Assembly: GCA_017417055.1 (NCBI GenBank)
Contig: JAFPZX010000136.1
Coordinates: forward strand, 1-64,000
Direction: 5' to 3'
From: Anaerolineaceae bacterium
Lineage (GTDB): Bacteria; Chloroflexota; Anaerolineae; Anaerolineales; Anaerolineaceae
DNA length: 64,000 nt
Part shown: in pieces, positions 1-64,000 of the stretch
Position numbering within the stretch: the first letter of the stretch is position 1
How the letters are laid out: each line of letters starts with the position of its first letter
Translations under genes and position numbers: made by a program
The notes under the pieces: model-generated
Database searches by the model: none
What the model saw: the letters and a program-made list of their open reading frames with translations, nothing else
Told to the model about the DNA's origin: nothing

Positions 1-400
1 GACACGCGTGAGCTTGCTCAGCGCGTGTCCCCCGACTGTAAAAACAGGACGCGGGAAGAATTTTGGCAGGCAAGGCAGCGCTGCTCGCCGCGTCCTTGCG
101 AAGCACTTCCCTTCCGATGGCTTTTCTATATGATTATGTGCGACAGCCCCTTTTTTTGCGGCTGTAAAATTTTAACCAAATTCTAATATTTCCGTTATCC
201 CGCTCTCATTTCATTGCAGTATGATGATATATAAAATAATGGTAATGGTTCAATGCTGAGTCAAAGTGACCTGTTTTCGTTGACTCATTTTGAATCATTA
301 CGAATAATGCAGCAATTCAATTTCCGGTGTGCGAAACCGGGACTGTCCCCAATATTCAGCGAAATATGTGCTGCGCACATTGGGGAAAGAGGGGTAAATT
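1..400. other. Intergenic region with repeat fragments, no gene seen
   Basis: No convincing coding region. It opens with a short hairpin (arms around GACACGCG and CGCGTGTC, positions 1-29). The stretch around 104-155, containing TTTTCTATATGATTATG, recurs in diverged form at about 59063-59110. A GAGTCAAAGTGACC half-element lies at 258-287 and is annotated separately. Positions 333-350 carry GGGACTGTCCCC, a piece of the dispersed GGGGAC hairpin family. The promoter of the following gene must lie here, but I see no clear -35/-10 pair. Confidence 0.6.
258..287 (+). repeat. GAGTCA repeat, half copy
   Basis: Single left arm of the GAGTCAAAGTGACCTG...TTGACTC element that occurs as a complete double arm at 1927-1994 and 3006-3077. 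The arm is self-complementary at its ends (GAGTCAA and TTGACTC), so it can form a small hairpin by itself. Here the second arm is reduced to a TGAATCATT-like remnant. Confidence 0.75.
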
Positions 401-1255
401 ATGAGCAACACGAAAAAATTGATCATTATGGTTGTGATTCTGCTCGTCATGTCAGCAATATTTAACTTTCTGGTGAGAGGATCGATCCGATCTGCGTTTA
501 CGCTCCCATGGGCTTCCAAGGATGTTTCCAAAACCTACGAAGTCAAAGATTCTTTCAAGGAAATTGACGTGGAAACAGACGTAAGTGACATAACGATCAT
601 CCCGATTAAAAATGGAAAGGCCCGGGTTTCCCGGCAGGGAAGCAGTTCACTTACCTTTCATTTACAGACTTCCGGGAACAAGCTGACGATCAGCGATAAG
701 GACGAGCGGCTCTGGTTCCTGCGCTTTGGAACAAATATTGGAAAGACAGGACTCACGCTGTACCTGCCGGAGAAGGATTATCAGTCCCTGAAAGTCCGGA
801 CTGCAACAGGCTCTGTGAATGTACAATCCGGTTTCCACTGTGAAGATGCGGAACTGAAATCCGATACCGGTTCTGTGACGGTCTCTTCCGCTAAGTTTTC
901 GGATGATCTGGAAGTCAAGACTTCGACGGGACGGGTCAGTCTGTCTGGCATCCGGGCGGATGATCTTTCGGTAAAAACCGCTACCGGCAGCATCAAACTG
1001 AGTGATGTTATTGTCTCCGAAGGAATGGAGGTCAAGAGTGATACCGGCAGCGTGGAACTTGTGAAATGCGATGGAGCGAAGATCAAAATCAAAACAGATA
1101 CCGGACGGATATCGGGAACATTGTTGACAGGAAAAGCTTTTGATGTAAAATCCGACACCGGCAGGGTCAATATTCCGGATTCTGTGTCATTTGGCGGGAC
1201 TTGTGAGATCAAATCTGACACAGGCAGCATTACAATAGAAATCGCGGGAAAATAA
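401..1255 (+). CDS. DUF4097-family beta-strand repeat protein, membrane-anchored
   Basis: 284-residue protein with an N-terminal hydrophobic segment (about residues 5-24), likely a signal anchor, followed by a surface-exposed domain. From about residue 125 it is built of roughly 20-residue repeats with signatures such as KTATGSIKLS, KSDTGSVEL and KSDTGRVNIP. This is the typical DUF4097 right-handed beta-solenoid seen in putative adhesins and bactofilin-like surface proteins. At least seven such rungs are visible. The start at 401 is preceded by an AGAGGGG ribosome site. The gene stands alone between repeat-bearing spacers. The function of this family is not established; a surface or envelope-stress role is inference. 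Confidence 0.85.
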   Translation: MSNTKKLIIMVVILLVMSAIFNFLVRGSIRSAFTLPWASKDVSKTYEVKDSFKEIDVETDVSDITIIPIKNGKARVSRQGSSSLTFHLQTSGNKLTISDKDERLWFLRFGTNIGKTGLTLYLPEKDYQSLKVRTATGSVNVQSGFHCEDAELKSDTGSVTVSSAKFSDDLEVKTSTGRVSLSGIRADDLSVKTATGSIKLSDVIVSEGMEVKSDTGSVELVKCDGAKIKIKTDTGRISGTLLTGKAFDVKSDTGRVNIPDSVSFGGTCEIKSDTGSITIEIAGK

Positions 1256-1271
1256 ATTTAAATTTAAATTT

Positions 1272-1348
1272 TGGGACAATAGGGGACGGTTCTTAAGTGT
1301 CCCAAATTTCAAATTTGGGACACTTAAGAACCGTCCCCTATTGTCCCA
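1272..1348. repeat. Near-perfect 38-bp palindrome (REP-like hairpin)
   Basis: Two 38-base arms that are exact reverse complements around a single central C at 1310. The arms contain GGGACAATAGGGGACGG and TTAAGTGTCCC. It lies 17 bases after the stop of the DUF4097 gene, so the transcript would form a very strong hairpin, but there is no U-tract. The GGGGACGGTTC core is shared with many other hairpins in this window. Confidence 0.9.
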
Positions 1349-1392
1349 GTTTACCGCGGAATAATGATATCGGAAAGGTATATCCATTAGTT

Positions 1393-1884
1393 ATGAATGT
1401 AAGACACACGACCATGGCGGATCTGCCGGAAATCAGAGAAGTTTATGCCTACGCGCGTGAATTGATGAAAAAAAATGGGAATCCAACCCAGTGGGGTGAC
1501 AAATTCCCGCCGGAAGAAAAAATCCTTTGGGACATTGAACATGGAACAGGGTATGCTGTTGTGGATGACAACGGCGTGATTTGCGGCGTCTTCGCTTTTA
1601 TCATCGGTCCCGATCCGACTTATGCCGTGATCGAGGATGGAAAATGGCTGAACGATAACGACGAATACGGAACCATTCACCGCATTGCCACAAACGGCAA
1701 AACGCATGGCGTTTTTGACGCCTGCATTGATTATTGCCAGAGCCAAATTGGTAATTTGCGCATCGATACGCATCAGGATAACAAGGCTATGCTGCATCTG
1801 ATCACATCCCGCGGTTTTCAGCGCTGCGGGATCATCTACACCTCGGACGACGGTACGCCCCGCATCGCCTTCCAGCGCTGCTGA
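1393..1884 (+). CDS. GNAT-family N-acetyltransferase
   Basis: 163-residue protein with the layout of a GNAT acetyltransferase. The N-terminus (MNVRHTTMADLPEIREVY) is the usual first strand and helix. The central part holds the strands that would bind acetyl-CoA, around residues 99-122. The C-terminal part (residues 123-155, LRIDTHQDNKAMLHLITS) matches the typical NxxMxxLxxxxGF region. An open frame extends upstream to 1297, but that part runs through the 38-bp palindrome. ATG 1393 follows GGAAAGG at 1374-1380 and fits the family start. The acetylated substrate cannot be read from the sequence. Confidence 0.85.
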   Translation: MNVRHTTMADLPEIREVYAYARELMKKNGNPTQWGDKFPPEEKILWDIEHGTGYAVVDDNGVICGVFAFIIGPDPTYAVIEDGKWLNDNDEYGTIHRIATNGKTHGVFDACIDYCQSQIGNLRIDTHQDNKAMLHLITSRGFQRCGIIYTSDDGTPRIAFQRC

Positions 1885-1926
1885 TGAAATCGGAGCACTT
1901 AGGGATTGTCCCAAATATTGCGCTCT

Positions 1927-1994
1927 GAGTCAAAAGTGACCTGTTTTCGTTGACTCAGACTTGAGTCTCCAGAACAGGCTGTATTGACTCTTTT
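1927..1994 (+). repeat. GAGTCA double-hairpin element, copy 2
   Basis: Left arm GAGTCAAAAGTGACCTG..TTGACTC and right arm GAGTCTCCAGAACAGG..TTGACTC are imperfect reverse complements of each other, and each arm also begins and ends with GAGTCA/TGACTC. It lies between the acetyltransferase and the iminopeptidase gene. Compare the copy at 3006-3077. Confidence 0.85.
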
Positions 1995-2032
1995 CGCCAT
2001 AGATTCCGAAAAAGTTTATATCAGGAGAAAAA

Positions 2033-2914
2033 ATGAAAATAACAGAAGGTACGATTCCTTTCATGGGATTTGAGACATATTACCGAATCGCCGGTGAAGA
2101 AAATCCGGAAAAAGCGCCGCTGGTGCTGCTGCATGGCGGCCCGGGTTCCACCCATAATTATTTTGAGGTGCTTGACTTTTTTGCAGAAGAGGATCACCGT
2201 CAGCTGATCACCTATGACCAGATCGGCTGCGGCAATTCTTATGTGGAAGGGCACCCCGAGCTTTGGACAAAAGAAACCTGGGTCCAGGAGCTGATCGCGC
2301 TGCGTGAAGCGCTAAACCTTAAAGAAATTCACCTGCTCGGACAGTCCTGGGGCGGCATGCTGGCGCTGGAATATCTTTGTAATTACCCGCATGAAGGCGT
2401 GAAAAGTGTGATTCTTTCATCCACGCTGCCTTCCAGTCAGCTATGGGGTGCGGAACAGGCCCGCATGATCAAAGAACTGCCGCAGGAGATGCAGGACGCG
2501 ATCCGGCGGGCTGATGAGACCGGTGACTATGACGCGGAAGATGTCAAACAGGCGGAAGCGGAATATATGCTGCGCCATTGTTCCGGTCCATACGGGCCGG
2601 ATGCTCCGGAATGTCTGACACGGGAGAAACGTTCCGGACGGGAAGCTTATGTGACCGCCTGGGGACCGAATGAATTCACCCCGCTCGGAACCTTAAAAGA
2701 TTTTGATGTAACGGATAAGCTTCATACCATCAAAGAGCCCGCCCTGATCATCAGTGGCGGCAGTGACCTGTGCACGCCGTATATTGCCAAGGTAATGGCC
2801 GACAACATTCCCAATTCCCGCTGGGAGCTGTTCCGTACCTGCCGACACTCCTGTTATGTGGAAGACCTTCCGCGGTATTCCCGGCTGCTCAAGGAATGGC
2901 TCAACAAAAGTTAG
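2033..2914 (+). CDS. pip: Prolyl iminopeptidase (alpha/beta hydrolase)
   Basis: 293-residue cytoplasmic hydrolase of peptidase family S33, which releases N-terminal proline from short peptides. Visible motifs are the oxyanion loop LLHGGPGSTHNYF near residue 33, the nucleophile elbow GQSWGGM (Ser about residue 105), the acid in GGSDLCTPY near 245, and the histidine in CRHSCYVED near 273. Length and motif order are those of tricorn-interacting-factor-F1-like or prolyl iminopeptidases. AGGAG lies upstream of ATG 2033. The gene is monocistronic, with repeats on both sides. Exact substrate preference is inferred from the family. Confidence 0.9.
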   Translation: MKITEGTIPFMGFETYYRIAGEENPEKAPLVLLHGGPGSTHNYFEVLDFFAEEDHRQLITYDQIGCGNSYVEGHPELWTKETWVQELIALREALNLKEIHLLGQSWGGMLALEYLCNYPHEGVKSVILSSTLPSSQLWGAEQARMIKELPQEMQDAIRRADETGDYDAEDVKQAEAEYMLRHCSGPYGPDAPECLTREKRSGREAYVTAWGPNEFTPLGTLKDFDVTDKLHTIKEPALIISGGSDLCTPYIAKVMADNIPNSRWELFRTCRHSCYVEDLPRYSRLLKEWLNKS

Positions 2915-2970
2915 GAGTTTGGAGTGAGGAGTTAGGAGTGTGCAGAGTGCAGTGTGAAGTTAAGTGAAGT
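2913..2970. repeat. Heptanucleotide tandem repeat (STRR) 1
   Basis: Degenerate tandem array of period 7 starting at the stop codon of pip: GAGTTTG, GAGTGAG, GAGTTAG, GAGTGTG, CAGAGTG, CAGTGTG. It belongs to a family of 7-bp-period arrays found throughout the window. Confidence 0.85.
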
Positions 2971-3005
2971 AAATAAATAGAAGTCAGCAGGTGTTTATCA
3001 GTAAC

Positions 3006-3077
3006 GAGTCAAAGTGACCTGTTTTCGTTGACTCAATTCTGAGTCAACAGAACAGGTTGCTTTGACTCATTCTGAAT
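3006..3077 (+). repeat. GAGTCA double-hairpin element, copy 3
   Basis: Best-preserved copy. The left arm (3006-3034) begins GAGTCAAAGTGACCTG and the right arm (from 3041) begins GAGTCAACAGAACAGG. The right arm is the reverse complement of the left apart from a few positions. Each arm is bounded by GAGTCAA and TTGACTC, so both a long cruciform and two small hairpins are possible. Confidence 0.9.
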
Positions 3078-3093
3078 AGTTATAGTTTTAAAT

Positions 3094-3208
3094 TGTCAAT
3101 TGATAAAGCATAAAATTGTCAATCGATATAGTGGAAACCTGTCAAGCGATATAGCAAAAAACTGTCAATCGATATAGTGTAATACTGCCAATCGATACAA
3201 TAATGATA
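3094..3208. repeat. Five 23-bp direct repeats (iteron-like array)
   Basis: The motif TGTCAATCGATATAG begins at 3094, 3117, 3140, 3163 and 3186, so the period is exactly 23 bases five times over. The first 12-15 bases are conserved and the last 8 vary. The core TCAATCGAT contains the palindrome ATCGAT. There is no spacer heterogeneity of CRISPR type. The array sits about 300 bases upstream of the carbohydrate-binding protein gene in an AT-rich spacer. Multiple binding sites for one DNA-binding protein are the simplest reading. Confidence 0.85.
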
Positions 3209-3291
3209 GGTTGATGGTAAATTTGATAAACACTGTTTTTGTCCAGTGAATTTGGAAAAGAAAATAGTTATTATTTGAAATTTATCCTTTT

Positions 3292-3336
3292 CACTTCTTA
3301 TTTCCTACTTCTTACTTCTTATTTCTTATTTCTCTC
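3292..3336. repeat. Heptanucleotide tandem repeat (STRR) 2
   Basis: Pyrimidine-rich period-7 array: CTTATTT, CCTACTT, CTTACTT, CTTATTT, CTTATTT. It lies downstream of the 23-bp iteron array. Confidence 0.8.
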
Positions 3337-3380
3337 TAAGGTTGAATGTGTATCATCTAATGCAGCGGGGAAAGAATCCG

Positions 3381-3481
3381 CTTAGGGAAACGCTGATTAA
3401 GCTGCGTGAAGGCGAGAGGACAGTTCCCCTCGTTCCTCGGGTGAACCGTCCCTGAGGTCCAATTAATCAGTGCTTCCTTAG
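3381..3481. repeat. ~101-bp TIR element (MITE-like), copy A
   Basis: Ends are near-identical inverted repeats of CTAAGGAAGCACTGATTAA. The interior holds GAGAGGACAGTTCCCC and GGGTGAACCGTCCC, the reverse orientation of the copy at 26051-26151. No coding capacity. It lies immediately upstream of the ribosome site of the gene at 3507. Confidence 0.85.
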
Positions 3482-3506
3482 AAATCTTAAAGAAAAGGAG
3501 CCGAAA

Positions 3507-5705
3507 ATGGCTGCCGGAAAACACATTGACCGAATTTGTATAATTGCTATGATACTTGCCCTGGTGCTCACGATTCTATTCATGAACGGTGAGAAACTGG
3601 GTATTGAAAAAATAATTGATGAAGATGCTGAACTGTATTCCGACCTGGCGAATTTCACTGCCAATGACCAAAATGGAGCATGGGAAAGCGAAGACGCAAC
3701 CATCATCACATTGAATGGTAACAGCGCTGCTGTTTCCGGGACAGGCGCTTATGCCTATAACGGATCTGTGGTGATCAGCAATGCCGGATATTATGAAGTC
3801 TCCGGGACGCTGACGAACGGATATATCAGCGTGGACGCGTATGATTCCTCCAAAGTCTGGATCAAACTGAACGGCGTGAATATCAACTGTGAGGACAACG
3901 CGGCGATTCGGGTAGAACAGGCTGATAAAGTATTTTTGACGCTTGCGGAAGGCAGTGAGAATTATTTGACGAGCGGTTCGGAATTCAGTGAAGCCGCTCT
4001 TGCCGATGGGACCGGCGGTGCGGTGTTCTCGCATGATGACCTGACGATCAACGGATCTGGTTCTTTGACTATTGTCAGCGGGTATAAACACGGGATCGAT
4101 GCCAATGATGATTTGATCATCACCGGGGGAACAATCAGCGTGACTGCTCCGGGAGACGGACTGCATGCCAATGACAACCTGCGTATCATGAACGTCGAGA
4201 TCACCGTTGATGCGGAGGATGACGGATTTGCCGTCACCAATGAAGGCGGATATCTTGTAATTGAATCGGGAACGATCAATATCACCTCTGCTGACGATGC
4301 GGTTCACACCACCGGAGACATTACCATCAGCGGCGGCACGCTGAACATTTCCGCGGGTGATGACGGGATCCATTCCGATACCAATGTGCTCATCTCGGAT
4401 GGCGTTGTGCTGATCAGCGAATGTTATGAAGGGATCGAAGCGCTTACCATCGATATTGCCGGCGGGGATATCACGATTTACCCGACGGATGACGGGCTCA
4501 ACGCGAACGGCGGTTCCGATAGCTTCGGCATGATGGGTGGCGGATTCGGACGTGGCGGCTGGGGGCAAAGCACCCAAACTGTCACAGAAACTGTTTTCCC
4601 CGCTGTGACGGAAGCCACAGATGCTGAGGATGATTCGACCTGGATTCACATTAGCGGAGGAACGCTGACGATCATCAACAGTGATGGTCGTGATGCTGAT
4701 GGTATTGATACGAATGGAGATTTGATAGTCACAGGCGGAACGATCCGGGTCAGCCTGCCCGGCGGCGGAAGCAATAACGCCATTGATTACGGATCGGAAA
4801 GCGGCGGAAAAGCCACCATCAGCGGCGGGAATCTGGCTGCAGCCGGCGGCGCACAGATGGCAGAGAACTTTGATGCTGGATCCGAACAGCCGGTCATCAT
4901 GTATAACCTGACCGAAACAGTTGCGGGCGGTACGGAGGTTCTCGTCCTGGATGGGGAGGGAAATGAGATCCTCAGTTATACACCGCCGCAGAGCTTCAAT
5001 TCCATTTTCCTGAGCTGTCCGGAGATGAAGGTTGGGGAAACTTACACCGTTGTGATTGGGGAAACGGAAGAAACTTTGACATTGGAATCAGATGCTGTTA
5101 CGCTCGGCAGCGCCGGTATGGGGATGATGGGCGGCAGATTTGGACGCGGTGGGAACCGTTTTTCTCCGACTGCTACTGCGGAAGGAGAAGCAGGTGTGAT
5201 GTCCTCCTCTGACGGAATGATGGCGCCGGGCGGTATGGCTCAGGATGGAGAAATGACTGAATCTGACGGGACCTCAACGCCGGATTTAATGACGCCTCCG
5301 GATGGCGAGATGCCCGAATTCGATGGAACGATGATGCCGCAGGATGTTATGCGCGGCGGTCCGGGCGGCATGATGCCTCCGGACGGTCAAATGCCCGAAT
5401 TCGATGGAACTTCCATGCCGGGCGGCATGATGCCTCCGGATGGTACGATGCCTGATTTTGGCAGCACCATGACTCCCGGGACCGGTATGCAGGGCAGAGG
5501 CGGCGGAATGAGGCCGGATGGCATGAATGGGAATATGGGGCCGGGGTTTGACCAGCATCAGGAAACCGAAGAGCCGGAAGAAACCGCGGTTGTTTCCACC
5601 GGGAAATCGCTTTCCGAATTTGGCAAAGAAACCTGGATCCTGTTGGGATGCTCTGCGTTTGTGCTTCTTGCCGCATTATTGATTGCCAAAAAATTCAACC
5701 ATTAA
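3507..5705 (+). CDS. Large membrane-anchored carbohydrate-binding-domain protein
   Basis: 732 residues. A signal anchor (about residues 9-27) is followed by a long region rich in short beta strands (roughly 45-340 and 365-460). Phrases such as GDDGIHSDTNVLISDG, SADDAVHTTGDITIS and GRDADGIDTNGDLIVTGG recur and are typical of the DUF4353 carbohydrate-binding solenoid of anaerobic gut and digester bacteria. A Met/Gly/Pro/Asp-rich tail (about 555-690) carries repeated units like MMPPDGQMPEFDGT, and a C-terminal membrane helix ends in KKFNH. AAGGAG precedes ATG 3507. It is presumably displayed on the outside of the membrane; ligand and role are unknown. The Met-rich spacer is unusual. Confidence 0.8.
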   Translation: MAAGKHIDRICIIAMILALVLTILFMNGEKLGIEKIIDEDAELYSDLANFTANDQNGAWESEDATIITLNGNSAAVSGTGAYAYNGSVVISNAGYYEVSGTLTNGYISVDAYDSSKVWIKLNGVNINCEDNAAIRVEQADKVFLTLAEGSENYLTSGSEFSEAALADGTGGAVFSHDDLTINGSGSLTIVSGYKHGIDANDDLIITGGTISVTAPGDGLHANDNLRIMNVEITVDAEDDGFAVTNEGGYLVIESGTINITSADDAVHTTGDITISGGTLNISAGDDGIHSDTNVLISDGVVLISECYEGIEALTIDIAGGDITIYPTDDGLNANGGSDSFGMMGGGFGRGGWGQSTQTVTETVFPAVTEATDAEDDSTWIHISGGTLTIINSDGRDADGIDTNGDLIVTGGTIRVSLPGGGSNNAIDYGSESGGKATISGGNLAAAGGAQMAENFDAGSEQPVIMYNLTETVAGGTEVLVLDGEGNEILSYTPPQSFNSIFLSCPEMKVGETYTVVIGETEETLTLESDAVTLGSAGMGMMGGRFGRGGNRFSPTATAEGEAGVMSSSDGMMAPGGMAQDGEMTESDGTSTPDLMTPPDGEMPEFDGTMMPQDVMRGGPGGMMPPDGQMPEFDGTSMPGGMMPPDGTMPDFGSTMTPGTGMQGRGGGMRPDGMNGNMGPGFDQHQETEEPEETAVVSTGKSLSEFGKETWILLGCSAFVLLAALLIAKKFNH

Positions 5706-5714
5706 TTCTTTATT

Positions 5715-5756
5715 GGGGACGGTTTCGCGTTAGCGGAACTGTCCCCCCTCTTTTTT
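5715..5756 (+). terminator. Rho-independent terminator of the carbohydrate-binding protein gene
   Basis: Stem GGGGACGGTTTCGC with GCGGAACTGTCCCC (one G-T wobble and a short loop), then C and a run of T ending at 5756. The stem is the same GGGGACGGTTC/GGACTGTCCCC motif used by the dispersed repeats, so a repeat may have been recruited as terminator. Confidence 0.8.
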
Positions 5757-5861
5757 GATAACAGGGTATCTTACTTCAACATTACTTCCATGATATAAAA
5801 TCATATGTGATCCTTATATAAATAATTTTACCTTAATAAATTATTGCGTTGAAAATGTTGA

Positions 5862-8360
5862 TCACTCAATTTCAAAATATGTCTCGGATGACTGATATTG
5901 CTGATTGGGGAGTGTGAATGCGGTGCGCAGGACGTAGAGACCGGGCTCCAGGGTGGAGGCGTCCAGCGTACAGAGCTTCCACTGCCCGTTTTCGAGTGTC
6001 CCTCCGCTGCAAACTTCTCTCCATTGGGTCGGGTACATGCCTGCTCCGACGCTCACCTGCATGGATTCGGGGCCGCGGGGCAGCGATAAACGGACGATGA
6101 CATCGATTTTGCTGTTTTGCGCGAAAGATTGGAATTCCGACGGCGACTCGATCTGCACAGCGTCTGATTTTGAAGGATTGCGGATCGGATCATAGGCGCT
6201 CGGGACCTGTTCGATCCCGTTCTCTTCTGCCCAGGCGGAGGCGTCTGCCGGAAGGTTCAGGAAAACCTCATTTACCACATTTTCCGGCGGTGTATAGCGG
6301 GTGGCAAGCATACGGTTTTCCCGGTTGATGGGTACGCTGACATAAAAATCATCATATTCGTAGGGCTCATTCCCCCGCAAAAAGACGTCTGTCATGGTTT
6401 CCCGGCAGGATGCGGTCGGCAGTTTCCCTGAGGGAAGGCAGATCCGGACCTGAGAAACCCCTTCCGGCACAGTCCATCCGGAAACCAAGCGGTTCTGATG
6501 AGCCCTTTCCATCACCGAATGCCAGAGAATTTCAGCGCTGCTCTCCAGCTGGCCGCTGTCCGTTACAAAAGCTGAGATCATCCGGGATTCTGCGATCCGC
6601 ATTGCCACACTCAGTTCTTTCGTATAGCCACTGACCCATAGGCTGTTTTCACCTTCCGCTGTTCCGAGTTTGACCGCGGAAGGACGGTCCGGCAGGCTGA
6701 AGGGTCCGCTGTTATTGGAAAAGACATCGTGCACCAGGTAGGCAAGATTATCCGCAATCAAAGATTTGCTGAGCTGCGGCTGTGGATTTTCTTCTATTCC
6801 GTTTTCCCGCTCGATTTGCAGGATCGTGACAGGCCTCAGCGTTCCGACAGTTCCGCTTCCGCTTTGGCTGCCGGAATTTGCGAAGGGAATGAGCGAAAAA
6901 GCCAATTCTTCAGCGGTGTAACTGCCGCCCTGCCGCAGGACTTCGCTGTCTGTCAGCATGTGACTGTTGGAAAGACCGAACAATGCGGCATTGCGCTGCA
7001 CGGCTCCGGATCCGAATTGCCGGAGGTGTGCAGTCAGGGGACGTGGGTAATCATCTCTCAGGGCATCCCGCAGCTGTACAGGTCCGTGAAAAGGCTCTGT
7101 GCCGGTGGTTTTTTCCGTCTCGGCAGAACTGTAGATATTTTCCAGATCCCACAGCAATGTTGAGGGAGAGCTGCCGCCGCTGAAGGCAGTGAGTGCCGCA
7201 AAATAATTGATCGAGCTTCCGATGGGATAGGATTGCAGGGACGATCCGTAAAAACGCTGGTTGTCCTTATCTGCCTGCGCCTCCAGTTCAGCCAGAATCT
7301 GACCGGTTTTCACATCAAGGATGGCGATGCTTGCCGGTGTGGTGCGCAGTGCTTCGGCAGCCGAGCGGCGTTCGTCATCCGAGTAATCACTGCTCAGCGG
7401 ACAGGCTGTGTTTTCCGCCTCGTTTTCAGTTGAAGTCAAGCATCTCAGGTAGTTTTGCAGCGGCAGATCTTCTGAGGTGATGATCTTCATTCCGCCCCGT
7501 TCTACCTGTTCCCTTCCGTAAAGGAGCAGCGCCGCGTCCAATGCTTTGCGGGTGATGAGGTCCGGTTCCGCTTCATCGGCATACTGAGGCGGTTCAAAAA
7601 TGATGAAGTTGCTGTGGGCGAGTTCTTCTGCATCTTCAGCGGAGAATAAGCCTGCCTGCCGCAGTGCTGCAAGCTGGTTTAGATAAAAATCTCGCAGCGC
7701 GCCTTTAGAATCGATCGGGTTGAGCATCGGTGCGTTGATGACCGCGCTCATCAGGACACATTCGGCATCGTTCAGACTGTCTCCGGATTTATCGAGATAC
7801 AGCCGGGCAGCGGCATCCAGTCCAAAAGCCATTTGACCGAACCAGGCGCTGTTGTAATACCATTCGGTAAGCTGATCCTCCCCGTAGGTTTGTTGAACCT
7901 GATAGCTGAGCAGCCGGGTGGTGAGCTGAGGAAGACTGGAATTCTTAATCTCTTGCGTATAGATATTGTGAACCATTTCTTCAGTCATGGATGTTTTTCC
8001 GTTCCGTGTGATGCGGGAGGCTTCCAGAAATGTGCGGGGAAAGCAACCCTCTCCGTCTGTGTCACAGACTTTCAGGTCTCGGGGAGAAAAGTCTTTATAA
8101 GCGAGTGTGAAAAGCAGCGTTTCCCCATCCCGGGCATAAAAGCGGGTTGGCTGTGGTTTTGTCTCATAATAGATTCGGAATGGTTCCAGAGAGGGAAGGG
8201 ATTGAGAAAAAATCGCGAATGTCAGTCCGGAACCGGTGAGGATAATGAGAATCAGCGCGAGGGCGGTGAGCCCAAAGCCCTTCCAAAATGTAAGAAACCG
8301 GGAACCGCGCGCGGCAGTTTCCCGGTGTTTGCGGATAATGATGAATCCGGAAGGTTTCAT
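5862..8360 (-). CDS. PBP1-type bifunctional penicillin-binding protein homologue with degenerate active sites
   Basis: 832 residues if started at ATG 8360, which overlaps the rhomboid stop (ATGA). The frame stays open upstream, but only inside the rhomboid gene. There is a membrane anchor at about 30-51. A GT51-like region follows: the segment at 121-133 (GKTSMTEEMVHNI) aligns with GGSTITQQLxKN, and 168-191 (YYNSAWFGQMAFGLDAAA) aligns with the YLNxxxFG block. The EDxxFxxHxG catalytic motif is not visible. In the transpeptidase region, GSSIN at 381-385 stands where GSTFK is expected, so the SxxK lysine is replaced by Asn, and KLGT at 564-567 stands for KTGT. The C-terminal ~230 residues resemble PBP1C tails. 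Probably a structural or regulatory pseudoenzyme; that is inference. Confidence 0.75.
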   Translation of the reverse strand: MKPSGFIIIRKHRETAARGSRFLTFWKGFGLTALALILIILTGSGLTFAIFSQSLPSLEPFRIYYETKPQPTRFYARDGETLLFTLAYKDFSPRDLKVCDTDGEGCFPRTFLEASRITRNGKTSMTEEMVHNIYTQEIKNSSLPQLTTRLLSYQVQQTYGEDQLTEWYYNSAWFGQMAFGLDAAARLYLDKSGDSLNDAECVLMSAVINAPMLNPIDSKGALRDFYLNQLAALRQAGLFSAEDAEELAHSNFIIFEPPQYADEAEPDLITRKALDAALLLYGREQVERGGMKIITSEDLPLQNYLRCLTSTENEAENTACPLSSDYSDDERRSAAEALRTTPASIAILDVKTGQILAELEAQADKDNQRFYGSSLQSYPIGSSINYFAALTAFSGGSSPSTLLWDLENIYSSAETEKTTGTEPFHGPVQLRDALRDDYPRPLTAHLRQFGSGAVQRNAALFGLSNSHMLTDSEVLRQGGSYTAEELAFSLIPFANSGSQSGSGTVGTLRPVTILQIERENGIEENPQPQLSKSLIADNLAYLVHDVFSNNSGPFSLPDRPSAVKLGTAEGENSLWVSGYTKELSVAMRIAESRMISAFVTDSGQLESSAEILWHSVMERAHQNRLVSGWTVPEGVSQVRICLPSGKLPTASCRETMTDVFLRGNEPYEYDDFYVSVPINRENRMLATRYTPPENVVNEVFLNLPADASAWAEENGIEQVPSAYDPIRNPSKSDAVQIESPSEFQSFAQNSKIDVIVRLSLPRGPESMQVSVGAGMYPTQWREVCSGGTLENGQWKLCTLDASTLEPGLYVLRTAFTLPNQQYQSSETYFEIE

Positions 8361-9148
8361 CTGCCCTGAAGTGCGAAGGCTAACGCGGCGAAGAAGAGCG
8401 TAACCAGGGCGCAGGAAATTTCGATTCTGGAGCGCGGGACGGTGTTGATCATTACCGGTTTCTGTGTGTTTTTGTCGAGAACAAAAGCGATTTCCGGTCC
8501 ACACAAAAATGACAGCAGCAGTCCGCCTGCCAGTCCGCCGAGGTGGCCCCAATTGTCGATCCTGCCGGAAAGCCCTATAAGCAGATTGACCACAATAACG
8601 AACCCGATGTTCTGCAGCGCTTTCCGGTAATTCCGCAAAATACGTCGGTTTTTATACAGGAACATAGCCTGTGCCCCGATGAGCCCGAACAGTGCGGTGG
8701 AGGCGCCGACGGATACGGCTTTCGGTGCGAACACATGGGAAAACACGTTGCCGGAAAAACCACAGATCAGGTACAGGCGCAGGAAATCCCAGTGCCCGTA
8801 ATATTTTTCCAGTGAAGGTCCGATGGTGAAGAGCGCATACATGTTGAACAAGATGTGCATGATAGATGTAGAGTCATGCAGGAAAACCGGCGTGATGAGC
8901 CGCCAGTATTGATGGCGGAAAGTGATGTAGGGACTGATTTTGGCGCCGAACGCCATCAGCATGTCGGTGCCGGTTTGCCATTTGGAGAGCGCCTGTGCCA
9001 GATAAACGCAGGCAGTAAGCCCGATCAGGATCCATGTCACGATCGGTTTCCCTTCGATGATGCGGAATGTTACGACCTGTTCCTGTGGCCTTTCCTCATT
9101 TTCTTGAGGAGTTGGATTATTCTCTTCCGGGTTGTAATTTTCACTCAT
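8357..9148 (-). CDS. Rhomboid-family intramembrane serine protease
   Basis: 263 residues, with a charged cytoplasmic N-terminus of about 30 residues and then six or seven membrane helices. Rhomboid landmarks are present: HILFNMYALF (His98 and Asn102), the serine motif GASTALFG (nucleophile Ser150), and GHLGGLAGG with the general base His202. These proteases cleave transmembrane segments of client proteins. It is the middle gene of a tight operon, 23 bases after gmk and overlapping the PBP homologue by ATGA. That suggests a client in envelope assembly, but no substrate can be named. CAGGAC precedes the start. Confidence 0.92.
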   Translation of the reverse strand: MSENYNPEENNPTPQENEERPQEQVVTFRIIEGKPIVTWILIGLTACVYLAQALSKWQTGTDMLMAFGAKISPYITFRHQYWRLITPVFLHDSTSIMHILFNMYALFTIGPSLEKYYGHWDFLRLYLICGFSGNVFSHVFAPKAVSVGASTALFGLIGAQAMFLYKNRRILRNYRKALQNIGFVIVVNLLIGLSGRIDNWGHLGGLAGGLLLSFLCGPEIAFVLDKNTQKPVMINTVPRSRIEISCALVTLFFAALAFALQGR

Positions 9149-9171
9149 GTTTTTCTGTCCTGTTTTGACTG

Positions 9172-9798
9172 TCAGTCTGTGGTGATCTTTACGGTTCTGT
9201 TGGAACTGCGCATATGTTCCGCCCGCAGGATGGTGAGCAGGTCCATGGCGGCATGGTCAATTTCATCGTTGATGAGAATGTAATCGAATTCGTCGATGTA
9301 TTTCAGTTCCTCAACGGCTGTGTTGACGCGCAGCGCCAGCGACTCTTCACTGTCTGTGTTGCGGGTGCGCAGACGGTTGATCCAGGCCTCCGCGTCCGGC
9401 GGTATGATAAAAACGGAAACGGCTTCGTGATAGATCGCTTTGATTTTGCGCATCCCCTGATAGTCCAGGCGGAGGATCATATCTTTGCCGTTTTGTATGG
9501 CCTTTTCAATCTCAAAGCGCGGTACACCTTTCAGGTCATCATAGACTTCAGAATGTTCCAGCATTTCCCCGTTTTCGATCATGGAAATGAATTTTTCACG
9601 GGAGATAAAATGGTAGTCTTTTCCGTCGATTTCACCCTCACGTTTTTTACGCGTGTTGCAGGTGACGACAAAATGAAAATCCACGGTTGAAATTTCTTTC
9701 AGCCGGTTGATCACAGTATCTTTCCCGGAACCGGACAAACCCGAAATAATCAGGATGAGCGGCCGGGGATCTTCGATGACATATTTCGATGTTTCCAT
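9172..9798 (-). CDS. gmk: Guanylate kinase
   Basis: 208 residues. It phosphorylates GMP to GDP with ATP in the purine nucleotide pathway. P-loop GLSGSGKDTV at about residues 19-28 (the family more often has GPSGVGKGT). The GMP-binding block is TRKKREGEIDGKDYHF. MLEHSEVYDDLKGVP and LDYQGMRKIK stand for the usual LExaxvxgxxYGtP and IDvqGa. A lid-like RLRTRNTDSEESLALR is followed by EFDYILIND. All major blocks are in order, so it should be active. It is the first gene of gmk-rhomboid-PBP, and the divergent FmdB gene starts 70 bases away. Confidence 0.92.
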   Translation of the reverse strand: METSKYVIEDPRPLILIISGLSGSGKDTVINRLKEISTVDFHFVVTCNTRKKREGEIDGKDYHFISREKFISMIENGEMLEHSEVYDDLKGVPRFEIEKAIQNGKDMILRLDYQGMRKIKAIYHEAVSVFIIPPDAEAWINRLRTRNTDSEESLALRVNTAVEELKYIDEFDYILINDEIDHAAMDLLTILRAEHMRSSNRTVKITTD

Positions 9799-9867
9799 TT
9801 TCTTTCCTTTCTCCCTGTTCCTTTGATTATAATAGACTTTAGCTTTTTAATTGAGGAATAATGTCTT

Positions 9868-10206
9868 ATGCCTTTTTATGAATATATCTGCGGAAATTGT
9901 GATCATGCCTTTAGTCTGTTTCTGACCTATGCGGAATATGATACAGCTGCTGTGACCTGTCCTGACTGTGGATCGGATGATGTCCGGCGGAAAATCCGTC
10001 CGGTGCGGGTGACGAAAGGGGAAAAGACACGGCTGCGGGATGTGACGGAAGAGGCTGCCGGTTCCAACAGTTCACAGATGCTCGGGAAGGTGATGCGCAC
10101 GATACAGGAAAATTCTGGGCGGGAGCTGCCGCCCGATACCAACGAAGCTCTCACCCGTCTGGAACGCGGCGAATCCCCCGCGGAAATCGACAAAGATTAT
10201 AAATAA
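9868..10206 (+). CDS. FmdB-family zinc-ribbon regulatory protein
   Basis: 112 residues. The start MPFYEYICGNCDHAF, with CxxC at residues 9-12 and a second CPDC near residue 36, is the classic FmdB/CxxC_CXXC_SSSS zinc ribbon. The tail is acidic and helical and predicted cytosolic. The family name comes from a formamidase-linked regulator, but for most members the role is unknown. Transcribed divergently from gmk. GAGG lies 12 bases before the ATG, a rather long spacing. Confidence 0.88.
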   Translation: MPFYEYICGNCDHAFSLFLTYAEYDTAAVTCPDCGSDDVRRKIRPVRVTKGEKTRLRDVTEEAAGSNSSQMLGKVMRTIQENSGRELPPDTNEALTRLERGESPAEIDKDYK

Positions 10207-10222
10207 ATCAGAGCTTCCTTAA
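10205..10222 (+). repeat. Solo end of the ~101-bp TIR element
   Basis: AAATCAGAGCTTCCTTAA matches the right terminus of the TIR element (TTAATCAGTGCTTCCTTAG) without the rest of the element. A second solo end in the same orientation is at 10543-10562, so the two flank the phosphodiesterase remnant. Confidence 0.6.
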
Positions 10223-10240
10223 ATTTCCAAAAAAGTAATC

Positions 10241-10444
10241 TTAGAACAGCGTAAGCGGTGGTTTTCCTAACATTTCCTGAATTAGTGCTTTATATTCCTC
10301 AATATCCTGGATTTTGGTGATTGTTGTAATCCTCTTACCTGCATCTTTACTTGGAGCTCCGCAGTGATAAATTTGCATATTAGCTGTTCCTTCATCTAAA
10401 ACGATATATCTGTCATGAGAACGGTTCAACGATTGGATGATCAT
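10241..10444 (-). pseudogene. C-terminal remnant of a PLD-like phosphodiesterase protein
   Basis: 67 codons. The sequence SHDRYIVLDEGTANMQIYHCG followed by APSKDAGKRITTITKI resembles the last part of phospholipase-D-like modules found at the C-terminus of ORF6N/virulence-type proteins in anaerobes (HDR plus hydrophobic-D, then a YHxGASxKDAG stretch). The usual N-terminal ~200 residues are absent; upstream sequence on this strand has stops and no recognisable domain. Both sides carry ends of the TIR element. No ribosome site is seen, so a decayed fragment is more likely than a small gene. Confidence 0.55.
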
Positions 10445-10542
10445 GAGATTAATATAATGATTTTCTATTATAAAATCATTATATTCAATCTGGTGCGAAG
10501 GTGGCCTTGCTTTATTATCACTGATAATTGTGATTTTTACTC

Positions 10543-10562
10543 CATTAATCAGTGCTTCCCTA
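10543..10562 (+). repeat. Solo end of the ~101-bp TIR element
   Basis: ATTAATCAGTGCTTCCCTAA, same orientation as the fragment at 10205-10222. It is followed at once by a short period-7 run (CTCACTC, CTCACTT). Confidence 0.65.
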
Positions 10563-10581
10563 ATTTCTCACTCCTCACTTT

Positions 10582-11832
10582 TTACGCTCCGCCTTCCTGA
10601 TAGAGTTCGGGATCGGTTGGTGTTTTTCCGGAAGGATCATGAACATAGACCCAGTCGCCGAGATTCGCCCAGTTATAAAGCCAATGCGCGTCTCCGTTGG
10701 ACATGTTCACACAGCCATGTGACTGTTCATAGCCGTACCAGGCACGCCAGTATGCACCATGGAATGCGCGCAGCTGGTCAAAATACATGGTAAAAGGCAC
10801 ATCTTCCAGCCAATAATAGTCGGATTGATCCGATTCAAAGGCGCCGGTCATGTTTTCAGACTCCACCTTTTTGTAAATCTGGAAAATGCCCGGCTGGGTG
10901 TAAAATGGTTTCATGCCTGTCGCGACCATGGCGGCGTAAACCAGCTCATAATTTTCATAAACCATCACCACTTGTTCGAGCAGGTCAACTTCTATCCATC
11001 GTCCGTTTGTGATTTGAGACGGCGGTGTGGTGTTGATGTGCGCGGCGCGAAAATGGATGCGGTCTACCCACTGATTTTCTCCGATGCGGAACCAGGTGGT
11101 ATCTCTTGTCTCGATGGTTTCATAACAGTTCACCACATCCTCGCGGTTGTAATAGACTGAGCTCATCCCCTTGTTGTAATCGGCTTCCAAATACGGATTG
11201 CAGCCCTCCACGATCCAGCCGAAGTCATATTCCGGTGTTTTGGTGAAAGTTCTTCCAAGTGTGGATGTGGTAACAGCAGCAGGCGACGCGCGCAGCCAGG
11301 AGTCACGGCCTTTGGAGCGGACATAATGTCCGGAGCCGATATCGACTGTGTCAGTATAAGAGACGTAACGGATCGCGCCGGGTGGGATGTTGCCGATAGG
11401 GTTGGTGCTGTTCGCCGCGTCTTCCGGTGAGTTGTACAGATAAATCGTATCCCCATTATCAGCGTTGATGCGCGCATAGAGATATGGTACGTCCGTCAGT
11501 TCCGGATCGATCTTTTTCCCGGTAAAAGGCGGTTCGGGATAAACGCCGCCATTTTCCACATAATCAGTCAGATATTCGGAGGGTCCCAATGGGTTGCAGA
11601 AATCCGGTTCAATCAAATATGCTCCCGGCAGGCAGAGTACCTCCAATCCGTTTCCATTCGGATCGGTTTCTTCATTGTTTACTGTATCAGCCGTGCTTTC
11701 TGCTGCAGCTGTAAGCTCCTGTGCAAAAATAGCTGTTTGAAAAAACATTAGAAAACAGATTACTGCAAAAGTTATCGAAAAACAATCTGATATTAAGCGA
11801 TTATTTGAAATTTTTCCCGTATCACTCCTCAT
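10582..11832 (-). CDS. Secreted L,D-transpeptidase (YkuD domain)
   Basis: 416 residues. A hydrophobic segment at about 18-37 ends in FAQE and looks like a signal peptide or anchor. The middle is a long extracellular region of unknown fold. The C-terminal YkuD domain (about 275-400) carries the catalytic signature in two pieces: HGAYW, then SHGCVNMSNGDAHWLY with the nucleophile Cys. Such enzymes form 3-3 crosslinks in peptidoglycan or attach proteins to it, and they resist most penicillins. It lies 9 bases downstream of acetate kinase on the same strand; the short gap is a period-7 repeat. Confidence 0.9.
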   Translation of the reverse strand: MRSDTGKISNNRLISDCFSITFAVICFLMFFQTAIFAQELTAAAESTADTVNNEETDPNGNGLEVLCLPGAYLIEPDFCNPLGPSEYLTDYVENGGVYPEPPFTGKKIDPELTDVPYLYARINADNGDTIYLYNSPEDAANSTNPIGNIPPGAIRYVSYTDTVDIGSGHYVRSKGRDSWLRASPAAVTTSTLGRTFTKTPEYDFGWIVEGCNPYLEADYNKGMSSVYYNREDVVNCYETIETRDTTWFRIGENQWVDRIHFRAAHINTTPPSQITNGRWIEVDLLEQVVMVYENYELVYAAMVATGMKPFYTQPGIFQIYKKVESENMTGAFESDQSDYYWLEDVPFTMYFDQLRAFHGAYWRAWYGYEQSHGCVNMSNGDAHWLYNWANLGDWVYVHDPSGKTPTDPELYQEGGA

Positions 11833-11862
11833 TACACACTCCTAACTCCTCACTCCTCTTAT
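11824..11862. repeat. Heptanucleotide tandem repeat (STRR) 3
   Basis: Period-7 run (CACTCCT, AACTCCT, CACTCCT) covering the junction between acetate kinase and the L,D-transpeptidase. It contributes codons to the ends of both genes, so repeat expansion here changes protein termini. Confidence 0.7.
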
Positions 11863-13044
11863 CTCGGCAATTTCATTGTATATTGTCAGTTCTTCATTGG
11901 TCGGGATGACCCAGATTTGAACATGGCTGTCCGGATCGCTGATAAGGGCTTCGCTTTTCATGTCGTAGGTCTTGTTCGCTCCGGCATCCAGGTTTATTCC
12001 CAGAAAATCGGCGTTTTTGCAGACTGCTTCCCGCATTTCTGCAAATTTTACACCTGCGTCATCAGTAAAGACCAGTGCGTCGGCACCGTTCATCTGGTAG
12101 AGAAAATTACCGATGTACCCGCGAAGCCGGTTGACATAAACCTGAAAGGCCAGTTCACAGTCTTTGTTTCCCTGTGTGGCCGCATGGATGATCTCTCCGA
12201 GATTGGAGGAAAATCCGGAAAGACCGACCAGACCGGACTTTTTGTTAAGGTAATCAGATGCCTGATCCGGTGTCATCCCTTTACGGATCATATCAATTAC
12301 GATTTCAGGGTCAAGATCGCCGCTGCGGGTAGACATAACCAGCCCGGCAACAGGAGAATAGCCCATGGATGTGTCGAATGAATGACCGTTTTGGAAAGCG
12401 CAGACAGAGGATCCGCCTGTGCCGAGATGGCACATGATGAGTTTGACCTTGTCTAATGGCTTGTTCATTAACTCCGCTGCTCTTTGAGAGACGTATTGAT
12501 AGGAAAGCCCGTGAAATCCGATTTTATGCCAGCCGTATTTTTGCGCGTCAGACTGCGGGATGGCATAGGCGGTGTGTTCCTGTGTCATCTGTGAATGGAA
12601 CGCGGTATCAAAAACAACATACTGCGGGACTCCGGGCAGTTTTTCAGCACAGACTTCAATGACACTGTAAGAATTCGGATTATGGATTGGCGCCAGTGGG
12701 AGACATTCCCGCAGTTCTTCAAGTGTTTCTCCATCCATAATTGCTGATTTTTTGAAATATTTTCCACCATTGACAAATCGGTGTCCGATTGCGTCAATTT
12801 GTATTTTTTCCGCCCGCAGAACTTCAATTATTTTTTCCGCTGCCAGCCGATGGGTTGAAAAATCAGCCTCAATGCTGTGTGAGATGTTATTGACGGTCCA
12901 GTCCAGTTTTGCGGCAGCTTTTGTTAAGGTTGCAACATTTTTTGCCTTTCCGTATGCCGGAATATCCGGTTCCCCTCCTTCGTTTTGATGAAAAACGGTG
13001 AACCCCTGTGAAGAACTGCCGCAATTAATGACCAAAATATTCAT
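11842..13044 (-). CDS. ackA: Acetate kinase (acetate/propionate kinase family)
   Basis: 400 residues, the usual length. It makes ATP from acetyl phosphate in fermentation. Family blocks: NILVINCGSSSQGF at the N-terminus, VFDTAFHSQM, GFHGLSYQYVSQRA, CHLGTGGSSVCAF, MSTRSGDLDP, and a C-terminal IPTNEELTIYNE. Two family positions differ: GHRFVNGG replaces the common GHRVVHGG (residues 87-94), and FHGLSYQYV replaces FHGTSHKYV. The core Arg, Asp and first His are kept. It may favour another acyl group or simply be divergent. No phosphotransacetylase gene is adjacent. It starts at ATG 13044. Confidence 0.88.
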   Translation of the reverse strand: MNILVINCGSSSQGFTVFHQNEGGEPDIPAYGKAKNVATLTKAAAKLDWTVNNISHSIEADFSTHRLAAEKIIEVLRAEKIQIDAIGHRFVNGGKYFKKSAIMDGETLEELRECLPLAPIHNPNSYSVIEVCAEKLPGVPQYVVFDTAFHSQMTQEHTAYAIPQSDAQKYGWHKIGFHGLSYQYVSQRAAELMNKPLDKVKLIMCHLGTGGSSVCAFQNGHSFDTSMGYSPVAGLVMSTRSGDLDPEIVIDMIRKGMTPDQASDYLNKKSGLVGLSGFSSNLGEIIHAATQGNKDCELAFQVYVNRLRGYIGNFLYQMNGADALVFTDDAGVKFAEMREAVCKNADFLGINLDAGANKTYDMKSEALISDPDSHVQIWVIPTNEELTIYNEIAEIRGVRS

Positions 13045-13230
13045 GATAAATTAATCTGTCCTCCTGTCAAAGAAAACAAGTCTGCCAATTCACATTTTTA
13101 TACATTATAGCGTAAAACATTAATTGAGAAAAATCATTACGATTAATCATGGCTTTCTGGAATCCCGAATCCTGAAACAGGAATCCCGAAAATCCTTTTT
13201 GCGTGTAAAATAAAAAAAGGAGGCTTCCGG

Positions 13231-14304
13231 ATGATACGATTGAAAAAAGTTTTTCTAAATTTATTTCTGATATTCGTCATGTGTATGGGCATTTGCGGTT
13301 CAGTTTATGCGCAGAAAGATACCGATTCGTATATTCCCATTCATACGGAGGAAGAATTAACTGCTCTTTTTTCTCAGGTGAAGGCTTACCTTGATGAAAA
13401 TGGCGAGACGCTGCTGAAGAAACTTGACGATACACAAAGCAGGATCGTCACACAGGCGTTGATCCGATCCTGGGCTATTGTTCAGTATGAGAATGCTTCG
13501 CCGCAGCAGATCGATGATGCCTGGAATGCGCTTTATAACATGTCCTTATTCCTTGGGCTTGCCGCGGATCCTGATGAATCCTTTTCTTCCGGTCTTCTTT
13601 TTGAATATGCTGTTCAGCTGCTTGATCAGGAATATTATGACCTGCTTTCAGCTACAGGAGAAGAACAGGATGCTATTGATTATGCGGAATATCTGCGTGG
13701 TGTCGCAGAAGGTCTGGTTGAAACTCCGGAGGAGTTTACCCCGGAAGAGGTCCAGAGTTATCTGGCGGAAATCTATCAGGAAACCTATCTGGCTGCCGGT
13801 TTGAAAGCAATTGCCCACACTGAAGCGCTGCCGATGCCGGAAGAGTTATTCACAGAACAACAGGGACCGGCTATGATGCCGAATCCGTCTGTCAAATATG
13901 ATTCCGTGAAACCTTTGAATGATATGCTGGGAATCACTATGCCGGAACTGTCTGAGGATTTTAACGCGAAAACAGGTTATTATTCAATCATTGCCGAAGT
14001 GGTTGCGGAAATAGAATATGAATTTCCGGAAGATGGACGTGCGATCCTGAGGCTTTCTCCTGAGGCAGAAGCAGAGATCAGCGGTGTTTATGGCGCGGAA
14101 TTTTATGAAGACAGGGAAATCGCGGGTACAAAGGTTGAAATAGACAAGTATCAGTCTATGTTTATCGCTAAAGGAATAGTGAAGACGATTGATGAAAAAC
14201 TGTTCAGTTTTGCGGTGGATGCAGAAGGACTGACAAAAGAACAATTTGACCGTATTGTCGTTTTCTTTGTTGAGAATTGCAGAAATCAAAAATCATTGAA
14301 GTAA
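13231..14304 (+). CDS. Exported protein of unknown function
   Basis: 357 residues with a clear signal peptide (MIRLKKVFLNLFLIFVMC, cleavage probably after VYA at about residue 26). The mature part is acidic and mostly helical up to about residue 235, then has a strand-rich C-terminal third. No catalytic motif recognised. AGGAGG precedes ATG 13231. It is followed 16 bases later by a TM2-domain protein and probably shares its transcript, which hints at a joint envelope role. Confidence 0.75.
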   Translation: MIRLKKVFLNLFLIFVMCMGICGSVYAQKDTDSYIPIHTEEELTALFSQVKAYLDENGETLLKKLDDTQSRIVTQALIRSWAIVQYENASPQQIDDAWNALYNMSLFLGLAADPDESFSSGLLFEYAVQLLDQEYYDLLSATGEEQDAIDYAEYLRGVAEGLVETPEEFTPEEVQSYLAEIYQETYLAAGLKAIAHTEALPMPEELFTEQQGPAMMPNPSVKYDSVKPLNDMLGITMPELSEDFNAKTGYYSIIAEVVAEIEYEFPEDGRAILRLSPEAEAEISGVYGAEFYEDREIAGTKVEIDKYQSMFIAKGIVKTIDEKLFSFAVDAEGLTKEQFDRIVVFFVENCRNQKSLK

Positions 14305-14320
14305 GAAGGGATGGCAGCGT

Positions 14321-14776
14321 ATGTATGATTATTTAAAGAACCTTGATCTTTCTGATAGGGGTGTAATAATTCTTTGGGGCGTTTCGCTGCTGATACTTTT
14401 AATTTTTCTGATTATTTTGGCACGAAGAATTTCCGAAAGTATTCTCGCCTCTGTGGAAAATAATGGCAGGATCAATCAATATCTTGCGGCTGTTCCTGCA
14501 GATCGGATCGGAACGATCAATGCGGTTTATCAGAACACACGCAAACATTTATCTGCAGCCATGATCCTTTGTATTATCGGTGGATCTTTCGGTTTTCAGC
14601 GGATTTATCTCGGCAAAAAAAGTTCCGCAATTTCAATGTTCCTCTTTTTCTGGACAGGTATTCCGTCGATTATCTCCCTGTTTGATCTGGCTGCGATGCC
14701 TAAAATTGTTTCGGAGTTCAACCTTGGCGTGGCTGAATCGCTTTACAATCAAATTGCTGCCCCGAAGCTGGAATAA
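14321..14776 (+). CDS. TM2-domain membrane protein
   Basis: 151 residues. The first helix is at about 15-36. The C-terminal half is a TM2 domain: a helix starting AAMILCIIGGSFGFQRIYLG, a short turn, then FLFFWTGIPSIISLFDLAAM. GxFGxxRxYLG and the following helix are the family signature. The function of TM2 proteins in bacteria is unclear. It is the second gene of a pair with the upstream exported protein. Confidence 0.8.
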   Translation: MYDYLKNLDLSDRGVIILWGVSLLILLIFLIILARRISESILASVENNGRINQYLAAVPADRIGTINAVYQNTRKHLSAAMILCIIGGSFGFQRIYLGKKSSAISMFLFFWTGIPSIISLFDLAAMPKIVSEFNLGVAESLYNQIAAPKLE

Positions 14777-14778
14777 TA

Positions 14779-14908
14779 TTCGACGTAAGATATTAGACGT
14801 AAGACGTCCAACTTCTATTGGTTTACGACTAATACCTAACAACTAACAACTTACGTCTAATGACTAATGACTAACGTCATACGTCAAATGTCATTCTTCA
14901 TTCTTCAT
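14779..14908. repeat. Heptanucleotide tandem repeat (STRR) 4
   Basis: Long array changing its 7-mer along the way: GACGTAA, GATATTA, GACGTAA; then TAATGAC, TAATGAC, TAACGTC, ATACGTC; then ATTCTTC, ATTCTTC. It ends directly at a TATAAT (14910-14915) that is the probable -10 box of lysS. Confidence 0.85.
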
Positions 14909-14959
14909 TTATAATAGTGCGTGACTTTTTAGTTGAATTTTACAAGAGAAGGTGCATCA

Positions 14960-16906
14960 ATGGATCTGAACGATCTCGAAAAAATCCGTGTAGAGAAAAT
15001 AAACAAACTCAAAGAAAATCACATCGAACCTTACCCGACGCGTTCCTATGTGAACAGCACGATCCGCAGAGCATGTGAAGCTTTTGAAGCTGCTGAGGCT
15101 AAAGGTGAAACTGATACGACTGAATATATTATTGCCGGCAGAATGCGCAGCCTGCGCGTGATGGGAAAGCTGGCTTTCACTCATATTGAAGATTCCACAG
15201 GTCGTTTGCAACTGTTCCTGCGTGTCAATGAGATGGGCGAAAAACTGCAATTCTTTAAAGATTATTTTGATCTCGGCGATTTTGTGGAAGCCAAAGGTAC
15301 TTTGATGCGCACAAAAGCCGGCGAGCTTTCCCTGCTGGTCACCGATATCCGCATGCTTGCAAAAGCAGTTTCTCCACTGCCGGCTGCGAAGGAAGAAATC
15401 GTAGACGGGAAAAAAGTCAGCTACACTGGGCTGAACGACCCGGAACTCCGTTACCGTCAGCGCTATGCCGATCTGGTTGTCAATGATGGTGTGAAAGATA
15501 TCTTCCGAAAGCGCGCGAAGATCGTCAGCGCTATCCGCAGCTTTTTGGACAGCAACGACTTTTTGGAAGTTGAAACCCCGATCCTCCAGCCGATTTACGG
15601 CGGTGCGGCAGCCCGTCCGTTCGTGACCCATCACAATCAGCTGCATCAGGATCTTTTCCTGCGGATTTCCTTTGAACTGTATCTGAAGCGTCTGCTGGTC
15701 GGCGGATTTGACCGCGTTTATGAAATTGGCCGTGACTTCCGCAATGAGGGTGTATCCTATAAGCACAATCCGGAATTCACCCAGGTTGAATTCTACTGCG
15801 CTTACTTTGATTACCTGAAAGTCATGGATTTTGTTGAAGAAATGCTGCGCTACACAGCTCAGCAGACGCTTGGTACAACGAAATTTACCTATAACGGGAT
15901 TGAAATCGATTTCGGGAAACCCTGGAATCGGGTCAACATGCGCCAGGGCATTATTGATACCGCCGGTATTGACATCGCCGAATATCCGACGACCGAAAGT
16001 CTGGCTGAAGCCATGAAGGCGAAGGGCATCCAGTTCAAACCGGGCACCCCGCGCGGCAAATTGATCGACCAGCTGGTTGGGGACTATCTGGAGCCCACCT
16101 TTGTTCAACCCACATTCCTCTATGATTATCCGTGGGAAATTTCTCCGCTGGCTAAACGCAAGCCGGAAGATCCGACGACTACAGAGCGTTTTGAAGGGTT
16201 TGTCGCTGGGATGGAACTCTGCAACGCCTTTACCGAACTGAATGACCCGATCGATCAGGAAATCCGCTTCCTGGAAATGGGCCGCTCTTATGACAAAGAT
16301 GATGACGAGAACAACCCGATCGATGAAGACTACCTGCGCGCCATGCGTTACGGTATGCCTCCCTGCGGTGGATTCGGGATGGGGATCGACCGCCTGACGA
16401 TGCTGCTGACAGACAGCTCGACGATCCGTGAAGTGCTGCTGTTCCCCCATCTGCGTGACCGCGGCAATGCCGGTGAAAATGAGGAAACAGCCGCTCCTGC
16501 TGCACAGGAAACCGCTGCTGAGGAAAAGATTGACTTCTCCAATGTGGAAATCGAGCCGCTGTTCAAGGATTTTGTTGACTTCGAAACCTTCTCTAAATCG
16601 GATTTCCGTGCTGTCAAGGTAAAGGACTGCGTGGCTGTCCCGAAGAGCAAAAAGCTGCTGAAATTCACGCTGGATGACGGGACGGAAAATGAACGCACGA
16701 TCCTTAGCGGCATTCATGCTTACTATGAACCGGAAACCCTGATCGGGAAAACACTGGTGGCGATTGTCAACCTGCCTCCGCGCCCGATGATGGGATTGGA
16801 ATCCTGTGGCATGCTGCTTTCAGCCATACATCATGAAAACGGTGAAGAAAAGCTGAACCTGCTGATGGTAGACCCGCACATCCCTGCCGGAGCAAAACTT
16901 TACTAA
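14960..16906 (+). CDS. lysS: Lysyl-tRNA synthetase with C-terminal tRNA-binding (Trbp111/EMAP-type) domain
   Basis: 648 residues. It charges tRNA-Lys. An OB-fold anticodon-binding domain (about 45-150) and the class II catalytic core follow. Motif 2 is FRNEGVSYKHNPEFTQVEFY and motif 3 is GFGMGIDRLTMLL, ending near residue 500 (LLFPHLR), where most bacterial enzymes stop. An Ala/Glu-rich linker (about 502-535) then leads to an extra ~110-residue module (FSKSDFRAVKV...LLSAIHHENGE) that matches the tRNA-binding OB fold at the end of MetRS. ATG 14960 has AGAAGG upstream; an in-frame TTG at 14933 is less likely. The fusion should raise tRNA affinity. Confidence 0.93.
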   Translation: MDLNDLEKIRVEKINKLKENHIEPYPTRSYVNSTIRRACEAFEAAEAKGETDTTEYIIAGRMRSLRVMGKLAFTHIEDSTGRLQLFLRVNEMGEKLQFFKDYFDLGDFVEAKGTLMRTKAGELSLLVTDIRMLAKAVSPLPAAKEEIVDGKKVSYTGLNDPELRYRQRYADLVVNDGVKDIFRKRAKIVSAIRSFLDSNDFLEVETPILQPIYGGAAARPFVTHHNQLHQDLFLRISFELYLKRLLVGGFDRVYEIGRDFRNEGVSYKHNPEFTQVEFYCAYFDYLKVMDFVEEMLRYTAQQTLGTTKFTYNGIEIDFGKPWNRVNMRQGIIDTAGIDIAEYPTTESLAEAMKAKGIQFKPGTPRGKLIDQLVGDYLEPTFVQPTFLYDYPWEISPLAKRKPEDPTTTERFEGFVAGMELCNAFTELNDPIDQEIRFLEMGRSYDKDDDENNPIDEDYLRAMRYGMPPCGGFGMGIDRLTMLLTDSSTIREVLLFPHLRDRGNAGENEETAAPAAQETAAEEKIDFSNVEIEPLFKDFVDFETFSKSDFRAVKVKDCVAVPKSKKLLKFTLDDGTENERTILSGIHAYYEPETLIGKTLVAIVNLPPRPMMGLESCGMLLSAIHHENGEEKLNLLMVDPHIPAGAKLY

Positions 16907-16931
16907 TACGTTTCAGGTGTCAGGCGTAAAC

Positions 16932-17606
16932 ATGGAAAAAATCAGTATCCTTTGGGATCTGGACGGAACAATTATCGACTCGGTAGACCTTTATTATGAG
17001 GCCTACCGGGCTGTTTTTAAAAAGTATGATCTTGGTCCGCTGAACGCAGCAGAAACCGAGTATCGTTCAAAATATTTCGGACGGGCAGTAGAAGTTTTCC
17101 TTCGAGACCATGTATCCGGTCCGATTTCAGATGATTTGATGGCAGCGATGAAATGGGATTATCTTCAGGCAGCCAACGAGCATCTGATGAGTTCTCCGGA
17201 CGGCGGTATCCGGTTGATCCCCGGTGTGGACCGGGTGATCAATGCCTTTTTTGAAAAAGGATACCTCATGGCAATCGCCTCCACGTCCTGGCTGCCGACG
17301 GTTGTACATTCGTTGGAAAAAGTAGGACTGCTGGAAAAATTTGCCAATATATCCTCCGGTTTTCTTCTCCCTTCCAAACCCGCCCCGGATGTCTTTCGTC
17401 TTGCGGCGGCTCTGAATAATGTGCTCGCTGAACGCTGCGTGGTATTTGAAGATTCCCTTGCCGGTATGCGCGGAGCCAAAGCTGCCGGTATGAAATGTGT
17501 TGGCATCGGGACTTCTGTTGAGCTTTCTCAAATGGCTGACGCGGATATCAGGCTGAATTCATATTCGGAACTTAATATTGAAGATGTGGAGCGGTTGTTT
17601 CGGTAG
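16932..17606 (+). CDS. HAD-superfamily phosphatase (beta-phosphoglucomutase-like)
   Basis: 224 residues. Motif I is DLDGTIIDS (nucleophile Asp near residue 9), motif II is ASTSWLP, motif III is the Lys in KPAPDVF, and motif IV is FEDSLAGMRGAKAAGM. The helical cap between motifs I and II is of the beta-phosphoglucomutase/phosphoglycolate phosphatase type. Likely a small-sugar-phosphate or similar phosphatase; the substrate is undetermined. It starts 25 bases after lysS and is probably cotranscribed. ATG 16932 was chosen over an in-frame GTG at 16917. Confidence 0.88.
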   Translation: MEKISILWDLDGTIIDSVDLYYEAYRAVFKKYDLGPLNAAETEYRSKYFGRAVEVFLRDHVSGPISDDLMAAMKWDYLQAANEHLMSSPDGGIRLIPGVDRVINAFFEKGYLMAIASTSWLPTVVHSLEKVGLLEKFANISSGFLLPSKPAPDVFRLAAALNNVLAERCVVFEDSLAGMRGAKAAGMKCVGIGTSVELSQMADADIRLNSYSELNIEDVERLFR

Positions 17607-17771
17607 TGAGGCGGCGGATTTTTTGTCTCGATTATGCATTACTGTTCATGAAGATGCCAATATTGCTATAATGTACTTCTCAGTGGGACAGACCCTTAGG
17701 CCTGTTCCGTGTATACCCTGTGAAAGGGAAGAATTAAGCTGAATATCATATCATTTAAGTCATTTTGACCT

Positions 17772-17800
17772 TTGCAAAAATTGGACAGTTATGGTATAGT
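17772..17800 (+). promoter_or_regulatory. Promoter of infC-rpmI-rplT
   Basis: TTGCAA (17772-17777), a 17-base gap, then TATAGT (17795-17800) preceded by TGG, which makes an extended -10. It gives a short leader with a hairpin before infC. Confidence 0.6.
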
Positions 17801-17816
17801 TTTCTATTGCGAAGTT

Positions 17817-17841
17817 TATTCCATCCTGAATGGAATAAAAT
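17817..17841 (+). promoter_or_regulatory. Leader hairpin just before the infC ribosome site
   Basis: TTATTCCAT and ATGGAATAA form a 9-bp stem with loop CCTGA, ending a few bases before AAAGGAG. Leaders of infC-rpmI-rplT operons are known sites of L20 or IF3 control in other bacteria. Whether this one binds a protein is inference. Confidence 0.5.
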
Positions 17842-17854
17842 AAAGGAGTTAGCT

Positions 17855-18484
17855 ATCAGTACACAAGATTTCCGCGTAAATGAGATGATCCGGATCCCGG
17901 AGATCCGCGTCATCGATAACCAGGGGAACAACCTGGGTGTTATGTCGACCCGGGAAGCGCTGCAAATCGCACGTGACCGTGATTTGGATTTGGTTGAAGT
18001 TTCACCAAACGCAAATCCGCCGGTATGCCGCATCATTGATTTTGGTAAGTTCTTATATGAACGGACCAAGAAGGAAAAAGAAGCGAAGAAGTCTCAGGTC
18101 AAGATCGAGGTGAAGGAAATCCGCCTGCGCCCGAAGACAAACGACCATCATCGTGGGTTCAAAACACGTGATGCACGCCGCTGGCTGCTGGAAAACAAAA
18201 AGGTTCGTGTGACCGTTCGTTTCCGCGGCCGTGAGATCACCTATCCGGAACTCGCGTTGGAAGACTTGAAGGAAATTGCGGAAGAGTTGAGCGATATCGC
18301 GACAATTGAACAGGCGCCGGCAATGGAAGGACGCGTAATGAGCATGCTCATGTCGCCGAATCCGAAAAAGATCGCCAAATATAAAGCTGATCTGGCTGCC
18401 CGCAACATTGTCGAAGAACCGTTTGATGAGGACGAAGAAGATATCGACGACGATGATGACGATATGGATGAAGATGAAGAATAA
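17855..18484 (+). CDS. infC: Translation initiation factor IF-3, apparent AUC start
   Basis: 209 residues. IF-3 binds the 30S subunit and enforces start-codon choice. The family N-terminus FRVNEMIRIPEIRVID follows a short lead-in ISTQD. AAGGAG at 17844-17848 is spaced 6 bases from ATC at 17855, while no ATG, GTG or TTG lies at a usable distance. Starting with AUU/AUC is a known autoregulatory feature of infC elsewhere. The N-domain, linker and C-domain (RGREITYPELALEDL onwards) are complete. The last ~25 residues are an acidic run of Asp and Glu that many homologues lack. First gene of infC-rpmI-rplT. Confidence 0.93.
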   Translation: MSTQDFRVNEMIRIPEIRVIDNQGNNLGVMSTREALQIARDRDLDLVEVSPNANPPVCRIIDFGKFLYERTKKEKEAKKSQVKIEVKEIRLRPKTNDHHRGFKTRDARRWLLENKKVRVTVRFRGREITYPELALEDLKEIAEELSDIATIEQAPAMEGRVMSMLMSPNPKKIAKYKADLAARNIVEEPFDEDEEDIDDDDDDMDEDEE

Positions 18485-18591
18485 ATAATAATTTTTTTCT
18501 TCATTGATTCAAAAAACCGTGTATAATATGTAAGCTAATCGAATGGCATTCGCTTCGAGTGCTGTTTAATTTTGTTGTAAGGAGTTTTGTT

Positions 18592-18822
18592 GTGCCACGC
18601 AAGCAGACTGCAGGAAAATATAAGTTGAAGACCCACAAGGCAACGTCCAAACGTTTCCGCCTGACCGGGTCCGGCATGCTGGTTCGCACGAAGGGTGGTA
18701 AGAGCCATTTCCGCCGCCGCACTTCCGACCGCACCAAGCTGCTTTTGTCTGAGATGGTCACCGTCGAAGGGAAGAAAACCATCGTCCGTGTGAAGCGTCT
18801 CGCTCCCTATATGGAGCACTAA
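18592..18822 (+). CDS. rpmI: 50S ribosomal protein L35
   Basis: 76 residues, basic. The start MPRKQTAGKYKLKTHKA is read from GTG 18592, preceded by AAGGAG. The family signature KTHKATSKRFRLTGSG and the C-terminal RVKRLAPY are present. An in-frame start at 18559 would add 11 hydrophobic residues foreign to L35. Middle gene of the infC operon. Confidence 0.96.
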   Translation: MPRKQTAGKYKLKTHKATSKRFRLTGSGMLVRTKGGKSHFRRRTSDRTKLLLSEMVTVEGKKTIVRVKRLAPYMEH

Positions 18823-18910
18823 TCGTTAATTAAATCATTTTATAGTACGGCTATCGGGTGTTCACAACTGATCAAAAGATCGACGTCCGAGGGTTCGTAA
18901 AGGAGTTTAT

Positions 18911-19261
18911 ATGGCACGTGTAAAGGGAGGTCCGCAAGGACATCGCCGCCACAAGAAGTTATTGAAGAGTGCGGAGGGTTACGTCCTCACTCGCCGCAAG
19001 CTGTTCCGCCGCGCTAATGAAACCATGCTTACCGCTCTGTGGTATGCATACCGCGACCGCCGCGTACGCAAGCGCGAACTGCGCAAGCTGTGGATCGCCA
19101 GAATTAACGCAGCAGCCCGGCTCAATGGAATTTCCTACAGCCGCCTGATCGCTGGTCTGAAGAAAGCCAACGTTGTTCTGAATCGCAAGATGCTGGCCGA
19201 CGTTGCAGTTCGCGACCCTCAGGCGTTCAGCAAGATTGCCGAAATCGCAAAAGCTGCATAA
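18911..19261 (+). CDS. rplT: 50S ribosomal protein L20
   Basis: 116 residues. It binds 23S rRNA early in 50S assembly and in several bacteria represses its own operon. The start [18 protein letters not shown], the helix [17 protein letters not shown], and the globular end ([19 protein letters not shown]) are all conserved. AGGAG precedes ATG 18911. Last gene of the operon, followed by a strong terminator. Confidence 0.97.
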
Positions 19262-19274
19262 AATTAGCAAAAAG

Positions 19275-19304
19275 ACAACCCCATCACGGGGTTGTTTTTT
19301 TTTA
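19275..19304 (+). terminator. Rho-independent terminator of infC-rpmI-rplT
   Basis: Perfect 8-bp stem ACAACCCC/GGGGTTGT, loop ATCAC, followed by a run of T to 19304. Confidence 0.95.
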
Positions 19305-19570
19305 TCAGGAATTTTATTTAGGGAGTTTCCCTTTATGGAATTGGCTCCACAGCTGCAGTCATAAGATGATGGGGACAGTCCCTGAATTTATCCTGATAAT
19401 AAGATTTGTTTTTGAAAACTCATCAAAATTATACATAAATAGCGCTATTATCGTTATAATTATTGTAATAATTGTCTATAACATTTCTTCTCTGATCCCG
19501 GATGTATGGGGTTGGCATATGATTTGTTGACAACAGGGTAAATTCCCTGTCAAAAATATAGGAGGAATAA

Positions 19571-20707
19571 ATGAAACGTATTGCTTTGTTCGTGTTGGTA
19601 TTAGCCCTGGTCATTACCGGCGCTGCCGCTGCTCAGGACCCCATTCGCATTGGCCTTTGCGCTCCGCTTTCCGGTGACGCAGCCATGGTTGGTCAGTCAC
19701 TCGTTGATGGCGCAATGCTCGCCATTGATGAATTCAACGCTGCCGGCGGTATTGACGGCCATCTGATCGAAGTCTACAAAGAAGATGACGAACAGACCCC
19801 GCGTGTTGCCGCGAATGCAGTCAACAAACTCATCTTTGAAGACAACGTAGTCGGAATTATCGGCCCTGTTTCCAGCGGTTGTGTGCTGACCGGTATGGAA
19901 GTCGCTGCTGATGGCGAAGTCCCGATGATCACCCCGACCGGTTCCGGTGCATCCATTACCCACCTGGGCAACCCGTGGATCGCCCGTACCCAGGCTTCCG
20001 ATATTCTGATGGCCGGCGCAATCACCCGTTATGCTGTGAGCGACCTCGGTGCCAAGCGTGTTGCCGTTATCTTCCAGTCCGATGACTACGGCAGCGGCGG
20101 CGGTGAAGTTGTCAAACAGATCCTGAAGGATGAATTTGACATGGAACCGGTTGCTTACGAACAGTTTGAACCTTCCGCCCTGGATGTTTCCGCTCAGGTT
20201 CTGAACATCAAGAACGCTGATCCGGATGCCATCATCATGATCATGATGTACCAGCAGGGTGCTCTGGTTGCCCGTAAGGTCCGCGAACTGGGTATGGATA
20301 CCCCGCTGATGGGTCTTGGCGGTCTGACCAACGCGAAACTGTTTGAATTGGGCGGCGACGCTGTTGTCGGTCTTGCCAATACGCAGACCTTCTTTGCCGA
20401 TGCCAACAAAGCCGCTCCGGCTTCCGCTGAATTCATCACAAAATTCCAGGCAGCCTTCGACGGCCGCATTCCGGATTCCAACAATGCCATGTCCTATGAC
20501 GCAGCCCGCATCATGATCGAAGGTCTGAAACATTCCTATGAAAAGACCGGCGAATTTGATACCGCTCTGATTATGGAAGGCATCAAATCCGTGACTGAAA
20601 TGCCGCTTGCTTCCGGTACCATCACCATGGATGAAAACGGTGACGCGAACCGCGACATCCTGATCATCGGAATCACTGAAAACGGTGGCTACGAATTGAT
20701 CAAATAA
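19571..20707 (+). CDS. livJ: Branched-chain amino-acid ABC transporter, substrate-binding protein
   Basis: 378 residues. Signal peptide (cleavage after AAA at about residue 21, no lipobox Cys). The mature start PIRIGLCAPLSGDAAMVGQS is typical of Peripla_BP_6/LivJ proteins, with GYDAARI-like and TPTGSGASITHLG ligand-pocket segments. As there is no lipobox, attachment to the cell may rely on the permease or an uncleaved signal. AGGAGG lies upstream, just after a small ACAGGG/CCCTGT hairpin (19533-19550). First gene of livJHMGF. The ligand may be Leu/Ile/Val or another amide; the sequence does not settle it. Confidence 0.9.
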   Translation: MKRIALFVLVLALVITGAAAAQDPIRIGLCAPLSGDAAMVGQSLVDGAMLAIDEFNAAGGIDGHLIEVYKEDDEQTPRVAANAVNKLIFEDNVVGIIGPVSSGCVLTGMEVAADGEVPMITPTGSGASITHLGNPWIARTQASDILMAGAITRYAVSDLGAKRVAVIFQSDDYGSGGGEVVKQILKDEFDMEPVAYEQFEPSALDVSAQVLNIKNADPDAIIMIMMYQQGALVARKVRELGMDTPLMGLGGLTNAKLFELGGDAVVGLANTQTFFADANKAAPASAEFITKFQAAFDGRIPDSNNAMSYDAARIMIEGLKHSYEKTGEFDTALIMEGIKSVTEMPLASGTITMDENGDANRDILIIGITENGGYELIK

Positions 20708-20727
20708 TCATCGATCATTTGAATTTG

Positions 20728-20779
20728 AACGAAGGGAGGGAGGCTGCGCTTCTCCTCCTTTCGTTACTTGTTTTTTTTT
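20728..20779 (+). terminator. Terminator/attenuator between livJ and livH
   Basis: AACGAAGGGAGG (20728-20739) pairs with CCTCCTTTCGTT (20754-20765), followed after ACTTG by nine T. Sitting between the binding protein and the permease genes, it would let livJ be made in excess of the membrane parts. Confidence 0.75.
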
Positions 20780-20920
20780 AGTTTTATCTCTTATTTGAAA
20801 TCTGTCAGAGCAGGATTTATGAAGAAAATTCATCGATCTTTCTGTGATGTGTTTCGATTATGAATCAGTTGTTTTCATCTTCGGGATACAAAGCAAATTC
20901 TCGTCTAAGGAGCTGAAAAA

Positions 20921-21796
20921 GTGGCAAATTTTATTCAAGCACTGATTCAGGGCGTGGCTATGGGGTCGCTTTACGGGCTGATCGCTATTGGTTATGTTCT
21001 GATCTATAATGCATGGGGGATTCTAAACTTTGCTCAGGGTGATATGGTGATGATCGGCGCGTTCGCCGTTTATGTCACACATATCCGTATCGGTTTGCCG
21101 ATGTGGCTGGCGATTCCTGTTGCAATTCTGATATGTATGCTGATTGGTTTCCTGATTGAGATCACTGCTTTCCGTCCCTTGATCGATGCTATTCAGCAGC
21201 GCCGTTTGATCGCTACCATCGGGATCGGTATTTTCCTGCGGAACCTGGTCCGTGTGATTTTCGGTGCGGATCCCTTCCCGTTTCCGCCGATTTTTGACAA
21301 CAAACCGCATAAAATCGGTGTGCTTACCTTTGTCCCTCAAAATATCTGGAACATGCTGATTGGATTTTTGCTGATCGCCCTGCTGACAGTTTTCCTGAAG
21401 CGGACCACGCTCGGCAAATCCATGCGTGCTACCGCACAGGACCGGGAAGCTGCCCGTCTGATGGGAATCAACGTGAAACGTTCCATGTCCCTGACCTTTA
21501 TCATTGCCTCCGCGCTTGGCGGTTTTGCCGGCATGTTGATTTGTCCGGTCTTTTATGTGATCCCGACGCTTGGTACCTCAATGGGGAATAAGGGTTTTGC
21601 ATCCGCTTTGTTTGGCGGGATCACGTCTGATGCCGGTTCAATGATTGGCGGTATTGTTTTGGGTGTGTTGGAAGCGATTGGAGCCACCACGGTTTCATCG
21701 GCTTTTCAGAGCTCCATTGCCTTTGGTGTCCTTTTCCTGGTGTTGATCGTTATGCCGAACGGTTTGTTCGGAAAGAAAGAATCCAGAAAGGTATAA
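20921..21796 (+). CDS. livH: Branched-chain amino-acid ABC transporter permease LivH
   Basis: 291 residues, about eight membrane helices. LivH landmarks: ALIQGVAMGSLYGLIAIGYV, NAWGILNFAQGDMVM and AQDREAARLMGINV, the cytoplasmic loop that contacts the ATPases. GTG start at 20921 with AAGGAG 8 bases upstream. It is three bases from livM, so translation is probably coupled. Confidence 0.93.
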   Translation: MANFIQALIQGVAMGSLYGLIAIGYVLIYNAWGILNFAQGDMVMIGAFAVYVTHIRIGLPMWLAIPVAILICMLIGFLIEITAFRPLIDAIQQRRLIATIGIGIFLRNLVRVIFGADPFPFPPIFDNKPHKIGVLTFVPQNIWNMLIGFLLIALLTVFLKRTTLGKSMRATAQDREAARLMGINVKRSMSLTFIIASALGGFAGMLICPVFYVIPTLGTSMGNKGFASALFGGITSDAGSMIGGIVLGVLEAIGATTVSSAFQSSIAFGVLFLVLIVMPNGLFGKKESRKV

Positions 21797-21799
21797 GCC

Positions 21800-22801
21800 A
21801 TGACAACATTCAACAAAATTTACAAACACACCCGTATCTGGATCCTTTTGATCATCATGATCCTGCTCCCCAAGTGGATACCGAACAGATATTATCAGAA
21901 TGTTGCGAATACCGCGCTTATTTTTGCAATCCTTTCGCTTTCACTGAATATTCTTTCCGGATGTACCGGCCTTTTCTGTGTGGGTTTTGCCGCGTTTTAC
22001 GGCATTGGCGCATACGGCGCATCCATCCTTTCCACACGTTTGGGCTGGCCGATTTTGCTATGTCTGCTTTGCGGCGGGTTGATCTCGGCCGCTTTCAGTT
22101 TGCTGCTCAGTCTGCCGACGATGCGGCTCCGGGGAATGTATTTTGCTGTGGCTACATTGGCGTTCGGAGAAATCATGTACCAGATTTTTGTAAACTGGCG
22201 TGATTTGACCGGCGGTACGCAGGGTATCAAATCCATCCCTTCTCCTGCCTGGTTCGGTATTAATTTCAGACGTCCGGAAAATTACTATTACATTTTGCTG
22301 TTTTTTGCGGTGCTGACGATCATCATCACCTACAACCTGATCAATTCCCGCCCGGGCCGCGCGATGCTTTCCATTCGTGAAAACGACATCGCGGCTGAAG
22401 CGATGGGCGTGGATGTGCCAAAGTATAAGATGCTGGCTTTTGCTGTTTCCACTTTCTTCGCGGGAATTGCCGGCGGCCTTTATTCATTTTCCGCGCATTA
22501 CATTTCACCTGAATCTTTTGTGAACGCTGAATCTTCCGCTATTCTGGCCATGATGGTCGTTGGCGGCATCGGATCGATTTCCGGTTCCTTTATCGGCGGA
22601 CTGGTTTTGACCTTCCTGCCGGAAATGATGCGTTTCCTCGGAAACATCCGTCTGGTTCTTTATGGGCTGGCGGTTGTGGTCATCATCATCTTTGCGCCGA
22701 AAGGTATCGGTGGCGCGATTGAATGGATCGACGGTGTCCTTTGCGGGACGATCAAAGTCGGACAACATTCAAAACCGGAACAGCAGGAGGTGAAAGGATG
22801 A
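21800..22801 (+). CDS. livM: Branched-chain amino-acid ABC transporter permease LivM
   Basis: 333 residues with 9-10 helices. LSLNILSGCTGLFCVGFAAFYGIGAY and the EAMGVDVPKYKMLAFAVS coupling loop identify LivM. It ends in a charged tail, and its stop overlaps the livG start (ATGA). Partner of LivH in the heterodimeric channel. Confidence 0.93.
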   Translation: MTTFNKIYKHTRIWILLIIMILLPKWIPNRYYQNVANTALIFAILSLSLNILSGCTGLFCVGFAAFYGIGAYGASILSTRLGWPILLCLLCGGLISAAFSLLLSLPTMRLRGMYFAVATLAFGEIMYQIFVNWRDLTGGTQGIKSIPSPAWFGINFRRPENYYYILLFFAVLTIIITYNLINSRPGRAMLSIRENDIAAEAMGVDVPKYKMLAFAVSTFFAGIAGGLYSFSAHYISPESFVNAESSAILAMMVVGGIGSISGSFIGGLVLTFLPEMMRFLGNIRLVLYGLAVVVIIIFAPKGIGGAIEWIDGVLCGTIKVGQHSKPEQQEVKG

Positions 22802-23565
22802 CAGCAATCCTCGAAACCAAAGGTATCGGCATTCATTTCGGCGGTCTGCGTGCGGTTGATAACGTCTCTTTTACCGCGGAAGAAGGCAGCATTACCGCCA
22901 TCATCGGACCGAACGGCGCCGGAAAAACAACGCTCTTTAACCTGATCGCCGGTTTTTATACTCCGACCGAAGGCAGTGTGTTTTTTGAAGGGAAAGATAT
23001 CACAAAAGTCAAAACCTTCCGCCGTACGGATATGGGGCTGACGAGAACTTTCCAGAATATCAACCTGTTCAAAGATCTTTCCGTGATGGACAACGTTCTG
23101 GTGGGCCTGCACTGCAAAACAAAGTGCGATCCCTTCAGCGCGATGCTGAACCTGCCGAACAAACGACGTGAGGAAAAGAAAAGCCGTGAGCAGGTGATGG
23201 AAACGCTTGCTTTCCTTGGACTGGATCATGTCGCGAATGAAAAAGCCGGCAGTCTTTCTTACGGTATGCAGAAAAATCTGGAAATCGCCCGTGCGATGGT
23301 CTCCCATCCGAAAGTTATCTTGCTGGATGAACCGGCTTCCGGTCTGAACACATCCGATCTTGACAGTCTCTCCCGCCGCGTCACGGCCATTCGTGACAGC
23401 GGTATAACGGTTGTCCTGATCGAGCATAAAATGGATGTCGTTATGACGATTTCCGATAAGATCATTGTGCTGAACTTCGGGAAAAAGATCGCTGACGGTA
23501 CTCCGGATGAAGTCAGTCAGGATGAAGGCGTGATCGAAGCCTATCTGGGAAAGGATGATGATTGA
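22798..23565 (+). CDS. livG: Branched-chain amino-acid ABC transporter ATP-binding protein LivG
   Basis: 255 residues. Walker A GPNGAGKTTL, a signature region LSYGMQKNLEIARAM (degenerate LSGGQ, as usual for LivG), Walker B ILLDEPASGLN, and the H-loop IEHKMDVVM. ATG 22798 overlaps the livM stop and has AGGAGG upstream. The frame extends 75 bases further upstream, but that part is livM coding. Confidence 0.94.
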   Translation: MTAILETKGIGIHFGGLRAVDNVSFTAEEGSITAIIGPNGAGKTTLFNLIAGFYTPTEGSVFFEGKDITKVKTFRRTDMGLTRTFQNINLFKDLSVMDNVLVGLHCKTKCDPFSAMLNLPNKRREEKKSREQVMETLAFLGLDHVANEKAGSLSYGMQKNLEIARAMVSHPKVILLDEPASGLNTSDLDSLSRRVTAIRDSGITVVLIEHKMDVVMTISDKIIVLNFGKKIADGTPDEVSQDEGVIEAYLGKDDD

Positions 23566-23566
23566 T

Positions 23567-24313
23567 ATGCTGCTGCAGCTCAATAATGTTTACGTAAGTT
23601 ATGGCAATATCGAAGTCCTCCATGGCATTAATATCAAAGTCAACGAAGGGGAAATCGTAACGATCATTGGCGCTAATGGCGCGGGCAAAAGCACCACGCT
23701 GAAGGCAATTTCCGGACTGGTGAACAAGCGGAAGGATTCGGAAGTTATTTTCAACGGTGAAAATATTACCGGAATTCCTGCGGAAAAAATCGTTGAAAAA
23801 GGAATTTCACTTTCTCCGGAAGGCAGAAAGATCTTCCCGGATATGACCGTCATGGAAAACCTGGAAATGGGCGCTTATATCCGCCGGGGTGACAAAGAAG
23901 GAATTGAAAAGACCCTGAAAATGGTTCTGGAGATGTTCCCGAGGCTGGATGAACGCCGGAAGCAGACCGGGAAAACACTTTCCGGCGGTGAACAGCAGAT
24001 GCTGGCCATCGCCCGTGCGCTGATGTCCCGTCCGAAGCTGTTGATGCTGGATGAACCGTCTACGGGTCTTGCCCCGCTGGTGGTGAAGGATATTTTCCAG
24101 ACCATCAAAAAAGTGAATCAAACAGAAGGTACAACGGTTCTGCTGGTTGAGCAGAACGCGAAAATTGCGCTTGCGACTGCGGACCGCGGATATGTTTTGA
24201 AGAACGGGGATATCGTGATGGAGGACAAAGCTTCCAACCTTATGACGAATCCGGATATTCGCAAAGCCTATCTCGGGGAACGCACTCATTCTGATAATGA
24301 AACTGTTCAGTAG
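23567..24313 (+). CDS. livF: Branched-chain amino-acid ABC transporter ATP-binding protein LivF
   Basis: 248 residues from ATG 23567, which has GGAAAGG 12 bases upstream. ATGs at 23555 and 23558 are too close to that site or overlap it. Walker A is GANGAGKSTT, signature LSGGEQQMLAIARA, Walker B LLMLDEPSTGLAP, and the switch VEQNAKIAL. Last transporter gene; pyrK follows after 45 bases. Confidence 0.93.
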   Translation: MLLQLNNVYVSYGNIEVLHGINIKVNEGEIVTIIGANGAGKSTTLKAISGLVNKRKDSEVIFNGENITGIPAEKIVEKGISLSPEGRKIFPDMTVMENLEMGAYIRRGDKEGIEKTLKMVLEMFPRLDERRKQTGKTLSGGEQQMLAIARALMSRPKLLMLDEPSTGLAPLVVKDIFQTIKKVNQTEGTTVLLVEQNAKIALATADRGYVLKNGDIVMEDKASNLMTNPDIRKAYLGERTHSDNETVQ

Positions 24314-24358
24314 GGTCATCTTATGTCCTGTTGAGCACAGTTGCCTGATAATTGAATT

Positions 24359-25126
24359 ATGAAGTACATTACAGCGAAAGCTCTTGAAAATCGGATTATT
24401 GCTCCCGGGTTCGGCCGCCTCCTCCTTTCTGCTCCGCTATCAGCGGAGCAGGCCGTGCCCGGTCAGTTTATCATGATGAAATTTTGGCAGGGCACTGTTC
24501 CTTTTTTGATGCGTCCTTTCAGCCTCAATTCTGTGGATCCCGAAGCCGGGACGCTCAGTATTCTTTATAAGATCGTTGGGGAAGGAACGAAGCTGCTTGC
24601 TGATCTGCCGCTTGGGTCTGACGTTGAAGTTCTTGGGCCTCTCGGTACCGGTTTCCCGCTTTCTGAAAGCATGAGGCGGATCGCGGTGATTGGCCGCGGT
24701 GTCGGCGCGGCACCGATGCGTTTCCTTGCGGAGCGTGCCCGTCAGTACGGAATCGAAGTTCATGCCTATATTTCCGCAAATTCGGAAGAGCATTTGTTTG
24801 ACAAAGCGGCCTACCTTTCAGCGGGCTGTTCGTTTACCGGATGTACGGATGGAAATATCAATGTGACCTCATATTTTGCAGAAGATTTGCAGCAGATGAA
24901 ATTTGACGCAGCTTATGTGTGCGGGTCAAAACGGCTGATGCGGGATGTTTCTGCCCTGATGGATCAGTACGGTTTTGAGGGATATGTCTCTCTGGAAGCG
25001 CATATGGCCTGCGGCATCGGTGCTTGCAAAGGCTGCACCGTTCCTGTCCATACGGAGGATGGCGCGGAAGTCTATGCCCGTGTCTGCAAAGAGGGCCCTG
25101 TTTTCCCGGTGAAAAGGATCGTATAA
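24359..25126 (+). CDS. pyrK: Dihydroorotate dehydrogenase B electron-transfer subunit (FAD/2Fe-2S)
   Basis: 255 residues. It carries electrons from the PyrD FMN to NAD in pyrimidine synthesis. FAD site RPFSLNSVD; nucleotide site GRGVGAAPM, where many homologues have GGGxGxAP. The C-terminal iron-sulfur ligands are CGIGACKGC, with a fourth Cys in ARVCKEGPVF. One base separates it from pyrD, a coupled pair. It might share a transcript with the liv genes. Confidence 0.92.
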   Translation: MKYITAKALENRIIAPGFGRLLLSAPLSAEQAVPGQFIMMKFWQGTVPFLMRPFSLNSVDPEAGTLSILYKIVGEGTKLLADLPLGSDVEVLGPLGTGFPLSESMRRIAVIGRGVGAAPMRFLAERARQYGIEVHAYISANSEEHLFDKAAYLSAGCSFTGCTDGNINVTSYFAEDLQQMKFDAAYVCGSKRLMRDVSALMDQYGFEGYVSLEAHMACGIGACKGCTVPVHTEDGAEVYARVCKEGPVFPVKRIV

Positions 25127-25127
25127 T

Positions 25128-26048
25128 ATGGCAGAGATCAATACTTCTGTGGTTATCGGCAATCTGCGGATGAAGAATCCCGTGATGCCGGCATCAGGCG
25201 CTTATGATTACAATGATGACAACCCCGGTCTTTTTCCGATGTCTGAACTTGGCGCCATTATGCTGAAAACGATCCATCATGATGTGCGTCCGGGAAATAA
25301 ATCTCCGCGTATTGCTGAAACTCCGGCCGGAATGCTGAATGCCGTGGGGATTCCCTCAATCGGAATCCATGCTTTTGTTAAGGAAGAATATCTTAAAGAA
25401 AAGTATCGTCCGCTGGGTGCACCGATCATTGTCAGTGTTTCCGGTGGAACACCGGAAGCGATCCGAACGTGTTGTGAGATGCTTGACGATTCCGAAGATG
25501 TGGCGGCGATTGAATTAAATTTATCCTGTCCGAATGTCGGGACAGGACTGCAGCTTTCTTCCGATGAAAAGCTGCTGCATGACTGTGTAGCGGAAGCCCG
25601 GAAAGGTACACATCATACGCTGATCGCTAAACATTCACCAAACGTAACAAATATCGCAAAAATGGCAAAAATCAGTGAGGATTCCGGTGCGGATGCGGTG
25701 ACAGTTGCCAACACCTATATGGGCATGGCAATCGATATCAATACGAAAAAGCCTTTCCTCGGCAACTGCCAGGGCGGACTTTCCGGTCCGGCAATCAAGC
25801 CGCTTACGCTGCATAAAGTTTTTCAGGTATATGAAGCTGTTTCCATTCCTGTGATCGGCTGCGGCGGGATCATGTGCGCTGAGGACGCGATTGAATACAT
25901 TCTGGCGGGTGCGTCCGCTGTTCAGGTCGGCGCCGCGAATTTTGTCGATCCCTTGGTTATGCCGAAAGTGATACGCGGAATTGAAGCGTATATGGAAAAG
26001 AATCATTTCCCCGATATAGCCTCATTCAGAGGTCTCGCGCATCAGTAG
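25128..26048 (+). CDS. pyrD: Dihydroorotate dehydrogenase B, catalytic subunit
   Basis: 306 residues. It oxidises dihydroorotate to orotate with FMN. The blocks MKNPVMPASGAYDYN, IELNLSCPNVGTGLQ, HSPNVTNIAKMAK, VANTYMGMAIDI and GCGGIMCAEDAIEYILAGAS fit class 1B. KHSPNV replaces the common KLSPNV. It pairs with PyrK directly upstream. A ~101-bp TIR element starts three bases after the stop. Confidence 0.93.
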   Translation: MAEINTSVVIGNLRMKNPVMPASGAYDYNDDNPGLFPMSELGAIMLKTIHHDVRPGNKSPRIAETPAGMLNAVGIPSIGIHAFVKEEYLKEKYRPLGAPIIVSVSGGTPEAIRTCCEMLDDSEDVAAIELNLSCPNVGTGLQLSSDEKLLHDCVAEARKGTHHTLIAKHSPNVTNIAKMAKISEDSGADAVTVANTYMGMAIDINTKKPFLGNCQGGLSGPAIKPLTLHKVFQVYEAVSIPVIGCGGIMCAEDAIEYILAGASAVQVGAANFVDPLVMPKVIRGIEAYMEKNHFPDIASFRGLAHQ

Positions 26049-26050
26049 AA

Positions 26051-26151
26051 TTTAGAAAAGCACTGATTAATAGAGGTACGGGGACGGTTCTCCCGAGGAA
26101 CGAGGGGAACTGTCCTCACGCCTTCACCGGAATTAATCATCGTTTCCTTAG
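26051..26151. repeat. ~101-bp TIR element (MITE-like), copy B
   Basis: Termini TTTAGAAAAGCACTGATTAA and TTAATCATCGTTTCCTTAG are inverted repeats. The interior GGGGACGGTTCTCCCGAGG and GAGGGGAACTGTCCTC is the same as copy A at 3381-3481, in the opposite orientation. It is 101 bases, non-coding, between pyrD and the antitoxin relic. Confidence 0.88.
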
Positions 26152-26185
26152 TACAGAATCAAGTATTGGATTTATGGTTCCTCAC

Positions 26186-26359
26186 TCAACTCATTTCCTG
26201 TAATTGCATTTGACTGATTCCCTGTTCTTCGCGGGCTTTTACCAATGCGCTGATAACAGCAGCACGGAGGTCACTCTCCGCGATTTCTTCCGGAGTAAAC
26301 AACTCTTTTCTGACATCATCCCAATCATCGCCAATTGCACTATTATTATTCATTATCAT
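26186..26359 (-). pseudogene. Truncated XRE/HigA-type antitoxin gene
   Basis: 57 codons on the minus strand: ...DDWDDVRKELFTPEEIAESD and RAAVISALVKAREEQGISQM. This is the N-terminal half of a common XRE antitoxin family (FTPEEIAESDLR...LIKAREExGISQxxLExxSG). TGA falls where the Gly of the SGVRQP helix-turn-helix would be, and traces of that reading (V, R) persist after it. The DNA-binding half and the partner toxin are missing. AAAGGG precedes the start. Likely a relic, possibly still transcribed towards pyrD. Confidence 0.7.
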
Positions 26360-26402
26360 ATCTATTTCCCTTTCCTGTAATTCATTTGCAGTTGAAAGTG
26401 TA

Positions 26403-26432
26403 TTGACAAAACCAAATTAATTTTATTATAAT
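26403..26432 (+). promoter_or_regulatory. Consensus promoter of the AbiE pair with AT-rich inverted repeats
   Basis: TTGACA (26403-26408), an 18-base gap and TATAAT (26427-26432). AATAATTAT-type inverted repeats overlap and follow the -10 box up to 26462. AbiEi antitoxins autorepress through inverted repeats at their promoter, so these are plausible operators. Confidence 0.7.
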
Positions 26433-26474
26433 AATTATAACTAAGGATGTAATAATTATTATTGGAAGTGCGAT

Positions 26475-27098
26475 ATGCTTTACGATTATTTGATGCAAAA
26501 TTATACGGCAGCAGAACCGATATTCTTTGGCGATATTCAGTTTGATAGCATCTCAAAACCTGTGCTTAGCCAGATGTTTAAACAGTTATGTGATGAGGGA
26601 AGGCTTGTAAAGTATGACACAGGTATTTATTATATTCCGAAGAAATCTCGCTTGTCCGGGAATATTGGCCCCAATGCGGATATCGTAGCCTATTATAAAT
26701 ATATTGAACGTCGAGGACAAATTTCCGGTTACTATTCCGGAAATACCCTGGCTAATAAAATTGGTATATCAACTCAAGTTCCCCAAAAGATTGAAATTAC
26801 AAGCAATCATATGGCAGCGCGTGTTCGTGAAATTGAGTTTGGTTCACGAATATTTATCATACGCCATCCTGTTGTCCCTGTAACTAATGAAAATGCACCT
26901 GTACTGCAAATGCTTGATTTGATGAAAAGTCTTGATTTCTATATTGATGACTCCTATCAGGAAGTATCGGAGAGATTTCGTGATTACATCTGCAAATACC
27001 ATATACAAAAGTCCGATATCGATAAATTTATACGAAAATTTCCATTAAGTGTTTTCAAAAATTATTATGAGTTGGGGCTTGAACATGTTCTTGCATAA
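26475..27098 (+). CDS. AbiEi-type antitoxin / transcriptional regulator (DUF6088)
   Basis: 207 residues. An N-terminal winged-helix (about 1-65, with SKPVLSQMFKQLCDEGRLVK as recognition region) is followed by a long C-terminal domain, the layout of DUF6088/AbiEi antitoxins of type IV systems. These repress the operon and counter the nucleotidyltransferase toxin without direct contact. Its end overlaps the toxin start by 14 bases. GGAAGTG lies before ATG 26475. Preceded by a near-consensus promoter. Confidence 0.85.
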   Translation: MLYDYLMQNYTAAEPIFFGDIQFDSISKPVLSQMFKQLCDEGRLVKYDTGIYYIPKKSRLSGNIGPNADIVAYYKYIERRGQISGYYSGNTLANKIGISTQVPQKIEITSNHMAARVREIEFGSRIFIIRHPVVPVTNENAPVLQMLDLMKSLDFYIDDSYQEVSERFRDYICKYHIQKSDIDKFIRKFPLSVFKNYYELGLEHVLA

Positions 27099-27933
27099 AA
27101 ATGACAGAGAATTATTCCATGATGTGATCGTCACTGTTTCCGAGCGTATGAATATCGCTATTGATATCGTTGAGAAGGACTATTATGTAACAATGATTCT
27201 CGGTGAACTTGCGAAAAGATGCGATAATGTGGTATTCAAAGGCGGTACATCAATTTCTAAAGCATATAAGGCAATAGACAGGTTTTCTGAAGATGTTGAT
27301 ATTACTTTTACGGAGCATATCGGTAGTTCTCGAAGAAAAAAATTGAAGTATCAGGTCTTATATCCCATCAGCGAAATATTGGAAATGCCTATTTCAAACT
27401 GGGATCGAATCGAAAGTGATAAAGATTACAATCGCTATGATTTTATCTATCAATCAGTCGTGGATGAAACAAATACGCTTCAACCATGGGTTAAAGTAGA
27501 AACAGCTCTGATGTCTTATGCCTTTCCGACGGAAACGCGCTATATATCAAACATCATCTTTGATTGTCTTCAAAACAATGAACCTGAAATTTTGGCAGAC
27601 TATCATTTGAATCCATTCCCGATGAAAGTTCAGACATTGTCGCGAACCCTGATTGACAAAATGTTTGCTGTCTGTGATTATTTTTTATTGGGTAAAGCAC
27701 GCAGAAATTCCCGCCATCTATATGATATTTATAAATTGTATCTGCAGATTTCTGATGACGCTTCTTTTGCCGAATTAATTTGTGAAGTATATAAGCAGCG
27801 CGCGCAAATGGATCAGAAAAGAACTCCTGCTGCACAATCTGGTGTTAATATCGTCGAAGTGGTACAGAAATTATGTGATGAAGATTTTTATAAAGACGAT
27901 TATGAGGAAACCACAAAAAAAATTGATTTCTGA
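27085..27933 (+). CDS. AbiEii-type nucleotidyltransferase toxin
   Basis: 282 residues from ATG 27085 (GGGG 8 bases upstream, overlapping the antitoxin stop). Visible motifs: IVEKDYYVTMIL, then FKGGTSISKAY and SEDVDITF, the GGTSxxK and DxD parts of the DNA polymerase-beta fold seen in AbiEii/MenT toxins. A downstream LSRTLIDKMFAVCDYF with an Arg/His-rich RNSRHLYDIYKL also matches the family. Such toxins add nucleotides to tRNA and halt growth, and the pair often aborts phage infection. It appears complete. Confidence 0.87.
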   Translation: MFLHKNDRELFHDVIVTVSERMNIAIDIVEKDYYVTMILGELAKRCDNVVFKGGTSISKAYKAIDRFSEDVDITFTEHIGSSRRKKLKYQVLYPISEILEMPISNWDRIESDKDYNRYDFIYQSVVDETNTLQPWVKVETALMSYAFPTETRYISNIIFDCLQNNEPEILADYHLNPFPMKVQTLSRTLIDKMFAVCDYFLLGKARRNSRHLYDIYKLYLQISDDASFAELICEVYKQRAQMDQKRTPAAQSGVNIVEVVQKLCDEDFYKDDYEETTKKIDF

Positions 27934-28349
27934 TAATCTATCATATGCGGAAGCAAAAGACTTTTACTTTATGTTAATGAGAAAACATTTTAGTACATAA
28001 ATAGTGATCATTTTCTTTTCTTTTTACCTGTAACTTATTTGTTTCCAGTTTATTTTTTTGCAAATAATAATTCATAAATAAATTATAGCTTGCATAAAAT
28101 GAACTAAAAAAAAATGATTAACTGATGTTCGGGTACGTTTCTCCAGAGGAACGAGGAAAATTGTCCACCTGCCTGCAAGGAATTAATCAGCTGTTCCCTG
28201 AATTAGTTATTTAAAATGTGAGTTATACAGGTCTTTCATTTTTAGAGAATCTGGCAAGTTGCCGGTGGTTCTTTTTGTTTAGTTATGTTATAATTTTTCC
28301 TGTAAACAAATAATCTTCAGTTTCCGCCGTACGGAGGAAGGGAGCATTC
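27934..28349. other. Intergenic region with degenerate TIR element and promoter
   Basis: AT-rich, no gene. A degraded ~100-bp TIR element occupies 28104-28206 (left CTAAAAAAAAATGATTAA, right TTAATCAGCTGTTCC). An extended -10 TGTTATAAT at 28286-28294 and a GGAGG at 28334-28338 serve the LysM gene. Confidence 0.6.
28104..28206. repeat. ~100-bp TIR element, degenerate copy C
   Basis: Same order of parts as the other copies: terminal TGATTAA, interior GGTACGTTTCTCCAGAGGAA with ACGAGGAAAATTGTCC, then AATTAATCAG and TTCCCTG. There are many substitutions, so it is an old insertion. Confidence 0.7.
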
Positions 28350-29396
28350 ATGAAAAAGTTCTATTTTGTTTTTGTTTTGGCTTTGATCCTGATCATGCAA
28401 AGTGCGGTAAGCGCGCAGGAACTGCTCATTCAAAATAATAATGTACTCCCTCAGCTGAACGGCGGACTCCCGGACCCGGCAGCGGTTACCGGCACTATCG
28501 GCAGTTTATACCAGGAAAATTATCAGTATTACGACACGCTTTATGACACTTATCTGTATCCTCAGCCGGAATCAGCGCTGCCATTTATCGAAGCTTACCT
28601 GACGATGGCGGGCAATGCCGGATATACAGGTACTAATGAGACAATCGATGGCTACAATGCGCTTCGTATAGCTGCTTCCGGAAATCCGGGTGTTACCGCA
28701 TTGTTGTTTTACGATTATCAGGGGTATATGCTGTTCATGGTGCCGGTGAGCATGAATTTTGCTTTGAACGATGCAGTCTCCGGACCGGAAGACGGCCCGG
28801 CACTGGTTTCGCAGGGATATGATGCTCTTCAAAACGGTGACTATGAAGCTGCTGTTCGTTATCTGATCCGCGCGGCAGGAAGCTATATCCGTTCCTCTGA
28901 TAGCTCTGCCGCTGCACCTTCTTCTGCGGATGTCCCCGCTCCCGTTGTACCGACTGCTACGCCGCAGCCGAGTGGTCCGACGACTTATGTTGTCCAGGAT
29001 GGCGATACCTGTTGGGGAATCGCAGTGGATCGTTTTGGTGTGAATTTTGAGCTGTTTATGCAGGTGAACGGGATGGTGGATTGCAATATCGGCATCGGGC
29101 AGGAAGTGATCATCCCCGGTGCGGATCAGCAGGTTGCCACTTCCACACCAATCCCGCTGGATCAATACACGATGGGGCAGGTTGTGGCTTACACAGTGGA
29201 AATGAATGATTCCTATAATGACATCGCGGCCAAGTTTAACACGACGCTTGATTCCATTCAGCGGATGAATAACGTGAATGTGTATACCACTTTCCCGCAG
29301 TATGGTCAGGTGCTGCAGATCGAAGTGAATCTGGTAACTCCAACGCCGCTGCCGGAAGCGACTGCAACACCGGAAGTCGCGACGCTGCAGCCGTAA
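28350..29396 (+). CDS. Secreted LysM-domain protein
   Basis: 348 residues. Signal peptide ending about residue 23 (VSAQE). The N-terminal domain (about 25-185) is of unknown fold. A Pro/Ala/Thr linker follows, then two LysM modules. The first (about 211-255) contains TYVVQDGDTCWGIAVDRFG. The second (about 280-330) contains VAYTVEMNDSYNDIAAKFN. LysM binds N-acetylglucosamine in peptidoglycan, so the protein is probably wall-bound. A Thr/Pro/Glu tail ends the protein. Promoter: extended -10 at 28286. Confidence 0.88.
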   Translation: MKKFYFVFVLALILIMQSAVSAQELLIQNNNVLPQLNGGLPDPAAVTGTIGSLYQENYQYYDTLYDTYLYPQPESALPFIEAYLTMAGNAGYTGTNETIDGYNALRIAASGNPGVTALLFYDYQGYMLFMVPVSMNFALNDAVSGPEDGPALVSQGYDALQNGDYEAAVRYLIRAAGSYIRSSDSSAAAPSSADVPAPVVPTATPQPSGPTTYVVQDGDTCWGIAVDRFGVNFELFMQVNGMVDCNIGIGQEVIIPGADQQVATSTPIPLDQYTMGQVVAYTVEMNDSYNDIAAKFNTTLDSIQRMNNVNVYTTFPQYGQVLQIEVNLVTPTPLPEATATPEVATLQP

Positions 29397-29401
29397 CAGC
29401 G

Positions 29402-31231
29402 TTATGATTTCATTATTTTATCCAGCATCTGAATCGTAGTCATACGGTCAGATGCATATTGATTTGTGAGCATGTCACAGTAATAGTTCACAGACTGCAG
29501 GAGTTCCGGATTGTAAAATACAAAGGCTGTGTAGGGTTTTTGATTACGGGTGACAACAACGGAATCCTTCATCGTGAAGACCTGCAAATCCTGAAACGGT
29601 GCTTGCGGCAGCAGCGTCAAATGGTAATTCTTTTCGTTCTCGACCAATTCCCGAACCGCGGCAATATGTTCGGTATATTCCTCCGGTGTATAGGTTAAAT
29701 TCAGTCCGTTTGTTTCCGCTTCGAAATTGACATTCACTTTGCCCCGGAGCACATCTTCCCGCTGTGGAAGGCAGATAAATTCGCGTAATTCTCCCTTCTC
29801 AAGAATTTGGTGAAAATGTCTCGTACTTCTGTGATAAAAATTGATTATCTCTTTTTTATTTTCAGCGGTGATTTCCTGCTTCTCAAGCATGCTGTTCAGA
29901 AGCCTTTCTGGCATTGTTGCAAATGACAGCCCCCTGAGAATTGCATCAACTTTTCCGGTAAAGTCATAATAGCGTTTCCATAAACTATCCGCTGCATGGG
30001 CAGGAACCGTTTTCAAAAAGGGAACGGCGATGTCCAACATACTGTTAAATCCGGATTGCATCGCTTCAAGCTGGTCTTTGTCAATAATATAGTCATACCA
30101 GCGATGCGGTCCCATCTCGGCAGGGAAGAAACCCAGAATACATGAACGTCCCGGACGAAGAAAGACAGTATGATAAAAACGGGGATTTTTCGGCTTTCTG
30201 AATATATATGGTTCAATATTCCCTGAAATATACAGTGGGAGCCATCCTTTGATGGCACTAAACATCTCCGTGCTGTCGCGGTCTATGTTATGAATGATCC
30301 TGATATGGACACTTTTTTTCAGACAGGCGGTCATGAGGGACGCCCACAGGGTGAAATATTTCGGATTACTGGTCATCCAATCCATCGGCTCATCGGAATA
30401 GAGCAGCAATTCGCCGCCCTCTCTGGCTGCCGCGGTAAGGAAACGAATGACGGCATTGCGAAGTCCCTCGGTTCCCCAATAGCGGTCAGCGATTTGAATA
30501 GATGGCAATTCCGGTACATCAGATGGATTCCCCTGTACCGCTTTGAAAGAGTCAATCGAATGAAAGATTGATTCCGCTATTTCTGAGTTTGGTCTTTCAT
30601 CGGGCAAATAAAGCCATTCGGCAAATGTTTCTGGATTGAGATCTTTTTGATCCATTGAACAGAATGCCGCCAGCTCTCTCATCTGATCTGTTTTCTCTGC
30701 ACGGGTGAGGATCAGTTCTGCCAAGTGTCTTTTGATTTCAACATTCCGATTGGGATGATAAATGCCGGAACGATAGCGGCTGATCAGGGAGGAATCCACG
30801 TTCAGATCTGCTGCCAGCCTGTTGTTTGAGTAATTCAGAACCGTCATGATTTTATCCAGTTTGTCACTAAAGCTCTGCAGCCGGCTGATCTTTTCTTTTT
30901 TGCTTTTGGGCGTTACGGGATGCGGCAGTTTATATGCCTGATCACCATACAGCCATGAGATGATAGCCGGAATCAGATCTTCCGCTGCGGTTTTTTCTGT
31001 ACCGCAAAGGCTGCACAGCACGTTCAGCATGTTTTCGTAATCCGCGTACCGATAAATCCCCTGCGCGAGACGCTCGATGGACCGGCTGCCGGGATCCGGT
31101 TCTCGTGATCCGCTTTTCAGCCGTGAAATATTGGAAGGGGAGCAGTCGGCAAAGTGTGCGATGTTTGTGCTGGTGCATTGCAGCAGTTGGAAGAGTTCAT
31201 TGATTCGTTTCGACAGCATATTTTTTCTCAC
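29402..31231 (-). CDS. Large protein with two N-terminal HTH domains, putative transcriptional regulator
   Basis: 609 residues, not recognised as a named family. Residues about 12-45 (INELFQLLQCTSTNIAHFAD, SPSNISRLKSGSR) and about 122-160 (KLDKIMTVLNYSNNRLAADL, DSSLISRYRSGIYHP) are both XRE-like helix-turn-helices, each with the S-x-I-S-R-hydrophobic recognition pattern. The remaining ~430 residues have no signature I know; they mix helices and strands and might be a sensor. ATG 31219 is an alternative start. It is convergent with the LysM gene and divergent from the TPM-like gene at 31473. Confidence 0.7.
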   Translation of the reverse strand: MRKNMLSKRINELFQLLQCTSTNIAHFADCSPSNISRLKSGSREPDPGSRSIERLAQGIYRYADYENMLNVLCSLCGTEKTAAEDLIPAIISWLYGDQAYKLPHPVTPKSKKEKISRLQSFSDKLDKIMTVLNYSNNRLAADLNVDSSLISRYRSGIYHPNRNVEIKRHLAELILTRAEKTDQMRELAAFCSMDQKDLNPETFAEWLYLPDERPNSEIAESIFHSIDSFKAVQGNPSDVPELPSIQIADRYWGTEGLRNAVIRFLTAAAREGGELLLYSDEPMDWMTSNPKYFTLWASLMTACLKKSVHIRIIHNIDRDSTEMFSAIKGWLPLYISGNIEPYIFRKPKNPRFYHTVFLRPGRSCILGFFPAEMGPHRWYDYIIDKDQLEAMQSGFNSMLDIAVPFLKTVPAHAADSLWKRYYDFTGKVDAILRGLSFATMPERLLNSMLEKQEITAENKKEIINFYHRSTRHFHQILEKGELREFICLPQREDVLRGKVNVNFEAETNGLNLTYTPEEYTEHIAAVRELVENEKNYHLTLLPQAPFQDLQVFTMKDSVVVTRNQKPYTAFVFYNPELLQSVNYYCDMLTNQYASDRMTTIQMLDKIMKS

Positions 31232-31239
31232 ATAATCTA

Positions 31240-31320
31240 TTCAGAATGGAGTACTTGGGGACTGGCATCTTGCGTCGCGGACCCGACACGAGTGTGCCTG
31301 CCCCCATGTGCGTCGCTGAT
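31240..31320. repeat. Dispersed hairpin repeat (GGGGAC...GTGCC type)
   Basis: TTGGGGACTGGCATCTTGCG, then CGACACGAGTGTGCC and CCATGTGCG. The same arrangement recurs in diverged form at 44580-44665 and 50840-50880. It lies in the divergent promoter region of the tandem-HTH regulator. Confidence 0.55.
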
Positions 31321-31472
31321 AGTTTGGAATAGATGCTTCCCACATAAAATCATTTGGCATATTTTCAGGCAATGAGAAACTTTGTGCCTTCTTTCAATAA
31401 TATCACAATCCTGTTAAAATGATAAAGAAAATCTTTTTGTTTTGGTTTTCGGAATGCGGAAAGGAGGGGTAT

Positions 31473-32432
31473 ATGCCACATTCAAGCGGAGGAGGGAGTT
31501 CTCATGGAGGGTCGCATGGCAGCAGCCGAAGCAAAGCCAATATGCGCTATGGCAGCAGATTTTATCGCGGGGCTAACAGGTTTGTTTACTACCTCAACGG
31601 TGCTCCACAATATTATTTCAGTGAGCAGCCTTATACACTTGCAGCCGCAAAAAAGGAAAAAACAAAAACGCTCATTTCGAATATTTTTATGATATTTTGG
31701 GGAGTTTTATTCACAATTTTCGGTTTCTATTCACTCCCGAAAAAGGTGACGCTTGACTACAACACAGAAATTGTCATCAATGATTCAGCCCGGCTGCTAT
31801 CCGACACCGACGAAGCGGATATGGAAAAAGCATTTGTTTCTTTTCAGGATAAAACCGGGGTAACACCCGCGTTTTACACGATCAACATCAAGGAGTTAAA
31901 AGCAAATGGCGGAACACTTCACAATTACGCTTACGACCTGTATGTCAAAACATTCACGGATGAAAAGCACTGGCTTGTGGTTTACTGTAAAGATAATGTT
32001 GAACAAAGCTGGTCGTGGGAAGGCATGATCGGTGACGATTGCGGCAGCATTATCACGACGGATCTTGAAAACGAGTTTACAAAAAAGATGCAGAGCAATT
32101 TACAGAATGATTCCAAATCATTGGCTGTTTCTGTGATTGACACGTTTGATCAGATCGGTGGCAAGGCTGGCAATGTCTTGGGAAAACAAATTCTGACACT
32201 GCTTTTTATTTTCGGAATGGGAGGACTGTTTCTTTTTACCGCGGTGACGACAATCATAAAGGCAATCAAAAAGAAACCGGAGGATGACCCGAGAATCAAC
32301 TCCGTACAATGTCCCACTGCTGAGGCTGAGCCCGCAACGGCAAAATGTGAATATTGTGAGGGAACATTTGTCGTAGGCGTACACACTGCCTGTCCTCACT
32401 GTGGAGCGCCGATAGAAGAGAAATGGGAATAA
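31473..32432 (+). CDS. Membrane protein with TPM-like domain and C-terminal zinc ribbon
   Basis: 319 residues from ATG 31473, which follows AAGGAGGGG. The open frame begins earlier at 31419. Layout: a Ser/Gly/His-rich N-terminus (HSSGGGSSHGGSHGSSRSK), a membrane helix at about 70-90, an extracellular TPM-like domain (about 105-240, INDSARLLSDTDEADMEKAF and THEKHWLVVY-like TDEKHWLVVYCKD), a second helix (about 250-275), and CEYC with CPHCG near the end. TPM domains are linked to photosystem repair or envelope maintenance elsewhere; the job here is unknown. Divergent from the HTH protein. Confidence 0.7.
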   Translation: MPHSSGGGSSHGGSHGSSRSKANMRYGSRFYRGANRFVYYLNGAPQYYFSEQPYTLAAAKKEKTKTLISNIFMIFWGVLFTIFGFYSLPKKVTLDYNTEIVINDSARLLSDTDEADMEKAFVSFQDKTGVTPAFYTINIKELKANGGTLHNYAYDLYVKTFTDEKHWLVVYCKDNVEQSWSWEGMIGDDCGSIITTDLENEFTKKMQSNLQNDSKSLAVSVIDTFDQIGGKAGNVLGKQILTLLFIFGMGGLFLFTAVTTIIKAIKKKPEDDPRINSVQCPTAEAEPATAKCEYCEGTFVVGVHTACPHCGAPIEEKWE

Positions 32433-32536
32433 TTCCCAATCGGAACGAAGTACACGAGGTCTGCCCTGAATGCCTGCTCCTTAAAGAACAGGGTCTTTCA
32501 CTGTACTCCGTAATGCGATTAGACAAGAGAGTCGAT

Positions 32537-34075
32537 ATGAAAACACGTATTTTGTTTATCCTGCTTACATTCGCATTGCTGGCATCTGTTCTCCCGGCTT
32601 TTGCGGAAGAAGAGCTTCTCTGGTCAAACTTTAACACCGGAGCGGTGCAGAGCGGACCGAAAATCTATTCCGGTGCACCGATGAAAAAAGATACGGAACC
32701 GGTCCTGATTACCAAAGTCCGCACCTATCACTGGAACAACGGCAATGGCGCTGCTGCCGGAACCATCAGCATCTGTGAGGATGAGCTGGACAACGTCATC
32801 GGTAGCTGGCAGGCCATTGGCAGAAGCGGCAGCGGCAGGCAGAATGTCTTTTGGGAAGCGCTGGTCGATTGCGTGATGTATCCGGGACACAACTATTTTG
32901 TTAAGGTTTCGGATAAGGACTCCTGGAGCTATAATGACGAATCAGAGGGCGGTTTTTATGAGCTTTACGGCATCTTTCCTGCACCGGAAGGCTCTGTTGA
33001 TCCCGCTCGGCTTTCTCATGGAGCAGCCGGTACGTTTAGCGTGGGCCAAACCTTCACGATGGGCCGATATGAACAGGACAATAACCTGAACAACGGTCCT
33101 GAACCGATCGAATGGCAGGTACTCGCAATGCAGAGCGACCGGATACTGGTTGTCAGTAAATACGGTCTTGATGTAATCCATTATTACGAATCGCTCACCG
33201 ATATCAGCTGGGAATACAGCTATGCAAGAAGATGGCTTAATGAGACATTTTATAATATCGCCTTCAACGCTGAAGATCGCGGTAAGATACTGCTCTTCAC
33301 CAATGAGAATCCGAATAATCCGGAATTCGGAACCTATGGCGGCAATCGGACACAGGATTTTATTTTTCTTCTGAACATCGATGAGGCAAATCGTTATTTC
33401 TCAACGGACAAAAGCCGGTTGTGTATTGCGACGCCTTATTCAAAAACGTATGGGATTTTCGTCAGTGAGAAAGACGGCGGTACCTCATGGTGGTGGCTCA
33501 GATCACCGGGAGAAAGCAGAGCGCAGGCAGCCGTTGTCAATCCGGATGGGTCTGTTCAAGCGATGGGATATGGTGTACAGAACCAATATGGTGTGATTCG
33601 CCCTGCCTTCTGGCTGAAAACGATTTCACAACCTGCTCCAACACCTGTCCCGCAAACATGCTATAGAGTCACTTATGCCGGCAATACTTGTCTGTCGCAA
33701 GTGCCCCTTGATAATAAATGTTATCAGCTCGGAGATCTGGTGACGATTCTTTTTGAGCCGGTGGAATATATGCCGAATCTGATTTTCAACGGCTGGGATA
33801 TAGATGGGGATAATGTCGCGGATTTCGGTTACAACTATCCCACATTTGCCATGCCAAACCATGATGTGGAATTGAGAGCGGTCTGTTATCAGCAGTATCA
33901 GGATCACGGATATTCCCAGTATGGGGTGAGGACCGGTGAGGTGGATCCATATTACAATCAGCAGCAATATTACAATCCGTATGGCGATCCGACACTCAAT
34001 GGTGACATTTATGATCCCAATACCGGCTGGTGGTATGATCCGGATTATTATTACGGTTATGACGGCGTCGGATAA
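32537..34075 (+). CDS. Secreted DUF6273-domain protein
   Basis: 512 residues from ATG 32537, where a clear signal peptide starts (MKTRILFILLTFALLASVLP). The frame is open from 32423, but that part lies in a dispersed repeat. After an N-terminal beta domain (about 25-150), a DUF6273 module (about 165-370) has its usual order: TMGRYEQDNNLNNGPEPIEW, ILVVSKYGLD, RRWLNETFYN, RTQDFIFLLNIDEA, SWWWLRSPG, and IRPAFWLK. The last ~140 residues are Tyr/Gln/Asn-rich. A shorter paralogue is at 53200-53856. Function unknown; a sugar-binding surface role is often assumed. Confidence 0.85.
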   Translation: MKTRILFILLTFALLASVLPAFAEEELLWSNFNTGAVQSGPKIYSGAPMKKDTEPVLITKVRTYHWNNGNGAAAGTISICEDELDNVIGSWQAIGRSGSGRQNVFWEALVDCVMYPGHNYFVKVSDKDSWSYNDESEGGFYELYGIFPAPEGSVDPARLSHGAAGTFSVGQTFTMGRYEQDNNLNNGPEPIEWQVLAMQSDRILVVSKYGLDVIHYYESLTDISWEYSYARRWLNETFYNIAFNAEDRGKILLFTNENPNNPEFGTYGGNRTQDFIFLLNIDEANRYFSTDKSRLCIATPYSKTYGIFVSEKDGGTSWWWLRSPGESRAQAAVVNPDGSVQAMGYGVQNQYGVIRPAFWLKTISQPAPTPVPQTCYRVTYAGNTCLSQVPLDNKCYQLGDLVTILFEPVEYMPNLIFNGWDIDGDNVADFGYNYPTFAMPNHDVELRAVCYQQYQDHGYSQYGVRTGEVDPYYNQQQYYNPYGDPTLNGDIYDPNTGWWYDPDYYYGYDGVG

Positions 34076-34122
34076 ACTGTTTTGTTTTGGATAACTTATT
34101 TTTCAGATAAGGAGGTTTCGTT

Positions 34123-35073
34123 ATGAAGAAAAGCTTTCTGTTATTTTTTGTTCTTGCCGTATTGCTCGCTGTTTTCGGTATTTTCGCTGCTGCTGCGGAA
34201 TCAGCTCTGTTTGGTGAATATGAACTGACTTCGATGAATTATGGCGGCACAGAGATGGATCCGGGTGCGATGGGGATGAGCGCGGTGCTCACACTCAATG
34301 AAGACGGGACCGGTTCGCTCACGATGAACGGTGCACCGAATGAGCTCCCGAAATGGACCGATGATGGGGCCACCGTGACGCTTTACAATTCGAGTGGTGA
34401 TGCGCTGGCCTGCTCGTATGCAGACGGGATCATTACACTGGAGATGGGCGAGAATTATTACTGGTATTTTATGCATGAGTCCGTCAATCCGAATGCGGGA
34501 AAACCTGCCTCGATGCTGAGTAAAATATTTAACGATATTGACCCGATGGCAGGCGCTCACCTGAGTTATGAATACCATTCCGATTATCTGGACTCAACAT
34601 CGGTTTTTGATGTGCACGCGAAAGACGGAGCTTATTTTTCACTGAGAACTACGAGGGCTGGCGGTTATGAAAACGTCAATGCTAACTGTTTTCTTGATGG
34701 TACGGTTTATTTACTTTATCCAGCTGAAAAACGCGGTTCGGCTGCAACAACGGTATCGCTGAGCATGCTCAATAATAACCTTTTACTGCTGGATGACTGT
34801 TACAAAGCGATGCAGAGCAGGGTGCTGCGGAAGGATTTCACAGTGGAAGAGCGTGAGTTGGATGGGAAAAAGTTTACCGTCGAAGTTTTCCCTGCAAGCG
34901 GCAGTACGGCCGAGTCGGCTTTCTATTTTGATGAAACCGGAAAGCTGGCTCATATTCTGGAAGGCGCTCCGGCGGCAATGCCGGACCTGGGCCAGACCTT
35001 CTATACGATCCATAGCTTTGATGATGTGGTGGATGTGTCGCTCTTTGATATCTCAGGGTATACAATTGAGTAG
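34123..35073 (+). CDS. Secreted protein of unknown function, lipocalin-like N-terminus
   Basis: 316 residues with a signal peptide (cleavage after AAAAE at about residue 26). Residues 28-120 (LFGEYELTSMNYGG, VLTLNEDGTGSLTMNG, WTDDGATVTLY) read like the META/lipocalin-like small beta-barrel repeat often seen in exported proteins of anaerobes. The rest resembles an outer-layer beta-sandwich. AAGGAGG precedes the start. It follows the DUF6273 gene by 47 bases and may be cotranscribed. No enzyme motif seen. Confidence 0.75.
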   Translation: MKKSFLLFFVLAVLLAVFGIFAAAAESALFGEYELTSMNYGGTEMDPGAMGMSAVLTLNEDGTGSLTMNGAPNELPKWTDDGATVTLYNSSGDALACSYADGIITLEMGENYYWYFMHESVNPNAGKPASMLSKIFNDIDPMAGAHLSYEYHSDYLDSTSVFDVHAKDGAYFSLRTTRAGGYENVNANCFLDGTVYLLYPAEKRGSAATTVSLSMLNNNLLLLDDCYKAMQSRVLRKDFTVEERELDGKKFTVEVFPASGSTAESAFYFDETGKLAHILEGAPAAMPDLGQTFYTIHSFDDVVDVSLFDISGYTIE

Positions 35074-35225
35074 GGAAGAACTGATTAATAAGGGGCGGGG
35101 ACGGTTCTCCCGATATATGATAGAAACTGCGAAAGACCCCGCTCCGTATGATATGAGCTGCGCTCGAATTGGATGCGGAGCGGGAGCTACGACCTCCCTC
35201 CCGTCTTCGCAGGAATTGCTGTGAA
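35071..35225. repeat. Enlarged TIR element with internal insertion, copy D
   Basis: Starts TAGGGAAGAACTGATTAA (overlapping the stop of the preceding gene), then GGGGCGGGGACGGTTCTCCCG. It diverges into an inverted repeat built from CCCCGCTCCGTAT and GATGCGGAGCGGG before a poor right end near AGGAATTGCTGTGAATTTAA. Longer than the 101-bp copies. Confidence 0.55.
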
Positions 35226-35327
35226 TTTAAAGCAGACCTCGTGTGCTGCGTCAGAGCAAAACCGGCATACGCATGAATAACCAATGAAGACATGTCGTAT
35301 CATCAAAAAGGATGTTGTGTTGATGTA

Positions 35328-35416
35328 TGTTATAATTTTTTATCATATTACGGTATTCAGTTGTTTGTGTTATACCGGCTTAACACTTTCAGAATGTATC
35401 TGAAAATACATTCTGA
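35328..35416 (+). promoter_or_regulatory. Extended -10 promoter and leader hairpin of the S41 peptidase gene
   Basis: TGTTATAAT at 35328-35336 with no evident -35 box. Downstream, CAGAATGTAT and ATACATTCTG (35390-35416) form a 10-bp stem in the ~150-base leader before the ribosome site. Confidence 0.55.
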
Positions 35417-35497
35417 GTTTCACACGGGTACATCCCGTAAGCCCGGTGGAAATTAAGGGTAAATATCCGGGAAAATAATAACTCCATGGAGGTTTAT

Positions 35498-37240
35498 ATG
35501 AAAAAATATCTGCTCATTTTATTGTCCCTGCTGCTGATTGTTATCAATGCGTCCGCACAGGATACACATAACATCGTTGAGCGCAGCTACACGTTTTACG
35601 ATGGTAGTATCGACGACCCGCTGAACAAGCCCTTCCCGCTGTACTTTATGGACGGGGTCGATGATTTGCCCTATGTGGAACTGGAATCCTGGATGGAATT
35701 ACTGATCTTCATCAACCGGGAATGGCTCTCGGATCCCAATTATGATCTGATGTTCAATGCGGAAGGAACTGACGCTGCCTATGTTCGCGAAAACGAATAT
35801 CACCTGCAGTTCGATTTCAAAGAAAAGACCATCGAATTCGATGACTTCAATGCCTTTGTGCACAACTCTGATAATCGGTCTCTTCTGGACGTGCTGAGCG
35901 CAAGTGGATTCACGGATGCAGGGGAGTCCGAGCTCTTCCAGCGGAATCTGGATTTATCCTACGATCGGTATGGTGATGTGGTGAAGATCGACCTTGCCAG
36001 TTATCATATTCCCATGATCATGCAGGATGGAAAATATTATATGCCGCTGCAGACCATGAACGATTTGCTGATTTCCCCTGTTACCCGCGCTACGATCCTT
36101 TTCAATGGTGAAAACCTGATGTTGGTCAACCGTAACCTTTTGGGTACTGTCAAACGTGGCTTGACTGAGTTAGGTGAGTTATATTATGCGGCAGAGAAAA
36201 AAGAAATGAGTCCGCAGCTGGCTGAATTCGGCTATTGGGAGCTGTGTTTTGTTCTGGATAATCTTTACGGGCTCAAAGATGCTCATGAAATCAAATATTT
36301 TGACCAGTTCTTCTATCAGATGGGATTTGATGAACAGTTCAAAACTGCGACGGCTGAAGAGGCCGATGAGTTGCTCTACAAAATCATCGATTTCTATCTG
36401 GATGACCTCCATTCGAAATTTATCGACTATTCCTACCGCGTCGGACCGAAGGAAGTGAGCTGGACAACCGGTCCCGCAACTCGTAAATTTGATGAATTCG
36501 TCAGCCTTTATGGAAATGCCCGTGAACCATTTTATGATGAGGGATACTTTGAAAAAGTCAATTATGAACCTTTCGTTTATTCAGAAACGGGCAATACCGC
36601 TTATCTGACCTTTGACTCCTTCATCTGTACAAATGCCTCAGCATACTATGACGCGCCTGATCTTGACAGCCTGCCCAGGGATACGGTTGGTCTTGTTATT
36701 TACGCGCATCAGGCAATATACCGCAAGGACAGTCCGATTGAAAATGTCGTCATTGACCTTTCCAACAACACCGGAGGAGATGTTGACGCGGCAATTTTCC
36801 TGATGAGCTGGCTTCTCGGCGATGCGCCGTTCAGCGTTAAAGATACCTTTACCGGTGCGCTTTCCACAGCTACCTATCGGGCGGATGTCAACCTTGACAG
36901 AAAATTCAACAGCGGCGATGTGCTGGATGATAAGAACATTTATGTGCTGATCTCCCCGGTCAGCTTCTCCTGCGGAAATCTGGTTCCGGCGGCACTGAAA
37001 GCTTCGGATAAAGTGACGATTCTCGGGCGGACATCCGGCGGCGGCAGCTGCGTCGTCCAGCCGCTTTCCACGGCCTGGGGGACCTTCTTCCAAATTTCAG
37101 GCTCATCACGTATGTCTTTCCTCAAGAATGGCTCGTTTTATGATATCGACACCGGCGTTTCCCCGGATTTTACCATCACTCAGCCACGGAAGTTCTATGA
37201 CCACGAAGCTCTGACGGAGTATATCAATAATTTGTATTAG
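35498..37240 (+). CDS. Secreted S41-family peptidase (C-terminal processing protease type)
   Basis: 580 residues from ATG 35498 (GGAGGT upstream; an ATG at 35486 lies inside that site). Signal peptide ends near ASAQD at about residue 21. The N-terminal half is unrecognised. The C-terminal S41 domain shows VIDLSNNTGGDVDAAIFLMS, then SPVSFSCGNLVPAALK with the presumed nucleophile Ser near residue 490, and GRTSGGGSCVV. The SFSCGN form is that of a secreted subgroup found in anaerobic Firmicutes-like gene sets. It probably cleaves exported or envelope proteins. Confidence 0.85.
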   Translation: MKKYLLILLSLLLIVINASAQDTHNIVERSYTFYDGSIDDPLNKPFPLYFMDGVDDLPYVELESWMELLIFINREWLSDPNYDLMFNAEGTDAAYVRENEYHLQFDFKEKTIEFDDFNAFVHNSDNRSLLDVLSASGFTDAGESELFQRNLDLSYDRYGDVVKIDLASYHIPMIMQDGKYYMPLQTMNDLLISPVTRATILFNGENLMLVNRNLLGTVKRGLTELGELYYAAEKKEMSPQLAEFGYWELCFVLDNLYGLKDAHEIKYFDQFFYQMGFDEQFKTATAEEADELLYKIIDFYLDDLHSKFIDYSYRVGPKEVSWTTGPATRKFDEFVSLYGNAREPFYDEGYFEKVNYEPFVYSETGNTAYLTFDSFICTNASAYYDAPDLDSLPRDTVGLVIYAHQAIYRKDSPIENVVIDLSNNTGGDVDAAIFLMSWLLGDAPFSVKDTFTGALSTATYRADVNLDRKFNSGDVLDDKNIYVLISPVSFSCGNLVPAALKASDKVTILGRTSGGGSCVVQPLSTAWGTFFQISGSSRMSFLKNGSFYDIDTGVSPDFTITQPRKFYDHEALTEYINNLY

Positions 37241-37372
37241 GAGTCAGGTGTTAGGGAATAGTGGTTTGTGTCCGGCTGCCAGACACCAGCCGCCAGTCAC
37301 CAATGACAGGTTACTAACTACGAATCACTATCCCTTATATCCTATCCCCTATCCCCCAAATATGATAAAATA
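37241..37372. repeat. Heptanucleotide tandem repeat (STRR) 5
   Basis: Several period-7 runs: ACACCAG, CCGCCAG, TCACCAA; then CTATCCC, TTATATC, CTATCCC, CTATCCC. It fills the space between the S41 peptidase stop and the acyl carrier protein promoter. Confidence 0.8.
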
Positions 37373-37408
37373 AAAGCCAAACGCATCAATATTGAACCGG
37401 AGGAAATT

Positions 37409-37636
37409 ATGGATTCAGTTTTTGAAAAAGTAAAAAGTGTTATTTGCGATGTTCTGAAAATTGACGGCGCTAACATCACGCCGGAAACCCGCTTTATTGA
37501 AGATCTGAAGGCTGATTCGATGGATCAGTTCTTCCTCATCGACGGTTTCAGCGAAAAGTTCAACGTCACCATCTCTGATGATGATGCTACCGGCATCAAA
37601 ACCGTCGGCGATGTCGTGAAACTCCTTTCCAAATAA
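37409..37636 (+). CDS. acpP: Acyl carrier protein
   Basis: 75 residues, acidic, four-helix ACP. It carries acyl chains on 4'-phosphopantetheine attached to the Ser of ADSMDQ (residue about 37; the usual form is DSLD). ITPETRFIEDLKADSMDQFF and the C-terminal TVGDVVKLL are characteristic. GGAGG precedes ATG 37409. No fatty-acid synthesis gene is adjacent, so assignment to bulk fatty-acid synthesis is inferred. Confidence 0.88.
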   Translation: MDSVFEKVKSVICDVLKIDGANITPETRFIEDLKADSMDQFFLIDGFSEKFNVTISDDDATGIKTVGDVVKLLSK

Positions 37637-37666
37637 GCGCAGAATCAAACGATCTGACACAAAAAT

Positions 37667-37724
37667 ATCAAAAGAGGCGGATCCCCGGGTTCTCCAATTC
37701 CCGATCCGCTTCTTTGATGTTTTT
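37667..37724 (+). terminator. Rho-independent terminator of the acyl carrier protein gene
   Basis: ATCAAAAGAGGCGGATC (37667-37683) pairs with GATCCGCTTCTTTGAT (37703-37718), followed by GTTTTTATT. A second hairpin (GGGGCTGTT/AACAGCCCC, 37742-37769) lies just after it, close to the stop of the convergent gene. Confidence 0.85.
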
Positions 37725-37777
37725 ATTACTTTATGAATAATGGGGCTGTTCATTATAGAAAACAGCCCCCGTAAATA

Positions 37778-40700
37778 TTATTGTTGTCCTTGCGGCAGGA
37801 CGAATTTGTTCACGCGGTTGTTTTCCGTATCGACCACCCAGATACTGCCATCTGGTCCCGTGGTGATACCGGTCGGCATGCTGAACTGATCAATATCGCC
37901 GCCGTTCCCGTTCCAGGTACGCACTAACTTCCCGGTCATGTCGTATTGATGGATCAGCCCGCCTTCCGGATCTGTGATGAAAATAGCATTGGAGGCAGCC
38001 GACCCGGTGATGTAGGGCTTATTATTCAGTGACTGCGTGTACCAGGCGTTCACGTCAAAGACCAGTGTCACACCGTCCTGCAGTCCCTTTCCGGAAACAT
38101 CAAACACCTGTACCCGCTGGTTCCAGGTATCGGCAACAGCCAGATGTTCATCATCCAGCAGTGCGATCCCGACCGGTTCATCCAGCTCGCCCATTCCCAT
38201 GCCGGAAACGCCGAATTTCCGCACAAAGCTGCCGTTTTCATCATAGACCATGATTCGTTTATAACCGGTATCACAAACATAAACGATATCATCCGAACTG
38301 ATGGCGATTGCACGCGGCCCATAGAAACTACCGCCCGGATTGTAGGGATCATTTGCGGTCCACTGGGTCAGGAAATTGCCGTCCCGGTCACATTTCACGA
38401 TCCGGTTGTTCCAGGTGTCGGCGATGTAAACATTTCCCTTGCTGTCGACCGCGACGCCCCAGGGTTCTGAGAAATTCATGTTAGCTGCGCTTTCCACCTT
38501 TCCGAGGAATGCGCCGTTTTTGTCAAAGATCTGCATGCGGTTATTGCCGGAATCCAGCACATAAACCCGTTCGCCGTCAGGTGAGACCGCCGCATTGCGG
38601 GGGCGCTGCAGTTCGCCATCTCCGGTACCAGACCGTCCGATTGAAAGGACCGGCTGCAATTGGGTGAATAAAGCCTCTTCATCGTCAACGCTGAAAGAAC
38701 TACCTTCGGTCAGCACCTGACCGTTCCCTACTGCCCAGATGCGGTTCATCAAATCTTTGTGGATATACATTACCATGCGTGAACTGGGCTCCCAGGTTTC
38801 CCTTGTCAGCGATTTTTTCCCGGTCACTTTGGCATATTCCGAGTAATCGCGATCCAGCCATATTTTGAAGAGCGCCGAACGCATCTGTGGATTGCTGACC
38901 GAGTTGAAAATCCGTTCAGGAGTCAGGTTGAAATAATCCTGATTCGGCCACCACAGGCGGATGTACTCATACCGGTAATAATTATCCTTGACGATCGGTT
39001 CCAGACGGGAATCTTTCGAAGTATTGGCTGTGATGACGTCATAATTGCGCAGGTCGCGCGTTGGGTTATCCTCCCCAAAGTATTTCTTATTTGTGTAATC
39101 CCGCAGGTACCACCAGAACGGATAATTCGTGTCGTTGTCATAGGCTACACCGATATTCTTTCCTAATCCGGTTTTCCTGCCGAGTTCTTCAATCATCTCA
39201 AAAGCTACCTTTGAGCCAGGTCCGCCATGCGCGTAAACCAGCAGCTCGTTGGCATAATCATAATTGATAAAACTGGAAACAAAGGCTGTACGGGTCTGCA
39301 AAACGATCAGCACGGTCATGACGCACAATGCAAGGGATCCCCAAACCACCCTGCCGCGCCATTTTTTCCAGAAATGCCGCATCATCAGGATGCCTGAAGC
39401 AAGGAATATCAGAACTGTCACAAGTCGGAAGGTTGCACGCAGCTGTTCCAGGTCCTTCCCCATGAATGGCTGCGGAACACTGTTAAAGACGGTGATCAGT
39501 CCGCAGCCGCCGAAGACCGTGATGACCAGTCCGAGAAAGCCAAGCCATCCATCTTTGGAAAATAGCTTTTTCCAGGGCAGTACTTCGATCAGATATCCCA
39601 ATCCCCAGGAGGCGGAAAGTGCCAGCGGGATGGCAATATGCACTGTAAGCCAGGGCATTTTTTCGCCGGCTATTGAATATGCCGCGAGCGAGGAGAGTCC
39701 CCAATAAATCAGGAAGAGCAGCACCGGCAGTTTTTTGTTTTGAATAACCGGTACAACTTCAACATCTATCTCTTCTGCAGGCGTTTCCGCATCCGGCACA
39801 TCGATTGTACTATCTTCACCGGGTGCTGTTTCACTTGTGCCCTCTCCGGCTTCAGCAGACTCTTTCGGTGGCAGTTCTTCCGAATCGGAGCGTTCTTCCG
39901 ATATGGGCGAAACCTCATAAGTCAAGTCATTGTCATTTTCAGGCAAATCCGGATTCTCACCGGCTGCTTCCTCATCAGCAATGACGATCACTTCATCTTT
40001 CGGCTCAAAGGAAAGCATATCGCCCGGAACCGTCCAGAATTTCCGTTTTGTAATGGCGATTACCAGCGCAAGAATTGTCCCTGCAATGGCCGCAAATTCA
40101 TAGACCGGCAGCTGGATCAGCGCGTAATAGTAAATCGGCTGTCCGCCTCGCTGGACAGACTGCTGCGAAAGCCAGTAGCCCAGACCGCCGATGATGCCGG
40201 TGAAGAATCCATGAATATTGGTAAAAACAGTGGTATAGAAAAAGACAAAAATCAGGTAAAATGCCGCGGCGCTTTTCAAAAAGACCGACCGGTTCCACCA
40301 GATCCCGATCGCGAAAGAAAGCGCCACCAGGATCACCAGAACGATCCCCGTATGAAGGATCCCGGATGTGCTGTAATCAAGCGGATCCCAGCCGATCAGG
40401 TGAACCGGGAAGGCCGTCAGCTGCGGCAGGATCAGCGCCCCGAGAAACACGATGAGATTGAAAGAAGGAGAGGTGCGTATTACTTTCCAGCCCAGCGCGT
40501 GAACTGTATAAATGATCCACCATACAATCATCAGAAGTCCGATTCCGCCGAGTACCAGTGACAGCAGCGGCAGAGATGCCTCATCACTTTTCAAAAGCAT
40601 CCATGCTAAAACCGCGCCAAGCAGGAAAAGCAGCCCGCCAAGGAAATAACTTGCTGAATTCGAGCGTGTTTTCGTGCTCTTCCATGGCATTTTCCAAAGC

Positions 40701-41332
40701 TCCCGAAGAAAAAGAAATCCGCAGAACAGCAGCAGCTGCGCGCAGTAAAAATAAGCCACTTCTTTTGTGGTGAACTGCAGCGCTGTTGTTACCGCTAAAA
40801 TATAGAGCGCTTTATTGTCCCGCTTTTCGTAGTAACGGTAAAAAGCGTAAAAGGTCAAAACCGCAAAGAGCTCAATAAAAGCCTCGTTGCGCGTGTAGCG
40901 TCCGTAGTAGAGTATGTAAGGCGATACCAGGAAAAACAACCCGCCCAACAACGTGCCGACCCTGCCAAGATATCTGCGGAAGGCGAAAAGAACAAAAATC
41001 ACAGCCGCAAGGCTGAAGGCTGCCGCGGGCACCCGGGATGAAAAGTCACTGTCTCCAAAGATAAAATAAGAGAGTGCCAGCATATGGAACTGGAATGGCC
41101 CGTGGGTGACCGGGTTGTGAGCGTATCCGTTCCCCTGATACAAGCTGTAAGCGGGCGTAACATGATTGATCTCGTCATGCGACATCACACGGGCGCCGAT
41201 CAGGATAAACCGGCTGAGCACCGCGAGAATTATGATGACCGTGAGAATCAGTTTCTCCCATGAAAAAAGCGGAAATGCTTTCATCACCGGTTTTTCAAGC
41301 CACGCGATTTTTGTATTAGTTTCTTCTTTCAT
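37778..41332 (-). CDS. Agl23/TIGR03663-type membrane glycosyltransferase with C-terminal NHL propeller
   Basis: 1184 residues. The N-terminal half has a GT-C fold: a first helix, the catalytic-loop region MSHDEINHVTPAY with the Asp-Glu pair in the first extracellular loop, and a dozen or more membrane helices to about residue 680. An acidic insert (about 445-535, rich in Glu, Asp and Pro) interrupts it. The last ~300 residues are NHL repeats, e.g. GELQRPRNAAVSPDGERVYV, EPWGVAVDSKGNVYIADTW and DEPVGIALLDDEHLAVADTW. The family is known from Chloroflexota and archaea. Probable polyprenyl-phosphate-sugar dependent protein or glycan glycosylation outside the cell; acceptor unknown. Confidence 0.88.
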   Translation of the reverse strand: MKEETNTKIAWLEKPVMKAFPLFSWEKLILTVIIILAVLSRFILIGARVMSHDEINHVTPAYSLYQGNGYAHNPVTHGPFQFHMLALSYFIFGDSDFSSRVPAAAFSLAAVIFVLFAFRRYLGRVGTLLGGLFFLVSPYILYYGRYTRNEAFIELFAVLTFYAFYRYYEKRDNKALYILAVTTALQFTTKEVAYFYCAQLLLFCGFLFLRELWKMPWKSTKTRSNSASYFLGGLLFLLGAVLAWMLLKSDEASLPLLSLVLGGIGLLMIVWWIIYTVHALGWKVIRTSPSFNLIVFLGALILPQLTAFPVHLIGWDPLDYSTSGILHTGIVLVILVALSFAIGIWWNRSVFLKSAAAFYLIFVFFYTTVFTNIHGFFTGIIGGLGYWLSQQSVQRGGQPIYYYALIQLPVYEFAAIAGTILALVIAITKRKFWTVPGDMLSFEPKDEVIVIADEEAAGENPDLPENDNDLTYEVSPISEERSDSEELPPKESAEAGEGTSETAPGEDSTIDVPDAETPAEEIDVEVVPVIQNKKLPVLLFLIYWGLSSLAAYSIAGEKMPWLTVHIAIPLALSASWGLGYLIEVLPWKKLFSKDGWLGFLGLVITVFGGCGLITVFNSVPQPFMGKDLEQLRATFRLVTVLIFLASGILMMRHFWKKWRGRVVWGSLALCVMTVLIVLQTRTAFVSSFINYDYANELLVYAHGGPGSKVAFEMIEELGRKTGLGKNIGVAYDNDTNYPFWWYLRDYTNKKYFGEDNPTRDLRNYDVITANTSKDSRLEPIVKDNYYRYEYIRLWWPNQDYFNLTPERIFNSVSNPQMRSALFKIWLDRDYSEYAKVTGKKSLTRETWEPSSRMVMYIHKDLMNRIWAVGNGQVLTEGSSFSVDDEEALFTQLQPVLSIGRSGTGDGELQRPRNAAVSPDGERVYVLDSGNNRMQIFDKNGAFLGKVESAANMNFSEPWGVAVDSKGNVYIADTWNNRIVKCDRDGNFLTQWTANDPYNPGGSFYGPRAIAISSDDIVYVCDTGYKRIMVYDENGSFVRKFGVSGMGMGELDEPVGIALLDDEHLAVADTWNQRVQVFDVSGKGLQDGVTLVFDVNAWYTQSLNNKPYITGSAASNAIFITDPEGGLIHQYDMTGKLVRTWNGNGGDIDQFSMPTGITTGPDGSIWVVDTENNRVNKFVLPQGQQ

Positions 41333-41393
41333 ATTTTGATTTTATTCCTATTCTAAAAAAGGTTGCATTGGTTTATCCGTGAAGCCGCCAATT

Positions 41394-41432
41394 CTGATTC
41401 CTGAAACCTAAAATCTGACACCTGATCCCTAA
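41394..41432. repeat. Heptanucleotide tandem repeat (STRR) 6
   Basis: CTGATTC, CTGAAAC, CTAAAAT, CTGACAC, CTGATCC, CTAATTG: period 7 with a CTGA/CTAA core. It overlaps the final codons of the serine hydrolase gene. Confidence 0.75.
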
Positions 41433-42907
41433 TTGCTTTGATTAAAGTACTGATACACCGCATTGGAAATCTGCGACGCCATCAGGTTCGTCGGGTCAAA
41501 CACCAGCTGATCCGGGTGATAGAAAAACATCACAAAGACATAGGTTGCCTTCGGTGAATAAACGATTCCGGCGTCGCTGATGTTATGGATCAGCCCGTCC
41601 CGTTCCAAAATCCACCCGTGTTTGTGAGCAACACGGACCGTTTCCGGAATACCTGCTTCCAACAGGACTGCGGTTTTGTTTTTGGAAAGCTCCTCGATCA
41701 TTGTGGTGCATTCCTGCTGCGTCAGCCTGTCGCCGTAATAGGCTTTCAATGCACCGCCATTATAAATAGAGCACAGATACAGGTCATCAAGCATCATACC
41801 CATATCGATAGGGGTGGTCTGGTTGTAGGCATCCGGATCGGTGTTGACATCTGTGCGGGAATTGGCTGTGGTACTGTGCCTCGTCAACAGCGGAGCACCA
41901 ACATAAAACAAGCCGCCCAAAAAGGTATTGGTATACCCCATATTCCGCAAATCTTCCGTAAAGAGATTTGGCGCCATGTTTCCGCTGATTGCCTGCAGCA
42001 GTTCATCCGCCGGTGAGTTTTCGGAGATTTCGATCATCAGCTCCAGACTGCGCTGCATGGAATCCGGAAGCGGCAGGTCCCGATTGGCGAAGGTGTAAAT
42101 CATGATCGGTACCTTGATTGTGGATGCTGCGGTGAAAGAGACACCTGTCGGGATGCTCTGCAAATCCGAAAACGCGAGACTGATCTCATTCCGGCGGTCA
42201 ACATCCAAAATGTAAAACTCGGCAACCCCATCGAACTCGTTTTGCTGGAGAATTTGGCGGATCATGTATTCCAGGCTCATTGAAGAGGCCTGCGGCGGAG
42301 CGGTTCGGTTATAAGGCAGAGAAACACGTCGTTCTGTCGCGGAGCGCAGAGCCTGCTGGACCAGTATGATCGAACGGTTGAGATCTAGTTCCCGGCCTGA
42401 TTCGCCTTGTGAAAAACCGACAGACCCCTGCACCGGGATTGGTGCTTTGGCCGTCTGGTCATAGCGCGGGACGATTTCATTGATCAGGTAATCCCGCAAA
42501 CGTTCTTCGGAAATTGTAGCTGAAAGCGGAACAGGCTGTGGTTTTGGCAGTGAATTCCAGATGTAATTCCAAAAATCCTCCCAGAATCCGCGCCGCGTAC
42601 GCTGAAGGTCTGCTGCGGCCAGCATAGTTTCCAGGTTCAGTGAAAAACCGATGGACGACGGGCTGACCTGAATCACCGAATCACCATAAACCATCTCAAT
42701 CGGAATACCATAAGCACGGATCAGACGCTCTGCCGCCTGGGTCGAATTCAACCCGCCGACAGGAATGTCACCGATAGTCAGATCCAATGGGTAATTGGAA
42801 CGCATCTGGCTGTAACGGATCAGCTGAAATCCGGTGAGCATAACAGCCAGAAAAATCAGTCCCAAAGAGACCCAGGAAAGTATTGCGATCGTATTGCTTC
42901 TTTTCAT
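41429..42907 (-). CDS. Class-A beta-lactamase-like serine hydrolase, membrane-anchored
   Basis: 492 residues. Membrane anchor at about 9-30, then a VanW/YoaR-like region (IGDIPVGGLNSTQAAERLI) to about 200. The C-terminal beta-lactamase2 domain holds the SxxK motif in AASTIKVPIM (Ser about 261), SEN at about 292 in place of SDN, and KHG (about 426) in place of KTG. All three are plausible active-site elements. It may be a beta-lactamase, a D,D-carboxypeptidase or an envelope esterase; the added N-terminal region argues against a simple resistance enzyme. 96 bases upstream of the glycosyltransferase and possibly in the same transcript. Confidence 0.82.
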   Translation of the reverse strand: MKRSNTIAILSWVSLGLIFLAVMLTGFQLIRYSQMRSNYPLDLTIGDIPVGGLNSTQAAERLIRAYGIPIEMVYGDSVIQVSPSSIGFSLNLETMLAAADLQRTRRGFWEDFWNYIWNSLPKPQPVPLSATISEERLRDYLINEIVPRYDQTAKAPIPVQGSVGFSQGESGRELDLNRSIILVQQALRSATERRVSLPYNRTAPPQASSMSLEYMIRQILQQNEFDGVAEFYILDVDRRNEISLAFSDLQSIPTGVSFTAASTIKVPIMIYTFANRDLPLPDSMQRSLELMIEISENSPADELLQAISGNMAPNLFTEDLRNMGYTNTFLGGLFYVGAPLLTRHSTTANSRTDVNTDPDAYNQTTPIDMGMMLDDLYLCSIYNGGALKAYYGDRLTQQECTTMIEELSKNKTAVLLEAGIPETVRVAHKHGWILERDGLIHNISDAGIVYSPKATYVFVMFFYHPDQLVFDPTNLMASQISNAVYQYFNQSN

Positions 42908-43003
42908 AATCAGATATTGTGACCAAACGTCACGTCATAAAAAATACTAAATAATTGTACCATTCAGAGTATAAAAAATATAATTTTGTTTGCAGAATTG
43001 ACA

Positions 43004-43032
43004 TTTTACAAATTGTAAAAATACATTATAAT
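43004..43032 (+). promoter_or_regulatory. Promoter with perfect palindrome before the recombinase-like gene
   Basis: TTTTACAA-A-TTGTAAAA (43004-43020) is a perfect inverted repeat. It overlaps the proposed -35 TTTACA (43005-43010) and lies just upstream of TATAAT (43027-43032), with a 16-base gap. The placement is that of an operator. Confidence 0.6.
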
Positions 43033-43138
43033 AAAAAATGTCAGACAATACCGGACAAACAAAACATTTTGCTATTATTTTTTCTCATTCATGTCCGGTG
43101 GCTCAGCTGATAATCAAATATATGAGAAAGGACGGTAT

Positions 43139-44065
43139 ATGTACGATAGCAGCACAGCCTCAAACCAGTTTATTAATGCCGAGTCAACTTTTCCTGTCGC
43201 CATCCGTGCCTGGGAAGGATACCTGATCGATCAAAACAAATCGATTTACACCATCAAGGCATTCCGTGGGGATATAAAACTGCTGGCATCTTATTTTTCG
43301 CCGGACAAAACAATTGGTTCCGTTACCACAAAGGATATCACCAATTTTTTGGATTGGATGAACAACGAACGCAAAGTTCCCTGCAGTCCAAAAACGAACT
43401 CTCGTCGTATCACTTCGATCAAGTCGTTTTTTAAATGGCTGAACACCTTTGGAATCATCGAACAGGATCCCGCAGCGGCCATTGATCAAAAACCTGTTGC
43501 TTCTCCGATTCCGGAGATTTTGACCAAAGAAGAAGTTGATTCGGTAATGACTGCCGCGAACGTCTACCGGACACAGAAAAAACCGGATGCGCGGAATCTG
43601 CTTCTCCTCCAACTGCTCCTTTCCACCGGAATCAAAAAGAGCGAAACGTTGGGCATCTCCAAAAACCATATTGATCGGGAAGATCCGGAAGCCCCAAAAC
43701 TTCACGTCCGCTATGCAAATTCGGGGAACCGCGCGAAGGAACGGATCATTGACCTGCCTGCTTCCTGGCTGGCGGTTTTAGATGAATACGTAGAACAGTA
43801 TCGCCCGATGGATATGCTTTTCCCCTGGTCTCCACGCAGGCTGGAATATCTCCTTGAAGATATCGGCAAAGATGCCGGATTGACCAAACATCTCTCGTTT
43901 GCCATGTGCCGCTGGACATGTTTTGTCAAGGATTACGTTGAAGGCGTTCCATTGGAAGTGATCCGCAGCAAAATGGGCGTCTCCCAGGTTCAATGGAGAG
44001 AAATCTTCAACAAAATCAAAGTTCTGGCCGACACCTATACCGGAAAAGCGGAACAGGCAGCCTGA
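43139..44065 (+). CDS. Tyrosine-recombinase (Xer-like) homologue with lost catalytic residues
   Basis: 308 residues from ATG 43139 (AAAGGA upstream). The N-terminal SAM-like DNA-binding domain is at about 17-110 and the catalytic-type domain at about 125-300. Aligned by motif: TGIKKSE (163-169) puts Lys166 at the first catalytic Arg; Lys200 is kept; AMCRWT puts Ala255 at the first His and keeps Arg258; MGV puts Val281 at the LGH histidine; and EIFNKI puts Phe290 at the Tyr nucleophile. With no Tyr it cannot form the covalent DNA intermediate. A DNA-binding or regulatory role is inferred. Own promoter with palindrome and own terminator. Confidence 0.8.
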   Translation: MYDSSTASNQFINAESTFPVAIRAWEGYLIDQNKSIYTIKAFRGDIKLLASYFSPDKTIGSVTTKDITNFLDWMNNERKVPCSPKTNSRRITSIKSFFKWLNTFGIIEQDPAAAIDQKPVASPIPEILTKEEVDSVMTAANVYRTQKKPDARNLLLLQLLLSTGIKKSETLGISKNHIDREDPEAPKLHVRYANSGNRAKERIIDLPASWLAVLDEYVEQYRPMDMLFPWSPRRLEYLLEDIGKDAGLTKHLSFAMCRWTCFVKDYVEGVPLEVIRSKMGVSQVQWREIFNKIKVLADTYTGKAEQAA

Positions 44066-44076
44066 ATTCACGAATA

Positions 44077-44116
44077 ACGGGACATTGGACAGCACATCCG
44101 ATGTCCCGTTTTTTTT
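44077..44116 (+). terminator. Rho-independent terminator of the recombinase-like gene
   Basis: ACGGGACAT (44077-44085) and ATGTCCCGT (44101-44109) with a run of T to 44116. Confidence 0.9.
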
Positions 44117-44132
44117 GCATTTTGACAGAAAG

Positions 44133-44510
44133 CTAATCGAGGTAATGGCCCCGGCTCACAGCTTCTTTCAGTTTTTCAAACGAATCCTGACTGATGACGT
44201 GCTCGATTCGGCAGGCTTCCTTGACAGCGGTGGTCTCTTCCACACCCATTTTCATCAGAATCTGACTGAGAACAACATGACGTTCGTAAATGGTCTCGGC
44301 AATTTTCCTCCCCTCGTCTGTCAGATCGATTTCATGACTTTCGTTTATCGTTATCAGATTATCTTCTTTCAATTTTTTCATCGCGATACTGACGCTGGGC
44401 TTGGAAAAATTCATCTCACGCGCAATATCAATTGAACGAACAGATCCTTTTTTTCGCTTTAAAACCAGGATCATTTCCAGATAATCTTCAGCAGATTCAA
44501 GAATTTTCAT
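44133..44510 (-). CDS. Metal-dependent transcriptional regulator, DtxR/MntR family
   Basis: 125 residues from ATG 44510 with AAAGGTGG 8 bases upstream; an in-frame GTG at 44522 overlaps that site. Winged helix (about 6-62): ESAEDYLEMILVL, VRSIDIAREMNFSKPSVSIA, MKKLKEDNLITI. The dimer and metal-binding region (about 65-125) has ERHVVLSQILMKMGV, EACRIEHVISQDSF with His and Glu ligands. It lacks the SH3-like third domain, so it is MntR-like rather than DtxR-like. Expected to sense Mn(II) or Fe(II). No metal transporter is adjacent. Confidence 0.88.
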   Translation of the reverse strand: MKILESAEDYLEMILVLKRKKGSVRSIDIAREMNFSKPSVSIAMKKLKEDNLITINESHEIDLTDEGRKIAETIYERHVVLSQILMKMGVEETTAVKEACRIEHVISQDSFEKLKEAVSRGHYLD

Positions 44511-44574
44511 AAGATTTACCACCTTTGCCGGAATAAACGCCGGTCTTTATTATTTTACATTGGTAACTGTTCAG

Positions 44575-44775
44575 AACTTGATTGACGCACATAGGGACAT
44601 GCACACTTTTTTCGGCTTCGCGACACAAAGTGCCGGTCCCCATGTGTTCCGTTCTGATATAGATACTTACATTGTTACTATTCAGAAGCGGGCAGCGTAC
44701 CACGCAGTGCAGTCCTTTTGTATTGGCAGAGCGGCAGCAAAAAGGCGGCCCCGGCGTGCTCTGTGCTGAACAGGT
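44575..44775. repeat. Two dispersed repeats upstream of the MntR-type gene
   Basis: 44580-44665 carries GGGACATGCACACTTTTTTC and CACAAAGTGCCGGTCCCC, akin to 31240-31320. 44700-44765 carries GCAGTGCAGTCCTTTTG and GCAAAAAGGCGG, the opposite orientation of the GTCTGCCTTTTTG element at 54372 and 59178. No open frame here is convincing. Confidence 0.55.
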
Positions 44776-44779
44776 ACAT

Positions 44780-45676
44780 TTATTTTTGCCATGGCGGAAC
44801 TTCCGGCAGCAGGCTTTCGAACTCACGGATCAATTTTGCCTCATACGCACCGGCGTAGGTTCCATCAAGGAACTTTTTATATCCCTCACTGTAAAACTGA
44901 TCCCAGGACTCAGCCTCATACCCGGGGTTGATCGGGAAGAACAGAGCGCCTGTCGCGTGCGCCGCTTCCATATCTCCCGGGGCGTCACCCATCATCAATA
45001 TATGATTTTCGGGATATTTTCCCGCGGCAGTCATTTGCAGGATCTGTTTTTTGTTTCCCACTTCCTGCCCACATAGCAGTTCGACATCATCCAGGATCCC
45101 CGCGTACGTCCATTCACGGGCAAGGTCCACATTGCGTGTTGCGGAAACACAGGCCAGATCCGCATCGGGAGCCAATGCCTCAAAGCTTGGCTTTACCGGA
45201 GTAAAGGGCATCATCCCGTGAACGATCCGCTCTATTGCCGAGTTTACATCGGATGACCACTGGACACCGATTTGCAGGTCCGGTTCATGATGTGTCCGCA
45301 TATATGAATACAATCCCGCGTCGCTGAGCTTGGTCCCGCTTGCGACAAACCCGCGGATCCCGTCCAGCTGCATCACCTCAAAACCACAGCGCTTTACTCC
45401 GGGATGTTCACGAAGGAAATCCATCGTCCTGACGATGTTCTGCCAGCGGTTCAGTCCGCGCCACTTTGAATAAAGATTCACAAATTCATGCACTTCCCGC
45501 GCATAACGGGAAACGGTCTGCAGACGCCAGGCGTTAACGGTGTTCGGAATGAAACATTCTTTGTGTTTGATTTCCATGGCGTCAAAAACGCAGCCATCTG
45601 AATCGATACCGACAAAGAAATCTTTTTTCGGCTGAAACTCAACCATTTCCCGACTGTTTGTCACAATCAAAGCCAT
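44780..45676 (-). CDS. HAD-family hydrolase
   Basis: 298 residues. Motif I is FVGIDSDGCVFDAME (nucleophile Asp about 25; Ser replaces the more common Leu/Met in DxDGT). GFVASGTKLSDAG is a possible motif II and ACVSATRN another. The Lys is in VGNKKQILQM and motif IV is MMGDAPGDMEAAHATGA. A large helical cap lies between. The protein is longer than typical phosphatases. AAAGGA is spaced well before ATG 45676. Lies on the same strand as the oxidoreductase upstream, 249 bases away, so a sugar-related substrate is possible but unproven. Confidence 0.82.
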   Translation of the reverse strand: MALIVTNSREMVEFQPKKDFFVGIDSDGCVFDAMEIKHKECFIPNTVNAWRLQTVSRYAREVHEFVNLYSKWRGLNRWQNIVRTMDFLREHPGVKRCGFEVMQLDGIRGFVASGTKLSDAGLYSYMRTHHEPDLQIGVQWSSDVNSAIERIVHGMMPFTPVKPSFEALAPDADLACVSATRNVDLAREWTYAGILDDVELLCGQEVGNKKQILQMTAAGKYPENHILMMGDAPGDMEAAHATGALFFPINPGYEAESWDQFYSEGYKKFLDGTYAGAYEAKLIREFESLLPEVPPWQK

Positions 45677-45925
45677 AAAGCAAATCCTTTCTACTGCAAA
45701 CTAACCATTATTATACAATATATCATACATATTAGTGAAGTTTTTCATCATTAATTTCTCCACCAACCTGGTGAAGTTTTACTATTCACAGAGCACACGA
45801 AGTCCGTGCCTTACAGGACAGGGTCTTTTGCTAAATGCCGTGATGCGTCATAGCGATATTGGTTGACAGGTATGTTTGTACCAGACAGTCTCTTTATGGG
45901 ACAGTCACCGAATGTCGCATAGCTT
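45677..45925. other. Spacer with hairpin repeat remnants
   Basis: Contains GTGAAGTTTTTCATCA and GTGAAGTTTTACTA (a direct repeat about 40 bases apart), then CGAAGTCCGTGCCTTACAGGAC and ATGGGACAGTC, pieces of the dispersed hairpin families. No gene. Confidence 0.5.
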
Positions 45926-47044
45926 TTATCTGATTCTCCCATCAAAATCATCGGCATATTCAGGCGTGAGCGGGAAGCGCACGGGCGTCCGATCGCGCTG
46001 CGAGCGGTAGATGGCGGTGAACAACTCCACGGTCTTACGGGCATCTTCGAGGGAGATCAGCGGTCTTCTCCCTTCGCGGAGAGCGTCGACAAAATCTTTG
46101 AGCTGGACATAGTGGAAGTATGTCGTGGCATCGATGGTTTGGAAATAAGCCTCATCTTCCGCTTTCCATTGATCTTTGCGGTCTTCCTCACCCGGGACAG
46201 TCCAGAGATCGTTATAAGGCGCCTCTGTAATGGAGGAAACGCCGGCAATGAACATGGCCCCGCCATCGGTCTGAACCCCAACCGAGGCACCATTGCTTCC
46301 GTGGACATGAACCTTTCCGTAAAGCGCGGGGTTCTGAGAATTGCTGACGACGATATTGCCCAGCCCGCCGTTCTTGAAGCGGATCACTGCCAGAGCGGTG
46401 TCCTCCACCTCCAGTCCCGGATGGTTGAGCGTGTCCCACATGCCGTAGAGCTCCTCAATTTCACCCATGTACCACAGCAGCAGATCGAGCTGATGAGGCG
46501 CCTGGTTGACCAGAACGCCGCCGCCTTCACCTTTCCAGGTACCGCGCCAGGGGTCGGAAGCATAGTAAGCGGCATCGCGCCAGCCATACATGTTGACCGT
46601 CCCGAGGATGGGTCTGCCGATTTTCCCTTCGTCGATCGCTTTGCGGATCCGCAGGGAAGGCGGAAAAAAGCGGCGCTGGCAGATTGCCGTGCCAACAGCG
46701 TTATGTTCCCGGGCAGCGTCCAGAATGGCATCGCAGTCTTCAAGGGAAGAGGCCAGCGGTTTTTCGATCGCGATATTCGCACCAGCCCGCAGTGCTTCCA
46801 CTGCCGCATGACGGTGAACCGGATGCGGCGTGCAAATACTCACCACGTCCAGTCCGTTTTCTTTTACCATGGCTTCGATGGAGGTGTAAGCTTTCGCGCC
46901 AAACTTTTCCGCGAATGCCTTCGCCCGGTCTTTCTGCACGTCATACACAGCGCAGAGTTCGCAGTTTTCTATTTTCTGATACGCCGCCGCGTGGAAAGGT
47001 CCCACCTTCCCGCATCCGATAATTCCCGCTTTGATTGTTTCCAT
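45926..47044 (-). CDS. Gfo/Idh/MocA-family oxidoreductase
   Basis: 372 residues from ATG 47044. NAD(P)-binding Rossmann start IKAGIIGCGKVGPFHAAAY, then the ICTPHPVHRHAAVEALRAG strand-helix and the EKPLASSLEDCD motif that holds the catalytic Lys (EKP). The C-terminal domain has GGGVLVNQAPHQLDLLLWYMG, with the usual G-x-x-x-x-x-x-H-x-x-D catalytic pattern. These enzymes oxidise or reduce sugars, inositols and their derivatives. The frame extends to 47110 through a GGGACTGTCCC repeat. Substrate not deducible. Confidence 0.9.
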   Translation of the reverse strand: METIKAGIIGCGKVGPFHAAAYQKIENCELCAVYDVQKDRAKAFAEKFGAKAYTSIEAMVKENGLDVVSICTPHPVHRHAAVEALRAGANIAIEKPLASSLEDCDAILDAAREHNAVGTAICQRRFFPPSLRIRKAIDEGKIGRPILGTVNMYGWRDAAYYASDPWRGTWKGEGGGVLVNQAPHQLDLLLWYMGEIEELYGMWDTLNHPGLEVEDTALAVIRFKNGGLGNIVVSNSQNPALYGKVHVHGSNGASVGVQTDGGAMFIAGVSSITEAPYNDLWTVPGEEDRKDQWKAEDEAYFQTIDATTYFHYVQLKDFVDALREGRRPLISLEDARKTVELFTAIYRSQRDRTPVRFPLTPEYADDFDGRIR

Positions 47045-47475
47045 TCGTATTTTTCCCTTCTGTATCAACCCGGAACACCGGGGACTGTCCCTTTGTGGGA
47101 CTGTCCCCAAGAATTATATCTTTTGAATTATTATAAATTATTATGAACAATTATTGTCCCGGAAACGGCGATTCATTCACCCTTTCAGGACAGGCCTGAG
47201 GGCTTGTCCTACTTCCGAGTACCCATGAATCACTTCAGTATGCTGCAGAAGCTTTTTCAGCACTTTGGCCTACTTCCGAGTACCTATGAATCACTTCGCT
47301 TTAGAAATAAAAACGATATTTACCCCTCTGCTGACGATCCCCTGACACCTGACACCTGATACCTACTTAATCTCTCATAGCGCTGAAAGTCCCCTTTCAA
47401 CGCTTTTTCAAAAACTATCTCCTATTATCACTATTGCCTATTGCCTATTTCTGATTTCTGATTTCCGATTTTCCA
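47045..47475. repeat. Repeat-filled spacer: direct repeat, GGGGACTGTCCC hairpin and STRR 7
   Basis: CGGGGACTGTCCC and GGGACTGTCCCC (47083-47110) form a hairpin. A 29-base direct repeat beginning CCTACTTCCGAGTACC occurs at 47208-47236 and 47269-47297 with one mismatch. From 47337 there are period-7 runs: CCTGACA, CCTGACA, CCTGATA; then CCTATTG, CCTATTT, CTGATTT, CTGATTT, CCGATTT up to the stop codon of the next gene. No gene seen. Confidence 0.75.
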
Positions 47476-48633
47476 TCAACCACTGTTCATCTGCCGCCTT
47501 AGCTGTTCTGCCATCTCGGGTTTGCAGCGCAGAAAAGCAGGGTCATTCAGCAGGACCTCGATTTCATCTTCTGTGAAGATAAAATTCGGACCTTTTTCCG
47601 GATCATCTTCCAGACCGCTTTGCAGTGCCCTCAGGTGCCCCTTCGGCAGGATGTCCATGAATGGAGAGGGCTCCGTGATGTGCTTCAAGTTCCCCAGGAC
47701 AGGACCTTCATCTCCAAAGGGATCCTCTTCGGTTTCTTCCGCTTCGGATGCGGGAAGGACTTCCTTCTGGTCTGCTTCCGGTTCAACATTGGCAGTATTA
47801 TTGATTGTGTTTTTGTAATTATCACCGGAAAGATCATTATTTCCGGAATCTGCGGCATCGCTGATTTCAGCAGCGGGTTCCGGTAGTGCTTTTGGCGTTT
47901 CCGTATTAGATTGTGGCAGCGCTTTTTCTCCGGATTTTTTCGTGATCTGATCACCGAGTTCCTGTTTCAGAAATGCGTAATCTGGCGCGTAGGAAGGTGC
48001 TCCATGAAATGCAGGATATGTGCTTTCCCGTGCTTCAAAGCCGCGGTTGGAGCCAGACTTGCTGAAAGATTCAGACTTCCCTTTGATGTGCTTATCGCTG
48101 ACAGCGCCGAAATGGATCCCCAAAACGCGGTACTGTGTAGCACGCAGCCGTTCCATCACGTTGGCAAACACCAGCATCTGATTGAAATAATCCAGATCAA
48201 ATATTTTGCGTGTAGATTTAATTTCATCCAGTGCGCCTTTGCACTTGCGGAAATTGAAAGAGATCATCTCGTTCAGCCGTTCTGCGGTGAGCGGTTCCAG
48301 ACCGGTGACAGGCTTGTCATGATCGATCAAGACAGCCTTCGTGACATAAGCGCCGCCCAGATGGTCGACAGCCTTCGTTAGGGTCTTGCAGATCTTCAGA
48401 TATTGCGGAGAGAACCGGTCGCAGCACCCGGAAAGGGAGAAAAGGTCTTCAGTTTCGGACATAATGTCAGCCGTGATTTCGTTATACAGCATGCCTTTGG
48501 TGCTGAAATCACTCAAATGTTCTTTGAGCAATTCCGGACCGCAGCCGTTTTTGCTGTTCATGCCGGCATCATTTTTGATTTCCGCGTTCACGTCACGGAC
48601 TTCAGCCAAAACAGCCTGATTTTTTTCGTACAT
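47476..48633 (-). CDS. Hypothetical cytoplasmic protein
   Basis: 385 residues, not recognised. The N-terminal ~190 residues are helical (LLKEHLSDFSTKGMLYNEIT, DYFNQMLVFANVMERLRATQ). Residues about 190-330 are low-complexity, rich in Glu, Pro, Asn and Ala and probably disordered. A short C-terminal segment (MDILPKGHLRALQSGLEDD...EVLLNDPAFLRC) looks folded. No signal peptide or membrane helix. It stands alone with repeats on both sides. A good ribosome site (GAGAGGAGGG) precedes ATG 48633, which supports expression. Confidence 0.65.
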   Translation of the reverse strand: MYEKNQAVLAEVRDVNAEIKNDAGMNSKNGCGPELLKEHLSDFSTKGMLYNEITADIMSETEDLFSLSGCCDRFSPQYLKICKTLTKAVDHLGGAYVTKAVLIDHDKPVTGLEPLTAERLNEMISFNFRKCKGALDEIKSTRKIFDLDYFNQMLVFANVMERLRATQYRVLGIHFGAVSDKHIKGKSESFSKSGSNRGFEARESTYPAFHGAPSYAPDYAFLKQELGDQITKKSGEKALPQSNTETPKALPEPAAEISDAADSGNNDLSGDNYKNTINNTANVEPEADQKEVLPASEAEETEEDPFGDEGPVLGNLKHITEPSPFMDILPKGHLRALQSGLEDDPEKGPNFIFTEDEIEVLLNDPAFLRCKPEMAEQLRRQMNSG

Positions 48634-48649
48634 GGTTCCCTCCTCTCAT

Positions 48650-48735
48650 TTAGTGTGAAGTGTTCAGAGTTCAGAGTGCAGTTAAATATTTTTCAGCACT
48701 CCTTACTCCTTACTCCTTACTTCTTACTTCCCTGA
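48650..48735. repeat. Heptanucleotide tandem repeat (STRR) 8
   Basis: GTGAAGT, GTTCAGA, GTTCAGA, GTGCAGT, followed after TAAATATTTTTCAGC by ACTCCTT, ACTCCTT, ACTCCTT, ACTTCTT, ACTTCCC. Lies just 5' of the hypothetical gene's ribosome site. Confidence 0.85.
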
Positions 48736-48937
48736 GTGTACACCCAAACTTCAAAAAAGAAAACGGGCAATGTTGTCCGTTGACTTTTTTCAAAAAGTGT
48801 GGTAAGGATATAGAACATACATGTAATGGGGGACGGTTCGCATGAGGCGCTTGCGCCGAATGGAACTGTCCTCACGCAACGGAAGGAAAAGCGCCCAATT
48901 GGAAACGGGGACGGTTCACCCGAGGCGTCAGCCGAGC

Positions 48938-49006
48938 GGGGCGCAGCTCCGGCTCTGAATCCAATACAGACGAAATGTGTACCTCTCAGAGCTGGTTCTT
49001 TCACTG
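48938..49006 (+). repeat. GGGGCGCAGCTCCGG repeat, copy 1
   Basis: GGGGCGCAGCTCCGGCTCTG ... CTCTCAGAGCTGGTTCTTTC. The halves GGCTCTGAAT and CTCAGAGC are inverted, so the unit is a hairpin. The second copy at 50760-50826 is about 80 percent identical by eye. Confidence 0.75.
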
Positions 49007-49407
49007 TCCTCTCGCTTCGCCAGGAAGAGCGCCCATCCGGAGAACACTGAGCTGTACCCCAACGGGACGGTTACTCCGGAACTGTTCCATCGGATCGGAA
49101 GAAAAGAGCTTATCCGAAAGAATGTGCACTCGTAGGCAGCGCTGTCTGTGCCAGGAGTACCTTGGATCCCGGACACTGATTCTGATGGGATGCATGCTGT
49201 CCGCCCATGACATTCCCGAGGAACAGCAGCACTGCATTCGCGTGCTTTCTCCGGAGACTGTTTTTTTACTTTCTGCGTACATTCCCCATAAGTACATCTT
49301 CCTAAGAATGTACTCAAGTCTGAGGCAACAAAACAGGTCACATTGATTCAGGTGTATTCATCAGTGTTTTCTTAACACTTAAAAATCCCAAAAAAAAAAA
49401 AATTAAA

Positions 49408-49520
49408 GTCAAATTAATATTTGACAAATTGATAAAAAAATTGCAAAATGTCAAATTTCAATTAAAAAGAAGATCAAATGTTAAATGAAATTCAAAACAG
49501 AAGCTCAGATATCAAATAAT
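49408..49520. repeat. AT-rich block with repeated TCAAAT words
   Basis: GTCAAAT-TAAT-ATTTGAC (49408-49425) is a perfect 7-bp inverted repeat. Further TCAAAT words follow near 49450, 49475 and 49513. It resembles a multi-site operator region but lies far from any start codon. Confidence 0.5.
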
Positions 49521-49574
49521 AGAGAGAAAAGTCACGAAATCCTGTCTTCACTTTTCTATTCTGAAAAGGATCCA

Positions 49575-50324
49575 CTATAACTTATCAAACAAAGCGCCGA
49601 GGTTGACCATTTGCGGATATTTCCACATTTTGGCGTCTTCAATGGCGATAAACCATTTTTCTGGCATGGATGTCTCTACTGAAACTCGCTGTTCCGGTAT
49701 GCCGCTGTATGTAAATTGGAGCGTCTTTCCTGATGAAAAAAAGCCTTTTTTACCGATCGATACACCATATATTTTTTCAAGTTCATAAAGATGTGGATTG
49801 ACGTCGGTATTTAAAATCAGCCTGCCTTTTTTCAATTCCAGCATTCCCTGTTTCGTCCTCTCGCTCTGATAAACGTAATTGCTCAGGATATTTTTGATTT
49901 TCTGAATGACTTTCAGGGCATCCTGCGAATTGACATCCGAATCCAGCACCTCATTGAAATAATCCATCGCCTTGTCAAAGTCACCGGATTTCCCATACTG
50001 ATTGGCCCTTTCCAGCAGGTTGGCAATATTTTTCCCGTTGATGTTGATGGTGGCGCCATTGGCTATCACATTTCCACTCACGTTGATGCGGTATTCCTGG
50101 ATGGCCTTTTCAACCACATAAGCGGAATTGCAGTAGGGACAGACTGCGGCGGTCTGGCTGGAATCCACATTCAGCGACGCGCCGCAGTTTGTGCAGATAG
50201 CGGGCACGATTTTTGTCTGCGGCTTAGGTATTCTTGAAAGGTCAAAAGCCCCGGATTGCGCGCCGCAGTTATAACAGAACTTCGCGTTATCCGGGAGCTT
50301 TGCCCCACAGGATGAACAGTACAT
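49575..50324 (-). CDS. Zinc-ribbon protein with possible helical-repeat middle
   Basis: 249 residues. Two zinc ribbons: MYCSSCGAKLPDNAKFCYNCG (CxxC at 3-6 and 17-20) and CTNCGAS...CPYCNSAY (about 44-68). A short beta-solenoid-like stretch (INVSGNVIANGATININGKN) is followed by a TPR-like helix pair (YGKSGDFDKAMDYFNEVLDS). The last ~90 residues form a C-terminal domain of unknown fold. Cytoplasmic. The PH-domain gene ends 21 bases upstream of the start, so the two form an operon in the order PH protein, then zinc-ribbon protein. Confidence 0.78.
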   Translation of the reverse strand: MYCSSCGAKLPDNAKFCYNCGAQSGAFDLSRIPKPQTKIVPAICTNCGASLNVDSSQTAAVCPYCNSAYVVEKAIQEYRINVSGNVIANGATININGKNIANLLERANQYGKSGDFDKAMDYFNEVLDSDVNSQDALKVIQKIKNILSNYVYQSERTKQGMLELKKGRLILNTDVNPHLYELEKIYGVSIGKKGFFSSGKTLQFTYSGIPEQRVSVETSMPEKWFIAIEDAKMWKYPQMVNLGALFDKL

Positions 50325-50345
50325 AATGAGCTCTCCCGTATGATC

Positions 50346-50723
50346 TTACAGAACAAAGCCCCCGATCAGCCTTAACAGCTTGGCGACATTGGTTTCAGTG
50401 GTGAATTCAAGGTGTATGGTTCCGAGGCCCGCGAACACGATATCAACGTCCGTGTCGACGTCCAGCATGCCGGCTGTTTTGACGGAAAAAGCCTGAATTT
50501 TGCTGTAGGGGAATGAGGAAAAATCTTTCTTTTTCCCGGTAAACCCCTGTACGTCCACGACGATCATCCGTTTATTTGTGAAAATCATGTAATCACGCAC
50601 GGCCTGATAGCAGGCAATTGTCTCTTCACCGTTTACATAAAACATGGAAACGGTGTTGTCAAAGGTGTTTACCGCCACCTCCCGCATTTTATAAATCTGT
50701 GAGTTATTCGTATAATTGATCAT
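50346..50723 (-). CDS. Bacterial PH-domain protein
   Basis: 125 residues, nearly all one bPH domain: FYVNGEETIACYQAVRDYMI, FTNKRMIVVDVQGFTGKK, FSSFPYSKIQAFSVKTAG, IHLEFTTETNVAKLLRLIG. The TNKR turn and the SxPYSKI block are the family signature (YvbH-like/DUF1696). It probably forms oligomeric rings in the cytoplasm; the role is unknown. First gene of a pair with the zinc-ribbon protein. Confidence 0.85.
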   Translation of the reverse strand: MINYTNNSQIYKMREVAVNTFDNTVSMFYVNGEETIACYQAVRDYMIFTNKRMIVVDVQGFTGKKKDFSSFPYSKIQAFSVKTAGMLDVDTDVDIVFAGLGTIHLEFTTETNVAKLLRLIGGFVL

Positions 50724-50759
50724 ATTTTTATTCCTTGTTTCTATTCACGAAGCACATGT

Positions 50760-50826
50760 GGGGCGCAGCTCCGGCTCTGAATCTAATTCAGACGAAGTCT
50801 GTTCCTTTCAGAGCCGGTTCTTTCGC
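50760..50826 (+). repeat. GGGGCGCAGCTCCGG repeat, copy 2
   Basis: GGGGCGCAGCTCCGGCTCTG ... CTTTCAGAGCCGGTTCTTTC. Here the inverted halves CCGGCTCTGAA and TTTCAGAGCCGG match better than in copy 1. It is followed to about 50940 by GGGACAGGCC/GGCCAGTCCC, another hairpin. Confidence 0.75.
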
Positions 50827-50951
50827 TGGCACCTTGTGCCGCAAAGCCGACACAAACGTGCCTGTTACCATGTGCGCCGAATTAACGCTTTTCTTTGCGG
50901 GACAGGCCCTCGGGCCAGTCCCACTTTCGCCTGCCCCACTTTCAGATATAT

Positions 50952-51461
50952 TTACTTCGAAATCAATTTAGCACTGCCCTCAGAAATTTTCAGCGCGGTA
51001 CCTTCCTGCAGAGTGATATCCGCGGATGCATCTTTCTTTAAGGTTACGGTCTTCAGGACATCACCGTAGTCGCCCAGAATTTCAACCTGCAATTCAGAGA
51101 CCTCTTCCATCAAACCGCCGAGCGCGCCGAACAAGCTTGACCAGGCATTGTTTTCACTCCCGGTCATCGTATCATACGCGCTGCCCAGAGAACCATATGC
51201 ACTACTGAGAGATTCACCCTCTGTGGCAGTGCAGATGATGGTGTAGCTGCCCGCCGGGATATCCTTCCCGATGATGTAGCGTCCTTCCGCAAGCGTCATC
51301 TCCACAGCGTCAAGCCCTCTCCGGGATATTTCGGCTTTCACCGTTTCGTACAACTCCAGCAGCTGCGCGTCCGAAAGACTCCTGACCTCCGCCTCCTGCG
51401 CGAAAACAGGCATTGCCATGATCATTAACGTCAACAATACAATCAGCAAAATTTTTTTCAT
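50952..51461 (-). CDS. Small exported protein of unknown function
   Basis: 169 residues from ATG 51461, where a signal peptide begins (MKKILLIVLLTLMIMAMPVF, cleavage after FAQ). GGAGG precedes it. The frame is open further upstream but non-coding in look. The segment RSLSDAQLLELYETVKAEIS resembles the short helical motif at the start of many secreted proteins with an AGSYTI-type beta domain. The phrase EGRYIIGKDIPAGSYTI (about 62-78) is typical of these small surface proteins. No catalytic motif. Confidence 0.75.
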   Translation of the reverse strand: MKKILLIVLLTLMIMAMPVFAQEAEVRSLSDAQLLELYETVKAEISRRGLDAVEMTLAEGRYIIGKDIPAGSYTIICTATEGESLSSAYGSLGSAYDTMTGSENNAWSSLFGALGGLMEEVSELQVEILGDYGDVLKTVTLKKDASADITLQEGTALKISEGSAKLISK

Positions 51462-51560
51462 ACTTCCTCCAAAAATATAAAAAATGTAATCTGCGAAATT
51501 ATGATACTTCAGCAAAATATCAATCCGGTTTTGTGAAAGCAGCTGTTTTCTACAAGCCAG

Positions 51561-51681
51561 GCTGCCCAAAAACAAACCGCTGAACACGACGACGATCAAT
51601 GATCTTTGCTTTATCCCGGACTGCCGGCTGGAGGACATCATGGCCTATACCGCCTGCGCGTATGACCAGATCATTCACTAA
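51561..51681 (+). pseudogene. C-terminal fragment of an XRE-type HTH gene (copy of 54099-54320)
   Basis: In the frame ending with TAA at 51679, the codons read NKPLNTTTINDLCFIPDCRL then EDIMAYTACAYDQIIH. This is the last ~38 residues of the HTH protein at 54099 with only a few changes. The N-terminal half and any start are missing. The similarity continues past the stop into TTGATTTTCGTAAATCG and the TTCACGGAGCA repeat, so a segment of about 200 bases was duplicated. Confidence 0.75.
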
Positions 51682-51863
51682 TTGATTTTCGTAAATCGAA
51701 GCGTAACGATGTTACTATTCACGGAGCAAACGAGGTCTGCCCTGATGTTGCCGCGAAGTCGGCACAGCAGGACTGCACTATGTGATGCGGCACAGCAATT
51801 TTGGCGAACGGGTGAACAGTAACCAACGGATTATTCCGTGAAATAATAAACCAAATTTATATA

Positions 51864-51892
51864 TTGAAAAACGATAAATTTAAATGTATAAT
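51864..51892 (+). promoter_or_regulatory. Promoter of the predicted small RNA
   Basis: TTGAAA (51864-51869), 17 bases, TATAAT (51887-51892). The best-spaced -35/-10 pair in the window without a following gene. Confidence 0.7.
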
Positions 51893-51898
51893 ATAGAT

Positions 51899-52018
51899 TG
51901 ATCGTAAATCCTGGTGACTTTGGCCTTTCGGAGAAGGACCTAGCTGTAGTTGAAATACTACGGGAGAGAATGAAATCGGAGCTCAGGGGGATCATTCAGA
52001 AGGAGTCTTGGACTCCTT
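51899..52018 (+). ncRNA. Predicted structured small RNA (~120 nt), family not recognised
   Basis: Starts just after a good promoter and ends at a rho-independent terminator (AAGGAGT-CTTGG-ACTCCTT then T). Internal pairings can be drawn by eye: ATCCTG near the 5' end with CAGGGGGAT near the 3' end; GGCCTT with AAGGACC around TCGGAG; GTAGT with ACTAC; AGCT with AGCT. No ribosome site with a credible frame was found. It does not match tmRNA, SRP RNA, 6S or the riboswitch consensuses I know. Its 3' end overlaps, in antisense, the last codons of the DUF3800 gene. Confidence 0.6.
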
Positions 52019-52657
52019 TTTTATTTTTTCCCAGGTAGTATCGTGATAGATTGTTTCTTTTTTTATTCGTCCATCAACTATTGTAAATAATTCCGATCCA
52101 AACCTGTGTTTTTGATATGTTTCGTAAACGATAAAATCAGCAGCTCGAAGTTCGGCATATTCAATCGAATCACTATGAAATATAGGAATCTCATCTTCAT
52201 TTTTATAATTGCAATAAATCAGTTCGCGGATATTTTCATTCAATCGAGCTCGAAGCACTTCTTTGGTATATCTTTTGTCCAAAATAAAAATAGTATTTCG
52301 ATGCTGCGAATAAATTTGACAGCACAACATACTCATACCAACCCTGTATATTTCATCCCAACTATATGGTGAATTTGATATTGTTTTTAAATCGAATACA
52401 ATTGAATATATTGAAAATTCGGTCCTGATTAATTGTGTAAGAACTTTTTTCCTGGTTATGGGCTGTTGGTAGGCAGCTTTTAATTCACCGGAGCTCTTTT
52501 TGTTTATGCTTCTAATTTTCTTTTCTGCCGATCTCATCGCTCTTGCCAGAGATACTCTGTCATCAGTCACGATTGCAGAAATAACGAGCATATTGTCATT
52601 ACTTTTTGTATCAAGATTTCCGGACTCATCTATGAAAGCGTAATAATCACCAAACAT
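51992..52657 (-). CDS. DUF3800-domain protein
   Basis: 221 residues. The N-terminal DYYAFIDESGNLD, the middle TIFILDKRYTKEVLRARLNE, and IEYAELRAADFIVYETYQKH are the DUF3800 blocks, with an RNase H-like Asp-Glu...Asp...Asp pattern. These proteins are common beside mobile elements and defence genes; nuclease activity is suspected but not shown. No ribosome site is obvious before ATG 52657. The 3' end coincides with the terminator of the opposing small RNA. Confidence 0.82.
   Translation of the reverse strand: MFGDYYAFIDESGNLDTKSNDNMLVISAIVTDDRVSLARAMRSAEKKIRSINKKSSGELKAAYQQPITRKKVLTQLIRTEFSIYSIVFDLKTISNSPYSWDEIYRVGMSMLCCQIYSQHRNTIFILDKRYTKEVLRARLNENIRELIYCNYKNEDEIPIFHSDSIEYAELRAADFIVYETYQKHRFGSELFTIVDGRIKKETIYHDTTWEKIKKESKTPSE
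51998..52018 (+). terminator. Terminator of the predicted small RNA
   Basis: AAGGAGT/ACTCCTT stem with loop CTTGG, followed by six T. On the minus strand the same bases encode the C-terminus of the DUF3800 protein. Confidence 0.8.
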
Positions 52658-52726
52658 AATGGAATTATACGAGATGATGAGGCATTCATAAGTATTTTCT
52701 AACCGGTAAATGACTGATATGACGCG

Positions 52727-53035
52727 TTATGCCCCTTCAAGGACCAGAGCAGCATTTTCCTGATTGACTAAGGTCAGTTTTTCACGATAGCTTTTTTCCC
52801 AATTGGTGAACAATGATGAAGGTCCACCGAATTTTTTTCCAAGGTTATCCGCCATATTCCGGTCAAGGGTCAAATCACCCTCCATCAGATTCCAGAATTC
52901 CTCATTATTCAGGTCTAAAGCCTTTTGTACAACAATTCCCGGGATCGAATTGTTGAGCATGATGTCCTTTATAAATTTCTCCGGTTGGGATCGTGATATG
53001 ATTTTCACTCCGTCTGACAGCCATAATCCCCTCAA
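52727..53035 (-). CDS. HigA/XRE-like antitoxin-type protein
   Basis: 102 residues from TTG 53035, or 93 from GTG 53008; neither has an ideal ribosome site, so the start is uncertain. The segment PEKFIKDIMLNNSIPGIVVQ, KALDLNNEEFWNLMEGDLTL, DRNMADNLGKKFGGPSSLFT, NWEKSYREKL follows the HigA pattern (PGExLxExF..LgIsq..lA..lgvs...ingk..it.d.AlrLakffgts..fW.nLQ..Yd). No HigB-type toxin is next to it. It may be an orphan regulator. Confidence 0.6.
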   Translation of the reverse strand: MRGLWLSDGVKIISRSQPEKFIKDIMLNNSIPGIVVQKALDLNNEEFWNLMEGDLTLDRNMADNLGKKFGGPSSLFTNWEKSYREKLTLVNQENAALVLEGA

Positions 53036-53107
53036 TGATAGTCGATTATTTCTTCGACACGAACGATACGAATATCTTCTTTGCTGAAATTTTAGCTTTT
53101 TATAATT

Positions 53108-53138
53108 AAAAAATCACAGAAAATATTCCGTGATTTTC
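53108..53138 (-). terminator. Terminator of the short DUF6273 gene
   Basis: AAAATCAC/GTGATTTT stem with a 12-base loop. On the minus strand it is followed by a T-rich run, fitting termination after the gene at 53200. Confidence 0.7.
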
Positions 53139-53199
53139 TTTATAAGACTAAGATGATCAACGAATTTGATAATTTAGTTGATCCAGGATTAGAACTCTA

Positions 53200-53856
53200 T
53201 TATTTCCACTCAATCCAAAGGGCAGGGCGAACAAGATCTGTGTTGGAGTTGGAAACAGCACCTCCGTTGTAATAAATATCCCCATCGTTATATACATGTA
53301 CTGCACCTTCTTTTGCGCCTGGTGTTCGTAACCACCACCAATTATATCCATTAGGATATTCTTCTGAATTTTTTGACTTTGCAAAAGCTGTTGCTTTACA
53401 ACGTCTTGATGAACTGTCTGTCATATATTGCAACACTTCATCAACACTCAACAGAAAAATACGATCTGTTGTTGGATTTCCACCTTTTGTTCCTAATTGA
53501 GGGTTATCAGAATTATTGTTTTTTACAGGAATAATTTTATTCTTTTCAGAGGAACTAAATGCATTGTTATAAAACTCATTATTTAACCAATTTCTTATGG
53601 TACTATTTTCCCAGGTTATTTCTTTTCTTATTTCATTAAAAGGTTTTGTATCCAGCCCATATTTACTAACTAAAAGTGCTTTTTGATCAACGATAGCAAG
53701 AACCAGCCATTCAATTTCTTCAGGCCCGTTGCTTACATTATTATCCTGTTCATATTGACCGAGAGTGACATACATTTTGCCTTGTGCCCCGGCTGAGCTG
53801 AAAGCAGCAAGAACAAAAATCAAAACCGTAAATACAAAAACAATACTTTTTTTCAT
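53200..53856 (-). CDS. Secreted DUF6273-domain protein, short paralogue
   Basis: 218 residues: signal peptide (cleavage near GAQG, about residue 25) plus a single DUF6273 domain. VTLGQYEQDNNVSNGPEEIE, LLVSKYGLDTKPF, TIRNWLNNEFYNNAF, TTDRIFLLSVDEV, YNWWWLRTPG, VRPALWIEWK. Every block has its counterpart in the 512-residue protein at 32537, so the two are paralogues. AAGGAG lies before ATG 53856. AT-rich codon use compared with the 32.5 kb copy suggests a different history. Confidence 0.87.
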   Translation of the reverse strand: MKKSIVFVFTVLIFVLAAFSSAGAQGKMYVTLGQYEQDNNVSNGPEEIEWLVLAIVDQKALLVSKYGLDTKPFNEIRKEITWENSTIRNWLNNEFYNNAFSSSEKNKIIPVKNNNSDNPQLGTKGGNPTTDRIFLLSVDEVLQYMTDSSSRRCKATAFAKSKNSEEYPNGYNWWWLRTPGAKEGAVHVYNDGDIYYNGGAVSNSNTDLVRPALWIEWK

Positions 53857-54098
53857 GATAAAACTCCTTTATTAACTTTTTTATCACTGCTGTTTGTAAG
53901 CAACTGTCAGATAATTTGTAAATGCGTTGAATGCATTTCTTATCAATAACGTATCGTTACATAACAAACAGTGATTAACTTACTATCTTATTACATGGTC
54001 TTTATGCAGATTATAGTCTGTATATAAACTATAGTCAAGAAAATAACTATCTTTTAAAATACATTTCATTAAGATTGTTGTTTGAAAGGGGTAGAAAT

Positions 54099-54320
54099 TT
54101 GATCGTTTATACACCATTTTGGGAGACTTTAAAGCGGTCGAATGAATCCACCTATACGCTGATAAAGGTACATCACATTTCAAGTTCCATTATCGATCGA
54201 TTACGCAACAATAAACCAATTACTACGACCACGATCAATGATCTTTGTTTTATCCTGGACTGCCGGGTGGAGGACATCATGGCCTATACCGTCTGCGCGG
54301 ATGATCAGATTATTCACTGA
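54099..54320 (+). CDS. Small XRE-family HTH regulator (Cro/C1-like)
   Basis: 73 residues from TTG 54099, preceded by AAAGGGG at 7 bases. The pattern YTPFWETLKRSNESTYTLIK, HISSSIIDRLRNNKPITTTT, INDLCFILDCRVEDIMAYT is the HTH_26-type short Cro/C1 repressor common in mobile and gut-bacterial DNA. It is complete. A C-terminal fragment of a close copy lies at 51561-51681. Target unknown. Confidence 0.8.
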   Translation: MIVYTPFWETLKRSNESTYTLIKVHHISSSIIDRLRNNKPITTTTINDLCFILDCRVEDIMAYTVCADDQIIH

Positions 54321-54696
54321 ATTGATTTTTGTAAATCGCAGGTTACGGTTCACGGAGCACAATCTGGTCTGCCTTTTTGCTGCCGCGCAGCCGGCACAAA
54401 AAGACTGCACAGCTGTGCGTGACATCTCTTTCAGAGTTACCTGCACCGCATATTAAATTTACGTAATCCAGCGGAATATCTTTCGTTTTCGACAAGACTC
54501 TGGTTGGCTATAACGCGAATGTGACACATGGGTACAGTCCTGATATGTCGGCTTTTATACAATATCAGTACCAAATCTGTGTATTTTGTGAACATCAAAT
54601 TTTTTTGCTCATTTGAGTAAACCTGAGTAAATGCTTCTTGAAATTGCAGACATTTCATGGTATTCTTTAAGTAGAAAAAAGACGGAGACAGAAGCT
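54321..54696. other. Spacer with GTCTGCCTTTTTG repeat
   Basis: TTCACGGAGCAC (54350-54361), then GGTCTGCCTTTTTGCTGCCG and CGGCACAAAAAGACTGCAC, an inverted-repeat element with close relatives at 59178-59221 and, diverged, at 51725-51780. The remainder up to 54680 is AT-rich and I see no gene or clear promoter. Confidence 0.6.
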
Positions 54697-55671
54697 GTGG
54701 AAGAGAAAAAAGTTGTTCGATTAAGCCCACTGAATAATCTGGTGTTTTCCTGCATCTTTCAAAGCGAGGAAAAATCAGGCCGTGCTATGCTGGAATTTCT
54801 GAACGCGATATTGGTTCATGTTGGAGAAGAACCAATCGAAGAAATCATCAGCATGATGAGTGAATATCCGCTGATATCAGAAAGTGTCGGGCAGAAATAC
54901 GGACGGCTGGATGTGCGGGTACGCGCAAAATCAGGGCGTATATTTGATATCGAGGTACAGATAGAAAAAGATTATGTCAACGAACGCTCCTTCTTTTATG
55001 GCGGAAAGTTGGTGACGAATGAATTCGAATCCGGACTGACTTATGATAAAATGCCGCCGGTACGTGTGATCAACATTGTGGATTTTTATATCCGGGAAGA
55101 TCATCAAAATGTGGTTGAACCGGTAATCATGGTCTATGAAAATGCGCGGGAAGAACAGGCTACAGATGTATTCAAAATGTACCATATTCAAATGCCGGCT
55201 TTTCGAAAGAATCACAAAACACTGGATTCGGTTAAGGGTGATCTATTTATGACCTGGCTTTACATGCTGGATCAGGGATACAAGAACAGTGAAGAAATGG
55301 AGGAACTGGCAGCCATGACAGAAGGAATGCTGAACTTTGCAAAACAATACAATATCGCCATCAATGATCCGCTGCTGGTGAGACGCTATCAGATGGACCA
55401 GGACGCCAAACGGGAAGAAGCTTTCAAAATGTCGCTTGCAGAAACGAAAGGCGAAAAAAGAGGATTCAAACGAGGTGAGGAAAAAGGCTTTAAACGAGGC
55501 AAAGAAGACGGTTTCAGACTTGGTAAGGAAGACGGTTTCAGACTTGGCAAAGAAGACGGACAAAGAACGAATCAACTTGAAAATGCCCGGCGGATGAAAG
55601 CTGACGGAATGAATCCTGAGCTGATAGCCAAATATACCGGTCTCCCGGAATCTGAAATATTCAAGCTTTAA
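54697..55671 (+). CDS. Rpn-family (PD-(D/E)XK) recombination-promoting nuclease / transposase-like protein
   Basis: 324 residues from GTG 54697 with GGAG 9 bases upstream. VRLSPLNNLVFSCIFQSEEK and the core YGRLDVRVRAKSGRIFDIEV contain the D...ExQ nuclease signature (Asp in RLDV, Glu-Val-Gln at the end). The C-terminal part has near-identical repeats of GFKRGKEDG and GFRLGKEDG, then LPESEIF, a layout typical of the family. Such proteins are mobile or associated with recombination and are often present in many copies. A TIR element begins at its stop codon. Confidence 0.88.
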   Translation: MEEKKVVRLSPLNNLVFSCIFQSEEKSGRAMLEFLNAILVHVGEEPIEEIISMMSEYPLISESVGQKYGRLDVRVRAKSGRIFDIEVQIEKDYVNERSFFYGGKLVTNEFESGLTYDKMPPVRVINIVDFYIREDHQNVVEPVIMVYENAREEQATDVFKMYHIQMPAFRKNHKTLDSVKGDLFMTWLYMLDQGYKNSEEMEELAAMTEGMLNFAKQYNIAINDPLLVRRYQMDQDAKREEAFKMSLAETKGEKRGFKRGEEKGFKRGKEDGFRLGKEDGFRLGKEDGQRTNQLENARRMKADGMNPELIAKYTGLPESEIFKL

Positions 55672-55765
55672 GGATGCACCGATTAATTGATGTTTGGGGA
55701 CAGTTATGCACGAAGCGCAGAACTGTCCTCTCGCTTTCATGAGAATAAATCAGCGTTTCATTAAA
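55668..55765. repeat. ~98-bp TIR element, copy E
   Basis: Left end TTAAGGATGCACCGATTAA (including the stop codon of the Rpn-type gene), right end TAAATCAGCGTTTCATTAAA, interior GGGGACAGTTATGC and GCAGAACTGTCCTC. About 30 bases upstream of the following acyl carrier protein gene. Confidence 0.8.
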
Positions 55766-55792
55766 ATAAAAACATCTGAAAGAGTTTAGTAA

Positions 55793-56038
55793 ATGACAAA
55801 AGATGAAATCTATACCAGATTGACTTCCGTATTTCGTGACGTGTTTGATGATGATACACTTGTCATCAACGAAACAACAACTGCCGACGATATCGACGAT
55901 TGGGATTCGCTCGCGCAGATTTCCCTGATTACTGCGATCGAAAGCGAATTCGGCATCCGCTTTGACATGAAAACCGCACTGCACCTCAAACGGGCAGGAG
56001 AAATAGCAGAGGAAATAGAAGTAAGGAGTATGGAGTAA
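55793..56038 (+). CDS. Second acyl carrier protein
   Basis: 81 residues. The Ser of DDWDSLAQ (about residue 39) is the phosphopantetheine site. The sequence MTKDEIYTRLTSVFRDVFDD and FGIRFDMKTALHLKRAGEIA is closer to ACPs that work with dedicated ligases (polyketide, lipoteichoic or surface-glycan acylation) than to the fatty-acid ACP at 37409. No partner enzyme is adjacent. The last codons run into a period-7 repeat (GTAAGGAGTATGGAG). Confidence 0.82.
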   Translation: MTKDEIYTRLTSVFRDVFDDDTLVINETTTADDIDDWDSLAQISLITAIESEFGIRFDMKTALHLKRAGEIAEEIEVRSME

Positions 56039-56160
56039 GGAGTTAGGAGTGGCTGGTTACTGGTGGCTGGCTGCTGACCACTGACCACTGAACACTGACC
56101 ACACCTAACACCTGAAACCTGTAACCTGATACCTAACACCTAAAACCCGACACCTGAAAA
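56022..56160. repeat. Heptanucleotide tandem repeat (STRR) 9
   Basis: The longest array. GGAGTAA/GGAGTTA runs, then CTGACCA, CTGACCA, CTGAACA, CTGACCA; then CACCTAA, CACCTGA, AACCTGT, AACCTGA, TACCTAA, CACCTAA, AACCCGA, CACCTGA. All of period 7. It ends four bases before the extended -10 of efp. Confidence 0.9.
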
Positions 56161-56163
56161 ACA

Positions 56164-56172
56164 TGTTATAAT
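56164..56172 (+). promoter_or_regulatory. Extended -10 promoter of efp
   Basis: TGTTATAAT, the same nonamer found before the LysM and S41 genes. No -35 box is evident because a 7-bp repeat array abuts it. Confidence 0.6.
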
Positions 56173-56235
56173 GAGAAAGCTGTTTGTCCGTTTTGACGCA
56201 AACTGTCAGATTTTCAATCAGAATGAGAGTAAACT

Positions 56236-56793
56236 ATGATCGATGTAAATGAATTAAGAAAAGGCGTAACTTTTGAAATCGATGGAAACCTGCTGAAGGT
56301 TTTGGATTATGAACACAACAAATCCGGCCGCGGCAATGCATCCATCCGCATCAAAGCCCGCAACCTTCGCACCGGCGCAACCTTCGAACGGACATTCACA
56401 TCCGGCAACCGTGTCCAGGATGTCTCCCTCGATTTCCAGAATGTAAATTACCTTTACAGCGACGGTGATTTTTATTATTTCATGAATAATGAAACCTTTG
56501 ATCAGCCCGCAGTCCCGGCTAAGATCCTGGTCGATGCCGCTCCTTACCTGAAGGAAGGCATCCCGGTCAAACTGACCTTCTACCATGACGAAATCATCGA
56601 TGTCGAACTGCCGATCAACGTGGATCTGCTCGTGACCAGTGCTGAAACCGCAGTCCGCGGCGACACCGCCACCGGCGTAACCAAACAGGTCACTGTTGAA
56701 ACCGGCGCCAAGGTGATGGTTCCGAACTTCGTCAAAGAAGGTGACACCATTCGTGTAGATACAACGAATGGCAACTATGTCACCCGTGTCTGA
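56236..56793 (+). CDS. efp: Elongation factor P
   Basis: 185 residues, three beta-barrel domains. It relieves ribosome stalling at proline runs. MIDVNELRKGVTFEIDGNLL and the C-terminal VPNFVKEGDTIRVDTTNGNY match the family. The tip loop that enters the peptidyl-transferase centre reads HNKSGRGNA, placing Arg at position 32-equivalent rather than the Lys of the E. coli VKPGKG loop. No earP, epmA or epmB is nearby, so it may act unmodified. Own promoter and terminator. Confidence 0.95.
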   Translation: MIDVNELRKGVTFEIDGNLLKVLDYEHNKSGRGNASIRIKARNLRTGATFERTFTSGNRVQDVSLDFQNVNYLYSDGDFYYFMNNETFDQPAVPAKILVDAAPYLKEGIPVKLTFYHDEIIDVELPINVDLLVTSAETAVRGDTATGVTKQVTVETGAKVMVPNFVKEGDTIRVDTTNGNYVTRV

Positions 56794-56830
56794 GAAGGAT
56801 AGAAAACAGTAGTAAATATATTGCACAGGG

Positions 56831-56874
56831 AACGGTTTTGCCGGATAATTTCTTGTCTCGCAAAACCGTTTTTT
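56831..56874 (+). terminator. Rho-independent terminator of efp
   Basis: AACGGTTTTGC (56831-56841) and GCAAAACCGTT (56860-56870) with following T run. Confidence 0.9.
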
Positions 56875-57011
56875 GTGCCGTATTGATTAATAATCGTTGG
56901 TATATGTCACGTGTTCGACAATATTGCTGAGCCGCACAGGGGGACAGTATCTAACCGTTTATTAATTTTCCAATAGAATTTCCTCTTTATCGTGAAATCC
57001 GGTGTTTCCAT

Positions 57012-57020
57012 TGGTATAAT
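57012..57020 (+). promoter_or_regulatory. Extended -10 promoter of ftsH
   Basis: TGGTATAAT about 18 bases upstream of the AGGAGG that serves ftsH. No clear -35. Confidence 0.5.
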
Positions 57021-57052
57021 GGATTGTGATTTTAACAGGAGGCAAAAATACA

Positions 57053-58909
57053 GTGAATCAGCAGAATAAACAATCTTCTATCGTCTACTTCCTCCTCATT
57101 ATCGGCATCATATCTTTAATTATTTACGCATTTACCGGTGAACGGACCTCCAATGAGCTGATGTCTATAAATGAGTTGGCCGAATCTATCAAGGCACGCC
57201 GCGTCAGCAGCCTGACAATCGATGATGATCAGGTGACCGTGCGTTTCAATGATACGAGGAACATCGCAAGAACTTATATTGAACCGAACGCAACACTGTT
57301 GGAGCAGCTTTCTATCCTGGGTGTGGAAGCTTCCGATCTCGCGTCAAAAAACATCACGATCGAAGTAAAACAGCCCTCCCCATGGCTCACAGCTCTTTCT
57401 TTGTTGATCTCCTTCCTGCCGATCATCCTGTTCGGTGTCTTTATGCTGGTTTTCTTCAAACAGCAGGGCGGCGGAGCCGGCGCCATGAGCTTCGGCAAAT
57501 CCCACGCCAAGATGCTGAAGGGTGACCGTCCTACGGTCACTTTTGCGGATGTGGCTGGTATCGAAGAATCCAAAGCTGAACTGGCGGAAGTTGTTGAATT
57601 TTTGAAGGAACCGCAGAAGTTTACATCACTCGGCGCACGGATTCCGAAGGGTGTCCTGTTGGTCGGCTCCCCGGGTACCGGGAAAACGCTGCTCGCGAAA
57701 GCTGTTTCCGGTGAAGCAGGCGTCCCGTTCTTTTCCATCAGCGGTTCAGAATTTGTGGAAATGTTTGTCGGTGTCGGCGCGAGCCGTGTCCGTGACTTGT
57801 TTGATCAGGCACGCAAGAACAGTCCGTGCATCATTTTCATCGATGAAATTGACGCAGTCGGCCGTCAGCGCGGCGCGGGTCTGGGCGGCAGCCATGACGA
57901 ACGGGAACAGACGCTGAACCAGATGCTGGTCGAAATGGATGGTTTCGGCACCGATACCAACGTGATCGTGATCGCCGCCACCAACCGTCCTGACATTCTG
58001 GATCCGGCTTTGCTGCGTCCGGGACGATTTGACCGTCAGGTTGTCATTGACCGTCCGGATGTCCGTGGCCGCGAATTGATCCTCGGTGTTCACACCAAAG
58101 GCAAACCGATCGAACCGGATGTAGATTTGTCGAAGATCGCCCGCGGTACAACCGGCTTTGTAGGGGCAGATCTGGAAAACCTTGTGAACGAAGCAGCGAT
58201 CCTTGCCGCACGCCGCAACAAGCACTCCATTGGCAATGCTGAATTTGAAGAAGCGGTTGAAAAAGTCATGATGGGACCCGAAAAGAAGAGCCGTGTGATT
58301 TCCCGTGCGGAACGACGTATCATCGCCTATCACGAAGCCGGACATGCGGTGGTCATGAACGTCATGCCGGAATCCGACCCGATTCACAGAATCACCATCA
58401 TCGGACGCGGTGCAGCCGGCGGCTACACTATGCATCTGCCGTCTGAAGACCGGGTACTGAATTCCAAAAAGCAGCTGTTGGCGGAAATGGTCTCCCTGAT
58501 GGGTGGACGTGCCGCGGAAGAACTGAAGTTTGATGACATTACCTCCGGCGCTTCCAACGATATTGAACGCTGCAGCCAGCTTGCCCGCTCCATGGTTACC
58601 CAGCTCGGTATGAGTAACCTGGGTCCGATGGCCTATGGCAAGAAGGATGAAATGGTGTTCCTTGGCCGTGAAATTTCGGAACAGCGCAATTATTCCGAAA
58701 ATGTAGCGGAGGCCATCGATAAAGAAGTACGGCGCATGGTTGAGGAAGCTCATCAAAAAGCTAAGGAAATCCTGCAGCAGTATGATGAAAAACTCGTGCT
58801 TGTCGCGGAAAAACTCCTTGAGGTGGAAACTCTCAGCCAGGCGGAATTTGAAGCGATCTTCCCGCCGCCGAACGGAAAGTCATCCTCCACACCGCAGCCG
58901 ATTTGCTAA
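57053..58909 (+). CDS. ftsH: ATP-dependent zinc metalloprotease FtsH
   Basis: 618 residues from GTG 57053 (AGGAGG 9 bases upstream). Two membrane helices (about 10-30 and 108-130) enclose a small extracellular domain. The AAA+ domain has Walker [14 protein letters not shown] near 204, Walker [14 protein letters not shown], and the [22 protein letters not shown]. The M41 zinc site is HEAGHAV near 427 and a distal Asp in the [13 protein letters not shown] region. It degrades misfolded and regulatory membrane proteins. Complete. Followed by a terminator. Confidence 0.97.
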
Positions 58910-58925
58910 ATTTGATATGCTAAGT

Positions 58926-58958
58926 AAAATCCCCGCCAAAAGCGGGGATTTTATTTTA
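58926..58958 (+). terminator. Rho-independent terminator of ftsH
   Basis: Perfect 11-bp stem AAAATCCCCGC/GCGGGGATTTT with loop CAAAA, then ATTTT. Confidence 0.95.
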
Positions 58959-58959
58959 A

Positions 58960-59262
58960 CAGGGAGATGTCGCACTTCTTTGAGGATTACGGCAGCCATT
59001 TTTTGAACTGCCATCAAGAGCATATGCTTCGCAACGGTGCGTCGAGTATCGTCCCTGCGAAGCATTCCCCCGGGCAGGTTTTTCTATATGATTTATGGGC
59101 AACAGCCTCTTTAATAGGGGGACTGTCCCCTAAAAGGACAGTCCCCATGTGTTCTGTAATCAGTGTCGCATACCAAGGTCTGCCTTTTTGTTGTCGCGCA
59201 GCCGACACAAAAAGACTGCACTTAATGTGCGACACAACATCAGCAAGGCAGACCTCGGTATG
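58960..59262. repeat. Composite of dispersed repeats between ftsH and the GGDEF gene
   Basis: 59030-59110 (GCTTCGCAACGG, GCGAAGCATTCCCC, TTTTTCTATATGATTTATG) resembles 70-150 at the window start. GGGGACTGTCC/GGACAGTCCCC (59117-59147) is a strong hairpin. 59166-59262 is bounded by GTGTCGCATACCAAGG and TCAGCAAGGCAGACCTCGG and contains GTCTGCCTTTTTG and CAAAAAGACTGCAC. No gene. Confidence 0.65.
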
Positions 59263-59263
59263 C

Positions 59264-60745
59264 TTATTCCTGACGTTCGTTATGCGTCTGGCGTTTTTGT
59301 TCGTACATTTTCCGGTCGGCTTCATCCAGCAATGCTTTGACGCTGGTTTTCCCGAGCAGATCGGTATAAGCATAGCCATATGAGATGGAAACATTTCTTT
59401 CCGCTTCCATGCGTTCAAATTTTTGTGTCATCTGCTGCAGCGCACCGGGCGTGCAGTTATCGACGATTGCGGCGAATTCATCACCGCCAAAACGGAAACA
59501 TTTATCCCCAAAGCAGTCTGAAATACATTCGGCCGCATTACAAAGGAGTTTGTCTCCGGCAAGATGTCCCTGTGTATCATTTGTCTTTTTGAGGAAGTTT
59601 ACATCAAACAGGAACACAGCCATCGGGATATTTTTATCACTGGATTCCAACAAATATTGCTCAAAACTGTAGCGGTTCGGCAGGTTGGTGAGCGCGTCCG
59701 TTTCCGCTGCGTTCCGCAGAATGGTATCCAGCGCGTTGCGGCGTTTGAGTACATCGTTATAAGCAGAGGCAATCAATGTGACTTCACTGAATCCTTCCGT
59801 TTCATCCAGAAAATCTCCGGTGGGGATCTGCTTTGCGAATTTGCCTAATGGATTGAGGATCCAGCGGTAAAGCATTGTGAAGGTGATGATCAGGATAACG
59901 ATAACTGATGCCGTTACAACCCATAGAGAAGCCCGTAATTTTTCGATTCTCACAGAGGCTTCAGCTGTTTTTTCCGCAGATGTACCCTGAATGATGCCAA
60001 CAGCCTGGGAAACTTTTTCCGCGACATTCCGCTTATTCAGCGAATAGTCAGAACCGAATACCATCATTCTCGCCATTCCTTCTTTTGCGGCTTTCGGCAT
60101 AGCAAGCTCTTCCGCGGTCAATTCAGGCAGCGGGAGTTGTTCCAGCGGACCAACTTTCGGCAGGGAATATGCAGAAGCAATTAAAGCAATGGCGTGAAGC
60201 TGGTTATTCAGCATAAAATTCGCACTGTCAGCTGCTTCTGATAAAAGCCCGACCACCGGCGCACTGACATCATATGTGCGGAACCGTTCCAGCAGATCAT
60301 CACCGCGATGGTCCTGGATAAATTCCTGTGTATAAACGCCGAGAGGCATAGCATTGAACTCTCCGGAATCGTTGAGCGGCATCATAATAAAGGTGCTGGA
60401 GGTTTCGGAAAGCTGGCTGGCCCCGCTCATAAAGGTGCTCACATCCTGTGAATAAGTGCCCGCGTTTCTTTGAATTGATGCCAGCACGGAGCTTGTCTGG
60501 TTGATTGCTATGATCAAGCCAATGATCACCACGTGTAAAACAGCAAGTACAATAATGACCGGAATGATCATTTTGTTGGCTGCGGGTTTACGGTTTGGAC
60601 TTCCGGTTTTGTTGACCGGTTCGGCTTCTTTCGCGTTTATCTGATTTTTCGTATGATTTTCTGTCTTCGATAAAGCTTCATTCAAATCTGCAAATTTCGA
60701 GTGGATCATGCCACGGATACCGTTCATCGGTCTTGCGTTTAACAT
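59264..60745 (-). CDS. Membrane-bound GGDEF diguanylate cyclase
   Basis: 493 residues. A helix at about 57-80, an extracellular sensor domain (about 82-275), a second helix at about 276-296, a short linker, then the GGDEF domain. FLFDVNFLKKTNDTQGH contains the metal-binding Asp, and RFGGDEFAAI at 418-427 is the intact active loop. The RxxD inhibitory site upstream of the loop is absent (FGDKCF instead), so product inhibition is probably weak. Makes cyclic di-GMP in response to an unknown external cue. GGAAAGGTGG precedes ATG 60745. No EAL domain. Confidence 0.92.
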   Translation of the reverse strand: MLNARPMNGIRGMIHSKFADLNEALSKTENHTKNQINAKEAEPVNKTGSPNRKPAANKMIIPVIIVLAVLHVVIIGLIIAINQTSSVLASIQRNAGTYSQDVSTFMSGASQLSETSSTFIMMPLNDSGEFNAMPLGVYTQEFIQDHRGDDLLERFRTYDVSAPVVGLLSEAADSANFMLNNQLHAIALIASAYSLPKVGPLEQLPLPELTAEELAMPKAAKEGMARMMVFGSDYSLNKRNVAEKVSQAVGIIQGTSAEKTAEASVRIEKLRASLWVVTASVIVILIITFTMLYRWILNPLGKFAKQIPTGDFLDETEGFSEVTLIASAYNDVLKRRNALDTILRNAAETDALTNLPNRYSFEQYLLESSDKNIPMAVFLFDVNFLKKTNDTQGHLAGDKLLCNAAECISDCFGDKCFRFGGDEFAAIVDNCTPGALQQMTQKFERMEAERNVSISYGYAYTDLLGKTSVKALLDEADRKMYEQKRQTHNERQE

Positions 60746-60894
60746 CTTGCCACCTTTCCTGGTATGTCAGATACCATGTTATTTTCTGACGTAATTCTAA
60801 AATTATCCGATTTTACTCAATAATAAGTATACCTGAAAATATCGAAAAATTGTCATTTGTCCAACAATGATATGCGTTTATTTTGGTAATCATC

Positions 60895-61119
60895 ATGGAA
60901 TTTTATCTCGCCATTTATTACGCCATCACAATAAATTTATTACGCCATTGTGATATAATGCATAAAATTGAAGAATCTCCTTTTGCGACGAATGAAGAAT
61001 TGTCGGCAAAAATCGGGAAATCACCCCGAACTGTCTCCATATTTTTGTCGTTTCTGAAAGACAAAATACTCATCGAAAGAGTCGGATCAAATAAAACCGG
61101 CAATTGGAAGACATCATAA
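60895..61119 (+). pseudogene. Remnant with C-terminal winged helix of a RecG-like/AlbA-type protein
   Basis: Up to 75 codons. ATNEELSAKIGKSPRTVSIF, LSFLKDKILIERVG and SNKTGNWKT match the helix-turn-helix that closes Schlafen/AlbA-type putative helicases (ITxxELAxxLGISxRTVxRxIxxLKxxGxIxRxGSxxxGxW). The N-terminal ATPase-like part is missing and the first 20 codons are low-complexity. No ribosome site. The surrounding DNA contains repeated CGCCATTTAT words. More likely a decayed end than a functional small gene. Confidence 0.5.
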
Positions 61120-61264
61120 TAGCTTCGCGAAAAAGTGAAAAACAAACAAAAAGTCATTTGTTTAATCCCGCCATTTATCCCGCCAATTTTTTTGCGCAAT
61201 AAATGACGGGATAATTGAAATGGCGATATCATAAATAAAAGAAAGCTCAAAAAAAGGTGTCCAA

Positions 61265-62146
61265 ATGAAACGAATTTCTTTTTTCCTGCTGATGATTCTC
61301 AGCACACTGCTCCTCACCGCATGCAGTGCAGAAAATATTCCGGAGGTTGCTTTGATGCCGCTGGTTCAGCAGCAGATGGAGCTCGGTCCCCGAGTGCCCG
61401 GCAGCGATGCCCATAAAGCCTTTATTGAGCAGACTGTTTCCCTGCTGCAAAACAGCGGGTGGACCGTCCGGAGTGAGGCAGAACAGTATCAGGGGAAAAC
61501 TGTGTGGAACATCATCGCGGAAAAAGGTGCCGATAATACTGACGGTAAATGGATCGTCATCGGGGCACATTTTGATTCAAGGATCCTTGCTGACCAGGAA
61601 AAGTCCACTTCCGGCCGGCAGCAGCCGGTTCCTGCGGCAAATGACGGCGCTTCCGGAGTGGCGGTGCTGCTGGGTTTGGCTAAAACGCTGGGAGATCCGG
61701 GAAATAAACGGATCACACTGGCTTTTTTTGACGCGGAAGATCAAGGAAAAATCATGGGATGGCCGGATTTTTGTCTTGGTTCAGCTCTGCTGGCGGAACA
61801 ATATGGACAAGCTGAGAAAAAACCGGATGCTGTGATCATTGCTGATATGATCGGCGATGCGGATTTGAATATTTATCGGGAAAAGAACTCAAACCGTGAA
61901 CTGACCGATACATTGTTCGGTATCGCGAAAAGGCTCGGCTATTCCAAACAATTTATCGATCAGGAAAAATATGCCATGTATGATGACCATATCCCCTTTA
62001 TCAAGCAGGGCATTCCCGCCGCTGATTTGATCGACTTTGACTATCCCTGGTGGCATACACTTTCCGATACGGCCGATAAACTCTCGGAAGAGAGCCTTCA
62101 GGCAGTTTACCGGGTGCTGTATACGTTTATCATAAGAGAGGAGTGA
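61265..62146 (+). CDS. Lipoprotein M28-family zinc peptidase, glutaminyl-cyclase-like
   Basis: 293 residues. Lipoprotein signal MKRISFFLLMILSTLLLTAC (lipobox LTAC, Cys20). The M28 fold has metal ligands in GAHFDSR (His about 101), AANDGASG (Asp about 126), FFDAEDQG (Glu-Asp about 157), IADMIGDAD (Asp about 197) and WWHTLSDT (His about 263). FDAEDQG and the WWHTLSDT end are those of the glutaminyl-peptide cyclotransferase subgroup, so it may form pyroglutamate or act as an aminopeptidase outside the cell. AAAGGTG precedes ATG 61265. Confidence 0.88.
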   Translation: MKRISFFLLMILSTLLLTACSAENIPEVALMPLVQQQMELGPRVPGSDAHKAFIEQTVSLLQNSGWTVRSEAEQYQGKTVWNIIAEKGADNTDGKWIVIGAHFDSRILADQEKSTSGRQQPVPAANDGASGVAVLLGLAKTLGDPGNKRITLAFFDAEDQGKIMGWPDFCLGSALLAEQYGQAEKKPDAVIIADMIGDADLNIYREKNSNRELTDTLFGIAKRLGYSKQFIDQEKYAMYDDHIPFIKQGIPAADLIDFDYPWWHTLSDTADKLSEESLQAVYRVLYTFIIREE

Positions 62147-62225
62147 GGAGTTAGGAGTGAGGAGTGTCCAGTGGCTGATAGTCAGAAACACCAATTAACA
62201 GCTATCAGCTAATAGCTAATAGCTG
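62141..62225. repeat. Heptanucleotide tandem repeat (STRR) 10
   Basis: GAGAGGA, GTGAGGA, GTTAGGA, GTGAGGA, GTGTCCA, then CAGCTAT, CAGCTAA, TAGCTAA, TAGCTGC. It covers the stop codon of the M28 gene and reaches into the last codons of birA on the other strand. Confidence 0.85.
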
Positions 62226-63013
62226 CCAACCGGTCTCAGGGAGATTTCTCCCGCCAGCCAGGATCGTGTTTCGCCTTTTTTATTGACCGTGAGCAAACTG
62301 CCGTCTGGGGCGATTCCCTGAACCAGATTCAGTTCCCGCGTACCATCCTGACGAACCAGCAGTGCTTCTTCACCCTTGTACGCAAGACAAGATTCCCAAA
62401 GCTTAAAGAATTCCGGTTTGCCGATGAGCGGGCGAATCCGGATAAGGTGTGCCAAAAAGCTGTGGATCCAGTCGGTACGGGAAATAATGATACCCGTTTC
62501 ATCTTCAACCGAGGAAGCGGGATAAGTGATATCCGGAATGTCCGGCGCTGAACCGTGAAGCAGGTTCATTCCGACACCCAGAATCAAAGCATTCAGCTGT
62601 TCCCCTTCCCATTGCGTTTCACACAAAATCCCGGAGATCTTTTTGCGGTTCAGCAGGACGTCATTCGGCCATTTGATCAGGCTTTCAATGCCATAGTCGA
62701 CCCGCAATGCTTCCCGCAGAGCCAGTCCTGTAAGCGGAGAAAACAGGTTTAGAAAAGACATTTCTGCCTGTGTCGGACGGATAATGATCGTCATCGGCAG
62801 TGATGTCCCGGGCTTTGTGACCCAGATCCGCTGCATTCTTCCTCGGCCTTTTGTCTGTTCAAAGGATGTAATGACCGTCATGTCCGGATCGCCCGCGGAC
62901 GATCGCTCAAAGCCGAAATCATTTGTTGAGCCGATACGATCGAAACAGTAAACCTCACCAACGGGGAGATCGGCCAGAGCAGCTTGTAATTCTTCTATTG
63001 TCAATTTTTCCAT
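62216..63013 (-). CDS. birA: Biotin-[acetyl-CoA-carboxylase] ligase, without N-terminal HTH
   Basis: 265 residues. It attaches biotin to carboxylase carrier proteins. FDRIGSTNDFG (GSTN), the biotinyl-AMP loop TKGRGRMQRIW (GRGRxxRxW), KWPNDVLLNRKKISGILCET and LILGVGMNLL are all present. The C-terminal SH3-like domain (about 205-265) is also present. It starts directly with the catalytic domain, so it is a class I ligase that cannot repress biotin genes. The start has no evident ribosome site; a period-7 repeat lies just upstream. Confidence 0.93.
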   Translation of the reverse strand: MEKLTIEELQAALADLPVGEVYCFDRIGSTNDFGFERSSAGDPDMTVITSFEQTKGRGRMQRIWVTKPGTSLPMTIIIRPTQAEMSFLNLFSPLTGLALREALRVDYGIESLIKWPNDVLLNRKKISGILCETQWEGEQLNALILGVGMNLLHGSAPDIPDITYPASSVEDETGIIISRTDWIHSFLAHLIRIRPLIGKPEFFKLWESCLAYKGEEALLVRQDGTRELNLVQGIAPDGSLLTVNKKGETRSWLAGEISLRPVGSY

Positions 63014-63017
63014 AGTG

Positions 63018-63068
63018 TTTATCAGTGAGTAGTGTGAAGTATTCAGAGTTCAAAGTGAAGTTAAATTA
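63018..63068. repeat. Heptanucleotide tandem repeat (STRR) 11
   Basis: GTGAGTA, GTGTGAA, GTATTCA, GAGTTCA, AAGTGAA, GTTAAAT. Sits immediately 5' of the birA start. A further short run (GTGGTCA, GTGGTCT, GTGGAAA, GTGTTCA) is at 63575-63605. Confidence 0.75.
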
Positions 63069-63235
63069 ATCAAACGTGCTTTTCCAGGTACCACAATGAA
63101 CAGATTTAACTGAGCGCACACATATGCTGTCCCTTTGTGTCATCTGTGCGGCAGTAAAAAGGCAGACCTGGTGTGCTTTAAATCCAAAAGCTGCCCCATA
63201 AGACAGCTTTTGAAGATCTCAGAAAGAATTTCTGA

Positions 63236-63409
63236 TTATTTGGCAGGGGGAGTCATTCCCTCATGAAGTTCGGTTCGGCCAATGCGATAGATCTTGGTGC
63301 CGCATTCCGGGCATGTGCCGAAAACAACAGCTGAGCCACGTTTGTTGAAACCAGCAGTGGGATTCTGGATCTCACGCTTTGCCTTACATTTTACACAATA
63401 TCCTTCCAT
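63236..63409 (-). CDS. DUF5679 zinc-ribbon protein
   Basis: 57 residues. MEGYCVKCKAKREIQNP, AVVFGTCPECGTKIYRIG. CxxC at 5-8 and CPEC at 33-36 make one zinc ribbon. The opening MEGYCVKCKAKR and the CGTxxxRxG turn are the DUF5679 signature, a very small protein typical of Chloroflexota. AGGT of GGAGGTAATTAATG gives a strong ribosome site for ATG 63409. Function unknown; its size and charge suggest nucleic-acid or ribosome association. Confidence 0.88.
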   Translation of the reverse strand: MEGYCVKCKAKREIQNPTAGFNKRGSAVVFGTCPECGTKIYRIGRTELHEGMTPPAK

Positions 63410-63607
63410 TAATTACCTCCAAATTTGTAATGGTATTGACTGGAGTTTGTAACTCCATTTTATTCAAGTATACCAGAGGAATACTCTGATTACCTCTCAC
63501 AATAATGAGTATACACAATGTCTGAAAAAAATCAAGGGCACAGTAATATTTTTTTTGCAAATTCAGGGGAAAAATAGTGGTCAGTGGTCTGTGGAAAGTG
63601 TTCAGTA

Positions 63608-63640
63608 CAAAAAAACGGCTTGTAAAAAGCCGTTTTGGTC
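63608..63640 (-). terminator. Rho-independent terminator of cspA
   Basis: On the minus strand AAAACGGCTT (63636-63627) pairs with AAGCCGTTTT (63621-63612), followed by a run of T. It lies 41 bases beyond the cspA stop. Confidence 0.88.
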
Positions 63641-63676
63641 ATTTGGATTTGTGTTCTTTTTCTTACAGAACCGACA

Positions 63677-63886
63677 TCAGAGAATTGTTACATTGCTGGC
63701 CTGCAGGCCTTTCGGACCGCGATCTACGGTAAATTCAACTTCTTGTCCTTCTTTCAATGTGCGGAAACCGTTTCCCTGAATTGCAGTGTAATGGACAAAA
63801 ATGTCTTCGCCTTCCGGTTGAGAAAGAAAACCATATCCTTTTGCCTCATTGAACCACTTAACTGTACCTTTTAATGTCTCACTCAT
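63677..63886 (-). CDS. cspA: Cold-shock protein (CSD)
   Basis: 69 residues from ATG 63886 with GGAGAAGG upstream. The frame is open to 63976, but those codons are the 5' leader. RNP1 is KGYGFLSQ and RNP2 is DIFVHYTAI, with the [15 protein letters not shown] opening and a QASNVTIL end. Single-stranded RNA/DNA-binding OB fold acting as RNA chaperone. The ~110-base leader to the window end may carry the usual cold-responsive structure, but the promoter lies at or beyond the edge. Confidence 0.96.
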
Positions 63887-64000
63887 TATAAACCTTCTCC
63901 TGTTTTTCCCGATAGGGAGATACCTTTGGAAACCGATAAGAAAACAATGCATTAAGAACCACGGGCAAGTTTTCATAAACCAGCTTCTTTTAACACATTC

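What the first reader, a model, noticed from the sequence alone, without database searches (positions are those of the whole stretch)
51864..52018. Unassigned small RNA with complete promoter and terminator
TTGAAA-17-TATAAT is followed about 110 bases later by a perfect terminator hairpin with T-run, and nothing between them looks like a gene. Several nested complementary segments (ATCCTG/CAGGGGGAT, GGCCTT/AAGGACC, GTAGT/ACTAC) indicate a multi-branched fold. I could not match it to a known RNA family. Its terminator doubles as the end of the opposing DUF3800 gene, so each transcript may influence the other. This is the best candidate in the window for an undescribed element.
Basis: partly seen in the sequence, partly recalled or inferred. 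Interest (0 to 1): 0.75.

Follow-up and report, generated by a model that had tools for sequence, protein, structure and literature searches.

The report
RNA antitoxin paired with DUF3800 nuclease
This stretch holds a copy of a known but unexplained bacterial RNA (DUF3800-III) that sits tail to tail with a gene for a predicted RNase H-like enzyme, and it likely works as that enzyme's off-switch, like the RNA half of a toxin-antitoxin pair.

Summary
In 66 copies 29 of 31 pairs of the fold covary. I found no published function in the papers I could search.

New here: (1) the RNA lies convergent to, and at the 3' end of, its DUF3800 gene; in a DUF3800-first scan 31 of 36 loci have it (31 of 31 Chloroflexota). 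(2) The reverse fails: in 37 of 64 assessable RNA loci DUF3800 is broken, cut down or not found, while the RNA stays as well paired as beside intact genes. (3) DUF3800 is predicted to fold like RNase HII. (4) The unit uses a slot before a DegT aminotransferase gene where relatives carry TumA/TumE or HicB-like genes. (5) In 13 of 67 loci direct repeats of host DNA flank the unit.

Best reading (0.45): RNA antitoxin plus RNase HII-like toxin, working like type III toxin-antitoxin but not a canonical member. Against it: one published transposon screen found a DUF3800 gene essential. Nothing was tested at the bench.

The parts
51864..51892 (+). sigma-70-type promoter-like motif TTGAAA-17-TATAAT of the RNA
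   Evidence: a motif of >=9/12 at this place in 60 of 67 loci
51895..51998 (+). DUF3800-III RNA (RF02962), core structured part
   Evidence: cmscan 79.7 bits, gathering 43.8
51910..51914 (+). helix P2, 5' strand (CCTGG), pairs with 51983-51987
   Evidence: read from the cmscan alignment; covariation
51983..51987 (+). helix P2, 3' strand (TCAGG)
   Evidence: read from the cmscan alignment
   Evidence: helix 4, 5 of 5 pairs covary
   Evidence: helices 5-7, 7 of 7 pairs covary
51998..52028 (+). intrinsic-terminator-like hairpin and T-run of the RNA; on the other strand it encodes the last codons of DUF3800
51992..52657 (-). DUF3800 protein gene (221 aa), predicted RNase HII-like nuclease, convergent with the RNA

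Best explanation
Window 51864-52028 carries a promoter-like motif, a copy of the known RNA family DUF3800-III and a terminator-like hairpin that overlaps the 3' end of a convergent DUF3800 gene; this RNA likely binds and silences the DUF3800 protein, which is predicted to be an RNase HII-like nuclease toxin, so that the pair would act as a toxin-antitoxin module. Shown: family, fold by covariation, convergent pairing with DUF3800, loss of the protein gene far more often than of the RNA in the loci examined, use of a chromosomal slot also used by toxin-antitoxin genes. Inferred: that the protein is toxic when free, that the RNA binds it directly, and that losing RNA synthesis (for example in phage infection) frees the nuclease. 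The first of these is the least secure.
Against: A transposon screen lists a strain-specific DUF3800 gene as essential (PMC7811196, section 7 read), which is what an antitoxin or antidote would show, not a toxin; whether that gene has an RNA partner was not looked at. The RNA has no tandem repeats and the arrangement is convergent, unlike type III systems. Gene loss with RNA retention also fits a relic whose RNA gained another job. RNA-first sampling cannot see loci that kept DUF3800 and lost the RNA beyond recognition; of 21 lower-scoring DUF3800 matches without RF02962, 2 are cut by contig ends and 3 of the other 19 gave no RNA by model. The 5 DUF3800 loci outside Chloroflexota have no RNA by either search. 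Promoters of loci without intact DUF3800 score slightly lower (10.0 against 10.6, p 0.048). No toxicity or binding data.
Confidence: 0.45

Rival explanations
1. The RNA is a required cofactor: DUF3800 plus RNA form a ribonucleoprotein nuclease that acts in anti-phage defence, and RNA-only loci are dead or trans-acting remnants.
For: RNase HII-like fold and conserved acidic residues; unit beside brxC and pglX-like genes of a BREX operon in Longilinea; DUF3800 accompanies some V-A2 and VI-F CRISPR loci (PMC12669027 and PMC10910872, passages); co-divergence of RNA and protein.
Against: RNA alone persists with normal pairing where the protein is gone, also in genomes without any match to the DUF3800 profile (G086, G089, G113, G179; all drafts or incomplete).
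Confidence: 0.25
2. The RNA is a local regulator: its transcription or antisense pairing controls the DUF3800 mRNA or the host gene that starts about 60-70 bases behind its promoter.
For: Convergent arrangement; in the DegT, ETF and one glycosyltransferase-like target the host start codon lies, by eye, next to the RNA promoter.
Against: Overlap of the coding end with the RNA is present in only some loci; host genes differ between loci; structure and unpaired letters are conserved as in a trans-acting RNA.
Confidence: 0.1
3. DUF3800 plus RNA is itself a small homing or transposing element whose nuclease makes staggered breaks, giving the long flanking duplications.
For: Direct repeats of 35-165 bp flank the unit in 13 of 67 loci with a left edge 49-71 bases before the RNA, against 1 of 201 mismatched pairs; RNA-only units R12 and R58 are flanked too; occupied and unoccupied etf sites exist.
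Against: Repeat copies are 80-96% alike, none identical, and in three DegT cases differences are 9/8/26 at codon positions 1/2/3, as if the copies came from two working genes; a TumA/TumE insert at the same site has its own short duplication; among the copies compared within genomes RNAs are at most 0.79 alike except a pair at duplicated etf sites (0.97), and two tandem pairs left out of that count (93% repeats).
Confidence: 0.1
4. Roles reversed: the RNA is harmful and DUF3800, as an RNase H-like enzyme, destroys it or its hybrids.
For: Essential strain-specific DUF3800 gene in a published screen; RNase H fold.
Against: RNA without intact DUF3800 in 37 of 64 assessable loci, with near-normal promoter and normal fold.
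Confidence: 0.07

Closest known systems
DUF3800-III RNA, Rfam RF02962 (described by Weinberg et al. 2017; recalled, paper not held)
   Same: Full-length match, same fold, beside a DUF3800 gene.
   Different: The window copy and several relatives carry a separate terminator hairpin, in the window and C102 read backwards as the DUF3800 C-terminus; in many relatives helix P1 itself runs into the T-run.
AbiF/RCd22 (Abi_2 protein and abiF RNA RF03085), a type III-like toxin-antitoxin pair
   Same: A structured RNA with its own promoter and terminator beside one protein gene; there the RNA was shown to bind and neutralise the protein (PMC12373285, abstract and passages).
   Different: Other protein family; RNA lies upstream of the gene with two repeated motifs, here downstream, convergent and without repeats.
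ToxIN-type type III toxin-antitoxin
   Same: Proposed logic: nuclease held by a small RNA.
   Different: No tandem RNA repeats, no co-transcription layout, RNase HII-like predicted fold.
RNase HII / H2
   Different: No sequence relative found by PDB search; accessory, patchy gene tied to an RNA.

Membership tests
DUF3800-III RNA (RF02962) | covariance model score over the gathering cut-off | tested here: met
   79.7 against 43.8 bits
DUF3800-III RNA (RF02962) | consensus helices kept by covariation across relatives | tested here: met
   29 of 31 pairs with double changes, 0/500 shuffles
DUF3800-III RNA (RF02962) | near a DUF3800 gene | tested here: met
   PF12686 E 7.8e-10 at 51992-52657
Type III toxin-antitoxin | antitoxin RNA made of tandem repeats | tested here: not met
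   one full-length single-copy fold, no repeated unit seen; no repeat finder was run on it
Type III toxin-antitoxin | RNA upstream of and co-transcribed with the toxin through an attenuating terminator | tested here: not met
   RNA is downstream and convergent
Type III toxin-antitoxin | protein toxic alone, neutralised by direct RNA binding | not testable with these tools
   needs expression and binding assays
Type III toxin-antitoxin | ToxN-like toxin fold | tested here: inconclusive
   best matches are RNase HII-like; ToxN is not among the rows shown
RNase HII-like nuclease | RNase H fold of type 2 | tested here: met
RNase HII-like nuclease | four-acid DEDD active site | tested here: inconclusive
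   D10, E11, D127, D174 invariant in 22 proteins; residue-by-residue match to the enzyme was not made
Type I (antisense) toxin-antitoxin | RNA antisense to the toxin mRNA in all members | tested here: inconclusive
   DUF3800 coding end lies inside the RNA in some loci and up to 87 bases beyond it in others, so coding overlap is not conserved; mRNA 3' ends are unknown
OMEGA / TnpB-type guide RNA | variable guide at an RNA end taken from the flank | tested here: not met
   both RNA ends are set by promoter-like and terminator-like signals and are conserved
Transposon | identical target-site duplication | tested here: inconclusive
   repeats in 13 of 67 loci, but 80-96% alike

The most novel reading that the evidence does not exclude
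The RNase HII-like protein and its RNA are a self-spreading module: the RNA-bound nuclease opens the 5' end of operon genes so that the module is copied in by recombination, leaving long duplications of host DNA, and the RNA keeps the nuclease harmless between moves, which would unite mobility, addiction and defence in one RNA-protein pair and explain why several DUF3800-linked RNA families (III, V, IX) share this convergent layout.
Probability: 0.1. Interest if true: 0.88.

Novelty: new member of a known kind. Interest (0 to 1): 0.5.

Why it matters
RNA families named after DUF3800 are in Rfam without a function that I know of, and DUF3800 also accompanies some CRISPR systems. The layout, the one-sided gene loss, the shared slot with toxin-antitoxin genes and the RNase HII-like fold turn a motif of unknown function into a claim that two expression plasmids can test. 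If right, it adds an RNA-controlled toxin with an RNase H fold; no such toxin is among the systems I met in the papers read here.

Tried and rejected
Undescribed element: rejected, RF02962. Guide RNA: rejected, no variable end. Integron cassette: core-site letters were scanned round six loci (R16, R20, R26, R34, R35, R18); no paired sites at the unit ends were seen by eye. Phage or plasmid carriage: no match of one RNA (L059) in 72,556 plasmid or 50,697 phage records; one viral scan with the protein profile gave no relative. PADLOC: weak matches for the window's DUF3800 and for 4 of 6 relatives (best E 4.8e-7). PDB by sequence: no relative, best E 0.13. ToxN and other toxin folds are not in the rows, which does not exclude them. 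First RNA model R1 (MAFFT plus RNAalifold) was poor, 16 pairs, and was not used to search. Free-energy z-score is weak. Papers: 'DUF3800' gives 11 papers, 10 listed, passages read in 6 of them (section 7 of PMC7811196); 'DUF3800-III' gives none; the 2017 description is not held. So 'function not in print' holds only for these searches. Searches were seen as listings only, apart from PMC12373285.

Full report
WHAT IS THERE. Window 51864-52028 (+) has TTGAAA-17-TATAAT, then a 104-base match to Rfam RF02962 (DUF3800-III) at 51895-51998, 79.7 bits against a cut-off of 43.8, E 1e-17, then a terminator-like hairpin with T-run at 51998-52020. On the minus strand a 221-aa DUF3800 gene (PF12686, E 7.8e-10) ends at 51992, so RNA and gene are convergent and the hairpin is read backwards as the protein's last codons, IKKESKTPSE. 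The promoter and terminator scans alone are not significant, nor is the folding energy (z -1.68); the case rests on comparison.

THE RNA IS REAL. In whole genomes RF02962 rings in 11 of 61 relatives (the own genome counted) and 36 of 396 genomes of the class. I took the 67 distinct places from these two lists, three of them under the cut-off (G207:C353, G242:C98, G142:C10), with their flanks. A model built from 12 ungapped copies with Rfam's structure finds 66 matches in the 65 sources searched. On these, 92% of cells pair and 29 of 31 pairs show changes on both sides; 0 of 500 shuffles reach any of the five measures, and sliding the partners by one column drops the score from 0.48 to 0.12 (the alignment is fitted to the model). 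A promoter-like motif of at least 9/12 stands in front of 60 of 67. In many relatives the closing helix P1 runs straight into a T-run, so the RNA is promoter, fold and terminator in one.

PAIRING WITH DUF3800. In one search, which looked at both strands, every DUF3800 hit is on the strand opposite to the RNA and on its 3' side, but for one weak extra hit (R32, E 2e-3) and, in the tandem locus L063, the neighbouring unit. From the protein side: the 28 best matches to profile A1 among 396 genomes all have an RF02962 neighbour; A1 comes from RNA-linked proteins, so this is partly circular. The next 21 matches without RF02962 were then fetched. Two are cut by contig ends. Of the other 19, seven carry DUF3800-IX and one DUF3800-V, all at the convergent 3' position. 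In eight more my model's best match falls at that place and strand, one at E 1.5e-4, the rest individually weak (E 0.03 to 2; in L116 two adjacent candidates compete). Three gave nothing (L114, L123, L124), though L123 and L124 show by eye a promoter-like motif, a long closing helix and a T-run. A motif scan of GTDB r220 gave 36 DUF3800 loci; 31 have the RNA, namely all 31 from Chloroflexota, and 5 do not (four archaeal, one Berkelbacteria). Ten of the 31 were new to my set and 10 of 10 pass Rfam's cut-off. In the window's own genome all four DUF3800 genes found have a DUF3800-type RNA: two type III, two type XI, the latter upstream on the same strand.

ONE-SIDED LOSS. Of the 67 RNA loci, 27 have an intact DUF3800 gene (24 by rule, 3 by eye), 3 lie at contig edges and 37 do not: 18 with none found, the rest frameshifted, partial or internally deleted. 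Some short ones join the N-terminal FxDESG part to the C-terminal end, for example R23 and R57. The RNA beside such genes pairs as well as beside intact ones (0.92 against 0.93, p 0.49) and scores as well (p 0.66); promoters are slightly weaker (10.0 against 10.6, p 0.048). One slot shows both states: in Longilinea arvoryzae the order is brxC, DUF3800, RNA; in G025 the RNA follows brxC with no DUF3800 between; in G021 an RNA without DUF3800 lies elsewhere in the same gene row, before the methylase (that DUF3800 was lost and not gained is my inference). The ATPase (tested on the G025 copy) is BrxC and the Longilinea methylase PglX by PADLOC. Keeping the RNA while losing the protein is what an antitoxin allows; the reverse was not seen among the 28 closest proteins.

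WHERE IT SITS. In 13 of 67 loci a stretch of host DNA next to the RNA promoter recurs on the far side of the unit, with its left copy ending 49 to 71 bases before the RNA; the same test on 201 mismatched pairs gives one. Five loci (R14, R15, R16, R20, R26) share one target, the 5' end of a DegT-type aminotransferase gene (Pfam on the R16 copy): the longer copy lies on the RNA side and a leftover 5' piece on the DUF3800 side. In R14, R16 and R20 the copies differ at 9, 8 and 26 first, second and third codon positions, as two working genes would, so recombination fits better than simple transposition. Relatives use the same slot for other things: TumA and TumE in G218, with its own 33-base leftover LYLSPPHM piece, a UPF0150/HicB-like gene in G257, a weakly HicB-like gene in G306, an unidentified stretch of about 400 bases in G137; four other genomic copies (G277, G109, G267, G348:C600) have the gene with no RNA match. 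The ETF-family gene (PF01012) has the unit in G334 and twice in G367, while in 7 of 41 genomes searched in G367's genus the two neighbours lie 86-137 bases apart, and in G473 640 apart. The window's own copy shows no repeat of this kind; its flanking repeat ends 116 bases before the RNA.

HOW IT LIKELY WORKS. The promoter would keep the RNA abundant; the RNA would fold, bind the RNase HII-like protein and hold it inactive; if RNA synthesis stops, the protein would be freed. The steps after the fold are inference. The precedent is AbiF/RCd22, another RNA motif in Rfam, shown to neutralise its protein by direct binding (PMC12373285, abstract and passages). The main doubt is a screen in which a strain-specific DUF3800 gene was essential (PMC7811196, section 7): it supports some kind of addiction but points to DUF3800 as the protective half there. 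The cofactor reading remains open at 0.25.

VERDICT. The RNA is a new copy of a known family; the functional reading is new as far as can tell, testable and unproven.

Noticed in passing
window 51568-51779 and 54207-54411: Direct repeat of about 210 bases, 80% identical, brackets a 2.4-kb island with the RNA, DUF3800 and a DUF6273 gene; the right copy overlaps a complete HTH_26 frame (54075-54320), the left one holds only part of it.
   Followed up: partly
L155 586-1493, L156 1675-1929, L157 1961-2257: One slot in front of a DegT aminotransferase gene holds different small modules in related genomes: TumA/TumE, HicB-like genes, or DUF3800 plus RNA, in some with leftover 5' pieces of the host gene; a general way of acquiring toxin-antitoxin genes may be visible here.
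   Followed up: partly
L123 1270-1490, L124 1300-1450: DUF3800 genes with no Rfam match have, by eye, a promoter-like motif, a long closing helix and a T-run at the convergent 3' position: candidate undescribed DUF3800-linked RNAs.
   Followed up: no
L111 3176-3222, L112 4831-4877: The other two DUF3800 genes of this genome have DUF3800-XI RNA about 50 bases upstream on the same strand, the layout of type III toxin-antitoxin.
   Followed up: partly
L175, L050, L049: DUF3800-III RNA lies beside a brxC gene row in Longilinea arvoryzae and two relatives, at different junctions, with DUF3800 only in Longilinea.
   Followed up: partly
window 52727-53035 (-): 102-aa frame upstream of DUF3800 on the same strand with no match over cut-off in Pfam, NCBIfam or PADLOC.
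   Followed up: partly
window 54631-55671 (+): PD-(D/E)XK nuclease family transposase gene (PF12784) close to the unit.
   Followed up: no
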